Source: Candidatus Gracilibacteria bacterium (GTDB lineage: Bacteria; Patescibacteriota; Gracilibacteria; BD1-5; UBA6164). Taken from it: 64,000 nucleotides of DNA. The notes beneath the pieces are model-generated. The model saw only the letters and a program-made list of their open reading frames with translations, searched no databases and had not been told where the DNA came from. The DNA lies in contig JAACSU010000007.1 of assembly GCA_010119145.1 (NCBI GenBank), forward strand, positions 267,869 through 331,868, in the 5' to 3' direction. Position numbers and translations under genes: made by a program. Shown in pieces: positions 1 to 64,000 of the stretch; within the stretch, counting starts at the first letter, position 1, and the number at the start of each line of letters is the position of its first letter.

Positions 1-1
1 A

Positions 2-424
2 CAAAAATATCTCCTAGGAACCTACGCTGTAGGGGACTTTAGAAACTGGGATATATGGGTAGAAGAATCAATTGCAGGTTGAATAGACCCAACATTTATG
101 ATGTGTGTCTGACTCGCTGAAACATCTCTGGGAAAATATCTCAAGAGTGCTTATAATATTTGAAATGTCTGAAACAACGATAGGGGAGATACCAAAGATT
201 TCCCAAATGCCCGTTCAGCTATTGCAGCAATGACATCCACTTTTAATAATAAATATCTCTGAAAATATAATACGATTAACCAACTCAGTAGATATGGAAA
301 TAAAACCTGAGCCATCTACGCATCAAGTGACTTCAACTGGCATAATAATATTACCAAATGTATGAGTCACGTGAAAGGAGAATATATACCAGATGATTAT
401 AATTATAGAATCAGTATTAAGTAA
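2..424 (+). CDS. C-terminal part of a secreted glucosaminidase/lysozyme-like protein (partial)
   Basis: The frame is open from the window edge and stops at TAA 422-424, giving about 140 C-terminal residues. The readable pattern is DPTFMMCVGLAETSLGKYL, then NIGNVGNNDRGDT, IYASSDFNWH and KGEYIPDDYNYR. The AETSLG segment with a glutamate early in the domain and the N-x-GN-x-GD block are typical of lysozyme-fold peptidoglycan hydrolases (glucosaminidase/transglycosylase type), so cleavage of wall glycan is inferred. Glycines at 50-52 and 110-112 are TGA codons, so the gene is intact only under table 25. The N-terminus and any signal peptide lie outside the window. Confidence 0.6.
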
Positions 425-434
425 CTATGTATTA

Positions 435-474
435 AAAACAATAAAGCTCTCAGCAATGAGAGCTTTATTGTTTT
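435..474 (+). terminator. Rho-independent terminator
   Basis: A stem of about 14 bp (ATAAAGCTCTCA / TGAGAGCTTTAT with flanking A/T pairs) closes on GCAA and runs into TTTT. It directly follows the stop of the wall-lytic gene. Confidence 0.85.
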
Positions 475-497
475 ACTATAAATAATAAAACTCATTT

Positions 498-566
498 ATT
501 TTTATAGTAAAAACTATTTGATTTTTATAGTAAAAAGTATAGAATTTTTATAGTTATATTATAGCT
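498..566 (+). repeat. Three tandem 23-bp repeats, operator-like
   Basis: Three copies begin at 498, 521 and 544, each starting ATTTTTATAG; the first two continue TAAAAA. Each core is itself an inverted repeat (TTTTTA-tag-TAAAAA), and an inverted partial copy, TTTTACTATAAAT, lies at 471-483. The spacing is exactly 23 bp and the array ends about 20 bp before the AbiEi-like gene at 587. Repeated dyads at about two helical turns suggest binding sites for a regulator, most simply the downstream winged-helix protein. This function is inferred. Confidence 0.6.
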
Positions 567-586
567 ATTTAACGAGGATATAAGGT

Positions 587-1378
587 ATGAATGATTTTAA
601 CAAAATTGTTAAAATATTGTGAAGAAGTTGATGAAAAGTTATTTTTAAAGATGAAATTCACGATATTATAGACCCGGACCATAGACCAGAGTTCAATTCA
701 CAGGTTTCCAAATTAGTGTACAGGCTGAAAGCAAATGGAGATATAATATCACTCAAAGCGTGAGTTTATATCGTTCCTGATGAGGAGGACAAGAAACTTA
801 ATAGTGTTGATTTGTGAGAGAAGTATTACCTTAAACTTGCCAAAAAATATATAACTCAAACATGTGGAAGTCAGTATTATATATCTTGAACAAAGGCTCT
901 TGAGTTCCATATGAAAAATTACTCTATTCCTGAAAAGATATGTGTTATAAATAGAGACGTAAATAAACGAATCAAATTTTGAGCAAACGAAATAGTTTTT
1001 AAAACACTGAAATGAAAAAAAGATGCTAAGACAATTAATCTCTTTGCAAGAACATTTTCCTACCACAACAATATTGATATATGAGGACTACAGTTTAAAA
1101 TATCATGTTTAGAGCTCTCACTCTTAGAATCAAGTCTTGTAGACTCAATAGAAGAGTGAATTGCTATAAATACAATCACGAAAGCAATCAAAAAATACGG
1201 AAATATTTTGGATCACGAGATTTTTGAAAATATTGCTCCCTATAAATATAATATGTCGTTTAATAGATTAAAGGAACTCAGTAGAAATATAAATCAAGAT
1301 TTATATAATTTATTTTTAGACTGTATAAAGAAAAACTGAGGTAATTTCGTATGAGAATGACTGAGAAATATTCTATAA
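587..1378 (+). CDS. AbiEi-like winged-helix protein (type IV antitoxin/transcriptional regulator family), orphan
   Basis: 263 residues. The N-terminal ~70 residues look like a winged helix: a helix pair, then FNSQVSKLVYRLKANGDI and the wing LKAGVYIVPDEED, the signature of the AbiEi N-terminal DNA-binding domain. A second block, YYISGTKALEFHMKNYSIP, followed by a basic beta-rich stretch, matches the AbiEi C-terminal domain. AbiEi proteins repress their own operon and neutralise the AbiEii nucleotidyltransferase toxin. Here a terminator follows immediately and no AbiEii gene is present, so the gene is an orphan. It stands behind the 23-bp repeat array, a plausible autoregulatory site. Glycines are largely TGA. 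Family assignment is by motif reading only. Confidence 0.6.
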
Positions 1379-1412
1379 AAAAAGAACTAATCAATCAGTT
1401 CTTTTTTTATAG
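1376..1412. terminator. Bidirectional terminator between convergent genes
   Basis: The stem AAAAAAAGAACT / AGTTCTTTTTTT (loop AATCA) has A/T tracts on both sides. It separates the AbiEi-like gene from the minus-strand surface protein gene. Confidence 0.8.
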
Positions 1413-1422
1413 AATATTTATT

Positions 1423-2829
1423 TTATGAATATCTCTTTCAAGAATTTTGAGATATGTAGAATACTCATCCAGTTATTAGGAATGCAAGGAGTGCAAGTAG
1501 GATATAGAGACCAGGACCAGTCTGTACCTTTGTCATCTCAGATAAGTCTCCTTGTATAGTTTCTCATGATGCTGTCATAGCAACTGCCTTGATTGCGAAG
1601 TCATCATATTTCATTTCATCTCCTACAATAGCTATTTCATAACGAGGTTCAAGTACGTTTTCAACGAGTTCAATTTGGGTTGCTGAAACTTTTTTATAAA
1701 CATTGTAGCTTTTAGCATCATCAACTGCATCCCAAGTGAGAATAGATTTAGTTTTGAGTTCAGTAAGTTCTATTCCAGTTATTTTAAGATCCAGTTCCAC
1801 TTGAGCATTAGGACTATTTGGTTCAATGGTTTCTACTTTAGCCTCTTCTGGTCAAGCATTGAGAGCTACTCAAGAGACAATAAGAGTTGCTGCGTTGGCT
1901 TCTCGTACTTCATGTGCAAATTCATCTTTCATAATGATATCAACTCAGTATTTACCATCTACTTTTGGAGCTCTAGATTTTCCAGTATAAATTCAGTCTT
2001 TTCACTCTTCTAGTACAGTGATTGCATCATCTATAATAGCTTGAACTTCTGTAAGTCAGATACTTGATACTACGGTAATAGTAATTGGTGCATCTGCTGC
2101 TACATTTCCTTCTGGAGTGATGGTGATTGATTTGAAGCTTGGAAGACTTGCATCCACTTTGACACTAATAGCTTTTGATTCTCCAACGACTTTATCATCA
2201 GCATCTAATACAAAAGCTTGAATACTATTTGCTCATTGTTGTAAATCTTCTATTTTCTTTTCAAATACTCATTGATCATTGGTAGTTGTGAATATTCCTT
2301 CACTATTATTTACTGAAATTCGAACTTGATAATTTTTTTGAGTTGTTCCAGAAACAAGTATTGAGTCTTGACCTATAGTTATTCCGTTTTCAGGACTTTG
2401 TATTTCTATATCTAAATTTGCTCCTGCCTGATTTTCTGTAATGGTAACTTCAGCAAGACCTAATATATTCTCATCATTGAGATCATAGACGTATACATCT
2501 TGTTTTCAAGCATTTTTAAACTGAACAGCATTTTCAAATTTTACACTTCATTCATTACTTGTTGTAAAAGAGTAACTATTTTCTGAAAGATCATTGGGAA
2601 ACTCTGCCTCTTTGTCACTTTCTGAAAATACAAGAATATCTCACGTATAATCAGTTATTATTTCATTGTTTTTATCCACAGCTGAGATGGTAATATCTAG
2701 TGCTTCACCTACTTTTGCACTTTCTTTTCACAATATGACTTCAAAGTGGTCGAGTGCTCAGGCTGCAAAACTTGGAGTAATCAGACAAATAGAGAAGAAA
2801 AATACGAAAGATTTGATGTATCATTTCAT
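1423..2829 (-). CDS. Secreted Ig-like/FN3-like surface protein with C-terminal membrane anchor
   Basis: 468 residues from ATG 2827-2829. The N-terminus, a short basic stretch followed by FVFFFSICLITPSFAAG, is a signal peptide. The body is beta-rich with repeated units of the bacterial Ig-like type (AKVGEALDITISAVDKNNE near residue 40 and related later segments). A fibronectin-III-like segment near residues 345-420 contains SYNVYKKVS and KYDDFAIKAVA. The end has a hydrophobic helix (GLYILLALLALFLITGGVF) and a short basic tail. The protein is therefore probably displayed on the cell surface for adhesion or scaffolding. No enzymatic motif is seen. The gene is monocistronic with its own promoter and is convergent with the AbiEi-like gene. 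Confidence 0.7.
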
Positions 2830-2886
2830 AGGACAATGCGTGTTAAAAAGTATTGCTTTTATGTTAAAAAGTCTATATTCTTGACT

Positions 2887-2915
2887 ATAATACCCGATTG
2901 TTACACTATACTCAA
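2887..2915 (-). promoter_or_regulatory. Probable sigma-70-type promoter for the surface protein gene
   Basis: On the minus strand TTGAGT (2910-2915) and TATTAT (2887-2892) are separated by 17 bp, about 58 bp upstream of ATG 2829. Confidence 0.45.
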
Positions 2916-2955
2916 TTTTAATGTTAAATCTTACTTTACATTTATATTATATGTA

Positions 2956-3975
2956 TTATATATAAATTTTGTTTCATTCAATTCATGGATCTTCGATACA
3001 AGATATGATTGATTGTCTTGAATCAATATGTTCAAGTAATAGGTCTCGATGAGAAGCGTCAAGTTCACTGAGTATATCATCTACTATAAATATTATTTCT
3101 TTTTCAGCTGCTTGTTCTTGTAAATACTGCGTTTCTAAAAACTTGAGTCCAAGTAATATACTTTTTACTTCTCCTCTCGATGCGTAATGAATGAGTGGAA
3201 CTCAGTCAAGAATAATATTAAAATCATCTAAATGTGGTCAACGAAGAGTCTTACGCAACAAGATTTCTCTTGATTGAAGTTGTTGTGTTGCTTCTTTCAG
3301 CGAAGATTCAATAGTATCTAAATTAATATGACTTATATATTCAAAAGAAATAGTTTCCACTTTTCCAAAAAGAAATTTATTTAAGCTTTGAGCTCTTGAT
3401 TCTAGAAATCGGACAAACTTCTTTCGGTACTTATAAATTTCAAGAGCACTGGATATAAATTTTTCATTCCAAAACTCAAGTTCTGAAACACTCGACTTTT
3501 GGTCGCTAATATTTTTGAGGACTTTATTTCTGTGTTGTACTATTTTTTTGTATTTTTGAAGATGTGTTCTATAGATTGGATAACACTGACTGAGTAGTTC
3601 ATCTAAAAATAAGCGTCTTTCACTCGGACCAAGATACATAAGATTCATAGCTTGAGGATGAAAACTCACAACATGAGGATATCTTGATCGAAGGTTTTGT
3701 TTTGTAGTTGCTTTGCTGCCTATAGCGTATTTTCTTTTTTTTCACTCAAGTGTGTAGGAAAAACTGAGTGTATCTTGTGTCAGGGAATACTGTATAAAAA
3801 AGGTCTTTTCACCTCTACTTATGAGATATTCTGGATGACTTTCTACAAGTGGACTCACTGGGAGACTCAAAGCCTCCAATATATTACTCTTTCACTTTCA
3901 GTTATTTCAAATAATAATATTTTTCTTAGCTTGAAAAGAAATTTCACGACGTGTGAAATTTCTAAAGTTTTTCAT
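2956..3975 (-). CDS. recF: DNA repair/recombination ATPase RecF
   Basis: 339 residues. RecF is an SMC-like ATPase that binds gapped DNA and helps RecOR load RecA. Visible elements are the N-terminal strand KNFRNFTRREISF, Walker A GNNGKGKS (about residues 23-30), an ABC signature-like SRGEVKSILLGLKFLE, and Walker B with D-loop, VDDILSELDAS, near residue 300. The first two glycines of the P-loop region include TGA codons. The annotated ATG (3973-3975) leaves a slightly short first strand. An in-frame TTG at 3991-3993 would give LIESIHMKNFRNF, closer to the family pattern, so the start is uncertain by six codons. It lies directly downstream of gatC, probably in one transcript. Confidence 0.85.
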
Positions 3976-3997
3976 GTGAATTGATTCAATCAATTTG

Positions 3998-4285
3998 CTA
4001 ATTCATGATATTGGGAAGTACAATTTGATGTGCCACAACCTTTTGTTTTGTGCAATTAAGAAGCTCATCTGGAGTTGCGTCAGAACTAATAAGGACGTCT
4101 TCTCGGAGAAGAGCTTTGTTTTCTATGACAGAAATAGTTGGAATAACACCTGTTGTATCTACTTCAGATAAGAGCTCCATATAATCAACAATATCAGAAA
4201 TATTTTTAAGAAGCTTCTCATTGTCAGCTGGAATCTTAGACAGTTTTTTTCCTATCTTTTGTAAGTCATCTTGCGATATACTCAT
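3998..4285 (-). CDS. gatC: Asp/Glu-tRNA amidotransferase subunit C
   Basis: 95 residues, the usual length of GatC. The small subunit stabilises the GatA-GatB complex that converts mischarged Glu-tRNA(Gln) or Asp-tRNA(Asn) to the amides. The sequence shows the family pattern of an N-terminal helix (DLQKIGKKLSKIP), the central DYMELLSEVDTTGVIP with the conserved D-x-x-G-x-x-P, and LREDV followed by the C-terminal hydrophobic tail. gatB lies separately at 34.2 kb and gatA is not in the window. It is followed within 25 bp by recF. No TGA codons. Confidence 0.9.
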   Translation of the reverse strand: MSISQDDLQKIGKKLSKIPADNEKLLKNISDIVDYMELLSEVDTTGVIPTISVIENKALLREDVLISSDATPDELLNCTKQKVVAHQIVLPNIMN

Positions 4286-4348
4286 TTTTACATATATTTA
4301 ATCAATAATTTCCTGACTACTATATCTCAAGGCATAATAAAATCAAGT

Positions 4349-4672
4349 ATGACACTCAAAAAAAATATATTCTCGTCATCTGGAACAAAACTTGATGTGA
4401 GCACCCTACGTTATGAGTCTTCAAAAATAGTCTTTTTACTCGTAGCGTTTACATTTTTTCTCGTATATTTTTTGCTTACAGCAAATATTTTTACAGAATT
4501 TTTAAGTACTATTTTTTATCCTTTGTATAGTGCATTTATTGTAAGTCTTGTGATATTTCTAATATTTTCTAGTAATAAGTTTCTCACATCCTATCTTCCT
4601 AGGTCAGTGATTTACGTGGTAGATGTTCTGATAGCTTTGTTACTGAGTTTTATTCTAATACCATTATTTTAA
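4349..4672 (+). CDS. Small membrane protein of unknown function
   Basis: 107 residues from ATG 4349. About 40 mostly polar residues precede three hydrophobic segments (VFLLVAFTFFLVYFLL, then FIVSLVIFLIF and VIYVVDVLIALLLSFIL), so it is an integral membrane protein. It is divergent from gatC across 63 bp and is followed one base later by the lipoprotein gene, so the two are probably cotranscribed. No family was recognised. Confidence 0.6.
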   Translation: MTLKKNIFSSSGTKLDVSTLRYESSKIVFLLVAFTFFLVYFLLTANIFTEFLSTIFYPLYSAFIVSLVIFLIFSSNKFLTSYLPRSVIYVVDVLIALLLSFILIPLF

Positions 4673-4673
4673 T

Positions 4674-5228
4674 ATGAAAAAAATACTCTTATTTCTTTTT
4701 ACTCTGAGTGTACTAGCTTCTTGTAGTTCCACAGATGAGGCTGTTCAAGTTGATGAAGTTACATGACTCGTTTCAAAAAATATTTGAAGTATATCAATTT
4801 GAGTTCCTGCAAACTGGAATACAATTGCTTCTTCTAATCTTCCAATTCCAAAGTCATGAGAGGTAGTACTTGCTATTGCATCAAGTGAACAAAGAGAAAA
4901 TTACTTGAATAATCTCGTGATATTAAAAGCTTCTAATTCACTCAATGAATCATCTCAATCACTCATGAAAAATAGTGCAAATTTTCTTGATACGAAACTT
5001 CAGAGCTTTAGACTGGTTGAAGAAAAAGATATAGTATTTTCAGATGAGGAAGGATGACTTATAATCACTTTTGAATGAAAATATAACACTCAAACTCCGC
5101 TTGTTACCTATATACAAACAGCCAGAGTTTGTGGAGAAGATAGTTATTTTGCTACCATATCACTCTCAGAAAAACCCGAGAGTTATGACAAATACATCAC
5201 AATTCTTAAAACACTCAAGTGTAGCTAA
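4674..5228 (+). CDS. Putative lipoprotein
   Basis: 184 residues. The N-terminus KKILLFLFTLSVLASCSS is a lipoprotein signal with lipobox LASC, predicting lipidation of Cys18. The rest is a soluble domain containing SIGVPANWNT near residue 46 and a late Cys pair (VCGEDSYFA and the terminal LKCS), resembling PsbP/DUF-type small extracellular domains, but no family can be named with confidence. It starts one base after the stop of the preceding membrane protein gene. Confidence 0.65.
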
Positions 5229-5279
5229 AAAAGTTTTTGATTTTTCTGCTCAAGTCATATAATGCTCTCGCGATAAATT

Positions 5280-5353
5280 GGCGCCATGGCAGATCGGTTA
5301 TGCAGGGGCCTGCAAAGCTCCGTAGTCCGGTTCGATTCCGGATGGTGCCTCCA
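5280..5353 (+). tRNA. tRNA-Cys (GCA)
   Basis: A full cloverleaf with encoded CCA. The acceptor GGCGCCA pairs with TGGTGCC (5343-5349). The anticodon stem GGGGC/GCTCC carries loop CTGCAAA, so the anticodon is GCA. The T-arm CCGGTTCGATTCCGG is perfect. The short variable loop and D-arm are normal. cysS lies elsewhere, at 50.6 kb. Confidence 0.95.
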
Positions 5354-5365
5354 ATATAATCGAAA

Positions 5366-5395
5366 AAATAAATCCCTAGAAATAGGGATTTATTT
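5366..5395. terminator. Terminator after tRNA-Cys, shared with convergent gene
   Basis: The stem AAATAAATCCCT / AGGGATTTATTT has loop AGAAAT. It overlaps the stop codon region of the minus-strand pseudouridine synthase gene. Confidence 0.75.
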
Positions 5396-5960
5396 AATAT
5401 CTGAGCAATTCATGTTCTTCATTTTGACTCAAAAATCTCCATTTTCAACTTACAATATCTAATTTTAGGCTTCCAATACTTACCCTACTCAGCTCTAATA
5501 CTTTGAGTGGAGTTCGAAATTTTGGATCAGTCATGGCTCAAAACAATCGTCGTATATGTCTGTTTTTTCCTTCATTAATCTGAACTCTCAGCTTGGTTTT
5601 TGCTCAAGCATTGCCTATTTTTTCTACATTATGTACTTTGAGAATTCATATTGCTGTTTCAACTCACTTTAGAGCAGATTGTATATGCATATCTGTGACA
5701 TGACCACGTACGAGTATTTCATACGTTTTTATACATCCTCATGACTTTGTAAGCTCATTCCCAATTTTTCAGTCTTTCGTAAATAATAGGAGTCATTTTG
5801 AATCCAAATCGAGTCTTCCAATTGGCATCCATCCATCATCAAATGCCCAATCTGGCAACAAATCATAGACTGTTTTTCGTCATTTTTCATCTGACCGAGT
5901 GACAATATATCCTTTGGGTTTATTGAGTGCGAGAATATTGCTTGAATTATTCGACGACAT
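5394..5960 (-). CDS. rRNA pseudouridine synthase, RsuA/RluB/E/F family
   Basis: 188 residues, compact and lacking the N-terminal S4 domain seen in many RsuA/RluB proteins. The catalytic motif GRLDLDSKGLLLFTKDG at about residues 48-64 contains the nucleophilic aspartate. The family start LNKPKGYIVT and the C-terminal KNRHIRRLFGAM are also clear. The enzyme isomerises a uridine in rRNA; which one cannot be told from sequence. It begins at ATG 5958-5960 and reads toward tRNA-Cys. Several conserved glycines (for example after DSK and in RRLFG) are TGA. Confidence 0.85.
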
Positions 5961-6057
5961 TATTACTTAGAGTATAAATCAAAATATTAATATACATCTT
6001 AGTTGATAATTCTATTTTCCAAAATAACTATTTTATTGGCGCCTTAGTATCTGAAAA

Positions 6058-6084
6058 TTGATTTAATTATTATAAGGCTATAAT
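6058..6084 (+). promoter_or_regulatory. Probable sigma-70-type promoter
   Basis: TTGATT (6058-6063) and TATAAT (6079-6084) are separated by 15 bp, 24 bp before the start at 6109. Confidence 0.55.
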
Positions 6085-6108
6085 AGATGTATCTTAGATT
6101 CTAACTTT

Positions 6109-6300
6109 ATGAGTATGACTAATGAAAGAGACAGAAATTTAGATGGAAGATGGAGAGAAAAGAGAGACGATACGCATATGTGAACTATTGAAGAAGAATA
6201 TGGACTCGAACTTTGAGTCAGAAGTGATATGGAACTATGAACGTATCTCAAAGAAAATAACTATGCTAATCTTTCAGAAATGCTGAAGGATAAAAGATAA
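6109..6300 (+). CDS. Small highly charged hypothetical protein
   Basis: 63 residues, rich in Arg, Glu and Asp (RDRNLDGRWREKRDD), with no hydrophobic segment and three TGA glycines. It is framed by a convincing promoter and a terminator, which supports it being a real short gene. No family is recognised; a small nucleic-acid-binding or regulatory protein is possible but unproven. Confidence 0.5.
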
Positions 6301-6301
6301 T

Positions 6302-6335
6302 ATAAAAAAACTCTCAATTATGAGAGTTTTTTTAT
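6302..6335 (+). terminator. Rho-independent terminator
   Basis: AAAAAAACTCTCA / TGAGAGTTTTTTT with loop ATTA, just after the 63-aa gene. Confidence 0.85.
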
Positions 6336-6347
6336 TGGAAAGATATT

Positions 6348-6374
6348 TTGACTATTATAAAATATATTTATAAT
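6348..6374 (+). promoter_or_regulatory. Probable sigma-70-type promoter
   Basis: TTGACT (6348-6353) and TATAAT (6369-6374) with a 15-bp spacer, 33 bp upstream of ATG 6408. Confidence 0.55.
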
Positions 6375-6407
6375 ATACTAAAATGTAAAATTTAATAATG
6401 AGAGTTT

Positions 6408-7124
6408 ATGATTGATTACTATGAGGATATGATAGACGATAGAAGAATGGAAGAAAGGTTTGAGGATTGAGATGATGATGCAGAATGAGTAAGATTAACG
6501 CTTAAAAGATGGGATAATTTCGGAGAAAAAATAAATGATATTATAGAAGAAAAAACAGATATTACATGACATGAGCTTGATTTAATTGAAAACCAAAGTG
6601 ATTCAGCAATGAATGAGGTATCAAATTCTGAGACACAACTTGATAATCAAAAAATAGTAAAAAAAGTAGAGGACACAGAAGTTACTTGATTCTCAACTAC
6701 TCCATCTTGAATTTTATTTAGTGTGAACTCAAAATGAGATGGGACACTTCCAAATATGAGTGTAATAATTGGAGAAGATGAGTATTTTTTTGAATCTGTG
6801 TACATAGGACAAAATAGAAAAAAAAGATTTTTTACGACAATCCCACAATTATGAATACTTATTAAGACTAAAATTGAAGAGATTATTCATAGTGATTTTG
6901 ATGTAGAACTGACTGGTCGAAGTGAAAATCTGGAAACAGCGTATATTTATATGCTTGAAAAGTTTTTAGTAGCTTTAAAATCTCAAAATCCCAAAAAATT
7001 AGAACTTGTTGAAAGAATAAATAGATATAAGTTAGCGAAAAAAGAAGTTACTCCATTGCCTCAAAATTTAACATGAATGAATAAGCCAGTTCAATCTATT
7101 CCATTTTTTTGAAATATAAAATAA
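6408..7124 (+). CDS. Hypothetical protein with acidic N-terminus
   Basis: 238 residues. Residues 1-30 are strongly acidic (DYYEDMIDDRRMEERFEDGD). Residues ~30-90 are low-complexity and polar. Residues ~95-215 look like a compact folded domain with NMSVIIGEDEYFFESVYIG and a C-terminal helical part. There is no signal peptide or membrane segment, so the protein is probably cytoplasmic. I do not recognise a family. It precedes the exonuclease gene by 68 bp and may share its transcript. About ten glycines are TGA. Confidence 0.55.
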
Positions 7125-7192
7125 GTGACTGGAACGAAAAGACTTGATTTTAAGAAATTTATAAGTATATATACAGTATATATTATAAAAGA

Positions 7193-7930
7193 TTGAGTTT
7201 GAAAATATTTTGTTTAGATACAGAGACTTCAGCAGGTTCACGAGATGGAAGAATTGTGCAGGTTGCCATTGTTGATGAAAACTATCGGGAAGAGTGGCTT
7301 ATAAATCCAGATAGTTATATACAACCTGGTTGTATTAATGTACACAAGATAACACCTGAAATGGTTGCTGATAAACCATTTTTTAAAGAATCAGAATGAT
7401 ATAAAGAACTCATGAAGCGAGTTGATAACGGAGAATTTTTGATAGCACATCATGCTCCCTTTGATATATGAATACTCTCGAATGAATGAGTCCATCTGAG
7501 TAATTATATCTGTACCTGTAAAGTTGCTCGCAAAATACTAAAAGTACACTGAGTACCAAGATTTTGACTCCAATTTTTAAAGGAGTATTTGAAATTAGAA
7601 GAGTTGAATTCTGGAGATACTTTGACATGATACGCTCATTCTGCTCTCTATGATACTATAGTATTGTTTTGGCTCTATAAATACCTCTTTGCAGAAATAG
7701 AGCTTCAATACCCAGGACAGGATCCACATCAGATTATGTATGATATCACGCACGATATTGCTCCTACGAAACGATTCACATTTTGAAAATATAAATGAAA
7801 ATCATTCAAAGAAATTTCACAAATCGATATATGATATTTGAAATGGCTGTATAATGCAGAAATGGAAAATCCAGAACCAAAAAGAAGAAAATCTCTGATA
7901 GTATGACTGGAAATATATCTCAATAATTAA
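7193..7930 (+). CDS. DnaQ-family 3'-5' exonuclease with ExoX-like C-terminal domain
   Basis: 245 residues. The DEDDh exonuclease fold spans about residues 1-165: Exo I FCLDTETSAGSRDG (Asp/Glu metal ligands), Exo II HHAPFDIG, and Exo III with HSALYDT providing the catalytic His and last Asp. A C-terminal domain of ~70 residues with FGKYKGKSFKEI and GYLKWLY is the small module found at the end of exodeoxyribonuclease X-type proteins. It probably trims 3' ends in repair. The start is a TTG at 7193 because no ATG follows the in-frame TAA upstream; TTG 7199 is an alternative. Confidence 0.8.
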
Positions 7931-7959
7931 AAATCTCACTTGAAGTGAGATTTTTAATT
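7925..7959. terminator. Bidirectional terminator between convergent genes
   Basis: AATTAAAAATCTCAC / GTGAGATTTTTAATT with loop TTGAA, serving the exonuclease gene and the convergent membrane protein gene. Confidence 0.85.
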
Positions 7960-8459
7960 TACTTCCAAACTTGAAGTTTTTCAAGTAAACTTTTATCAAC
8001 TCATTGAGCCTGTGACAGAAGTTTTTGAGTTTCTTTTTTATATTTCAGGAAGTCTCCATGAGTTTCATCAAGTACTTTTTCTAATGTGTATTCGTTAAAC
8101 TTGATAATTGTCTCAAACTTATTTTCATTGTCTCTTTTAAAATTCTCAAATTGCATTTCAAAGTCTCACTGTATACGAGCTAGGAGATCCTTTTGATTAT
8201 TATAAAGTTCTCACTTTACATCAACAATCTGTCTTTCAAGTTTATGAATTTTTCTAGCTTGATATGCGTGTATTCAACTATAACTCAGGTAGATAAGCAT
8301 CGCATATATTACAATAAATGCAGAGCTAAAGAGAAACATCGGAACCATAATGGTTTGAGCTCCAAAGAGATTAATCTGTTGAGCTGTTTGTAGCAAGTCA
8401 GTATTTACTAACATGAGAGCAAGATAGAGGAGGACAGGGAAGAGGAGGAGTGCCTTCAT
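7959..8459 (-). CDS. Membrane protein with C-terminal coiled coil
   Basis: 166 residues. There are two transmembrane helices near residues 3-20 and 35-60 (MVPMFLFSSAFIVIYAMLIYL). Residues ~62-166 form a long amphipathic helical region (QARKIHKLERQIVDVKGELYNNQ onward, split here only for length) typical of a coiled coil. The layout resembles LapA-domain proteins, in which a double-span anchor carries a cytoplasmic coiled coil, but LapA identity is only suggested. It is convergent with the exonuclease gene. Confidence 0.6.
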
Positions 8460-8538
8460 TATGAAATTTATAAATAATAATAATGGTATTATAATAATAT
8501 AACAAATATTTACTAATTCTAAGTACTGAGCTTTTTAG

Positions 8539-8566
8539 TTGCCTATTTTATTTTCAGACTTATAAT
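8539..8566 (+). promoter_or_regulatory. Probable sigma-70-type promoter
   Basis: TTGCCT (8539-8544) and TATAAT (8561-8566), spacer 16 bp, 30 bp before ATG 8597. Confidence 0.5.
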
Positions 8567-8596
8567 ATTTCAAATATATCTCAAACTTACAAAAAT

Positions 8597-9241
8597 ATGA
8601 AAGCAGAAGAAAGAATACTAGGAAAATTTCAATGTAAAAAAGGGGATTTCGGGTTTGTCATTCCAGATGAAAGAGAATATTGGGGATGAGATTTTTTTGT
8701 GCATCAAAAGAACTTTGGCTGAGCAGAGGATGGTCAACGTGTTGCAGCTGAAATGATGGACCGAGCGAGCGGGAAGAAACCAGAAGCTCGAATAGTAGAA
8801 GTGTTTTGAAGTAAAAAAGCTGAAGCAAAAAAAGCTGAAGCAAAGAAATATGAAGCACTGAAGGTAGTTGAAGGGGTATATAGTGGATGAAACGGTGATT
8901 TTTGATTTGTAGACGTACCCTGAGTTGATCAGTGATATTTTTGTTATGGACTCAAAAGAAATGGAGCCATCGATGGAGATAGAGTGAAAGCAGATATCAA
9001 GAAATATAATGGAAAAGAAGAAGCCATCGTAACAGAGATACTTCCCCCAATGACTCAAATAATAACATGAGTGTATTTAGATAATGATACTTTTGGATTC
9101 GTAAAACCTGATGATAAATCAGGTGACATATTTATTGCTGGATCGAGAAAATGAGAGGCAAAGACAAAAGATAAAGTCGAGGTACATATTATAAAAGAAG
9201 GTGGAAGAAGAAGAGAAGGAATTATTAGCGCAATTTTATAA
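8597..9241 (+). CDS. Tandem cold-shock/OB-fold protein resembling the N-terminal half of RNase R
   Basis: 214 residues. Three consecutive OB-fold units of the RNase R/RNase II cold-shock type can be read: ILGKFQCKKGDFGFVIPDE (residues ~7-65), VVEGVYSGGNGDFGFVDVP (~95-150) and IITGVYLDNDTFGFVKPDD (~158-214). Each has the RNP1-like GFGFV/FGFV core and a D-G-D/Q-x-V block. The first two are separated by a Lys/Ala/Glu-rich linker (residues ~73-90). The catalytic RNB domain and S1 domain of RNase R are absent, and the gene ends cleanly at TAA before a terminator, so it is not a truncated nuclease at a contig edge. Single-stranded RNA binding is inferred. Confidence 0.65.
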
Positions 9242-9277
9242 TTAAAAAAATCTCAGATTCCTGAGATTTTTTTAATT
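9240..9277. terminator. Bidirectional terminator between convergent genes
   Basis: AATTAAAAAAATCTCAG / CTGAGATTTTTTTAATT with loop ATTC. It overlaps the stop of the polyamine synthase gene. Confidence 0.85.
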
Positions 9278-10762
9278 ATGCATTCACGCGACCATATAAT
9301 CAACAGGAGCAAAGTTATCAGTGAGTACTTGAGTATCTGAAGGAATTTCTAGCTTCATTATTTTTGAGAAATAATCTTTGTATTCATCTACTTGTATTCA
9401 TTGCTCTATGAGTTCAGGATTTTTTGAAGCTACTAGCATTATATTTTGGCTTCATTGTGATACTTGGGAATATACCGGAATAATAAAAACCTCTGGAAAT
9501 ATTTCTGCGTACGTTTTGTACTCAGCCTCTAAGAATTGAGCATTGGGTCATGAAAGTGAAGCAATAAGATTTAGGACTACAACTCAGTCATCACTGAGCA
9601 TATCAAATTTCTTTTGAGCTACTTCTCTGGTGGTAAGTTGATAGGGGATTGATACAAATGAACCAAAAGCATCTCCAAGTATCGCGTCGTATGTATTCAC
9701 ATTTGTATTGAGAAATACTCGAGCATCTTGATGATGTATTTCAAGCTTTGGAGTTTCTTGTAACCTGAAATGCTTCTTGGCAATTTGAGTTATTTTTGGA
9801 TCTATTTCTACGACATCAAGATGTTTGTCTGGATATTTTTCTAAGAAATGCTTTGGATAACTATATGCTGCTCCTCAGAACATAACTATTTCCTGAGCAT
9901 TTGGGCTCAGAGCATCAAAAATATCATAATATTTTGTATACTGATACACAAGATCATTATTATCCTGATACATTCAAGCATGAGTTATATCATCGATTCG
10001 TAAATCTTTTACTTCTCTTCCAGTACTTTGATCTATTCTCTCAGAAACTCTTATATGAGAATAGGATGTGTCATAGGTAAATGAATTATTGAGGGCTGCA
10101 TAAGCAGTCATATTTGAAAATACAATGAACATACAGATAAGTCATAATGCTACGATTCATTGAGCGTATATATGATTTTTAAAATCACAAAAAATAGAAA
10201 GTATTAAAAAAAATAGTGCTAGAACTATGAGAAGTTGGGTCACTCCAAAAAATGGAATGAGAAAAAATCCTGCTCATAGTGTTCCAACAATACTTCAAAC
10301 GGTTCAAATACTTCCTATTTTTCATACTACAGCTCAAGAACTTTCTAAATGTATCAGTCTAATTTTTGTGACAATTGGAGAAAGCATTCAAAGGAGATAA
10401 CTTGTTGGACTAAATAAAAATACAGCTATCCAAATGGATGAAATTCTTACATCTGGAAAAATATTACTTATTCTGAGCAAGACAGGATCTTTAATAAGAA
10501 CAAGAAGGAGTAAAGAGATTGAAACTAATAATAATATAAATGATATAATTGGGAGATTTGCATTTCTATCTGCTATTTTTCATCATTGATAATATCCAAG
10601 ACTCAGTGCTCAGAGTATAACAGCTATGAGACTCGTCCACACAAAGAGTGAGTTTCCTATATATGGTCATACAACTCTAGAACCTAGTATTTCAAAGACC
10701 ATTACTCAAGCTCATGAGAAGAATGCTATTATTTCAGGTCGTAAATGGAGTAGTTTATTCAT
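9272..10762 (-). CDS. Membrane-fused spermidine synthase-like protein
   Basis: 496 residues. The first ~230 residues hold about seven hydrophobic helices. The C-terminal ~250 residues form a polyamine aminopropyltransferase-like Rossmann domain: VMFGGAAYSYPKHFL (cofactor-binding loop), HLDVVEIDPKITQIAKKHF (acidic end of strand 2), HHQDARVFL, and YDAILGDAFGSF. This architecture is the MFS-like fused spermidine synthase family. Aminopropyl transfer is plausible but the YYD-type acceptor loop is not clearly preserved, so substrate is uncertain. It starts 1 bp after the Bax1-I-family gene ends, in a three-gene operon. Many membrane-helix glycines are TGA. Confidence 0.75.
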
Positions 10763-10763
10763 A

Positions 10764-11477
10764 TTATTTGCTTCGAATTTTACTAAGTAATCTAAGCACT
10801 TCTAAATAAAGCCATACAAGCGTAATAAGGAGTCCAAATCATGCAAACCATTCCATATATTTTGGAGCGTGTGCTTTGCTTCACTGTTCAATCATATCAA
10901 AATCAAGGAGTAAATTGAATGCAGCTATACCAACTATAAAGATACTGATTCAAATTCAAAGTGGACCATTACTATGTAGAAAAGGGACTTCAAACCATCA
11001 AGTCAAACTTCCTAGTATAGAAATAATATACAGCACAGCAATAGCTCACGTTGCTGCAATGACTCAGCTTCTAAATTTTTGTGTTACCTGAATAACTCTA
11101 TATTTATATAGTAACAACATTGTGAGAAATACCGCAAAAGTAGCTGTTACGGCTTGGATAACAATTCCAGGATATTGTGTCTCGAAAAATGCTGAAAATG
11201 TCGCAATAACCACTCACTCAAGAAGTGCGTATACCGGAGCTAAATAAGGAGCAGTTTCTTTTTTGAATATGATAACTAATGAAAATACAAAAGCTCAAAT
11301 TACCAAAGGAATAAGAAATGGAAGAAATATATCAACATATCCCCATGCAAGTACTGCTGATAATACAGTGAGAGAAACCAATATTATTGATTTATTAATA
11401 CTTCAAGAAATAGTCATAGATTCTCAATCGTTTTTCAATCATGAAAAACTCTTTTCATTAAATGCAGGATTAGCCAT
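10764..11477 (-). CDS. Bax inhibitor-1/YccA-family membrane protein
   Basis: 237 residues. A polar N-terminus of ~25 residues is followed by seven hydrophobic helices. The family blocks YLAPVYALLEGVVIATFSA, TLLLYK-type helix ends, and the late NLLLDFDMIEQG with PKYMEWFAGFGLL are clear and match the YbhL/YccA branch of the TMBIM superfamily, which act as membrane Ca2+ leak channels or stress-related membrane proteins. Middle gene of a three-gene operon (15 bp after the PhnA-like gene, 1 bp before the spermidine synthase-like gene). Confidence 0.85.
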
Positions 11478-11492
11478 ATTTTTTAGTTAATG

Positions 11493-11744
11493 TTATTGTT
11501 TTTTAAAAAACTCTGTTTTTAGAACCATTTTTCATGATTCTATAAGTGTACTGTCATCTGTAAGACGGATATTTTTAAATATATCACCTCTTTTAATATC
11601 AGAAGCTCAAGATACTTTTATATCTTTTATTGCTCGAACATTATCTCAATTTTGGAGTGTAGCTCAGTTACTGTCTTGGGTGATAACTTCTTGGCTTGAA
11701 GCACTATCATCAAGCCAAGAGAAATCCTTTTGTTTTTTAGCCAT
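11493..11744 (-). CDS. PhnA/YjdM C-terminal domain protein
   Basis: 83 residues. The core DSNGATLQNGDNVRAIKDIK with KVSGASDIKRGDIFKNIRL and KMVLKTEFFKK is the PhnA C-terminal (YjdM) domain; the N-terminal zinc ribbon of full-length PhnA is absent. The family's original link to alkylphosphonate use is historical and weak, and no phosphonate genes are nearby. First gene of the minus-strand operon leading into the Bax1-I-like and spermidine synthase-like genes. It is divergent from lexA across about 120 bp. Confidence 0.75.
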
Positions 11745-11803
11745 ATTTCTTTTGTTAAAGTGTAAATAGAATATTCATAAAGCTAAGTTTCCAAAACTTT
11801 TTC

Positions 11804-11840
11804 TTGACAGCATATATTTATGTATATACTAAGAGTATAT
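11804..11840 (+). promoter_or_regulatory. lexA promoter with overlapping palindromic operator
   Basis: TTGACA (11804-11809) and TATACT (11825-11830) form a promoter with a 15-bp spacer. The -10 lies inside a perfect inverted repeat, ATATACT-AAG-AGTATAT (11824-11840). A palindrome covering the -10 just upstream of lexA fits autorepression by LexA. The motif differs from the E. coli and Bacillus SOS boxes, so this would be a lineage-specific box. Confidence 0.55.
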
Positions 11841-11865
11841 TTAGTATATTAACAAAATCAATTCT

Positions 11866-12495
11866 ATGTTAACAGAAAAACAACAACATGTTCTGGATAT
11901 CATTACAGATTATACCAGCAGATATGGGAAGTCACCAACCATTGAGGAACTTAAAAATTTACTTCATCAAAAATCTAAAAGGTGAGTCACGCAATATCTC
12001 GAAGTACTTGAAAAAAAATGATTCATTTCCAGAGGTGATGGATATAGAGGTATCAGACTCTGAAACAATATTGGATTTCAGACTACTATGAATATACCAA
12101 TTCTTGGGTACGCAAACGCTGGAACTCCGCTTGCTATTGCAGAAGCCAATGACTACTGAACACTCCCAATTTCAAAAAATATAGTTTCTGGAAAAAGTGA
12201 AAACTATTTTATACTGAGAGTTTCTGGTACGAGTATGAATGAGTGTGAAGTTGAAGGAAAGATTCTAGATAACGGGAGCTATGTCCTTATCAATAAAAAT
12301 GATAACACTCTCAATGAAAAAGACCCGTTTCTATTTGTAGTAAATGGATGAGCTACTATTAAAAAGTACAAAAAACAAGGAAAAAATATCTATCTCCTTC
12401 CAAAATCTTCAGAAGAACACCATACTCCAATTATATTATCAGAAGACGATCAAGTAGAAGCAAGTGGGAAGGTAGTAGACGTTTTCACCTTCTAA
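11866..12495 (+). CDS. lexA: SOS-response repressor LexA
   Basis: 209 residues, normal length. An N-terminal winged helix (residues ~1-65: LTEKQQHVLDIITDYTSRYG, then SPTIEELKNLL) precedes an S24 peptidase domain. The autocleavage site is Ala85-Gly86 in YANAGTPLA. The catalytic Ser123 lies in VSGTSMNE and the general-base Lys166 in ATIKKYKK. On DNA damage RecA filaments trigger self-cleavage and derepression of repair genes. It is preceded by a promoter/operator suited to autoregulation. Operator specificity cannot be derived from the protein. Confidence 0.93.
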
Positions 12496-12518
12496 TCTTC
12501 ACTTATTAATATTGTTTT

Positions 12519-12558
12519 TTAAAAAATACCAGTTAAAATATACGCTGGTATTTTTTTT
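12519..12558 (+). terminator. Rho-independent terminator after lexA
   Basis: AAAAAATACCAG / CTGGTATTTTTT with a 14-nt loop and a long T tract. Confidence 0.85.
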
Positions 12559-12573
12559 AATATAAACATAATT

Positions 12574-13923
12574 TTGAATTACATAACAAAAATAACGTCA
12601 TGCATTATTTTATTGAGTGTCATGATGTGACAGAGTTTTGCTTTTACAGATATAGAAAATAATTGGTACAAAAATTCGATTAAGTGACTAGAGAAACAAG
12701 AGTTTATAAATGGTTTTGATAATTGAGAATTTCTTCCTGAGGATAAGACGACTCGTGCAGAAATACTTAAAATAATTATGAATACTGCATGAAGTGAAGT
12801 GTATGAAAGTGGGACACAATGTTTTACAGATGTTTCTACTGATGCTTGGTTTAATAAGTATATATGTGCGTGAGTAAATCAAGAAATAACAAAAGGGTAT
12901 GAAGATGGAAAATTTAAGCCTGGTGGAAATGTAACCGTGCTTGAAACGCTCGCATTTGCTGTACGAGCCTTTGATATTGATTTAAATTATTTGGGAGAAT
13001 GAGATACTTGGTTTCAGAAATACCAGGCATATGCTGATCAAAAAAATATAATCAAAAAACATGCATACACTGTAAATACTCTCGTTTCAAGAGGACAAGC
13101 AGCAGATATTATTTTAAAAATGCAAAAAGTAAAAGCCGGTCAAGAACTAGATAATAAAAGTGATTGATGCTTTGATTTTAAATGAATGAAAAGTGGAGAA
13201 TATACTGCAGATATAAAAGGTGTTACGAGAAAATATCTCCTCTACGTTCCAGAAAATGTCAGTGCTGATTCGCAAAAGTGACTTATAGTTGCGTTTCATT
13301 GACGAACCAATGACAATGAAATGGTGAGAAACTATATGAAGATGTGAGGTGGTTGATACAGTAGAAATGGATATCAAAATGATTATATTGTAGCGTATCC
13401 TGCGTGAGTTTGAAATGGTCCATACTCCTGGTCACAAATTGAAAGTATTGAGTTTTTCGATGCCATAATTACCCAAATTTCTGAAAATCTCTGTGTTAAT
13501 AGGGATGCTGTCTTTTCAGTTGGACATTCATTAGGATCATATATGAGTAATAAAACTTCTTGTTTGCGATGAGATGTAATCAGGTGAATGGTAGGTGTTG
13601 CGAGTAATGGATATGATGGAGACTGTACTGGCCCTGTATCAAGTTTGATAACTCATTTACCTGGAGATCCACTGTCTCCCTATACTGCTTGAGAAAGAGC
13701 GTATAGTCTCAAAAGTGAAAATAACTTATGCGAGCCTCAAACAGCACCATTAGAATTTTGAGATCTGAGATGATGCCAGCAAAAGACTTCATGTTCACTG
13801 TGAAATACTGTTATTTTTTGTAATGCATATGATGTCTACGGATGAGACCAGCATAGTTGGCCAAAAAGTGGAGCAGATGAAATGAGAGATTTTTTCACAA
13901 ATATTGAAGATTATACAAAATAA
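12574..13923 (+). CDS. SLH-domain surface-anchored esterase (LpqC/feruloyl esterase-like)
   Basis: 449 residues. A signal peptide ends near SFA (residue ~23) if translation starts at TTG 12574; the first in-frame ATG (12622) would cut the signal, so TTG is preferred. Three S-layer homology motifs follow (FTDIENNWYKNSIKGLEKQ; CFTDVSTDAWFNKYICAGV; GDTWFQKYQAYADQKNII) through residue ~185. The C-terminal alpha/beta hydrolase domain has an oxyanion-type VAFHGRTN, nucleophile motif GHSLGS and a late His in DQHSWP. This resembles PHB-depolymerase/feruloyl-esterase-type hydrolases. It is probably attached to wall polymer and cleaves external esters. The HG glycine is a TGA codon. Confidence 0.75.
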
Positions 13924-13945
13924 TTAAGGTGTTTTATGCAACAGT

Positions 13946-13976
13946 AAAAAGCAGAATCAAGTAATTCTGCTTTTTA
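13946..13976 (+). terminator. Rho-independent terminator
   Basis: AAAAAGCAGAAT / ATTCTGCTTTTT with a 6-nt loop, after the SLH-esterase gene. Confidence 0.85.
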
Positions 13977-14029
13977 TATCTATTAAATTCCTTACACTTA
14001 ATTTAATTTATCAAATTAAATTTTAGACT

Positions 14030-14986
14030 ATGTGACAAAGTCTCAGGGCCTTTACCCTCGTTGAACTCATCGTTGTCATAACGATTATTTGAATTCTCTC
14101 TACTATAGGTTTTGTTTCATATTCAAATTATTTGAAATGAGCCAGAGATTCAAGTAGATACTCTCAACTCACAAAACTTTCAGACTCACTCCAAGTCTAT
14201 GCAACTCAAAAATCACTCCCACTTCCAGATGACTCTATTGAAATCACAACGAGTTGATCTATTAATGTCCTAGCGTATCAGTGATATGTTGGAAGCGATG
14301 TACTTGAAACTATTGATTATACCAATTGAGGGAGAGATCCAAAAGATGGTTCTTTCTATACCTACTACCTCACGAAAGATAGAAAAAGTCTCCAACTTTT
14401 GGCACTCATGGAGGAGGGTTGAAATACAGTACTTAATACTAAATTTTTATTTAATAAAACGATTGCTGCAGATTACTCAGACAGATATCCAAAAGTATAC
14501 TGAAAAAACCTTTGAGTTCTCACACAAAAAGACACCAATACTCCAGTTCAAGAAATAAGTTCTATTCTGAGTAATGGATATTTAGATATAGTGAATACAA
14601 ACTCATCTTTTACAGCCATATTTTCAAATGAAAATTCAGTTACAGGAACTGGGGTAGTTTTAACATTCATAAAAGATTGATGAAATCAGGACTGTGCACA
14701 AGTATTGAGAAAAAATACTAATGCAAAAACTGGAAATTATAATATCAATCCAGATTGATTACTTTCCAAAACTGTATTTTGTGAAATGGATTTCGAATGA
14801 TGAGGTTGGACTGAGTGTGCAAGTGAAAATAACCTTTGTTCTTTTGAAGGAACAAAGGATATCCTATATTGAATTTTTGAAGTGGGTAAGTTTAAGATAA
14901 AAAATATAATTAATAGTACTAATTGTACAAATTGAGTATTTTGAGATCCTGCACCATGAATTAGGAAAAATTGTTATTATAGATAG
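14030..14986 (+). CDS. Type IV pilin-like protein with fibrinogen-like C-terminal region
   Basis: 318 residues. It has the class III prepilin signal RAFTLVELIVVITIIGILS: cleavage would come before Phe8, and the Glu at +5 is present. A pseudopilin-like domain follows (residues ~40-190). Near residues 235-262, NPDGLLSKTVFCEMDF and GGGWTEC resemble the core of fibrinogen-related domains. The last ~55 residues carry a Cys-rich module (CASENNLCSFEGTKDILYG, NCTNGVFGDPAPG, KNCYYR) common on surface proteins of this lineage. Probably a minor pilin or adhesin assembled by a T4P machine that is not in the window. Confidence 0.75.
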
Positions 14987-15124
14987 AATTTAGCTTTTAA
15001 AGCTTGCAATCTCATAAATATAATTACACTACAATATAGAAAAGCACTTGAGCAGAAAACACCTGCAATGCTGGAGGAAGAACAGAAACATCTCTTAGTA
15101 GAACCTCTCGAAGTATCTATCTTC
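14987..15124 (+). pseudogene. Possible decayed 3' tail of the pilin gene
   Basis: After the pilin stop, another reading frame (15049-15124) encodes ENTCNAGGRTETSLSR followed by SRSIYLR and TAA, a protein-like Cys/Gly/Arg-rich string out of frame with the pilin and broken from it by at least one TAG. It may be a remnant of a longer pilin C-terminus. The same segment is also the 5' part of the aspS leader, so the similarity to protein may be fortuitous. Confidence 0.3.
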
Positions 15125-15150
15125 GTTAAAAAATAAAAATTAAGCAATAG

Positions 15151-15215
15151 CTTTAGGTGGCACCTTTTGTAGATACTACAAACCAAAAGCACATGAATTT
15201 TTTCGTGTGTTTTTT
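15151..15215 (+). promoter_or_regulatory. T-box antiterminator/terminator element in the aspS leader
   Basis: Two mutually exclusive structures are readable. Antiterminator: helix CTTTAGG (15151-15157) with CCAAAAG (15183-15189), a 7-nt bulge TGGCACC (15158-15164), and an upper helix TTTGTAG/CTACAAA closing on ATA. TGGCACC is exactly the T-box bulge consensus TGGNACC, and its TGGC complements a tRNA 3' end GCCA, as expected for tRNA-Asp (discriminator G). Terminator: AAAAGCACATGAA (15185-15197) with TTCGTGTGTTTTT (15202-15214), including two G-U pairs, then a T tract. The two share 15185-15189. It ends 24 bp before aspS. Stem I and the specifier codon were not resolved. Confidence 0.7.
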
Positions 15216-15238
15216 ATATATTTAAAGAAATTAATACA

Positions 15239-17056
15239 ATGCATAGAAGTCATACCTGTGGAGAGCTCACAGCTAAAAATATAGATGAAACTGTTGTCCT
15301 TTCAGGATGGGTGAGTAATCGTCGAGATCATGGTTGAATTATATTTATTGATCTCAGGGATAGATATGGACTCACTCAAATAGTATTTGATCCTGAAGAT
15401 AACAAAGAAGCCTGGGAAACAGCAGATATGTTTCGAAGTGAGTATGTTATCAAGGCAACTGGGAAAGTTCGAAAGAGACCAGAAGGTCAAGCAAACCCAA
15501 ATATGATAACGGGAGAAATAGAGATAATAATAACATCGGTTGATTTACTCTCAAGCTCTAAAACTCCTCCATTTGAACTCGATGCTCACGCAAAAGAAGC
15601 AAATGAAGAAATCAGATTTAAGTATAGATATCTCGATATCAGAAGACAAAAAATTCAGGATTTTATCAAGTTTCGATCGAGAATGACGACCTATACTCGA
15701 AACTGGTTTACAGGTCGTGATTTCTTAGATGTACAAACTCCAATTCTTGCAAACTCTTCTCCTGAAGGAGCCAGAGATTTTTTAGTTCCAAGTCGACTGA
15801 ATCCTGGAACTTTCTATGCTCTCCCTCAAGCACCACAACAATTTAAGCAACTCCTTATGGTTGGTGGTATTGATAAATACTTTCAAATCGCTCCATGTTT
15901 CAGGGATGAGGATCCACGAGCTGATAGACATGCAGGTGATTTCTATCAGATTGACTGTGAAATGAGTTTTGTAGAACAAGATGATGTATTTAAGGTAGTA
16001 GAGGATTTTCTTATTGATGCTTCAACGGAACTTTCCGATAAAAAAATAATAAGTGAAAATCCAGGGAAAGATCTTATGAGAGAAAATGGTAAATTTTTCA
16101 CCCTCACATACGATGAATCAATTGAAAAATATGGAACAGATAAACCAGACCTAAGATTTGGACTTGAGTTTATTGATGTAGCAGATATTTTTGCAAAAAG
16201 CTCTAATGAAATATTTACAAGTATCGCTTCTGATACTGAAAATAATAGAATCAAAGCTATGAAAGTACATGGTTGAGACTTAGTTTTTTCTAAAACTCAA
16301 ATGAAATGATTTGAGGACTATGTTCGAAAATTTGGTGCAAAAGGTCTCGGGTATTTTCAAATGAAAGAAGACGGCCTCAAAGGTCCACTTGGTAAATTCT
16401 TTGAAGAATCTGATTTACAAGCACTCGTAGAGAGAACAGAACTTTCTCTCTGAGATGTTATATTTTTTGGAGCTGGTGAAACGACTCTTACATGTAACTA
16501 TATGGGGAAGTTTAGAAACTACATTGCAGACTTGATGAAGCTTCGAGATAGCTCTCAACTTGCATTTTGTTGGATAACTGACTTTCCAATGTTTGAAATA
16601 GATGAAGCCACTGGAAAAATAGATTTTTCACATAATCCATTCTCTATGCCTCAATCATCACTTGATGGTCTGAGCTGAGATGAACTCCTTAAAATAAAAG
16701 CATTTCAATATGATCTCTCTTGTAATGGATATGAAATACTTTCAGGTTCTATTCGAAATCACTCGACTCAAAATCTTGTAAAATCTTTCTGAATTGTAGG
16801 AAGAGATGAGTCAGAAGTGAAAGAAAAATTTGGAGCAGTATACGAAGCATTTCAGTATGGTGTCCCTCCTCATGGTGGTTTTGCTATCGGAATGGATAGG
16901 CTCATGATGATATATAAAAACGAAGAAAATATTCGTGATATCTACGCATTTCCTAAATCTGGAAAAGCCCAAGATATGATGATGCAATCACCAATGAAGG
17001 TAGAGGAATCACTCCTTGATGAACTCTCAATCAAAGTTGAGATTGATGAAGATTAA
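15239..17056 (+). CDS. aspS: Aspartyl-tRNA synthetase
   Basis: 605 residues, the size of bacterial AspRS with a GAD insertion. An N-terminal OB anticodon-binding domain ([20 protein letters not shown], residues ~23-42) is followed by the class II core: motif 2 [15 protein letters not shown] near residue 220, and motif 3 [12 protein letters not shown] near residue 547. The charging substrate is tRNA-Asp, and possibly also tRNA-Asn if the enzyme is non-discriminating, which is plausible because GatB and GatC are encoded here. The gene lies behind a T-box-like leader and is closed by a terminator. Its TGA codons are few and lie at glycines, for example in the RRDHGG turn. Confidence 0.95.
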
Positions 17057-17083
17057 AAAATTCTCCCGAAAGGGAGTTTTTTT
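17055..17083 (+). terminator. Rho-independent terminator after aspS
   Basis: AAAAAATTCTCCC, tetraloop GAAA, GGGAGTTTTTTT. Confidence 0.9.
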
Positions 17084-17155
17084 ATCCTGCATCTTTTTGA
17101 AATAAATTTATTTCTGTATACTATAGTAATATGGAAACTTCTTAACTTAAAATGT

Positions 17156-18064
17156 ATGCTTCGAGAACTCAAAATCAAATGACTGAAATGGATTGATGGA
17201 ATTGACCTTCCAGAAAAGAAAATAGAAGAAATACTAGAATCCTACGATTTTCATGAATTAGATATTGAGGCAGCACTTGAAGCCAATCAAAGAGCGAGAA
17301 TTGATAGCTATGATGATTATCTATTTTTAACACTGCATTTTCCAAAATATAATCAACTTCAAAAAATATATAATCTCAATGAGTTTCATGTCTTTGTAGG
17401 AAAAGATTTCCTCATAACCCTCAGAGATTTTGAGGGGCAATATATTGATGATATTTATAATAAATATGAAAAAAAAGGTGAAAATGAATATGACTTAGAA
17501 ATATCACCAGGTTTGGTTCTCTATGAGATTATACAAGCCATGTTAGAAAAAATGTTTCAGGTCAGCTCAAATATTCGAAAAGATATACGAACGATTGAGA
17601 AAGAGGTTTTTAGAAAATCTTCGAGTCCACTTGTTAAAGATATATTGATTAAAAAGAGAAATATTATTGTTCTTAAACATATGTTTCAACCTCAAATGTG
17701 AGTACTCATCGCTCTAGAGAATCATATGAAAAAACTATTTAATGATGATATTGAGGCTTATTTTGAAGATCTTGAGGATAAACTGCAACGAATAATTACA
17801 GATATTCTTGTTTTAGAGGAACAAGTTGAATCACTGGAAGATGCTTTTAAGTCTCTTATTGATATTCAAACAAATTGAATCATAAGACTCCTCACAATTT
17901 TTTCAGCCTTTATGCTGCCACTTACATTCGTTACGAGTTTTTATGGGATGAATATCGAACTTCCATATCAAGATTCTCCTGAAATCGCGTATATATCTAT
18001 GTTTTGAAGTCTTGTAGTACTATGAGCTGTATTTTGGGTTTTTCTAAAAAGAAGAAAAGTATAA
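17156..18064 (+). CDS. corA: CorA-type magnesium/divalent cation channel
   Basis: 302 residues. A large cytoplasmic alpha/beta and helical region (residues ~1-235) is followed by two C-terminal transmembrane helices. The first carries the diagnostic YGMN selectivity-loop motif (FVTSFYGMNIELPYQ, near residue 262) and the second is followed by a basic tail (FLKRRKV), both characteristic of CorA pentamers for Mg2+ or Co2+ entry. The start ATG 17156 is chosen because the overlapping upstream ATG 17152 is in another frame that stops. Monocistronic between the aspS terminator and the der promoter. Confidence 0.9.
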
Positions 18065-18068
18065 TCTC

Positions 18069-18095
18069 TTGCATTTAAATATATAGTTGTATAAT
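18069..18095 (+). promoter_or_regulatory. Probable der promoter
   Basis: TTGCAT (18069-18074) and TATAAT (18090-18095) with a 15-bp spacer. The ~100-nt leader contains a CTCTC/GAGAG hairpin near 18131-18146 and a strong Shine-Dalgarno-like GAGGAGGG (18167-18174). Confidence 0.55.
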
Positions 18096-18203
18096 CACCT
18101 CACTTTATTTTTCATGATTATTTCCTAGAACTCTCGATATAGAGAGTACCTCAAGAGCGATGCCACGAGGAGGGAATTATGAATTGATGTTATCACACAT
18201 ACT

Positions 18204-19574
18204 ATGTTAGCGAAAATTACTATTATCGGTCGACCGAATGTCGGAAAATCGAGCCTTTTTAATATGATGACGGGGCATAAAATTGCCATTGTTGCAGATG
18301 AAGCGGGTACGACTCGCGACATCTCAGAGTTTGAATATACAGATGAAAAAAATGATCTGACCTATATAATTGCAGACTCTGGAGGACTTGATTATAGCTC
18401 TGCAAATGATGAAATAGCTGTAGATATTACAGAGAGAACTGAGAGATCTATCGTAGAAAGTGACCTCCTTATTTGGGTGGTAGAATATGACAGATTTACT
18501 GAACTTGATGAATCTATTTATAGAATCATACAAAAGCACAAAGTTGTAAACTATATTGTTTTAGCGAATAAAGCTGACAACGAGACACAAGTTATGGAAT
18601 CATATTCTATGGCTGGAAAGTGAGAATTAGAGTTTTTTCCTGTTTCTTCATCTCATAATGCTGGTATCGGTGATGTGAGACGATATATTGCAAAATATTT
18701 GAAAGATAAGGGTCTCAATTATAAAAAAGAACAAGAGGATCCATCACTTAAAATGGCATTTATTGGACGACCGAATGTAGGGAAGTCTAGTATTTTAAAT
18801 ACTATTGTTTGAAGTGACAGAGTTATGGTAAAAGACCTCTCTGGAACGACTCGAGATGCTATTGATACAAAGTTTCATTACGAACAAACTGATTTCACAC
18901 TCATAGATACTGCGTGAATCAGAAGACTTTCAAAAGTTGGAACAAGAAATATTGAAAACTGGTCAATTATGAGAACAGAGCGAGCATTGAAAAGAGCAGA
19001 TGTTATCGCTATTATCATTGATGGTTTTGAAGGAATAGTTCAACAAGATTTATCACTTATTTCTCAAATTTCTGATGAAAAAAAAGGTATTATTATCGTG
19101 GTGAATAAATGGGATCTCGTTCTTGCAAAGACGTGAGTCGATAAAGACCAAATGATGAACAGATATATCGAGTACCTCAAAGAAAAAATAGAGTTTATCC
19201 CTTGGGTTTCAGTTATATTCACATCTGCAACAGAAAAAAAGAGACTTACGAAAATACTTGATCAAGCGATTGAAATAGACGCTGAGAGAAAGAAACGAGT
19301 AAAAACAGGAATATTTAACGAGTTTCTGGAACAAGTTATCTACAAGCATCCACCAACTGGGAACAAAAAATCTCATAGTCCAAAAATATACTACGGTTCA
19401 CAAGTTGATACAAATCCTCCTAAATTCCTTATTACGGTAAATAATCCGAATCATTTCCATTTTTCTTACAAGAGATATCTTGAAAATAAAATCCGAGATA
19501 ACTTTGGTTTCCACGGAACACCTATAACAATAGAGTTTCGAGGAAGAGGGAAGTTCAAAGACGTCAGCAAATAA
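18204..19574 (+). CDS. der: Ribosome biogenesis GTPase Der (EngA)
   Basis: 456 residues, full length. It contains two tandem GTPase domains: G1 GRPNVGKSS at residues 9-17 with DSGGL and NKAD, and a second G1 GRPNVGKSS at ~189-197 with DTAGIRR and NKWD. A C-terminal KH-like domain (residues ~365-456) ends in [13 protein letters not shown], as in Der proteins. It acts in 50S subunit maturation. The G3 glycine of domain two and several others are TGA. ATG 18204 has no adjacent Shine-Dalgarno; the nearby GAGGAGGG precedes a different out-of-frame ATG at 18179. Confidence 0.95.
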
Positions 19575-19620
19575 GATATAAAAAAAACTCTCAATAATTG
19601 AGAGTTTTTTTTATATCTTA
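19573..19620. terminator. Long bidirectional terminator between der and mltG
   Basis: A stem of about 22 bp (AGATATAAAAAAAACTCTCAA / its complement) with loop TAA and T tracts in both directions. Confidence 0.9.
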
Positions 19621-19626
19621 TTATTT

Positions 19627-20646
19627 TTATCTAAGATACTGATTCTTATTTCTTTCATGATCAGCATTTGTTTCACCGTAATGAATTTGTCAGCTATTGT
19701 CATGGAGATAGAAATAATAGGGACTTGATTTTGAATTTATGGTTGCATCAATTACTTCAGCTTCAGGATTTGCAATTGGTCCCATTGGCATACCCTCTAT
19801 AACTCGAGTATTGTACTTATTATCGTCGTAGAGATATTTAAATACTTCGCTTGGACCACAATCTTGGGTAGCAAGTCCGTGAGCGTAACAAATCGTCGCA
19901 TCAGCTCCAATTTGCCAATTTTCGTCTACTCTTTTTTTGAGTATTCCAGCAATAATTGCAATCTCTTCGGGATTATCTGCTTTGTTTGCTTCCTTCTGAA
20001 CAATACTTGCCATAGTGATGATATCCAGTATTTCAATACTTCCCATATCCGAGATAATTCCAGAATCTATAACTTTATTTTGAAATCGTGCAAGCATTTT
20101 TCTGACTAAATCTTCTATACTAAAACTATTTGGATTAATAGCATAGGTATCTGGATACAAGAATCATTCAAGTGTTTCAGCATCTGATATAAATCAATAA
20201 TCAGCCTTGAGTCCTGCAAAACTTGCTACCGTTGTGACGTAACTTGTAAATGCTCCAGATTCTATCAATCATTTTTCTGCTAGAGTTTTATCTATATCAT
20301 ATATATTCCATCATTCTAAAAATGTGACTTGTTCATCAGATTCGTTTATTGGTTTTTTTAATTGTTCTATATAACTTCAAATATCCCAACATTCTATATC
20401 ATAAGTTCCAGCCTGTAACTCAAAATCTGGTGGATTAAGTTTTAAATAAATTTTTGTAAACAATTCAGAATCATATCTATAAAGAATAGCATTTTTAAAT
20501 GTATCCCCTTTTTTTATTGTTACATATCATACTCATCATATTCAATCATAACAAGTAGCAGAATTTATAAAACTATAATATTTATATCAAAATATTCATA
20601 CTAAAATTATAACTATCCACACTAAGAGCTTTACGAGTCGAATCAT
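19627..20646 (-). CDS. mltG: Endolytic murein transglycosylase MltG (YceG-like)
   Basis: 339 residues. One N-terminal transmembrane helix (VKLLVWIVIILVGIFGY) precedes a LysM-like subdomain (TIKKGDTFKNA) and the YceG catalytic domain: FLYPDTYAINP, MASIVQKEANKADNPEEIA with the catalytic glutamate in the QKE segment, and NTRVIEGMPMGPIANPE. It cleaves nascent glycan strands at the membrane to end their polymerisation. Convergent with der and divergent from rpoB. It complements the class B PBP at 47.1 kb. Confidence 0.92.
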
Positions 20647-20746
20647 TTTTAATTTTTATTAATTTGTATGAGCAGATTTTAGGGAGAAAAAATAAAATGG
20701 CAAAATATATTGTGATTAAATGAATCATTTTTACTAAGATTTTTTA

Positions 20747-20773
20747 TTGACTTTGTAGCTATATTCATACAAT
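20747..20773 (+). promoter_or_regulatory. Probable rpoBC promoter
   Basis: TTGACT (20747-20752) and TACAAT (20768-20773), spacer 15 bp, followed by a leader of about 210 nt. Confidence 0.55.
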
Positions 20774-20991
20774 ACTTGAGTTCGCACTAGCTTATGATGA
20801 GTTCTCGGGGAAAAGCTAGGGCATTTTTTTGTGTTTAAGACACAAAATACACGGGAAAGTCTTCGACTGAATTCACTGCGTTTAGAAAGTACGAAAAACT
20901 CCTTAAATATACATTTTTTGAAACAGATATCTCCTGAACAGAGATATACAATCGACACTATATTTATACTTTCCTAACATACGCTTACATA
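20774..20991 (+). promoter_or_regulatory. Structured 5' leader of rpoBC with attenuator-like hairpin
   Basis: Four inverted repeats are visible: CTAGCTT/AAGCTAG (20787-20819, 19-nt loop) followed by a T run at 20824-20830; TTTTGTGT/ACACAAAA (20827-20847); AGTC/GACT around 20866; and ATATCTC/GAGATAT (20927-20947). The first looks like an intrinsic terminator within the transcribed leader and its T run overlaps the second hairpin's 5' arm. No gene fits the stretch. The region 20647-20746 upstream holds nothing else recognisable. Confidence 0.4.
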
Positions 20992-24477
<3,486 letters not shown>

Positions 24478-24525
24478 ATTACAGTTTTCTTTCAATACTT
24501 AATTTTTTAAAATAATATTCAGCTT

Positions 24526-28542
<4,017 letters not shown>

Positions 28543-28563
28543 TAAATAAAATTACATATAAAT

Positions 28564-28599
28564 AAAAAAAAGGATACCAATTTGGTATCCTTTTTTTTG
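28564..28599 (+). terminator. Rho-independent terminator of rpoBC
   Basis: AAAAAAAAGGATACC / GGTATCCTTTTTTTT with loop AATTT. Confidence 0.92.
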
Positions 28600-28692
28600 T
28601 AGTAATATACATAGTATTTAAACGTCAACTTCAAGAAATTGCAAGCAGAAATTTTATTGATATAAATATAGTATTATTTATTTATATTTATT

Positions 28693-29280
28693 ATGCATTA
28701 CATTAACAAAAAAGCTTTTACTTTGGTAGAGCTTATTGTAGTAGTTACAATCGTAGGAATTCTTTCTGTTGTTTGAATTGTAGCATATAGCTCATATTTA
28801 GTATGAGCGAGAGATGTTAATAGAATAGCAACTATGACGCAGGCAGTAGAAACATTTCAAAAATATGCTACTACTAAAAAATTACCTATCCCTGATTCTG
28901 CTATAACTCTTACAATGAGTGGATGAACGGTTTGATTTCAATGAAAAATCTGACCAAATGTTCTAGAAACTATTTGATTGGAGGATGATATGAGAGATCC
29001 AAAAGATAATACTCTCTATAGTTATTTATTGTGAGAAAATAGAAAAGTATTTCAATTTGTAGCATTTATGGAAAAAAAAGAAAACCTTATTTCTTTTGCT
29101 CCTACAGCCTTAGCTAATAATGAAAATAGATATCCACGAACATTTGGAACCTGACTTTGAATTATAACACAGTCTAAAACCTTAATTCCCTTAGAGGATT
29201 TACCGTTAGGGAGTGACACCCTAAATCTTGAAGATTTTTGAAATAGCTACGAACTGACGTCATTTGTTTCTCAGGATTAA
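28693..29280 (+). CDS. Type IV pilin-like protein, probably the N-terminal part of a split gene
   Basis: 195 residues to a TAA at 29278. The prepilin motif NKKAFTLVELIVVVTIVGIL has the Glu at +5 and a hydrophobic helix. A pseudopilin domain follows and closely parallels the pilin at 14.0 kb (a GARD-type segment after the helix, then DPKDNTLYSYLL). After the TAA the same frame stays open for 438 more codons into a BspA-like repeat region, so this is likely the front half of one larger surface protein. The 14 nt around the stop show no second start or ribosome-binding signal. Confidence 0.75.
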
Positions 29281-30594
29281 TACGTAAGATGAAGGGGAGG
29301 GGCATTGATTGCACTAGCTCAGTTAATACCAAGAAATGGTAGATGATGGAGAGCAGTGAATAATCAGTTCCAATGTTTTGATGTGAACAACGATGGCAGA
29401 TGTCCATTAGAATATTTATCAACAGGAGGATCTATATCATTACCTAATTCATGTTTAAATCCTATAAATGTATGAAAAATTGGGACTGAGGGGAAATGTT
29501 TAGATTTACTAATTGTCGATAGACCCTTGTTAGACAAAGTTGTAGCTTATGATAATGATAATACTCAACCGGCAGTAATTGTTGATGGAAAAACCTTTCG
29601 GACATTTCTTCCAGATGGAGTGTATACCGGTCAAGTCACAGATATGTCGTATGTTATAGGTGGAATGAATAATTTTAATAATGAAATATCATATTGGGAT
29701 ACGAGTAATGTTACAAATATGGAGGGGATGTTTTATTTAGCAAACGCATTTAATAAGCCAGTATCTTTTGATACCTCTAAAGTAACAAATATGTCTGCTA
29801 TGTTTGCGACAACCAATGCTTTTAATTCACCTGTTTCGATTGATACCTCTAGCGTCACAAATATGGAATTTATGTTTTATCAAGCTAAGGTCTTTAATAA
29901 TCCAGTAAGTTTTAATACTATAAATGTAACGAGTGTGTGAGCGATGTTTCGTGAAACACCTGTATTTGACCAAGTAATAAATTTTGACACTCGAAATGTA
30001 ACAAATTTTTGAGCGATGTTTCGTGATGCAAAGAGATTTAATCAGACAGTAACCTTAAATACTTCTAAGTGAACAAATATGAATGCCATGTTCTATGGTA
30101 CAGACTTATTCAATAAACCTCTTTCCTTTGATACGTCTAGTGTTTTGACAATGGATGGTATGTTTGCCTATGCAAAAGCATTTAATCAAGTACTGACATT
30201 TGATACTATAAACGTTACCTCTATGTTTATAATGTTTCAAGCTACTTTAGCATACAATAAAGCAATTAACTTTAATAGTTGAAATGTCACTAATATGGAT
30301 AGTATGTTTAATAGTGCTGCAGCCATGAATAGTCCAATAACTTTAAATACCTCCAAAGTTACGAATATGTATGGAATGTTCAATCTGGCTAACAACTTTA
30401 ATCAACCCCTAAATTTTAATACATGAAATGTAACTAATATGATTGGTATGTTTAATAGGGCCACAAAATTTAACCAAGATCTTTCTGCGTGGTGTGTCAG
30501 TAAAATTTGAACTAAACCAAGTTTATTTGATAGTACTACTACCGCGTGGGTCAAAACAAGTCGTCAACCAAAATGGTGAGTAGTTTGCCCATAG
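29281..30594 (+). pseudogene. BspA-like (DUF285) repeat region in frame with the upstream pilin, cut off by TAA
   Basis: The frame of the pilin continues from 29281 to TAG 30592-30594. The first ~80 codons (RGRGGALIALAQLIPRNGRG, then a Cys-containing FDVNNDGRCPLEYL) have no ATG. From ~29640 onward there are about ten 25-26-residue repeats of the form FNxPVSFDTSxVTNMxxMF, the DUF285/BspA surface-repeat signature. If translated separately it would need a weak start such as TTG 29527. The open frame through the join argues for an ancestral pilin-BspA fusion interrupted by one stop codon. Confidence 0.6.
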
Positions 30595-30636
30595 TATAAT
30601 AAAAAAACTCTCAAATTTGAGAGTTTTTTTATTATA
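30595..30636. terminator. Bidirectional terminator
   Basis: TATAATAAAAAAACTCTCAAA / TTTGAGAGTTTTTTTATTATA, nearly perfect. Confidence 0.9.
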
Positions 30637-30643
30637 CAATTTC

Positions 30644-31030
30644 TTATAAATCATTAAGCATAGCGAGTATTTCATCTGGATTTTCATCTTTCCCGTTTTT
30701 ATTATCTTCTTCTTTCGCAGCAGCAACTTTCTTCTTTCCTTCTTTTACCTGCATTTCTTGCCATTCTATGAGATGTTTTTCATTGAGAGATTTAATTTCT
30801 TTTTGATATTTTACTTCAAGTTCTTGAAGCTTTTTCTTTTCTGTTTCTAAAATATCATACAACCTATCAATTTGAGGATCAGTCATCGATGGCATAATAT
30901 CAAACCAATATTGTCGTTCGTCATTATCCATAGATTCAGTTGCAATGATTAGAGTCACTAATTCTGGGTATTTAGCTTGTAGCTCATCTGAGATTGTGAA
31001 GTCTACATCCTCTTTTTTTATAGTAGCCAT
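30644..31030 (-). CDS. Hypothetical protein with central coiled coil
   Basis: 128 residues from ATG 31030 (KKEDVDFTISDELQAKYPEL). An upstream in-frame start would add 11 residues but leaves no room for the promoter. A compact helical N-terminal part (WFDIMPSMTDPQIDRLYDIL) leads into a charged coiled coil (KLQELEVKYQKEIKSLNEKH) and an acidic C-terminus. No membrane segment. No family recognised. Divergent from the operon at 31.1 kb with which it shares a promoter region. Confidence 0.6.
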   Translation of the reverse strand: MATIKKEDVDFTISDELQAKYPELVTLIIATESMDNDERQYWFDIMPSMTDPQIDRLYDILETEKKKLQELEVKYQKEIKSLNEKHLIEWQEMQVKEGKKKVAAAKEEDNKNGKDENPDEILAMLNDL

Positions 31031-31065
31031 TATTTTATATTTGAGTTGAAATAATTGATACAAGT

Positions 31066-31116
31066 ATTATACCCGTGTTCTTAAAAATTTGCAAAAAAAA
31101 ATAAGAAAGCTATACT
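31066..31116. promoter_or_regulatory. Divergent promoters sharing one palindromic -35 element
   Basis: TTGCAA at 31089-31094 is its own reverse complement. On the plus strand it is followed after 16 bp by TATACT (31111-31116); on the minus strand after 17 bp by TATAAT (31066-31071). Both lie 28-36 bp from the respective start codons at 31144 and 31030. Confidence 0.55.
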
Positions 31117-31143
31117 TTTTTTATAGTTTTTAATTAAAAATCC

Positions 31144-31404
31144 ATGCTGGCAGTGTACCTTTGAATTTATATATTCCTACTCGCTATACTTTGGGGATTT
31201 TTCTTTGTTGCTCGTCATCATGCACTTAAATTTTGATGATATAGTAGTAACATAGCTCCAGTAACTAATGTACTCTTTATTGTTATGATTGTGCTAAGTA
31301 TAGTTGGTGCTGTTATGATATTTAGTCTGGATTTACAAAATTCATTTATAGAGCTCCCTACCATTGATTCAAGTGAAACTCCAGCTCAAGAAGTTTACTA
31401 TTAG
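31144..31404 (+). CDS. Small two-helix membrane protein
   Basis: 86 residues. Two hydrophobic helices (IYIFLLAILWGFFFVA and TNVLFIVMIVLSIVGAVMIF) flank a short basic loop, and a polar tail follows. First gene of a tight operon with HIT, solute-binding and IMPACT genes (9 bp to the next). Function not recognised. Confidence 0.6.
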
Positions 31405-31413
31405 ATTTATATT

Positions 31414-31731
31414 ATGACGAGTATTTTTACAAAAATAATAGATTGAGAAATCCCAAGTGAAAAAATCTACGAAGATGAATATATTATAGCTATATATGAT
31501 ATACATCCTCAAGCAAAAACACATATACTTATTATTCCTAAAAAGGAAATTCCTACGATTAATGACCTACAAGAATCTGATAGAGAATTGATTTGAAATA
31601 TGTTTCTGGTTGCAAAAAATATTGCTTTAGATTTAGGGATTCAAGAGGCTTACAAATTACGATTTAATGTTTGAGAAAAAGCGGGTCAAGAAATATTTCA
31701 TATACATTTACATTTAACTTCAGAAATTTAA
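31414..31731 (+). CDS. HIT family nucleotide hydrolase/transferase
   Basis: 105 residues, normal for a minimal HIT protein. The histidine triad HIHLHL lies at the C-terminus, preceded by the N-terminal [17 protein letters not shown] and [18 protein letters not shown] typical of the Hint/PKCI branch. Such enzymes hydrolyse AMP-lysine or other nucleoside phosphoramidates. Three conserved glycines are TGA. Overlapping spacing (4 bp) links it to the next gene. Confidence 0.88.
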
Positions 31732-31734
31732 AAA

Positions 31735-33072
31735 ATGACTAAAAACAAAATATTTTTCATAATAATCTGAATCTTAGTTTTTATCGGACTTATTTATTTT
31801 GCAATTCAATTATGAAACTCTGGAACTCAAAAAACTGGTACAAAGGCAAGCCCAGGTGATTTTCAAGTTTGGATTTTAGAAGATGATATCGCGTGACTTA
31901 AAGAGTTCACTGATTGATTTAAAGAGTCATATCCAGCTTACGCGTCACAAAATATAGTGGTTGAAAGCTTTTCTGATACTCAAGCTTATTATAATTCACT
32001 TTCCTCGGCATTTATGCAAGGAATTGGACCCGATGTCTTCGTCCTACCAAATTCTGAAAGTTCAATTTTTGAAAATCAAATTTCTGTCATTGATCCTAAT
32101 ACGATAAGTCCTAACGATTTTAGATTAGATTTTAAACCTATTTTTGGAAATGATCTCATTGTTTCAGATTCAGAAGATTCAACTATAGAGTATGTAAAGT
32201 GAATTCCTCTGTGATATGAAGCATTGTGATTATTCTACAATAGAAAATACTTTCTTCGACCATCAGATCTCACAACTTGGGAAGATATTCTTGTAGAAAT
32301 AAACACTATTAAGGAGAGATATTCAGATATTGTGCCAATAGCACTTTGAAATTGATTTGGAGTAACCAGAGCTGCATCCATCATATCAGCATTTTTAGTT
32401 TTAGAAGGAACTGAGTCACTTGTTAAAACTAACACAACCCAGAGTAGACAAGCCCTTTCTATTTATACAGCCTTTGGCCAAAAAGATTGAGATAATAGAT
32501 ACAATATTATTTCAGCACCGTTTTTGAATAATACTGACATTGAGTTTTTTACTCAAGGTGATGTGGCTTCTATGGTATGATATCCAAGAGATTTACTCAA
32601 GATTGATGATATTTGATATCAATCCACTCTCTTGTACGCAACACCTTTTCCAAGTTATTCTGGAAAGGATAATATTTCGAGTATTAAATATAATTATTTT
32701 GTTATAAATAAAGATTCAGTGAAACAAAGTATGGCAAGTGAATTACTGAGTTATATGGCTACAGCTGAATGACAAAATGCGTTTCAAGAAATATATCCTT
32801 ATTATCTTCCAACAAGTGTTGCAGGGGAATCAGAGATATTAGAGCGAAAAATACTCCCAGAATACAATATAATATATAAAAATTTTATTGACCAAACTGC
32901 AACTCAAGTGAGTTTTGATGTATGAGATGTAAATATATATAATAATAGACTGAGAGAAATATTGGATCAACAATCCTGATATGAAACACTTTTTGATTCT
33001 ATGAAGGCTTATGTAGTTTGTACTGCTACGAAGCAAACAACACTTTTAAATCTCTCTAGCCCTTGTAAATAA
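31735..33072 (+). CDS. Membrane-anchored ABC-type extracellular solute-binding protein
   Basis: 445 residues. An N-terminal helix (KIFFIIIGILVFIGLIYFAIQ) anchors or exports the protein; there is no lipobox Cys. The body matches family 1 (sugar-type) solute-binding proteins: VWILEDDIAGLKEFTDGF at ~residue 45, GIGPDVFVLPNSE, VKGIPLGYEALGLFYNRKYF at ~165, and a late AEGQNAFQEIYPYYLP. No ABC permease or ATPase gene lies nearby, so either the partners are elsewhere or the protein has another extracellular role. It overlaps the start of the IMPACT gene by one base. Confidence 0.75.
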
Positions 33073-33506
33073 TGGTATTTCAGGAATGACAATTTTCACT
33101 TTGATTCGAGGACAGTTTTACTCCAAATAAAGTGAAAGAAATATTTAAAGAAATTATTATAGATAGAAAATCCAAATACACTGTGATTTTACTAAAAGTA
33201 GATAGTTTTGAAGCTGTAAAATGAGCTATAAAAGATATACAATCTGATCATTATTTTAAAAAAGCAAGCCATAATAGCTATAGTTACAGAATTAAGGAAG
33301 AAAATTGAAGTATTTTAGAGTGAAAAAATGATGATGGAGAACAAGGAGCTGGACTTTGTATCCTTAGAGAGCTTCAAAGAGTCAATGCTCAAAATACTAT
33401 GCTGGTAGTCACGAGGTTTTATTGATGAATACAACTTCATAACGACAGATTTAAAAATGTTATAAATGCGGCTAAAATAGTTCTACCTGACGAGGAAGCG
33501 CATTAA
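33072..33506 (+). CDS. IMPACT/YigZ-family protein, short form
   Basis: 144 residues. The UPF0029/IMPACT N-terminal domain is visible as KKASHNSYSYRI, DDGEQGAGLCILRELQ and VVTRFYGGIQLHNDR. Full-length YigZ proteins have ~200 residues with a second, EF-G IV-like domain, which is missing here. The family is thought to influence translation or nucleotide handling, but the exact role is not established. Its ATG overlaps the upstream TAA (TAATG), implying translational coupling. A terminator follows. Confidence 0.75.
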
Positions 33507-33523
33507 ATATAAAAGAATGGATA

Positions 33524-33560
33524 TAAAAAAAGACTCTCGTAATCGAGAGTCTTTTTTTTT
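33524..33560. terminator. Rho-independent terminator
   Basis: AAAAAAAGACTCTCG / CGAGAGTCTTTTTTT with loop TAAT; usable from both sides. Confidence 0.9.
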
Positions 33561-33575
33561 AGATAAACGTAAAAA

Positions 33576-33881
33576 TTACATTGCACTTAAAGATTCTTTA
33601 AAATGTTCGAATAGGTGATTAATAAGGTCATCTAGATTTTTATAATCCTCACGTTCAAAACGAAATGATTTTCCATCAAGATTTGCTTGAATCTTTCCAT
33701 CAAAGAGTCACTTTTTATTTTTATCAAGTGATACTTCAATAGTTCCTTCTGCATCTTCTTTACTAAACTTATTTAGATAGTTATCAAGTTTTGTAGAAAG
33801 ATTGTGTTCTACTAATTTATCAACAACTTCTTTATCGTTTTGCATATCTGAACCAATGTGCGTTAAAATTTTTACTTCCAT
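33576..33881 (-). CDS. Ribosome hibernation factor HPF/RaiA-like protein
   Basis: 101 residues, as in short HPF proteins. The C-terminal half, DGKSFRFEREDYKNLDDLIN followed by a helix, matches the S30AE/HPF end region (the D-x-Y/D-x-x-x-D-x-L helix). The first half, with LSTKLDNYLNKF and EVSLDKNKKGLFDGKIQANL, gives the beta-alpha-beta-beta-beta-alpha pattern. HPF binds the 30S decoding centre and dims or silences ribosomes in starvation, which would fit with the Rel enzyme also encoded here. Sequence match is moderate. Confidence 0.6.
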
Positions 33882-34190
33882 ATGTTTGTGTTTTAGAATA
33901 TATTGCGAGATTTATAATAAAAAACTTGAAGCGCAATTCTCATTTTTTATTATGTAACTATCTCATGAATAGGAGGCTTATGTATGGATATGAAGGCTTA
34001 AAACATACTTTACACAGTTCCAACTATAAAAAAACGTCCCACTAAGTCTATCATAATGCTCTGCAAAATCAAGAAAATTATTATTTTTTTTTAATATGTA
34101 CTTTTAGAGTGAAAAATCTTTGAAAATAAGAAATTTAAAGTAGTATATATCACGAAAATCAATTATATAATTAGTTATTAGAATCAATAC
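33882..34190. other. Intergenic region, no gene recognised
   Basis: This is the divergent upstream region of the HPF-like gene and gatB. One short ORF (33980-34045, 21 codons) follows AGGAGG by only 3 nt, too close for a normal ribosome site, so it is not called. No clear promoter, hairpin or RNA gene was identified. Confidence 0.4.
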
Positions 34191-35627
34191 ATGAAATACG
34201 AAAAAGTTATCGGACTTGAAATACATGTCAGAGTAAAATCAAAAACAAAAATGTTTTGTAGTTGCCAAAATGCTGTAGAACTTGCAAGCGAGGCTAACAT
34301 TCACGTTTGTCCTATTTGTATGTGATTTCCAGGACAACTTCCTGCAATAAATAAAGAAGTTGTAAGACTTTGAGTTGTTGCTTGAATGATGATGCAGTGC
34401 GAGATTAACAAAGTTTCAAGATTTGATAGAAAGAGTTACTTTTATCCTGATCTTCCAAATAGTTTTCAAACGACTCAGTTATTTGAACCGATTGTAGGAG
34501 CATGAAAGGTTGAAGTACTTATAGGTGATGAACAAAAAAGTTTTGATATACATCATATGCATTTAGAAAATGATGCAGGGAAGCTCTCACATGCAGGTGG
34601 AAAAACTCTTTGTGATTATAATCGAGCAGGGAGTCCACTTATGGAGATTGTAACAATGCCTGTGTTTCATGATAGAGATGAGGTTATGGAATTTCTCAAG
34701 GAACTTCAAAAAATTATGAGAGCAGCTGGAGTAAGTGACGCTGATATGGAAAAATGACAACTCAGATGTGACGTGAATATGTCCATTCGACCAGAATGAA
34801 GCAATGAACTTTTTAACAGAACAGAGCACAAAAATGTTAATTCATTTTCTGCTATCGGAAGATGTATTGATACAGAGTACAAAAGACAAGTTAAAATCGT
34901 AGAAGCTGGAAATGAAGTAGTACAGGAAACTCGAGGATGGGATGATGCTACTGGAACGAGTAGTTCTCAACGTTCTAAAGAAGATGCTATGGATTATAGA
35001 TATGTTCCAGAACCGGATATCCTTCCAATCGTACTTGATGATGACTTTTTAGATGCCTGTAGAACTCAAGTTGTTGAGCTTCCAAATACAAAAAGACTTC
35101 GATATCTCAGTGAATATAAGCTTTGAAATGACGATGCTCGTATTCTTACTGCAGATTCAGAACTCTCTAAATACTTTGAAGCATTAGTATCTCTCTCAAA
35201 TGATCCTAAAAAATCATGCAGTTATATAACTTCAGTACTTTTATGAATGATGAACGAAAGTAACAGTGTGTCATCTATAAGTGATCTTAGATTTGATATC
35301 AAAGAACTTTCAAGAGTTATAGAACTCGTTAACTCTGATGAATTATCATCTACAAACGCAAAGTCAGTCATCGAAAACTTATTTAATAACTGATGAAATG
35401 CAGATACTATTGTAGATTCAAATAATCTTCGTCAAAAAAATGATTTATGAGCACTTGAATGAATTGTCGATCAAATTATCTCTGAAAATCCTGAACAAGT
35501 AGAAGATTATAAATCATGAAATGAAAGAGTCTTTTGATTTTTCATCTGACAAGCAATGAAAAAGTCAGCAGGGCAATGAAATCCAAAAGTATTTACAGAG
35601 ATTTTTAAAAAGAAACTCAATACTTAA
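34191..35627 (+). CDS. gatB: Asp/Glu-tRNA amidotransferase subunit B
   Basis: 478 residues, normal length. The opening [20 protein letters not shown], the zinc-type cysteines (CSCQNA near residue 24 and HVCPICMGFPG near 46), the block [20 protein letters not shown] and the [14 protein letters not shown] segment identify GatB. The C-terminal YqeY-like tail ends near residue 478. GatB docks the mischarged tRNA and its C-terminal amidation site. gatC is 30 kb away and gatA is not in the window. The 5' flank lacks a clear Shine-Dalgarno. Confidence 0.95.
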
Positions 35628-35651
35628 ACAAATTCAAAACTATAGAATACT

Positions 35652-35680
35652 AAAAGTACAGACATCTCTGTGCTTTTTTT
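35652..35680 (+). terminator. Rho-independent terminator after gatB
   Basis: AAAAGTACAGA / TCTGTGCTTTT (one G-U pair) with loop CATC and a T tract. Confidence 0.85.
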
Positions 35681-35750
35681 GAGACCAGATTTTTGCAGAC
35701 TTATTCTTTTTATGATAGAGTTAGAGTATATTTAATCAAAATATTGAAAT

Positions 35751-37937
35751 ATGGTATTGCAATCTATCACATCCTACATAAAAATAAATAAGAAAATACT
35801 CTTTTTTATCGCTTGAATCCTATGATTCTGGCTTCTTAGTTTTTCTTGAGCATTTGCAGCTCCAAGTAATTCTACATGAATAACGCAAGAGCAAGGAGAT
35901 AAGCTCATTAATATACTGAATATGATATTGAGTGGAGCTGGGGCAATTTTAGCGATTGTAACTTCATTTATTTCAATATTCCTCTATCCAGGTTGGGTAA
36001 ATGGTACTATGTTTGGCTTACAAGATTATCTCAAAGAGATTTGGATTCTCGTTTCCAACGTAGTATATTTTGTATTTGCTGGGATACTGATTGTTATAGC
36101 GTTTATGAATATTATCTGAAAAGGTGATGGGACATGGGAACTCAAGCAAGCAATGCCTAAGTTTATTATCGGGGTACTCATAGTACCATTTTCATGGTTT
36201 GCTGTACAGTTTCTCTTATCTCTCTCAGCAATTCTTACAGTATCAGTACTCACGCTTCCATATAACAGTTTTCAAAATCAACCACTATATTCTCAAGCAC
36301 TTGATAACAGTGAAATTGCAGATCAAAAGTTTTGTAAAGATATTATTATATCTTTTTCACAAGATTTTGGATGACAAGCTACCACTAATCTTGTAGAATG
36401 ACAAGAAACTCAATTTGATGAAAATATTCGCTGTAAATGAGAGGAAGGTTGAGAAGGTATGGTGAGCATAAAAGATATCATTTCTGGAGAATGAAATGCC
36501 GAAGGGTTAGATAACAATATATTTGGTGTTATCAATGTTTATACGTATTGAATATTGCGTGTTCAAGACTTAGATACGGTAGAAAATGTAAATTTACAGT
36601 TTGTGAAAGGAATATTTGACCTCATATTTAAAATACTCTTTGATCTTCTCTTTGTAATTGTCTATATGCTCCTTATGGTTGCTCTATTTTTAGCACTTCT
36701 CACAAGATGAATTCGTTTATGGATTTATATGATGCTCTCTCCGGTATTTGGTCTATTATACTTTTTATGAAAAGCTTGAGAAGAATGATCAGAATCAAAA
36801 TTTACCCCAAAAGAATTCATAGCACTCGCATTTGTTCCAGTATATGTTGCAGCTGCGCTAGCCTTTGGTCTCACATTCATTATGGTTGCTTCAGAAGGAA
36901 TAAAACAAAATGCTAGTACTGATGACATGGATACACTTAATGCAGGATGATTTAGTCTTAGTATAATCTGAGCACATGGTTCTGGTCCTGAAGAAGTTTC
37001 AGTAATTTGAAAACTCATAGTAGAATTATTCGGAGTCGTGATACTCTGGATTGCTGTAATTGCAGCACTCAACACATCTGCAACTACTAAAGCGATTATA
37101 GCTCCTATCACGGCATTTTGAGCTTCAGTCTGAAAACTTGCAGCTGCTGCGCCAACTTATGCGCCGATTATTCCAACTGGAAATGGTTGAATGAGTATTA
37201 CTTGATTGCAACAAGTAGGATCATCAGTGAGTTCCAAATTTCAAACTGATGCACAAAATAGAGGAACTGAATTTGCTAAAAATTTACCATGAATGAATGA
37301 TGATGGTTCAATGGATTTATCTCAAAAATCTATTAATGCTTTAACTAGATTTGAGAACGATAGCGATAAATTAACTTCTGAGTCGTTTAATGAATTGAAA
37401 TCAGCAGTTGAAACATGATGAGATATTAAAAAACTATCAAGACATCCAGAATTTCTAAAAACTATTAATACTATAGTTGAAAAAGATCCTATGTTTGCAA
37501 ATATAAAATCAATGGGAAATATTTCAAATTGAGAGGAACAAAGAATGGCTCAATTATTATCTGAAATGGATTTAGTAATAAGTAAAACTAAACCAGGATT
37601 ATGAGATTTACTTGTAGATGAAGAGAAATGAACATCTGCATCAGTTGCGAGTGTTGACGCAAGAATAAAATGAACTTCATCATCAGCTTGAGATACTGTA
37701 AATAATATTACAATATCTTGAGTATGAGGTGCAGCGACTAGTACTTACACGAGTCCAGAACAAGCAGGTCAGGCATTTGCAAGTGATAGTACCTACACTT
37801 CAGCAAACGATGTAAAAGCTAAGCTGAATACTGAATGAATAGATGATGATGATGTAGTAAATGCAGTAGTTGTAGCATTTGAAGCATGAAGAAAAAACAC
37901 TTCAGATTCAAGTAATACAGATAGTTGAACTGTATAA
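35751..37937 (+). CDS. Polytopic membrane protein resembling TrbL/VirB6 of type IV secretion systems
   Basis: 728 residues. The N-terminus has a hydrophobic segment ending near FSGAFAAPS, probably a signal helix. About seven further transmembrane helices occupy residues ~45-470, with a block TRGIRLWIYMMLSPVFGLLY near residue 320 that resembles the conserved core of TrbL/VirB6 channels. Residues ~480-728 are a hydrophilic Ser/Thr/Asp-rich tail. VirB6-type proteins form the inner-membrane channel of conjugative systems. No other T4SS gene is adjacent, so the assignment rests on topology and this block. Very rich in TGA glycines. Confidence 0.5.
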
Positions 37938-37957
37938 AAATATATTGAGAATAATAA

Positions 37958-37983
37958 AAAAAATCCCTTTAGGGATTTTTTTT
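37958..37983. terminator. Bidirectional terminator
   Basis: AAAAAATCCCT / AGGGATTTTTT with a 2-nt loop; shared by convergent genes. Confidence 0.85.
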
Positions 37984-39148
37984 ATGTATAAAGTATTTCC
38001 ATAAAGTCAGATAAATTTCAAATTACGACTCCTTCTTCTTCAAATTTTCTCATAGCGAGATCATCTTTATTTTCTATGAGGACAAATTTACTGGAACTAT
38101 CTCAGAGTTTTGCAAGTTTGCGAGCTGTTTTTCGTATTTCATTTCTATCTTGAGACTTCTCGATTGCAATACTGATTACTCTCATATTTTTTTCTGCACG
38201 AAATGAGAATTGAAACCTTCCACTGAGTCATCCATATACGACGAATCAGTTTCTCATAAATTCTAAATAAATAAGATTTTCGAGAATATCATCAGAATGT
38301 GAAAATGCAGTTTTAATCCCCACGTCTCCAAAATAATATATAGCTTGAGATTGTATGACATTATCTTGTTTAATATCATAGAGGTAGCATCTATAAATGA
38401 GTTTTGTGTTAATTGCAGCACTGAGGTATTCAATCATTGTGAGAAGAGATATTTCTATAGAGTGTGCAGCCAACTCTCTATGGAGATTTCTCATAGATTG
38501 AAAAGAGTCACATTTTGATAAAAATGTCATTATTTGATAAAACAAATTTATATTTTTTATGCTGTATGACTCCAGAATATCTCTACTTACTATATCGTGT
38601 TTGAGGGCTTGTAGTAAAAACTGCTTATATGATATTTCTGGAACTACTCTCACCTCTGAGATTCCACCAAATTGAATAAGCTCTCTTTTTTTTATATCTA
38701 TTCATAAAGGAAATAGCTCGATTTCTTTTACTCATTCAATCTTTATATTGTTTCATACTATGACAATTTTATACTTTTCAGTTTTTATGAGCTGAGAAAT
38801 AAATCATTTTATTCCTTCAATCATATTTATATTTTGAAGAATAATTATTTTGGGTATTCCATATATTCTTATAAACATATCTAAAAGAGTGATTAAATCA
38901 GACCGTTCTCTAATAACTCAGAGTGTATCTATATCTGAGTTATAATAAAAACAAGATTCAAAACTGTGAGTCTTTTTGAGTAAGGAATGTATGAGCTTAG
39001 ATTTTCAACTATGTCGAATTCAAGAAACACTCAGTATCCTTTCAGTATTGAGGTAATGAACAGCAAGTGACACTTCACTATCCATTGGATGATAGAGTTT
39101 AAGTTCTTTAATGAATCTAATATTATTTTCAAGAAGTTCTTCGAACAT
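37982..39148 (-). CDS. AAA ATPase with DUF4143-like C-terminal domain
   Basis: 388 residues. Walker A is SGIRHSGKSKLIH near residue 42 and Walker B-like KIIILQNINMIEG near 100. After the ATPase core the region ISYKQFLLQALKHDIVSRDI and LHRELAAHSIEISLLTMIEY matches the DUF4143 winged-helix half, and the final ~100 residues look like a restriction-endonuclease-fold tail (VISIAIEKSQDRNEIRKTAR). Such proteins are common in archaea and candidate phyla; their role is not established. It is monocistronic. Confidence 0.7.
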
Positions 39149-39325
39149 ATGTTATTTTTAGAGGGTGTTTTACTTATTGTAAATATATTTTAAAAAATAC
39201 AAATATAATTCTTATTTTGTTATAGTTCAGTTGTATGAATTCATTATAAATACTATTAAATCTAGTGTAAACCTAATAATAAATACTTAATAATAAGATT
39301 AAAATTTTTACTTACGAAACAGCCT

Positions 39326-39352
39326 TTGAGAAATATGATTTATGACTATAAT
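39326..39352 (+). promoter_or_regulatory. Probable argS operon promoter
   Basis: TTGAGA (39326-39331) and TATAAT (39347-39352), spacer 15 bp, 32 bp before ATG 39385. Confidence 0.55.
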
Positions 39353-39384
39353 TTAGGTATATACTTATATTAAGAATAGTTATT

Positions 39385-41145
39385 ATGTACTTGGAACTTC
39401 AAAAATATTTTACATCACTTATTGATCGCGAGCTCAATATTACATTGCATGACATTACATTTGATACTCCACCAAAAAAAAATATGTGAGATCTAACATT
39501 TTCTTGTTTTACTCTCGCGAAAGAACTTAAGAAATCACCGATTGATATAAGTAATTTGTTGTCTGAAGCAATTAATAATGATGAAAATAAATTTCAAGAT
39601 ATTGAAAAAGTATCAGCAACGGGACCGTATCTAAATATTTATTTTAATGAAGAGAGTATAGCTCTGAGTTTTGAGAAGTTTATTCAAAATAACAGTTTAT
39701 ATTGAGAAGTATCAAAAAATAAAAATACTCATATTTATATTGATTATATCTGAGCGAACGTAGGTAAGCCACTGCACATTTGACATATGTGTACTCCAAA
39801 TCAAGGTCAAGTGTTTATTAATCTATTTAATAAATTAGGGTACACCGTTATAAGTGATAGTCATATATGAGATTGGGGGATTATTTTTTGAAAACTTATT
39901 GTTGCTTTTGAAAAGTATTGAGATGAAGTTGCTTTAAAAGAAGATGCTGTTGAACACTTATTTCAACTTTATGTGAAAATATCAAATGACAGCGAAACTG
40001 ACGCGTCTCTTGATCAACAATTTCGAGATGCCTTTAAAAAATTATCACAGTGAGACACTAAAATGGTTGATAACTGGACTCGATTTACCAAGTTTTCCAT
40101 CCAAAAAATGGATGAACTTTTGGCGAGATTTTGAGTATTTCCTCAGTATGATATTTGAGAGAGTTTTTATGAATGACTTTGACTCCCAAAAATGCAGGAT
40201 TATCCGGATCTTATAACTCCTATGCACGAAATTGTTCGTGAACTCATTTCTATGAATATTGCTACGAAAAATGAAGATGGTTCAGTCTGAATTGTGTTTC
40301 CAGATGAATTAAAACTCCCTTCATGTATCCTGCAAAAAAGAGATGGAACACACGGCTATCTTGCAAGCGACTTAGCAAGTATTAAATACAGAATGCAAAA
40401 CTGGAATCCAAGTAAGATAATATATTTTGTAGATGTGAGACAGCAGCTTCATTTTAAACAAGCTTTTGCCATATCGAGACTTGCAGGCTGGCTGAAAGAA
40501 GAAACTGAAATTACTCATGCTCACAACTGATTTGTGAGTCTTAAAGATGGTGCAATGAGTACAAGAAAATGAAAAATCATAAAACTTGAAAAACTGCTGG
40601 ACGAGTGAGAATCCAAAGCAAAAGAAATTATTCTGCAAAAACGAGATGATATTAGTGAAGAAAAAATAACAGAACTTCAAAAAATAATCTCTCTTTGAGC
40701 TATAAAATACTGATACCTTAAAAAATCTCGAGAAATTGATGTGATATTTGATTGGGATGAGTTTATGACTTTTGATGGGAATAGTGGACCATATATACAA
40801 TATGCCTACGTGAGAGGGAAGAAAGTATTAGAAAAAAGTAAAATAGTATGAGTGAGCCAAAATTTGGTTTACTCAGAATCAGAAGAAAAAGATCTTATTA
40901 AAAAAATTTTAGACTACCCATCAATTGTCCTTAAATCAGCAGAAACATATCATGCACATATAATTTGTATTTATCTCTTTGAACTCACGAAACTCTTTAG
41001 TAGTTTTTATGCAAATGTTCAAGTTATTGACGACAGTTTAGAAAGCTCTGTTAAAAATTCAAGACTTGTTCTAGTATCTCAATTTCTAAAAATTATAGAA
41101 GAGTGATTTGAGATTCTTGCGATTCCACTTCCTGACGAAATGTAA
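39385..41145 (+). CDS. argS: Arginyl-tRNA synthetase
   Basis: 586 residues. The N-terminal Add-1 domain is followed by the class I HIGH signature in GANVGKPLHIGHM (residues ~123-135), DWGIIFGKLI, and the KMSKS-like loop as STRKGKI. The C-terminal all-helical anticodon-binding (DALR) domain includes FDGNSGPYIQYAYVRG and SAETYHAH. It charges tRNA-Arg. Many conserved glycines, including those in the ANVGKP neighbourhood, are TGA. First gene of a probable argS-methyltransferase-rel operon (1 bp and 3 bp spacing). Confidence 0.95.
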
Positions 41146-41146
41146 T

Positions 41147-41797
41147 ATGGTAGATTATAATCAATTTTGAAAGACATTTGCAGCTTCTCGGAATAATATG
41201 AAATGGGAAGAAATTATTTATTTTTTTTCTAATTTAAAAAATAAGCCATCAATTTTAGATGTGGGTTGTTGAAGTGGAAGATTATTAGAGCAGTATTATT
41301 GATATTTTAAACTATATCCAGTTGAGTATGTATGAATTGATCTCTCAAGTGAACTCATTTGAGAAGCGAGATCATCATTTCCTGATTTTGATTTTAGAGT
41401 TTGAAATATGTTAGAACTTGAGTCTCTTGTTTGAAATATTCAGTTTGATTCAATTTTTAGTATTGCTTCATTCCATCATCTAAAAAGTTATGATGATAGA
41501 AAATCTGTTTTGAAGCAACTCTATTCAATTTCTCAAAAATGAGCCACAATCTATATGACACATTGGGCCCTAGATTCAAGTCTCAACAAAGATAAATACG
41601 CATCATCTAAAATTGATTGAAGCGAGAATAAATTTGGTTCAACTGATTATAGTGTTAAAATAGGAGCTCATACAAGATATTATCATAATTTTACACTTAA
41701 GGAATTAGATACACTTTTTAAAGAAGCCTGATTTAAAATTTTGGAAAATAGACTCTTTGATAACAAACGAAATATTATTTCAATTTTACAAAAATAA
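41147..41797 (+). CDS. SAM-dependent class I methyltransferase
   Basis: 216 residues. Motif I ILDVGCGSGRLLEQY (residues ~37-51, both GxG glycines TGA or GGT/GGA), the motif II YVGIDLSSELIGEAR, and a later FSIASFHHLK give a complete SAM-binding Rossmann core. HTRYYHNFTLKEL with a C-terminal strand resembles the Trm9/ABH8 tRNA wobble-uridine methyltransferase type. Its place between argS and rel would fit a tRNA-related role, but a general small-molecule enzyme cannot be excluded. Confidence 0.75.
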
Positions 41798-41800
41798 TAC

Positions 41801-44026
41801 ATGAAAAGCTACGAACAACACATAAGTATTATTGACAAACAAGTTGCCGATATCATCAAACGTGCTCAAGCATATATGCAAGATCAGGATGAAGCAATTA
41901 TTTCTGTTGAAATCTTAGAAGCTTATGAGTTTGCAAAAGATGCTCATAAAAGTGAATCTCGATTATCAGGAGAACCATATATCTCTCATCCAGTTGCAGC
42001 GACTGAAATACTGCTTTCTCTTACTCCTGATATAGCTACTATTCAAGCTTGTTTGCTTCATGATGTTATTGAGGATACTCCTTTTACCTTTGATGATATT
42101 CTCGAATCTTTTTGAGAAGATGTAGCTAATCTTTGTTACTGAATGGAGAAACTTGAAAAAGTTCGTTATAGATGAGAAGATAGAGCTATTGGAAGCTTAC
42201 GAAAAATGTTCATCGCTATGGCAGATGATCTGAGAGTTATTTTTATTAAGCTCTCAGATAGATTGCATAATATGCAGACTCTCATTCACCATCCAAATCC
42301 AGAAAAACAGCAACGAATAGCTCTTGAAACATTGAACATTTATGTTCCTATTGCTGGGAGGCTTGGTTTATACAAGATGAAAAACGACTTAGAGGATGAG
42401 TGTTTTCATATACTACACCCTGAAGATTACAATAAACTCGTATGACAACTTAAAGATTTAGCAAATACACGACTTGAGTTTCAAAACTCTGCTATCTTAG
42501 AAATTCAAAAGTTACTGTGATGAATTGATTTGGCTCATAAAGTTGATTTTAGGATTAAATCTCCATATTCTATCTACAATAAAATGCAGAGAAAATCAAT
42601 AGAGCACCCAAGTGAGCTCTATGATATTTATGGTATTAGAATCGTAGTTCCAACTGTTGCTGATTGCTATAGGGTACTTGGTGAAATCCATGGGAAATGG
42701 AGAACACTCCCGAATAGATTCAAGGATTATATCGCTCTTCCAAAACCTAACGGATACCAGAGTCTCCATACGACTGTTATATGATTTCTTAAAAATTTCA
42801 CCTCTCAACCTACTGAAATACAAATAAGAACAGAGGAAATGCATAAACGAGCTGAAATTTGAGTTGCAGCTCATTTTGAGTACAAAGAAAAATGAAGCAA
42901 AATAGCAACTGAAATTGATTGGGTAAACGACCTGAAAGATATGGTCGATAGTATTTGAAACAACGATCTTTTATCATCACTCAAGATAGATACTTTTCGA
43001 GATAGAATCTTTGTATTTACCCCAAAGTGAGATTTAATAAATCTTCCAACAGGGTCTACTCCTATAGATTATGCGTATCAGGTACATACTGATTTAGGAG
43101 ATCATATTACCATTGCGAAGGTTAATGGAGTAGTTCATCCACTTGATAAAGAATTGAAAAATTGAGACGTGGTAGAAGTAATTATTGATAAAAATAGAAA
43201 ACCAAGTCCTTTTTGGCTCTGATTCGTACAAACTATCAAAGCAAAAAATAATATCAAAGCCTATTTAAGAAAATGAAATAAGGATTCACACAGAGATAGA
43301 GGAAAAGAAATTATAAACTGATACCTAGAAAAATCATGACTATCTGCGCTAGATAAGGACCTCACAATTTTAAAGGTTATAGATGGAAGAGAGTTTTCGA
43401 CAGAGGAGCGTCTTCCACTCTTAGAGCAAGTTGGGAACTTTTCAAGTACTCCATCAGCGCTTATTAAACGAATACTGAAGCAAAATAAGATTAATTACCA
43501 ATCAGAACGAAAGCTTCAAAATCCTGATTATATAGAAGTAGATGAAACACAAGAGAGGGAGCAAAAAGAGATTATGATAGGGGGAGAGGATGATATTAGT
43601 TACAGAACATGTAAAAACTGTATTTGAGATGAGATTCCTAATCAAATTGTAGCTCATATAAATTCTCGAGGTCAGTTTACTATTCACGCAAGAGATTGTA
43701 CTGTGCTTGAAACGGTCAACAAAGAACGGCTTATGAATGCATATGTGAAATGAGGCGAAAGTGTATCTTTGTTTCGAATTACTTTTTTACTAGAAAACAA
43801 AATTTGAATCCTCAAAAAAATAAGTGAAACCCTTTATACTATGGGAATAAATATAGATGAAATACACACTCATAAGAATTCATCTTCTCAAACACTTCTT
43901 ACTCTCTGAATTGAAATAGCTGATTATGATTATCTCATCGTCGATAGATTTATAGAAAGAATTCGTACATTTTTATGAGACGCGCTCATTGAGTGCAAGA
44001 TTAAAGAAATCAAAAATCCAACGTAA
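41801..44026 (+). CDS. rel: Bifunctional (p)ppGpp synthase/hydrolase, Rel/SpoT family
   Basis: 741 residues. An HD hydrolase domain (YISHPVAATEIL, HDVIED with His87-Asp88, and KLSDRLHNM) suggests hydrolysis is active. The synthetase domain has YDIYGIRIVV and RFKDYIALPKPNGYQSLH, and TEIQIRTEEMH. TGS (FVFTPKGDLINLPTGSTPID), zinc-finger-like (CKNCIGDEIPNQ) and ACT domains follow. It makes and degrades the stringent-response alarmone. Last gene of the argS cluster, followed by a terminator. Confidence 0.95.
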
Positions 44027-44032
44027 AAAGTG

Positions 44033-44070
44033 CACAAAAAAAAAGAACCCTTCTGAGGTTCTTTTTTGTG
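44033..44070. terminator. Bidirectional terminator between rel and rpsO
   Basis: CACAAAAAAAAAGAACC / GGTTCTTTTTTGTG with loop CTTCTGA. Confidence 0.85.
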
Positions 44071-44072
44071 TA

Positions 44073-44342
44073 TTACTTTCTAATTTCAAGAGCAGCAATA
44101 ACTTCTTCATATTTTTCTTGGCTTTTTCTTTTTAAGTATGCAAGCATTTTTCTTCTTTTTGCAACCATAATCATAATCCCTCTTCTTGAATGATTATCTT
44201 TTTTATGTTCTGCAAGATGTTCTTTAAGATTTTCAATTTTTGCTGTAAGAATTGCAATTTGCACTTCAGCTGATCCTGTATCTTCTTTTTTATTAGCAAA
44301 TTTTTCAATGATTCCTTGTTTGTCTGATTTAGTAACTACCAT
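44073..44342 (-). CDS. rpsO: 30S ribosomal protein S15
   Basis: 89 residues, exactly the usual size. The S15 signature DTGSAEVQIAILTAKI, EHKKDNHSRRGIMIMVAKRR and the terminal KMLAYLKRK are clear. The start is taken at MVVTKSDKQG (ATG 44342); a longer in-frame reading would add 16 residues but is foreign to the family. S15 binds the central domain of 16S rRNA. None of its glycines is TGA. Confidence 0.97.
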   Translation of the reverse strand: MVVTKSDKQGIIEKFANKKEDTGSAEVQIAILTAKIENLKEHLAEHKKDNHSRRGIMIMVAKRRKMLAYLKRKSQEKYEEVIAALEIRK

Positions 44343-44408
44343 GTTGTATTTTTTAAATAATAAATTGTGTAATAAACCGTAAAAATACATCAGTAAATTA
44401 CAAAAAAT

Positions 44409-44436
44409 ATTATAGGAATAAAAGCTTGTATTGCAA
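44409..44436 (-). promoter_or_regulatory. Probable rpsO promoter
   Basis: On the minus strand TTGCAA (44431-44436) and TATAAT (44409-44414), spacer 16 bp, about 67 bp before ATG 44342. Confidence 0.5.
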
Positions 44437-44549
44437 AATAAATATTTAAAAAAGCTGAATAAATACCTGACTTCGTCAAGCTAAAATTATAGTCTCAATC
44501 GCAAAAATATGATATTTTGAACTCTATATACTTTCTATAATTACATTTT

Positions 44550-47060
44550 ATGTGAATAGAACAATCAAATTTTGAGGCAAACAGAAATAAATATATAGAT
44601 TTCAGAGATGCTTTTTCTGATTCACTATTAAGTGAGCAAGAGCAAACAGATATAGAACAATCATATTACCAAGAATGTGAACAAATTCATGATGATGCTC
44701 AGACACTCTGCGATGAGCTACAAAATGAAATCCTCCAATATCAATCAATGACTGAAATGTCTCGCGAAGAAGTAAAAGATCTTCAAATAATTTCATGAGC
44801 TCAAGATATAGATGGTTTGAGAGGACCAAATACCTTTGCCTATTATAAAAATCTCATAAGTTTATTTTGAAATCTCAACATCAAGAGTCCTAAAGAAACG
44901 TATAATGTTCTTTATTCTCATTGTGAAGATATATTTAATTCTCAAGATACGATAGATGAGAAAAAAAATATTCAAAAATCAGCATGAAGTGGTACTGATT
45001 GAGTATTTTGACCAAATACCTTTCAAGCAATCATGCAAAATATACATAATTCTAATGAGTTACAAGATTTATTTTTAAGTAAATCTGTTCTTACTATTGA
45101 AGATGAAACAAATTCTCTCAATGATGTTATAGGAAACGAAAATATGTCAGAAAAAAATGATGAATTGCTTAGTAATGAACTCATAGAATGAAGTGATGGG
45201 GATTTGAATCTACAAAAAAATTGAGAAAATGAATCAGTAAATACTACATGAGAGAAAAATGAATCAATTACTAATTTTCAAAATCCTGAAAATATAGAAA
45301 TAAATACTTTGAGACTTTGAATGACAGAAATTGAATTTGAGGCAGCTAAAACTGCTGTTAAAAATTCATCAGAATATATAGATGCAAGTAAAATTGCTAA
45401 AAAATTATCGAGTGATCAGAAAAAGAATATCCAAATGATATCTTGAGCTCATATTGATTGACAATTTTGACCTGAAACATTTTTATATTTTAAATCTTGT
45501 GAATTGTACCAAGCATGATTTAGTCTTGAAGAAACAGCTGATTCAAAGAAAATTGTTACTCAATCAGATTTAGAAACTTTATTGTGAAGAATTCAAAGTA
45601 CCTACAATGTAAGTGAAGACATAACGAATGAAATGTTCTGACCACTTTCAATAGGTGATTATATTTTATATGATGTATTATGGTGAGAAATGACTCATTA
45701 TGATATAGAATCTTGAAGAAAATGAACGATAAATGTAGCAAAAGGTATAAATGATAGTATTAGTGAAGCATTTACTCAAAATGATTTTCATTCAATATTA
45801 AACACCTTAAACAGGATTGGAGATAGCTCAGAAAAAATAAAATACATTGAGATGTTATTCTCATATATAATGGAGCAGGAATTATTTAATGAGGCTCGAA
45901 GCATGTTTACTACGAAAAGTATAATTGCTTGAAGAGACACTTATACTATAGATTTTAAATGAAATAAAGAACTTGGAGATAAATTTACTGCGAACATTCT
46001 TTTTAATGATCAAGATTATCTCATTTCAAATAATGAGGCTTATTCTCGACAATGAGAAAATTATATATCTATAGACTGATCAAATAAAAGACTTGAGTTA
46101 AAAAATAATTCTGAAATTTCAATACCTACTGAAGCGGATAAAAATCATATAGACACAAATATTAATGAATCTGAACAAAAAGACATAGTCAAAAATAAAA
46201 TTGAAGATAATCTCATACAAGTATTTGAACAGTGAGATGTTGAATCTATTCTTTTGTATTGTAAGTTATTTTCTGATGCAAAGAAAAGAGTCTTACTGTA
46301 TAATATTAAGCAATTAAGCAGGACAGAGCACTGATTTGATGCAGTTAGAAATGTTTTTGCAGTAGAAAATTCTAACTGAAATTTTATTTTTCAAAGCTTC
46401 AAGGACGCACCTTGAGTAGGATTAATATTTGAAAATGGTTTGACAGCATTTGATTTATTTTGAGATTATAAAACTGTTGAATCTAATTGAACTCAATACC
46501 ACTCAATTTCAGATTTTGATTATACATCAGCGTGAAATAGATTATCTATTAGAGAGGGGAGTGAAATAAATATAGTTGAATCATCTTTCAGAGAAGAATC
46601 AGAATTTAAAAAAATAGGTGAAAATCCGCAATTATCCGGTGAGCTTGGGAAGTGGATTCAACGAAATTATGTAAATAATTGAAATAATAGTTGTTGAGCT
46701 TCTTGCTGAGATGCGATGACAAATTTTTGAATTAGGGGACTTCCACAGTATTGAAGAGACTGATATAAATGGAAATGATTCTTAGAGGCGAGACCAAACC
46801 AATTTACTCGGGTTGCAATTTCCCATCCCAATGAAGCAAAACCTGGTTGAATCGTAACATATTGACAAAATGCTGAGCGATGAACAAATGTGAGAAAAAA
46901 ATACTGACACGTTGAAATAAAAGGGCTTGATTGAGATTTTTATAGTTATTATCACAGTAATATTCCCGGAGGATCATCAAGATCACAAGCAACTTGAAAC
47001 CAATACAAGAGACATACATGATTTGAATGATTTGCATACTACCCTAAGAGTAGAGCATAA
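44550..47060 (+). CDS. Large cell-wall hydrolase-like protein with PG-binding-type repeats and CHAP-like C-terminus
   Basis: 836 residues, readable only under table 25 (about 45 TGA codons; no ORF longer than ~80 codons otherwise). Three segments resemble peptidoglycan-binding-1 motifs: AQDIDGLRGPNTFAYYKNL, GTDGVFGPNTFQAIMQN and AHIDGQFGPETFLYFKS (around residues 85, 155 and 310). The last ~130 residues contain NGSCGASCGDAMTNFGIRG and later KYGHVEIKGLDGDFYSYY, arranged like the catalytic Cys and His of CHAP amidases. The middle is low-complexity and acidic. No signal peptide is seen, so export route is unclear. It could be a wall-remodelling or inter-cellular lytic enzyme. Confidence 0.6.
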
Positions 47061-47109
47061 TAAGAATATATTTAAGCATTTTACATTTTCAAATTTATAA
47101 AAAATTAGT

Positions 47110-47144
47110 AAAATAACTATAAGATTTTTATAGTTATTTTTTTT
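47110..47144 (+). terminator. Terminator abutting the PBP start codon
   Basis: AAAATAACTATAA / TTTATAGTTATTTT with a T tract that ends at the base before ATG 47145. Confidence 0.8.
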
Positions 47145-49472
47145 ATGAACCCTCGAAAAAAGACTCGTTTTGTAGATGCATTTTTTGAAATTTTTGATAG
47201 ATATCCGAGAGAATACTTTGTGTATGTATTTTTTTTATTGTTTTTTTGAGCAATAATTTGGGAAACTTTTTCCTATACCGTTATAAATTACTGATTTTAT
47301 AACTCTCTTGCATATAATCAACAAGTGTGAGAAGTCGAAATACCCGTTACACGCTGAACGCTTTATTCTGCAGCTACGACAACTTTAGAAAATTGAAGTG
47401 TATTTTGAACGAGTGTAGATCTTAATGACCTAGCAATCGATCCACAAATAAAATGAGATAAATGAAAACTTTGAATATTTCTCACAAATCTGGTCTATAA
47501 AGAGATTTGTTATCTTAAAGAGAGCGAAGAGTGTTACAATGATATGCTCAGGTTCCTGAAAGTACTTGAAATTAATGATTTTAACCAAGAAGAAGAATAT
47601 CTCAAATGACTTATTTCTAAAGAAATAGTAGAGAGAATTTCTAAAACGAAAGTCACTGCTGTAAGACTCAAGGATTCTCTCTCTCCTGACGAAGAATCTC
47701 AAACCATAAAATGGGGAATCAAAGGAGTGTATCCTGGTCCAAATGGATTGTATGTTAATCCAGAGGAGCTTGTACAAGTAGAAGCATTTGTTGAGAAATA
47801 TATAGATTTATTTTGAGGGGCTGAAAAAGATGTACTGACTTCTATTCGAAAAAGAGATTTGAGATATATTCCTATATACAGAAAATTATCACTCCTCGCT
47901 TCAGATGAGTTATCTCAGTATATTTCAGATGAAAATCAAGCACTGAGCCAATGAGTAATAGAAGATGAAGATTCTATTGGGTGATTTATGATTCTTAATC
48001 CTCACGCACAGAGAATATATCCAGAAAGAGATGTAGCGTCGCAACTTATTTGATTTATAGATAGTGAGTGAAGATGACATTATGGAATTGAGGGATATTT
48101 CGATGATATTTTAAAGTGAAGTCCATGAGAAAAAGTCAGTAAAAAAGACACTCAAGGCAGAACGATAGATCCAATTTCTCTCGATGAGGATGAACTATGA
48201 GCTTTAGAATGAGCAAATGTGTATACTACTATTGATAGAAATATTCAAAAGACAGTAGAGCAAATATTAGAAGCTGGGGTCAAAAAATATAGAGCTAATA
48301 AATGAACGGTAGTAGTCATGGATCCACACACTGGTAAAATCCTTTCAATGGCTAATTATCCAAATTATGACCCAAACAATCCTTGAGATGTATATGACTT
48401 AGAAAAAGTCACCTGAGATAAATACCCTAATCCAACTACAGATTTATTATGACGATCAGTATTTGTAGAGGATACGGTGAGAGGTGATGCGTTTATTTAT
48501 GATGGAAAAGAAATTTTTCTTCGAGAAGCAGATAGATCAGAATATGGTGAAAATGATATTACAAAATATATATACAAAAATAGTTTTGGTGCATGAGTGT
48601 ATCAAAACGACGCAATATCAAGTTTATATGAACCTGGGAGTATTATGAAGGCTATTACAGTTGCTGTATGAATCGATACTGGTGAGATTAAACCATATGA
48701 TATGTATAACGATGAGTGAAAGGTATCTATTGATAGTTTTACAATTTCAAATGTTGCGAAAGAATGTCTGGGGTACAATACTTATGTAAATGCACTCAAT
48801 TTTTCTTGTAATGTTTGAATGATCCGAATAGTACAAAAAATAGGAAGAGCTCTTTTATATAAATATTATTTAGATTTCGGTTTTGCTGAAGAAACATGAA
48901 TTACTCTCTCATGAGAAGTTTCAAATAAAATAGAACCTTATGAACGTTGGTCTCAAGCGAAGCTTCTTACAAGTTCATATGGATTATGAGTTGCAGTGAC
49001 TCCGTTGCAAATGGCTTCTGCCTATAGTGTTATTGCAAACGGGTGAGTATATATGAAACCCTATCTCATTGAAAAAATTGAGTATCCTGATGGAAGAACT
49101 ACTATATATGAACCTGAAGCACAGAGAAGAGTATTGAAAGAATCAAGTTCAGAAATGGTTATAGATATGCTTGTGGATTGAGTAGAGAACTGAGTTGCAA
49201 AAGCATGAGGGATTGAGTGATTTACCGTAGCAGGGAAGACTTGAACTTCTCAAATTGCTTATAAAGGGTGATATGAGTGAGGGGCAGCTGCTACTAATGG
49301 TTCATTTGTATGATTTGCACCAGCAGAGGATCCACAAGTAGTTGTGCTTGTTAAACTTGAACGTCCAAGATCAAGTCAATATGGTGGTTCAACTTCTTCA
49401 TTTATATTTGCCGACATTACTCGTGAGATTCTAGAATATTATGGAATTCCAAAAAAAGTAGTTCCTGAGTAA
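47145..49472 (+). CDS. Class B penicillin-binding protein (peptidoglycan transpeptidase)
   Basis: 775 residues. A cytoplasmic N-terminus and one membrane helix (YVFFLLFFGAIIWETFSY) are followed by a dimerisation domain and the transpeptidase domain. Active-site motifs: SxxK as SIMK (Ser499/Lys502), SxN as SCN (Ser554), and KTG as KTG (698-700; the Gly is TGA). The linker INLPTDRNI-type TTIDRNIQKTVEQIL at the domain start is typical of FtsI/PBP2. Which of the two it is cannot be fixed from sequence, because neither ftsW nor rodA is nearby. It crosslinks wall peptides and may act with MltG. It lies directly behind a hairpin. Confidence 0.88.
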
Positions 49473-49498
49473 ACTGAAAACTATCTTGACTTTACTAG

Positions 49499-49530
49499 AT
49501 AATACATTATATATAATGTATTATTTTTTA
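49499..49530 (+). terminator. Terminator-like AT hairpin after the PBP gene
   Basis: TAATACATTAT / ATAATGTATTA followed by a T run. The sequence is all A/T except two G/C pairs, so it is weak. Confidence 0.5.
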
Positions 49531-49541
49531 TATAATGTAGT

Positions 49542-49937
49542 ATGTCAAAGCAAAAAATGAAAGAAGAAAGAGAAGATTTCTTAGCTGAAAATATTTCTGA
49601 GTGAATGAAATTTCAAGTTATAGAAAAAAATAAATTATCTAAAAGAGATCTAGATTGAGAGGGAATATCTGTTATTTGAATGTCTAATTTTAAATTTAAA
49701 AGAGATGATATTATTAAAATAGAAGAATCATGAAAAAAGTCAGTTACTTTTTATGTTGAAAGAGAGTGAAAAAAATTTAAAAACGATCAAGACAAAACTG
49801 TTTATTTTAAGTTTAATAGACTTATATTTGTTCAAAGATTTGAAAGCTTCACGGACTTAAATAATATTGTTGATAACATTACTGATGTGTATGCGTGAGA
49901 AATTTCTGATATTATGTGAAAGAAAAATAAAAAATAA
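49542..49937 (+). CDS. Hypothetical basic/acidic protein
   Basis: 131 residues, highly charged, without hydrophobic segments. A beta-rich middle (KFQVIEKNKLSKRDL, VIGMSNFKFKRDDIIKIEE, VTFYVEREGKKFKN) ends in a helical stretch and a lysine tail (GKKNKK). No family recognised. A convincing terminator follows, which supports a real gene. Confidence 0.5.
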
Positions 49938-49981
49938 ACAATAAAAAAACTCTGAGATATCTCAGAGTTTTTTTATTGTTT
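49936..49981. terminator. Bidirectional terminator
   Basis: AAACAATAAAAAAACTCTGAG / its complement, perfect for over 20 bp; it also faces the minus-strand tRNA pair. Confidence 0.9.
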
Positions 49982-49990
49982 ATTTGCTTA

Positions 49991-50074
49991 TGGTGCGGAA
50001 GAAGGGAGTTGAACCCTCACACCTTGCGGCACACGAACCTCAATCGTGCGTGTCTACCATTCCACCACATCCGC
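49991..50074 (-). tRNA. tRNA-Leu (GAG)
   Basis: 84 nt with encoded CCA. On the minus strand the acceptor GCGGATG pairs with the 3' arm CTTCCGC-type region; the anticodon stem CACGA/TCGTG has loop TTGAGGT, so the anticodon is GAG. A long variable arm (class II) is present, as in tRNA-Leu, and the T-arm GAGGGTTCAACTCCCTTC is regular. Confidence 0.92.
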
Positions 50075-50090
50075 ATTTTAAAATTTTGTA

Positions 50091-50165
50091 TGGTGCCGAG
50101 AGGCGGATTTGAACCACCGACACAAGGATTTTCAATCCTCTGCTCTACCCCTGAGCTACCCCGGC
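50091..50165 (-). tRNA. tRNA-Phe (GAA)
   Basis: 75 nt with encoded CCA. Minus strand: acceptor GCCGGGG with CTCGGC, D-arm GCTCAGGGGTAGAGC, anticodon stem AGGAT/TCCTT around TTGAAAA (anticodon GAA), T-arm CGGTGGTTCAAATCCGCC. It is 16 bp from tRNA-Leu, so the pair is probably cotranscribed. Confidence 0.93.
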
Positions 50166-50234
50166 ATTTAAAATTTTATGCACCAACATTATTCACAGCA
50201 ATGTACGTAGTCCTACTAGATACTTTAGCCCTGC

Positions 50235-50251
50235 AGCTACCCCGGCATTTA
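50235..50251 (-). repeat. Duplicated 5' end of tRNA-Phe (tRNA remnant)
   Basis: AGCTACCCCGGCATTTA occurs at 50154-50170 (the 5' end of tRNA-Phe and its flank) and again at 50235-50251. The 63 bp between do not complete a cloverleaf: no anticodon or T-arm counterpart was found. It looks like a decayed tRNA copy. The rest of 50252-50388 contains nothing recognisable apart from the upstream region of the next gene. Confidence 0.55.
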
Positions 50252-50388
50252 CATTTGTGTAAACAGCTTTATTTAAAGCGTAGCAATTATATGAGAAAAT
50301 GAGATTACGCAAATATTTTTTTCATTTTTTCGTTTTTGAGATTTTAGTTCTATCGGTACAATACAAAAAATACATACAATATACACCT

Positions 50389-50646
50389 ATGAATAACATC
50401 CAAGTTTGCACCTGAATGAGCTGCAAAGCAAAGTTTAGTACATATATCACCCAAAGATTGAAAAACGATATAAAATTTCATAACATTAAAAACACAGAAG
50501 TTTCAGAAACGATGTGTATGAACTTTTGTAAAAAGGCTCCAAATATTAAACTTAATTGAAATATTGAGCATTATATGACTCCTGTAAAAGCTTCCGAACT
50601 CCTTATGCAACGTACAAATTATAAAAAACCTACTCAAAAAAAATAA
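50389..50646 (+). CDS. Thioredoxin-like 2Fe-2S ferredoxin domain protein
   Basis: 85 residues. The spacing CTGMSCKAKF at the N-terminus (Cys7, Cys12) and MCMNFCKKAPNIKLNG in the middle (two further cysteines) is the four-cysteine pattern of the thioredoxin-like 2Fe-2S family (NuoE/HoxE type). It is short and has no partner hydrogenase or NADH dehydrogenase genes here, so the electron partner is unknown. Its stop is 3 bp before cysS. Confidence 0.75.
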
Positions 50647-50649
50647 TCT

Positions 50650-52149
50650 ATGCAAATATATAACACACTTACGAGACAAACAGAAGCATTCAAACCAATT
50701 CGATTTCCAGAAGTTAAAATGTACCAGTGTGGTCCAACAGTGTATAATAACGCTCATATTTGAAACCTGAAAACTTCAATTATTGAGGATACAATTGCGA
50801 GAACGCTCAACTTTCTTGGATATAAGGTAAAAATTACGATGAATATTACAGATGTCGATGACAAAACCATTCGTGATAGTCAGGCAGCAGGGAAGTCTCT
50901 CAGCGATTTTACACAGTGATTTACTGAAATATTTCTCAGTGATTTAGAAAAATTAGGGATTGAACTTCCAGAAAATATTAAACCAGTGACTGAACTCGTT
51001 CCAGAAATGGTTCGAATGATTCAAACTATGCTCAATAGAGGCTTTGCCTATCTTGCTGATGACGGAAGTGTGTATTATAGTATTTCGAAATTTAAAAAGT
51101 ACGGGAATCTTGCAAATCTTGATATGTCTGGAATGAAAGAATCAGTGAGAATAGACAATGACGAATATGAAAAAGACGTCGCTGCTGATTTTGTACTTTG
51201 GAAAGCTTGGAAAAAAAGTGATGGAGAAAATTTTTGGGAAGAATCTTTTGAAATTCCTACATTTTGAGAGAATGCCGTAAAAATCAAAAATCAAGCTCAA
51301 AATATTTTAGATAAAAAGACCGTAGTACTCAAAGGAAGACCAGGATGGCATATTGAATGTAGTGCGTGTGCGATGAAATATTTTGGAGCACAAATAGATA
51401 TTCATATGGGGGGAGAAGATCTCATATTCCCACATCATCAAAATGAAATAGCACAAAGTGAAGCGTGTACTGGGAAAGAATTTTCAAAATATTGGCTTCA
51501 TTCTGGACACTTGATGGTTGATGGGAAAAAGATGAGTAAATCACTTGGCAATTTTTATACTCTCAGAGATCTAGAAGAAAAATATCCAAACGAGTCTCGA
51601 TTGTACAGAGCTTTTAGACTCTCATGCATCAATGGACTCTATCGAGATCAAATCAGTTTTAGTTTTGATAAACTAGAACAAAATATTCAAACCATTAAAA
51701 ATATTGATAACACCAGTAAAAATTTAGCTCGTTTTGAAGCTGAATATTCATGAGTTCGACCTGAGTTTCGAGACTATATGCAGGATATAATGGTTGATTT
51801 TATAGAGTCACTAGAAAATGATTTTTCATTTCCCGAAGCACTAGCCACACTCTTTGAACTTACGAAATATATAAACTCTGAGCTTGCAGACAAGAAACTC
51901 ACGTCAGATGAAGTAAATAGTTGTGTTGATATGCTCCTAAGTTTCAACTCTGTGTTTGGTATTGTAGATGAATCAATATTTGAAGGGGGAGAAGATATCC
52001 CAGAAGCAATACTTCACTTAGCAATTGCCAGAGACGAAGCCAAAATTGAAAAAAACTTTGAACTTTCCGATAAACTTAGAGCAGAGATTATAGCTGCGTG
52101 ATATAGTGTTGTTGATACGAAGCAGGGAACAGTGGTAGAAAAAAGTTAA
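50650..52149 (+). CDS. cysS: Cysteinyl-tRNA synthetase
   Basis: 499 residues. The zinc-binding first cysteine lies in [10 protein letters not shown], with HIGNLKTS as the HIGH motif (residues ~36-43), GWHIECSAC and [10 protein letters not shown] supplying the remaining zinc ligands, and [10 protein letters not shown] as KMSKS near residue 293. A DALR-like C-terminal helical domain follows. It charges tRNA-Cys (5280). Located directly after the 2Fe-2S protein gene; no T-box-like leader is present here. Confidence 0.96.
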
Positions 52150-52154
52150 ACTAT

Positions 52155-52186
52155 AAAAAAACTGAGAATTTTTCTCAGTTTTTTTA
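52155..52186. terminator. Bidirectional terminator
   Basis: AAAAAAACTGAGAA / TTCTCAGTTTTTTT with loop TTT; its end overlaps the stop of the GIY-YIG gene. Confidence 0.9.
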
Positions 52187-52429
52187 TTTTCAAATTAACT
52201 GTAACTTATTTGCTCGAGTGAGTTTTTTTATTTCTATTTCTCGTTTTGAAGCACTCGATCTATCATCAGAGCTTTCAGAATACACGAGTTCAACAGGAGA
52301 GCGTGCTTTGGTGTACTTTGCACCACCTGGAATTTCTCAGTTATGCATTTTGAGTCGTTTCTCAATATTGTTAGTAATTCAAGTATAGAGAGAATCATCA
52401 GAGCATTTCAGAATATAGACGAAGTACAT
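52184..52429 (-). CDS. GIY-YIG nuclease-domain protein
   Basis: 81 residues. The opening YFVYILKCSDDSLYTGIT carries the GIY...YIG-type core (VYI and YTG), followed by the conserved Arg helix (NNIEKRLKMHN) and AKYTKARSPVELVYSE. This is the single-domain YhbQ/UPF0213 branch, of presumed nuclease activity in DNA repair. Convergent with cysS. Confidence 0.88.
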
Positions 52430-52505
52430 ATTTGAGAGAAAAATAATTTCTAATTTCAGTATTTCCACTTAGAATACCTATATATTTATTTCTTACCAAT
52501 TTTTC

Positions 52506-53735
52506 ATGTCAGTTCAAACTATTTTTATTCTCATTATATCTATATTTATAGCTGAGACTCTTCTCACAAAAGTACTTGGATATCTCAATACCCTTCGTTG
52601 GTCTGATACTATACCTGCTGAACTCTCTGATATTTACGATGCGGACAAATATGCAAGTTCTCAAAAATACGAACGAGCAAAGTATACTTTTGGATGGTAC
52701 AGCTCTATTCCATCATTTATTATTATGCTCCTTATTTTAGTATTTGGTGGATTTGGATGGTTGGACGATTTTTTTAGACAATATACGCAAAACGAAATAC
52801 TTTTGGCATTGTATTTTTTTGGGACCATTTCTCTTCTTTCTAGCATTATTTCACTCCCTTTTTCTTACTATTCAACCTTTGTAATAGAAGAAAAATTTGG
52901 ATTTAACAAAATGACAAAAAATCTCTTTTTTGCTGACGCGCTAAAGGGGCTTCTACTCTCAGCTCTTATTTGAGCTCCTTTATTGAGTTTAATAGTATTC
53001 ATCTATCTTACATTTTGAGCAAGTTTCTGGATCTATGCTTGGATACTTACGACATTGGTTTCACTCTTTTTTATGATGTTTTACTCAAGTCTCATTGTTC
53101 CTCTTTTTAATAATCAAACTCCTCTTGAAGATTGAGAACTCAAAACAGCCATTGGAGCATTTGGGGACAAGGTTTGATTCAAACTCGATAATATCTATGT
53201 TATTGACGGAAGTAAACGAAGCTCAAAAGCGAATGCCTATTTCAGTGGATTTTGACCTAAAAAGAGAATAGTTCTCTTTGATACACTTATAAAAGACCTC
53301 ACGACTGAAGAACTCGTTGCAGTATTAGCACACGAAATTGGTCATTATAAAAAACGTCATACCCTTCAAATGTTGGCTCTTGGGACGATTCAAACCTGAG
53401 TTATACTCTTTATTTTCTCACTCGCTCTTGCTGTTCCTGCTGTTTCACAAGCTCTTTGAGGTCAAGTTCAAAGCTTTCATCTCGGTGCAGTGGCATTTGG
53501 AATTCTCTTCACTCCAATTTCAATGATTTTTGGGATGATATCAAGCATATTTTCTCGAAAAAATGAATATGAAGCAGATGCTTATGCAAAAGAAAATTAT
53601 TCTGGAGAACATCTCTCTCAGGCTTTGATTAAACTTTCGAGAAATAATCTCTCTAATCTGAGACCACATCCAGCCTATGAGTTTTTCTATTATTCTCATC
53701 CTACCGTTTTAAAGAGACTTCAAGCACTGAAATAA
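52506..53735 (+). CDS. M48 (Ste24-type) zinc metalloprotease
   Basis: 409 residues. Several transmembrane helices alternate with loops, and the cytosolic-face zinc motif HEIGH (in VAVLAHEIGHYKKRH, near residue 278) is followed by a downstream NEYEADAYA that provides the third ligand. An N-terminal Ste24-type region is present (YASSQKYERAKYTFGW and YSTFVIEEKFGFNKM), so this belongs to the CAAX protease-like M48A group rather than to short HtpX. It probably degrades or processes membrane proteins. Confidence 0.9.
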
Positions 53736-53763
53736 TTTTTACAACGGTGATTGGATATGTTAT

Positions 53764-53798
53764 ACTGGGGATATATATTATATATTTCCAGTTTTTTT
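53764..53798 (+). terminator. Terminator abutting the K+ channel start codon
   Basis: ACTGG/CCAGT with inner ATATATA/TATATTT pairing and a T run; the T tract ends directly at ATG 53799. Confidence 0.75.
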
Positions 53799-54719
53799 AT
53801 GTTTAAACGACTTTTGAAATACGAAGTGCTGAAGGATTGAGCATTTTATGATAGAGATACATATGAAAATATTTTTCATGATCCCGACAGTAGACTATGA
53901 AAAAAACTCAATACTTTCATCGTAATTTGTGTCATTTTAAGTGTGTGAGTTCTGATTATAGAAACAGTACAGTGACTCCCGTATTCATGGTATCTCAATC
54001 TATTTTTTGCTGATGCCTTAGTTTCTATTATTTTTTTATTGGAGTATCTCTACCGGTTCCTTCGTTCAAAAAGTAAACTACTCTTTCCCTTCAAAGCATT
54101 TAATATTATCGACCTACTCTCCTTTGCTCCATTTTTTCTCATGTTTTTCTTTCCTGCTTTATCGTGACTCGCAATTTTAAAAGTTTTAAGACTTCTTCGA
54201 ATTATGCGACTTTTTGAAGTATCGGCTCATTCACCGATAGCTTTGTGATTTCTAAAAACTATTCGAGAATACCATAAAGAATACAAAGCTATTTTCAGTA
54301 TTTTTATGTCTCTGCTCATAATTATATCGAGTTTTGTGTACTATGTTGAGTTTCCTGTCAATCCAACATTTTCATCAATTCCGCAATCACTGTGGTGGTG
54401 ATTTGTGACTATGTCTACCGTGTGATACTGAGATATGGTACCGGTAACTGCAATATGAAAAGTATTTTGAGTATTGCTTATTCTTCTAGGACCAGTTCTC
54501 CTAGCAGTAATTTCGTCAATCACCATACTTGTATTTATGGACGTGGCTGAGAGTCAAAAAATTACAGATTCGAAAATATGTAGAACCTGTAAAACTAGAA
54601 ATAGCGAACATGCAAATTTCTGCCTAAACTGTGGAGAACAACATTTCACCGATATTATATCACCGGAGCATATTCGTACCCCACTCAAGTGATTTATGAA
54701 AAAATTATTTGGGAGGTAG
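53799..54719 (+). CDS. Voltage-gated K+ channel with C-terminal zinc ribbon
   Basis: 306 residues. Six transmembrane helices: S4-like voltage sensor LKVLRLLRIMRLFEVS (residues ~126-141, basic residue every third position) and a pore with selectivity filter TVGYGD at residues 207-212. Both filter glycines (codons 54423-54425 and 54429-54431) are TGA, direct proof of table 25. The C-terminal ~45 residues contain a four-cysteine zinc ribbon (Cys261, 264, 275, 278; CRTCKTRN and CLNCGEQ). Channels of this kind regulate membrane potential. The start codon follows a terminator-like hairpin without a gap. Confidence 0.9.
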
Positions 54720-54742
54720 ATAATCCCTACTTTTCTTTGATT

Positions 54743-54774
54743 TATAGCACTATTTGAGTATAAATAGTGCTATA
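54743..54774 (+). terminator. Rho-independent terminator after the K+ channel gene
   Basis: TATAGCACTATTT / AAATAGTGCTATA with loop GAGTAT and a T tract. Confidence 0.85.
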
Positions 54775-54796
54775 TTTTACGTTTAAAAACTCATGT

Positions 54797-56404
54797 ATGT
54801 CAGAGAAAAATACTTTTTTTGTAAGCACTCCAATTTACTATACCAACGGGATTCCTCATATTGGTCATAGTTATAGTAGTCTTATCGCTGATAGCATCGC
54901 ACGTTTTCAAAAAATATCAGGAAAACGGGTGAAGTTTAGTACTTGAGTAGATGAAAATAGTCAAAAAATAGTAGATTCAGCTGAAAAAGATGGAAAAGAA
55001 ATCTGAGTCTATCTCGACGAGATGGCAGCAAAACACAAAGAAGTATGGGATGGACTAGGTTTAGATTATACAGATTTTATCAGAACAACTGAATCAAGGC
55101 ATCATGAACTTGTGAGAGAAGTCCTTCAAAAGAGTTTTGATGCAGGTGATATCTATCAAGGAGAATATGAAGGGAAGTATTGCGTTGGATGTGAAGCATT
55201 TAAAAAAGACGATGACCTCATAGAACAGGACGGAGTACTCATTTGTCCTGATCATCTCAAAGCTCCAGATACTATCAAAGAAAAAAACTATTTTTTCAAA
55301 CTTTCAAAATATCAACACCAACTTGAGGATTTCTACGTAAATAATCCAGAATTTGTAATCCCACAAGATAGATTCAATGAAGTGATAGCATTTACCAAGC
55401 GATGACTTGAGGATTTTTCTGTGAGTCGAGAAACCAATAAATTTGGGATCAAACTTCCTTTTGATGAATCTCATGTGAGCTATGTTTGGTATGATGCGTT
55501 GTTTAATTATATCACAGTGTGTCAAAATGGAGATGAGGACTTTTGGCCAGCTGACCTGCATGTAGTTGGAAAAGATATCATTCGTTTTCACGCTATTTAT
55601 TGGCCTGCGATGCTCATGTCAGCTGGATTTGATTTGCCAAAAAATATTCTGACCACTTGATTTTTTACTGTTGATGGACAAAAAATATCTAAATCACTGT
55701 GAAATGCGATTGATCCCGTAGAATTTTCAGAAAAATATTCAAAAGAAATGCTCACGCTCTACTTACTCTCGACCTTTAATATCGGGCAAGATGGAGATTT
55801 TGACCAAAAACAAGCTCTATTGACCTACAACTCAAAACTTGCAAACAATTTTGGGAATCTCGTTAACAGAGTAGTCGTGCTGGCACTCAAACTCCAAGAC
55901 AAGACTTGAATACTTGATACTTGATTACATAACACGCAAGTGGAAGCTGAGTGATATGCTGCCCCTGATATGTGAAATGCTGATGAGCAAGTGACGCTTG
56001 AAACCATCAATCTGACTTCAACGTGAATGGCAAGCTACGCTCATATGATGAAACTCAGAATGAATGAGTACAGACTTAAATCAGCACTTGATACGAGTTT
56101 TGAATTTCTTGATATGCTCAATAAATTTGCAGACCAAAAAGAACCCTGGAAAATGATAAAAGAGGATGAGGAGGGAACAAGAGAAGTTCTCTATACGCTC
56201 GCAGAATGACTCAGACAAGTAGGACTCGGACTCTACGCATTTTTTCCAGATAAGATGTCTGAGATGTTCACTAAACTCTGACTTATAAATTACACTGAGC
56301 AATTAGAGTCTGGAAAACTTCAAGATCTTCAAAATAAATCAGAAGTATTCAATATTACAAAGAAATGAGAAGCTCTCTTTCAAAGAATAGAAATTACTCA
56401 ATAA
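54797..56404 (+). CDS. metG: Methionyl-tRNA synthetase
   Basis: 535 residues. HIGH motif in [16 protein letters not shown] (residues ~15-30), the CP-knuckle cysteines (YCVGCEAF and ICPDHL), WYDALFNY, and KISKSLGNAIDP as KMSKS near residue 298. The C-terminal anticodon-binding helical domain includes [20 protein letters not shown]. The start ATG 54797 is chosen over ATG 54793, which opens a different frame. No EMAP/Arc1p C-terminal domain is present. Confidence 0.95.
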
Positions 56405-56425
56405 AACTATCTTAGAAATAATTAT

Positions 56426-56466
56426 AAATATAAGTCAAAATTATCTTTTGACTTATATTTTTTTTG
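56426..56466 (+). terminator. Rho-independent terminator after metG
   Basis: AAATATAAGTCAAAA / TTTTGACTTATATTT with loop TTATC and T tract. Confidence 0.9.
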
Positions 56467-56700
56467 AATAGAATTATTAAACCTGTGCTGGAAATTCTGC
56501 TTGCCCCGCAGAAAAGTACACTAGGGATGATGCATTTGCTCTTGCTTTTTTTTCTGCCGAAAAAAAGTTATAGTGTGTCATTACTTGCTTTGCAGTGGGT
56601 TCTTGACCCACTGCAAAGCACTTTTCTCAAAACCTAGCTGTGCTACGTGTTTTGAAAAATCCTGAATAAAAGCCCGCTTATGCGGGCTTTCAGCTTATAT
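56467..56700. other. Hairpin-rich, GC-richer intergenic segment (candidate structured RNA)
   Basis: No ORF fits. At least four strong inverted repeats are present: TTCTGC/GCAGAA (56495-56513), CTTTTTTT/GAAAAAAAG (56544-56568), GCTTTGCAGTGGGT/ACCCACTGCAAAGC (56587-56619, 14 bp perfect, loop TCTTG), and AAAGCCCGC/GCGGGCTTT (56669-56690, tetraloop TTAT). The composition is clearly more GC-rich than the neighbouring genes. The last hairpin resembles a terminator for a plus- or minus-strand transcript, consistent with a small RNA or a leftover of a mobile element. Neither was proved. Confidence 0.4.
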
Positions 56701-56713
56701 ACATTCTGACAAT

Positions 56714-56746
56714 AAAAAAAATCGCTCAAGTACGAGAGATTTTTTA
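56714..56746. terminator. Bidirectional terminator at the end of the polysaccharide cluster
   Basis: AAAAAATC-CTC / GAG-GATTTTTT type stem with loop AAGTAC and one mismatch. Confidence 0.7.
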
Positions 56747-56751
56747 ATATA

Positions 56752-57699
56752 TTATTTCTTATCGAAATATACTTTTTTAGTGAAATAGAGATTATCTTCG
56801 ATAAGTCGTCTATTTTTAGATATAAGGTCTCAGATGATACCAAGTGCAAAAAATATTGTAGCAATCGTGAGAAAGGCTCCTGAGACGATGAGAGACTGTA
56901 CATGACCGGTTGGTCCTTCAATCGTAATGTAAAAATATGTAAATCTGATTATCCCAATAAGTCCAATTATAAAAAATGCACTCGCAAGACTGACAAAAAG
57001 TCTCAGTGGGTGGTACATCGCATATACTCTGAGTAATATTGAAAGGGTTTTGTACATATGTTGCCATATGTTTTTAAAAAGCCTAGATGGACGAGTTGGT
57101 TTATTCGTCGTCATCGGTATGTAATCAATCTTTATTTTTTTACTTCCTGCTTGTACGAGAGTATCAACCGCATATGAAAAATCACTGGTTACATTAAGTT
57201 TGAGAAGGGCTTCTCGAGAGTAGGCTCTAAATCCACTCACAGAATCTGGAACTTTTGTTCCTGAGAGTATTCGTACTATTAAACTTCCAAGCCATTGAAA
57301 AAACTTTTTCATGGGTGAGAAATGTTGTATATCTTTGGTTTGTCTGTTTCCCATTACAAAATCAGAGTGTCAGTTTACTATTGGAGCAACAAGATCTGGA
57401 ATATACCTCCCTGGATATTGGTTATCTCCATCAGTATTTACAAGGATATCTGCTCATTCTCGAAGGGCCTTTTCAACTCAGCTACGAAACGCATTTCCAA
57501 GTCCTTTATTTCCTCTGTGTTTGATGATATAATCAACCTTGTGTTCATTTGCTATCTCTATAGTTTTATCGCTTGAACCATCATCTATTATCATAGTTTC
57601 TATGATATCTATCCCATCAATATGAGTTGGTAATTCGCTGAGAACACTACTAAGCGTCTTCTCTTCGTTAAAACATGGGACTTGTATGATAAGTTTCAT
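56752..57699 (-). CDS. Family 2 glycosyltransferase, dolichol/polyprenol phosphate mannose synthase-like
   Basis: 315 residues. The GT-A domain opens with IIQVPCFNEEKTLSSVL and MIIDDGSSDKT, then DILVNTDGDNQYPG with the DxD metal site. The acceptor region has SGFRAYSREALLKLN. Two C-terminal transmembrane helices (residues ~245-300: FFIIGLIGIIRFTYFYI and FLTIATIFFALGII) anchor it, as in DPM/GtrB/ArnC-type enzymes that charge polyprenyl phosphate with a sugar. Terminal gene of the minus-strand cluster, 14 bp after the transporter gene. Confidence 0.85.
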
Positions 57700-57713
57700 A
57701 AAAAACGTTTAGG

Positions 57714-58610
57714 TTATATATTTCAAAGTATACTAATAACTAGGACTCAGGCAAGCATAATTGCAGCAGCCACAAATTTAGCGACTATATTTTTTTCTTT
57801 ATACATAAAATATCCTAAAAATACGCTAAATATTCAACTCGCTCTTTTCAGCGCTATAACGTAGATAACCAATGTGTATTTGAGAGCGAGCATTTGAAGA
57901 AATGCTGCAGCTCAGGTCAAGATACTCAAAGCTCCTATTTTTAAAATATTTTTTTTGGTGAGCATAGATTTAGGGTTCATACTTTTTCACATCACGAGCA
58001 TAATTCCCACAAAGATGAGAGATATTACAGCGTTAGTTAAGAGCATCCATCAAATGGCACCTACTTGCAAGACTCAGAGCTTATCAAGTGGAGAGCTCAC
58101 ACTCCAGAGTATCGCTGTGACCAGCATATATCGAGCTCAAAGGTTTTCTATTAATGCTCGAATGGGGGCGAGAAATCATCACCTAATTTCCTGAATATTG
58201 AGAAAATATGTCCCTACAAATATTATAGCAACTCAAGCAGCTCCATATATATTTGAAAGTTCTCCACTTATAAAGTAAGAAGTCACAAATAAAAATGGAA
58301 TAGTGAGCGCTGTAAGTGGAGATACGAGAGATAAGTCTCAATACTTTACTGCTTTTAGAGCAGTGATAGTTGTAACTGCATTTATGAGTGATGACGCTAG
58401 GAGGATACCAATAAACTCAATATTGAGATTGTTAAAATCTACAAAAAATATAAATGGCAATAATAAAATAAATGAAAAAAGCCTGGTTCCCCAGGCAAGA
58501 GTATATTCATCAAGTGAGTCATTTTTTTTGATATCAGTAAATGATTTTCAAGCCAGTTCTCACAGTGATTTGATAAATGCTACAACGAGAGCTAAAAATA
58601 TTCAGATCAT
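57714..58610 (-). CDS. EamA/DMT-superfamily transporter-like membrane protein
   Basis: 298 residues with about ten hydrophobic helices in two related halves (VTTITALKAVKYGDLSLVSP with LTALTIPFLFVTSYFI in the first; FLQMLALKYTLVIYVIALKR with ASGIFSVFLGYF in the second), the internal duplication of EamA/DMT proteins. Its ATG overlaps the TAA of the upstream dehydrogenase gene. In a polysaccharide cluster it may move lipid-linked or nucleotide sugars; substrate unknown. Confidence 0.8.
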
Positions 58611-59935
58611 TATCTCCCGATGTTTATGTATTTAAACCCGTAATCTTTAACAATTTTACTATTCCAAATATTTCTACCATCTAATACAGTATCTCACTTC
58701 ATAGATTTTTTCATAGACTTCCAATCTGGTGCAAAAAACTCATCCCATTCAGTGAGGAGCATGAGAGCATCAGAGTGTATAAGAGTCTCATAGTTTGATT
58801 CACAGTATATAATCTTATCACTTCTATTTCCAAAGAATTTCATAGATTCCATCGCAACTGGATCAAATACTCGTATTTCCTCTACTCACGCTCCAAGGAG
58901 TTCATCAATTACCGTCATACTCACAGCTTCTCGAACGTCATCTGTTTCTGGCTTAAAGGCAAGACCCCAAATTGAAATAGTCTTTCATTTCAAACTTCAC
59001 ATATGTTGGGCTAGTTTTTGAACTGCGATACTTTTTTGGGATTCGTTTACTTTGTCAGCACTTGAAATGACTTGAAAATCAAATCAGTGTTCTTTTCCTG
59101 TTTCTATGAGTGCTTTGACGTCTTTAGGAAGACAACTCCCTCCATATCCAAGTCCAGCAGAAAGAAAATTACGTCCAATTCTCGGATCCATACCTAGCCC
59201 TTTAGCTATATCAGTTATATTTGCTCCAGCAATTTCTGAAAAATTTGCGATTTCATTGATGAAACTGATTTTTGTCGCGAGGAAACAATTGGCAGCGTAT
59301 TTAATAAGTTCGGCACTTGTGATATCTGTATGCAGTATCTGAGTATGCAACCTCTCAAAGGGTCTATAGATTTCATCGAGTATTTTTTTAGCTCGACTCG
59401 ACTCTGAACCTAGCACGATTCTATCAGGAGATAAAAAGTCCTGTACAGCCGTACCTTCACGTAAAAACTCAGGATTTGAAGCGACATCAAACTCTATATC
59501 TTTTTCACGAGTGTAGATAGCTCTTTTTATGATTTCTTTACACATTTCTCCCGTTCAAACGGGAACCGTAGACTTGTTGATAAATACTTTGTATTCAGAT
59601 ATTTGTTCTCCGAAAGTTTGTGCTACGGCTCTGACATATTTGAGGTCAGCTTTGTTTGCATTCTCTCTATCTGGGGGAGTTCAAACTGCATTAAAAATAG
59701 CAACTCAGTGTTTTATTCCAGCCTGCGCATCTGTTGAAAATGAGAGTCTCCCGGCTTTGACGTTACGTTCTACCAGTTCAGCGAGTCCTGGTTCATAAAT
59801 AGGTATTTCTCCATTATTGAGCTGATCAATCTTACTTGCATCAATATCAATACACATCACATCATGACCTACTTGAGCCAGACACGTTCATGATACGAGC
59901 CCAGCGTATCCAGTTCCAAATATTGTAAGTTTCAT
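58610..59935 (-). CDS. UDP-glucose/GDP-mannose 6-dehydrogenase family
   Basis: 441 residues. NAD-binding Rossmann start [19 protein letters not shown], the substrate-binding blocks YEPGLAEL and INKSTVPVG, and the catalytic [10 protein letters not shown] with its nucleophilic Cys near residue 260; the C-terminal domain has [15 protein letters not shown]. It oxidises a UDP-hexose to the uronic acid; UDP-glucose is the most likely substrate by overall pattern. Followed by the EamA gene (1-base overlap) and preceded by galE. Confidence 0.92.
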
Positions 59936-59995
59936 CTATGGTATTTATTATATTTTGAGTATAGAATACTTTTTTTTATAAAAAGTTCAATAATC

Positions 59996-61045
<1,050 letters not shown>

Positions 61046-61047
61046 GA

Positions 61048-62289
61048 TTATTTTTTAACGTGAGTCAGTTCAAAATAAAATAATACTGCAAGCAATATTG
61101 TTGTGATACATCATACTCAAACGAAACTATAAATAAAGTTCTCAAGAGAACTCGTTCATAGTGTATATACTACAATCACTAATAGTATTGAGCATGCTGC
61201 TAGTAACTTATTTGCATAATTACTATTCCATCACACAAGTATCTTTGAGAAAAAACTCATGTACGCAAGTAAACCATAATACATCAGTGACCAAAGATAA
61301 ATATCAAAATACTCTGTGAGTTCAGGCTTCAGAATATGAAGTATAAAATTTCAAAAGAATACATTAAATACTAGAGCACTTACAACAACAAGAGTCATAA
61401 TGACGAGTGGATTGAGTATGAGGTGTCGTGGAACTGTTGCTTTTGAGTGTTCTAAGATTTGTCCATAATACACCGTTTCAATGGAGAGCAGTAAAAATAT
61501 CAAAAATTTTCCCAGTACAGCAATACCTACATACGCTCCAGCACTTGTAGCATCAAATATATTTTGCACAAATATAACATCAATATTCAAGAACAGTGCA
61601 AAAAAGAAACTAATAAGAAAAAATTTTATAATTTCCTTTTTATTATTTCTAAAATCTTTGAGTAATTCACTTGTTTTTCAAACAGAGCTTGTTCATTGAA
61701 ATATGAATTTTAAATAGAGTATAGATATTCATAGTGAGATCAATCCACTTAGTACTACTCAATAAATAGCTCAATAAATATTGTACCCTAAATACACAAG
61801 TCAGATTCAAATCATGAGCTTCATTACAGGACCAATAATTTGAGAGAAAGAGAGATAATTAAATTGTTTTAATCATCTGAGAGATGACTGAACGACAGTT
61901 GATACAAAACTCAAAAATATGGTAGTTCCAATAAGTATAAAATACCCATATTCACTCACATCAAAATAGCGAGCTAACAGGGGAGTAAACATCCAAAAAA
62001 TAAGAGTTCCAATCAATCAAACTACACTCAATATCTTGAGTGAAGCTACAAAAATATATTTCACTCGACCAGTGTCCCAGATATTTTTAGATATCTCTTT
62101 ATTGAGAAACAGTATAATCCCAGTAGATATAACTCATATGAGATTCAGGACTCACATAATACTTCCAAATACTCAAAAATCCTCCAGTGTCATATACTGG
62201 AGCATGAGAGGATAGTAGGCATAGTTAATAGCTCAAGCTATTATACTCGCTCACATTATAAGTGCTATATTGTAATAGTTATTTTTCAT
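61048..62289 (-). CDS. Polysaccharide flippase-like membrane protein (Wzx/MATE-like)
   Basis: 413 residues with 11-12 hydrophobic helices. The pattern MTLEDFGVFGSIMGVLNLIG near the N-terminus and the repeated helix-loop order match oligosaccharide flippases of the MOP superfamily (RfbX/Wzx). It would move lipid-linked glycans across the membrane for surface assembly. The start overlaps the 3' end of the upstream membrane protein by 11 bp; galE follows 2 bp later. Confidence 0.85.
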
Positions 62290-63958
62290 TTTTTACTTTA
62301 TATATTTTGATATGTTCGCTATCAAACAGTTTTTCATAATGAACTGTATCCTCTTCTAAAAACATATATTTTCTCCAGTCTGCACAACTTGAATTAAATA
62401 GAACATATTCAATCCTATTTTTTATAAGTAAGTTTATGTCTTTGTTATTTACAAACTTATTTATGTCTATAGATTGGGATGCAACACTATTTGAATACAG
62501 TTTCCCTATTTCTATATTATCAGAAGTGACAATATTAGCAGGATAGTATAAATCCTTTGCTCGATTTGCAGTCACCTTACCGTAAGTCCAATCACAAGCC
62601 ATATAGCTATGCCAGGGAAAATTTATGATTTTACTGTCTGCTGGAATCTTAGTTTGCACAAATTCACGAGCTTCAAATATATCATCTGGATAATCAGATA
62701 TATTGAGTTGCCCCCAGAATCAAATAAGCATTGTGGGAACCCATAGAATTGGCAATACTACGATAAATACTTTTACAAGGTATTGAAAAAGTCGTTTAAA
62801 TATATTCTCTTGTATATTATTGAGCCACTTAGAGTGGAGTAAATACATAGATCATATGACAAAATATATCATGTATATTCACTGCGTCAATGCTAACCAC
62901 TTTTGAGGTTCTCTCATACCGATATAAAACGGCAGATATTCATAAAGTATTTCACTTGACCATCCCCAAATTGGCGATGCGATTCACATAGATAATATGT
63001 ATGCTATAACTGCAATACTACTGAGAACAATCGCTATATATTTATCTCTGATATAGAGTTTGTATCATCCGTATACAACTATAGTGAGTACTAGAATTGC
63101 AAATATATACCAATACTTCATGATATCATCGGGAGATATGATATGATATTTTTCACCCCAAAAACCATATCCAAACAGATGAGTGAGATCCACTCATAGT
63201 CCAGATAAGCTGTTTCATTGAAATACTTCAATATTATCACGAGTGAATGACTCAAGCTTGGACACATTTGTATTGAGTCGAAGGGCATAATCTCAAACAA
63301 GCCAATTTATATTGAGTAAAATAACACCAAAAAGTATGAGCATAAACTGGATAATATTCTTTGGGTACATCAGAGTCAATACTGTTAATATCAGTACGAT
63401 CAGTAATATTGCGTGTGGAAATATCATCCATGCCACAGCAAATGGAAACATAGAGAGTATTCACAGGTTGTAGTACTTCAGAATCCTGTGATAATCATAT
63501 GTTGCATCGCATGGTCGAGCTCTACAAATCAGAATTATTAGTATTCATATTATGAGCATATAGCTTCCAAATGCTATTCCCGTTTGACTAATAAGTCGCT
63601 CATACATAAATGGATTATATACAGCCGCAATTATAGCAGCTATATCAAGCGTTTTACTTCTAAACTGGGGAAATGTTGTTCAAATATACTTTGATATTAG
63701 TAGTCATGTAGTGATTCAAACAAGAATTACAAATACAAAAAAAAGTTTTGAAAACAGTGCATATCATAATAAATATGATAATAAATGAGTTAAGTGTCAA
63801 AATATTGATACTTCAAAAAATCATCTAAATTCTGTGAAAGGTGCAAATCCAGTATCAAGTAGGAAATATGTACCGAGTAATAAGAAGAAACTTGGGAAAA
63901 GATTAATTATCAGTATTCCAAGTATCAGTATGATTATGTGCCAAGAGTTTTTAAGCAT
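62279..63958 (-). CDS. Large multi-pass membrane protein, glycosyltransferase/ligase-like
   Basis: 559 residues from ATG 63958, with ~12 hydrophobic helices in the first ~430 residues and a C-terminal extracytoplasmic domain (~430-559) containing HSYMACDWTYGK and ELNFNSSCADWRKY-type segments, as in membrane-embedded GT-C or polysaccharide-polymerase-like proteins. No clear GT-C DxD motif was verified. The frame remains open upstream to the window edge (..IINIEKRMLKNSW), so the start could lie beyond it. First visible gene of the polysaccharide cluster. Confidence 0.65.
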
Positions 63959-64000
63959 TCTTTTTTCTATATTTATAATAACTTTGTAATCATCATATAA

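Follow-up and report, generated by a model that had tools for sequence, protein, structure and literature searches.

A putative transcription-terminating T-box with an ultrashort Stem I, probably reading tRNA-Asn, in front of aspS in a Gracilibacteria genome

The aspS gene in the window, the window being the whole 64,000-nucleotide stretch of DNA that was analysed, is preceded by a leader that had been interpreted as a T-box, and this raises the question of what kind of switch the leader is, which tRNA it would read and how far such switches are distributed. The leader recurs upstream of aspS in related genomes with compensatory changes in its helices, giving strong support to the part of the sequence-only reading that places T-box antitermination before aspS. 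With a probability of about nine in ten, we take positions 15043–15215 to be a transcription-terminating T-box with an ultrashort Stem I of the Class III type, by which tRNA-Asn would act on aspS, and aspS is very probably the gene that the leader regulates.

Table 1. Positions of leader parts and genes, in window coordinates except where a contig is named
Feature	Position	Strand	Remarks
Candidate promoter	15004-15035	+	TTGCAA 15004-15009, TACAAT 15030-15035; pattern search
Alternative candidate promoter	14996-15024	+	TTTAAA..TATAAT
Ultrashort Stem I	15043-15072	+	k-turn-like hairpin, 30 nt; covariation
Predicted specifier AAC (Asn codon) in Stem I apical loop	15058-15060	+	A15061 next
Stem II with S-turn	15073-15108	+	GAA 15080-15082 opposite AGUAGA 15097-15102; helices covary
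Third hairpin CGAAG..CUUCG, then UUA	15109-15128	+	4 of 5 pairs with double changes
Whole antiterminator	15151-15189	+	located by sequence, covariation and coordinates
A1 helix of antiterminator	15151-15157/15183-15189	+	CTTTAGG/CCAAAAG
T-box bulge of antiterminator	15158-15165	+	UGGC 15158-15161; TGGCACC 15158-15164
A2 helix of antiterminator	15166-15172/15176-15182	+	TTTGTAG/CTACAAA; A2 span 15166-15182
Intrinsic terminator	15185-15215	+	stem 15185-15214 with U-tail; -13.5 kcal/mol
aspS, bacterial-type aspartate--tRNA ligase, code 25	15239-17056	+	NCBIfam TIGR00459, 643 bits (cut-off 374)
gatB, amidotransferase subunit B	34191-35621	+	TIGR00133, 485 bits; G000:C7:302059-303489
Second T-box copy in this genome	G000:C7:616587-616735		before threonine ammonia-lyase gene (ilvA), then Rid-family gene

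The helices of the antiterminator and its TGGCACC are located where they had been placed from the sequence, but the geometry is not the exact one then claimed, as the bulge consists of UGGCACC and one extra U (15165) and is 8 nt long, and a single A.A mismatch is found within A1. Stem I had been suspected to be reduced, which is borne out by an ultrashort hairpin that covaries in the relatives. Across the copies it is built from a lower helix, a 3-nt bulge, G.A/A.G pairs, a 4-bp helix and a loop of 5–7 nt, and in the window from AGCA/UGCU, the bulge CUU, a 4-bp helix and a 7-nt apical loop. The layout matches that of a k-turn and is called k-turn-like here; the window has GA opposite AA, where most relatives have GA in place of the AA, which counts against the T-box explanation. 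The third hairpin stands where Stem IIA is expected and is likely the counterpart of a Stem IIA/F-box; no pseudoknot partner for it was recognised in the window or its family. An RNA fold of the 249-nt leader, proposed earlier as a check, gives z = -2.6. A long Stem I further upstream was also considered and was not seen; 68 of 79 copies, against 30.3 in shuffles, have a TATAAT-like hexamer just 5' of the ultrashort Stem I, which makes a hidden long Stem I unlikely. The exact promoter used in the window is uncertain.

The aspS loci were taken from 60 related genomes and 30 of them were kept, 15 of which have GGTGGCACC or GGTGGTACC upstream of aspS, and these 15 leaders align from the first hairpin through the antiterminator. 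Covariation in the aspS leaders of relatives, the outcome that the sequence-only reading depended on, was found in an alignment of 11 aspS leaders, which was N-padded and segmented by hand (plain MAFFT misaligned the helices): 95.5% of the paired cells are standard, 17 of the 33 pairs change on both sides, and the covariation is reached in 0 of 500 shuffles. Sliding the partners by 1–3 columns reduces the pairing to 36–49%, a control that is biased in favour of the structure because the structure was derived from the same 11 sequences; more weight is therefore given to the double changes. With 55 copies of both specificities, in an alignment fitted to the model and thus leaning towards the structure, 95.4% of the cells are paired, 28 of 33 pairs have double changes, and 351 double-change cells are counted against 95.7 in shuffles, none of 500 shuffles reaching the observed covariation. 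Most helices of the leader show compensatory changes in relatives. The S-turn of Stem II follows the pattern GAA / A-N-U-A-G-A, with GAA in 74 of 74 wider copies and U-A-G-A in 73 of 74. A pseudoknot between the loop and downstream sequence is found in 18 of 70 wider copies (6.4 in shuffles) and is visible only in some outgroup copies, and a few copies have hairpin insertions at the position of Stem III.

Long insertions are also present in the Stem II or A2 loops of the T-boxes L071, L074, L084, L096 and L119, some of them repeat-like, e.g. the CATTGCGAGGAACGAAGCAATC-type stretches in L096, and they look as though mobile hairpins had inserted themselves into loops that tolerate them.

The terminator had been described as strong and as sharing AAAAG with the antiterminator, and both statements stand, the shared letters being part of the 3' strand of A1, but 23 bases (15216–15238) and not 24 separate it from the ATG of aspS at 15239. 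A terminator scan of 1 kb gives 2 sites, one of them this hairpin, where 0.3 ± 0.6 are expected. In simple folding the antiterminator (-4.9) is weaker than the terminator, as expected of a switch, but this is not proof of one. In 71 of the 79 copies from the order, against 9.6 in shuffles, the 3' strand of A1 is part of a hairpin with a U-tail and an energy of -8 kcal/mol or lower; the energy threshold replaced a looser test that matched 50% of the shuffles. In the wider set an overlapping terminator is less uniformly present than in the order, with 27 of 74 copies (4.4 in shuffles), and by eye the lower count seems to come partly from a misplaced model end in copies with insertions. These hairpins, and in the window the U-tail and the short distance to the ATG, speak against a mainly translational T-box in which the hairpin at 15185–15215 hides the start region. 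We hold such a T-box to be very improbable, even though translation is the usual level of control in the closest solved architecture, the actinobacterial Class III (PMC10482949), and a few distant copies have no U-tail near the hairpin. The latter are L196 and L197, of which one precedes an archaeal-type aspS and the other an ileS-like gene, and where the T-box hairpin adjoins the ATG; they may act on translation, and if so both T-box outputs occur within one phylum. In the relative G010 roughly 200 nt separate the T-box (L029) from aspS, and a TTGACA stretch resembling a promoter lies between terminator and gene, so that transcription of this aspS may also begin at a second site that escapes regulation.

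Over the 79 copies from the order, the loop codon and the bulge are combined as AUC-UGGU (47 copies), AAC-UGGC (29), GAC-UGGC (1) and AAC-UGGU (1), and one copy is without a clear call. The aspS leader L042 of genome G021 is the only AAC copy with UGGU rather than UGGC. The third-base C of the specifier is kept, and a purine follows in most copies. In this genome tRNA-Asn(GUU) and tRNA-Asp(GUC) both end with GCCA and tRNA-Ile(GAU) ends with ACCA, so that UGGC matches the former and UGGU the latter; the GCCA end that had been expected of tRNA-Asp is thus present. As both tRNAs have G73, UGGC cannot separate tRNA-Asp from tRNA-Asn, and the assignment to Asn is made solely by the loop codon. A conserved GAC had been anticipated in the aspS leaders of relatives; AAC is found instead in 30 of the 31 aspS-class copies, and GAC in one relative only (G008), which points to tRNA-Asn as the tRNA that the window leader probably reads. 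A GAU/AAU beside the k-turn was tried as the specifier and rejected: several relatives have GAG there, and the U of this triplet forms part of the lower helix, while the AAC of the loop is conserved.

The AUC copies with UGGU precede ileS/ilvA/ridA operons, and AAC or GAC with UGGC are found at aspS; elsewhere in the phylum GUC loops precede valS and GAC loops precede archaeal-type aspS. The targets were identified by NCBIfam as AspS, IlvA, Rid family, IleS, ValS and archaeal-type AspRS. In many relatives the second copy is the leader of an operon that includes ileS. Loop codon, UGGN base, tRNA discriminator and target gene thus agree over four codons. Reading of tRNA-Asp, or of both tRNAs, with AAC tolerated or not being the specifier at all, would fit the nature of the target gene, the GCCA end shared by tRNA-Asp, the GAC loop of G008 and the GAC before archaeal-type aspS in other lineages of class and phylum. 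It is nevertheless unlikely in view of the near-universal AAC of the aspS-class copies with its kept third-base C and following purine, of the loop codons that elsewhere predict the target (AUC for ileS, GUC for valS), and of the fact that AAC is unable to pair at all three positions with the anticodon GUC.

A tRNA-Asn switch on aspS is a sensible feedback if AspRS charges tRNA-Asn, which is likely. No AsnRS over the cut-off was found in the 60 related genomes with a model that is over the cut-off in 7 of 14 control genomes, and gatB is over the cut-off in 57 of the 60, indicating that AspRS should also feed the synthesis of Asn-tRNA. The product of gatB is needed to convert Asp-tRNA-Asn to Asn-tRNA-Asn, and the most likely route to Asn-tRNA here is that AspRS loads Asp onto tRNA-Asn and GatCAB then acts on the product. 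The AspRS of all 29 readable relatives has His in the RRDHG motif, a residue rule for a non-discriminating AspRS that the literature consulted does not mention and that is therefore not used as evidence. A point against the explanation preferred here is a second AspRS gene of the archaeal type (aspartate--tRNA(Asn) ligase, 448.6 bits, cut-off 353) at G000:C27:2440-3633 (L151), which is located on a separate contig and without a TGA codon and is either a genuine paralogue or contamination; four other relatives have a match of similar score.

R1, a covariance model built from the aspS leaders, matches in 52 of the 60 genomes, often twice per genome. Matches to a further model, R2, were obtained in 108 of 353 genomes of the class and, in an even sample of 380 genomes from the phylum, in 106, and the two copies in this genome score 147 and 129 bits. 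The best R2 score in 34 Campylobacterota genomes, taken as a negative control, is 23.5 bits, and matches under about 30 bits are therefore considered doubtful; few of the phylum matches are that low. Many of the genomes are metagenome assemblies and the filters were strict, so that the copy counts are probably lower bounds. Of 40 phylum copies inspected, nearly all precede a synthetase-like gene (IleS, ValS and archaeal-type AspRS for the representatives that were assigned, the rest judged by eye from the first residues), and their loops contain AUC, GUC, GAC or, once, AAC. A T-box in the code-25 lineage had been put forward, and it is present there, but it is not confined to that lineage, R2 relatives being found in many families of both class and phylum. 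Related switches thus very probably occur across much of the uncultured phylum Patescibacteria, judging from these matches. No report of T-boxes in candidate-phylum bacteria was found in a literature search made mostly without subscription journals.

The Rfam T-box model, to which the sequence-only reading had turned for a check, gives no match on the window, neither at the gathering score nor at E ≤ 10, and with RF00230 none of 117 genomes of the class reaches the gathering score (93 bits). Several R2 relatives in other families obtain 31–53 bits with the same model (E 6e-9 to 3e-3), below gathering but with significant E-values, which links the R2 group to the T-box family by homology. The absence of an Rfam call would suit another kind of attenuator, a leader peptide or a protein-binding RNA, that resembles a T-box by coincidence; this we regard as extremely improbable given the significant scores of the relatives, the conserved S-turn and the agreement of codon, UGGN, discriminator and target over four codons. 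In other families of the class, T-boxes whose 5' part is longer and whose bulge has UGGA were noted before thrS (L168, L169, L170, L205, L209 and L210) and glyS (L207 and L208), with Rfam scores of 30–48 bits, under the cut-off. It appears likely, with less confidence than for the window leader itself, that uncatalogued ultrashort T-boxes with Asn, Asp, Ile or Val codons, mainly terminating transcription, are spread phylum-wide, and that aspS in Gracilibacteria is governed by uncharged tRNA-Asn, the indirect Asn-tRNA pathway feeding back on AspRS.

For the window leader as a T-box reading tRNA-Asn we propose the following course. RNA polymerase would first transcribe Stem I and Stem II, the AAC of the loop would pair with the anticodon GUU of tRNA-Asn, and the S-turn of Stem II would brace this pairing. 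With an uncharged tRNA, the GCCA end would pair with the UGGC of the bulge, the antiterminator would be held and aspS transcribed; if it is aminoacylated, the antiterminator would lack this stabilisation, AAAAG would join the terminator and transcription would stop before aspS. The comparisons show the anatomy, the covariation, the agreement of codon, UGGN and gene, the matching tRNA ends and the overlap of the terminator; that the tRNA is bound, that its charge is sensed and that readthrough follows we infer from the T-box family, and we likewise infer that tRNA-Asn is preferred to tRNA-Asp. The output of AspRS on its second tRNA would in this manner control its own gene, as AspRS is the likely source of the charge on tRNA-Asn. 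The T-box should not separate Asp-tRNA-Asn from Asn-tRNA-Asn, because it senses the presence of an amino acid.

Four classes of T-box are distinguished; those of Class III have a short Stem I with the specifier in the apical loop and depend on Stem II, and in Classes III and IV it is mostly translation that is controlled (PMC10482949). Transcriptional T-boxes have been described as generally requiring a long Stem I with the elbow-binding motif (PMC7583486), and T-boxes as a whole as almost restricted to Firmicutes, Actinobacteria and a small number of other phyla (PMC2494555). The present leaders resemble the Class III ileS T-boxes of Nocardia farcinica and Mycobacterium tuberculosis (PMC10482949, PMC7583486) in the short Stem I with k-turn and apical-loop specifier, the k-turn being judged here by sequence and pairing only, in the absence of an elbow-binding distal motif, in the sequence pattern of the S-turn and in the bulge UGGNACC. 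The bulged G of the Stem II S-turn has been described as replaceable (PMC7583486), which fits the G/U/C variation found here. They differ in that the window leader is coupled to an intrinsic transcription terminator, in having specifiers for Asn, Asp, Ile and Val and not only Ile, in an apical loop of 5–7 nt against the published 5–6 nt, and in belonging to another phylum, with a IIA/B pseudoknot that is not recognisable and a Stem III that is mostly absent in the window family. With Class I (Bacillus subtilis tyrS type; Rfam RF00230) the leader shares the antiterminator/terminator switch, the UGGN bulge and the decoding of a specifier, but it is without the long Stem I, the distal double T-loop motif, the internal-loop specifier and an Rfam match. 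The thrS and glyS T-boxes mentioned above are from the same class of organisms and also have an antiterminator, in their case with UGGA, but differ by the longer 5' part and by other specificities. A minimal Stem I is here joined to a terminator, in a group that is widely distributed in one large phylum and goes unrecognised by the standard model. Two questions arise, namely how so short a Stem I can capture a tRNA before the polymerase has moved on, and whether the age and the distribution of T-boxes have been underestimated. The leaders also point towards control by amino acids in reduced, uncultured bacteria, with a synthetase gene apparently tuned to the second tRNA substrate of the enzyme. 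We therefore class the leader among the T-boxes built like those of Class III, with transcription as its output.
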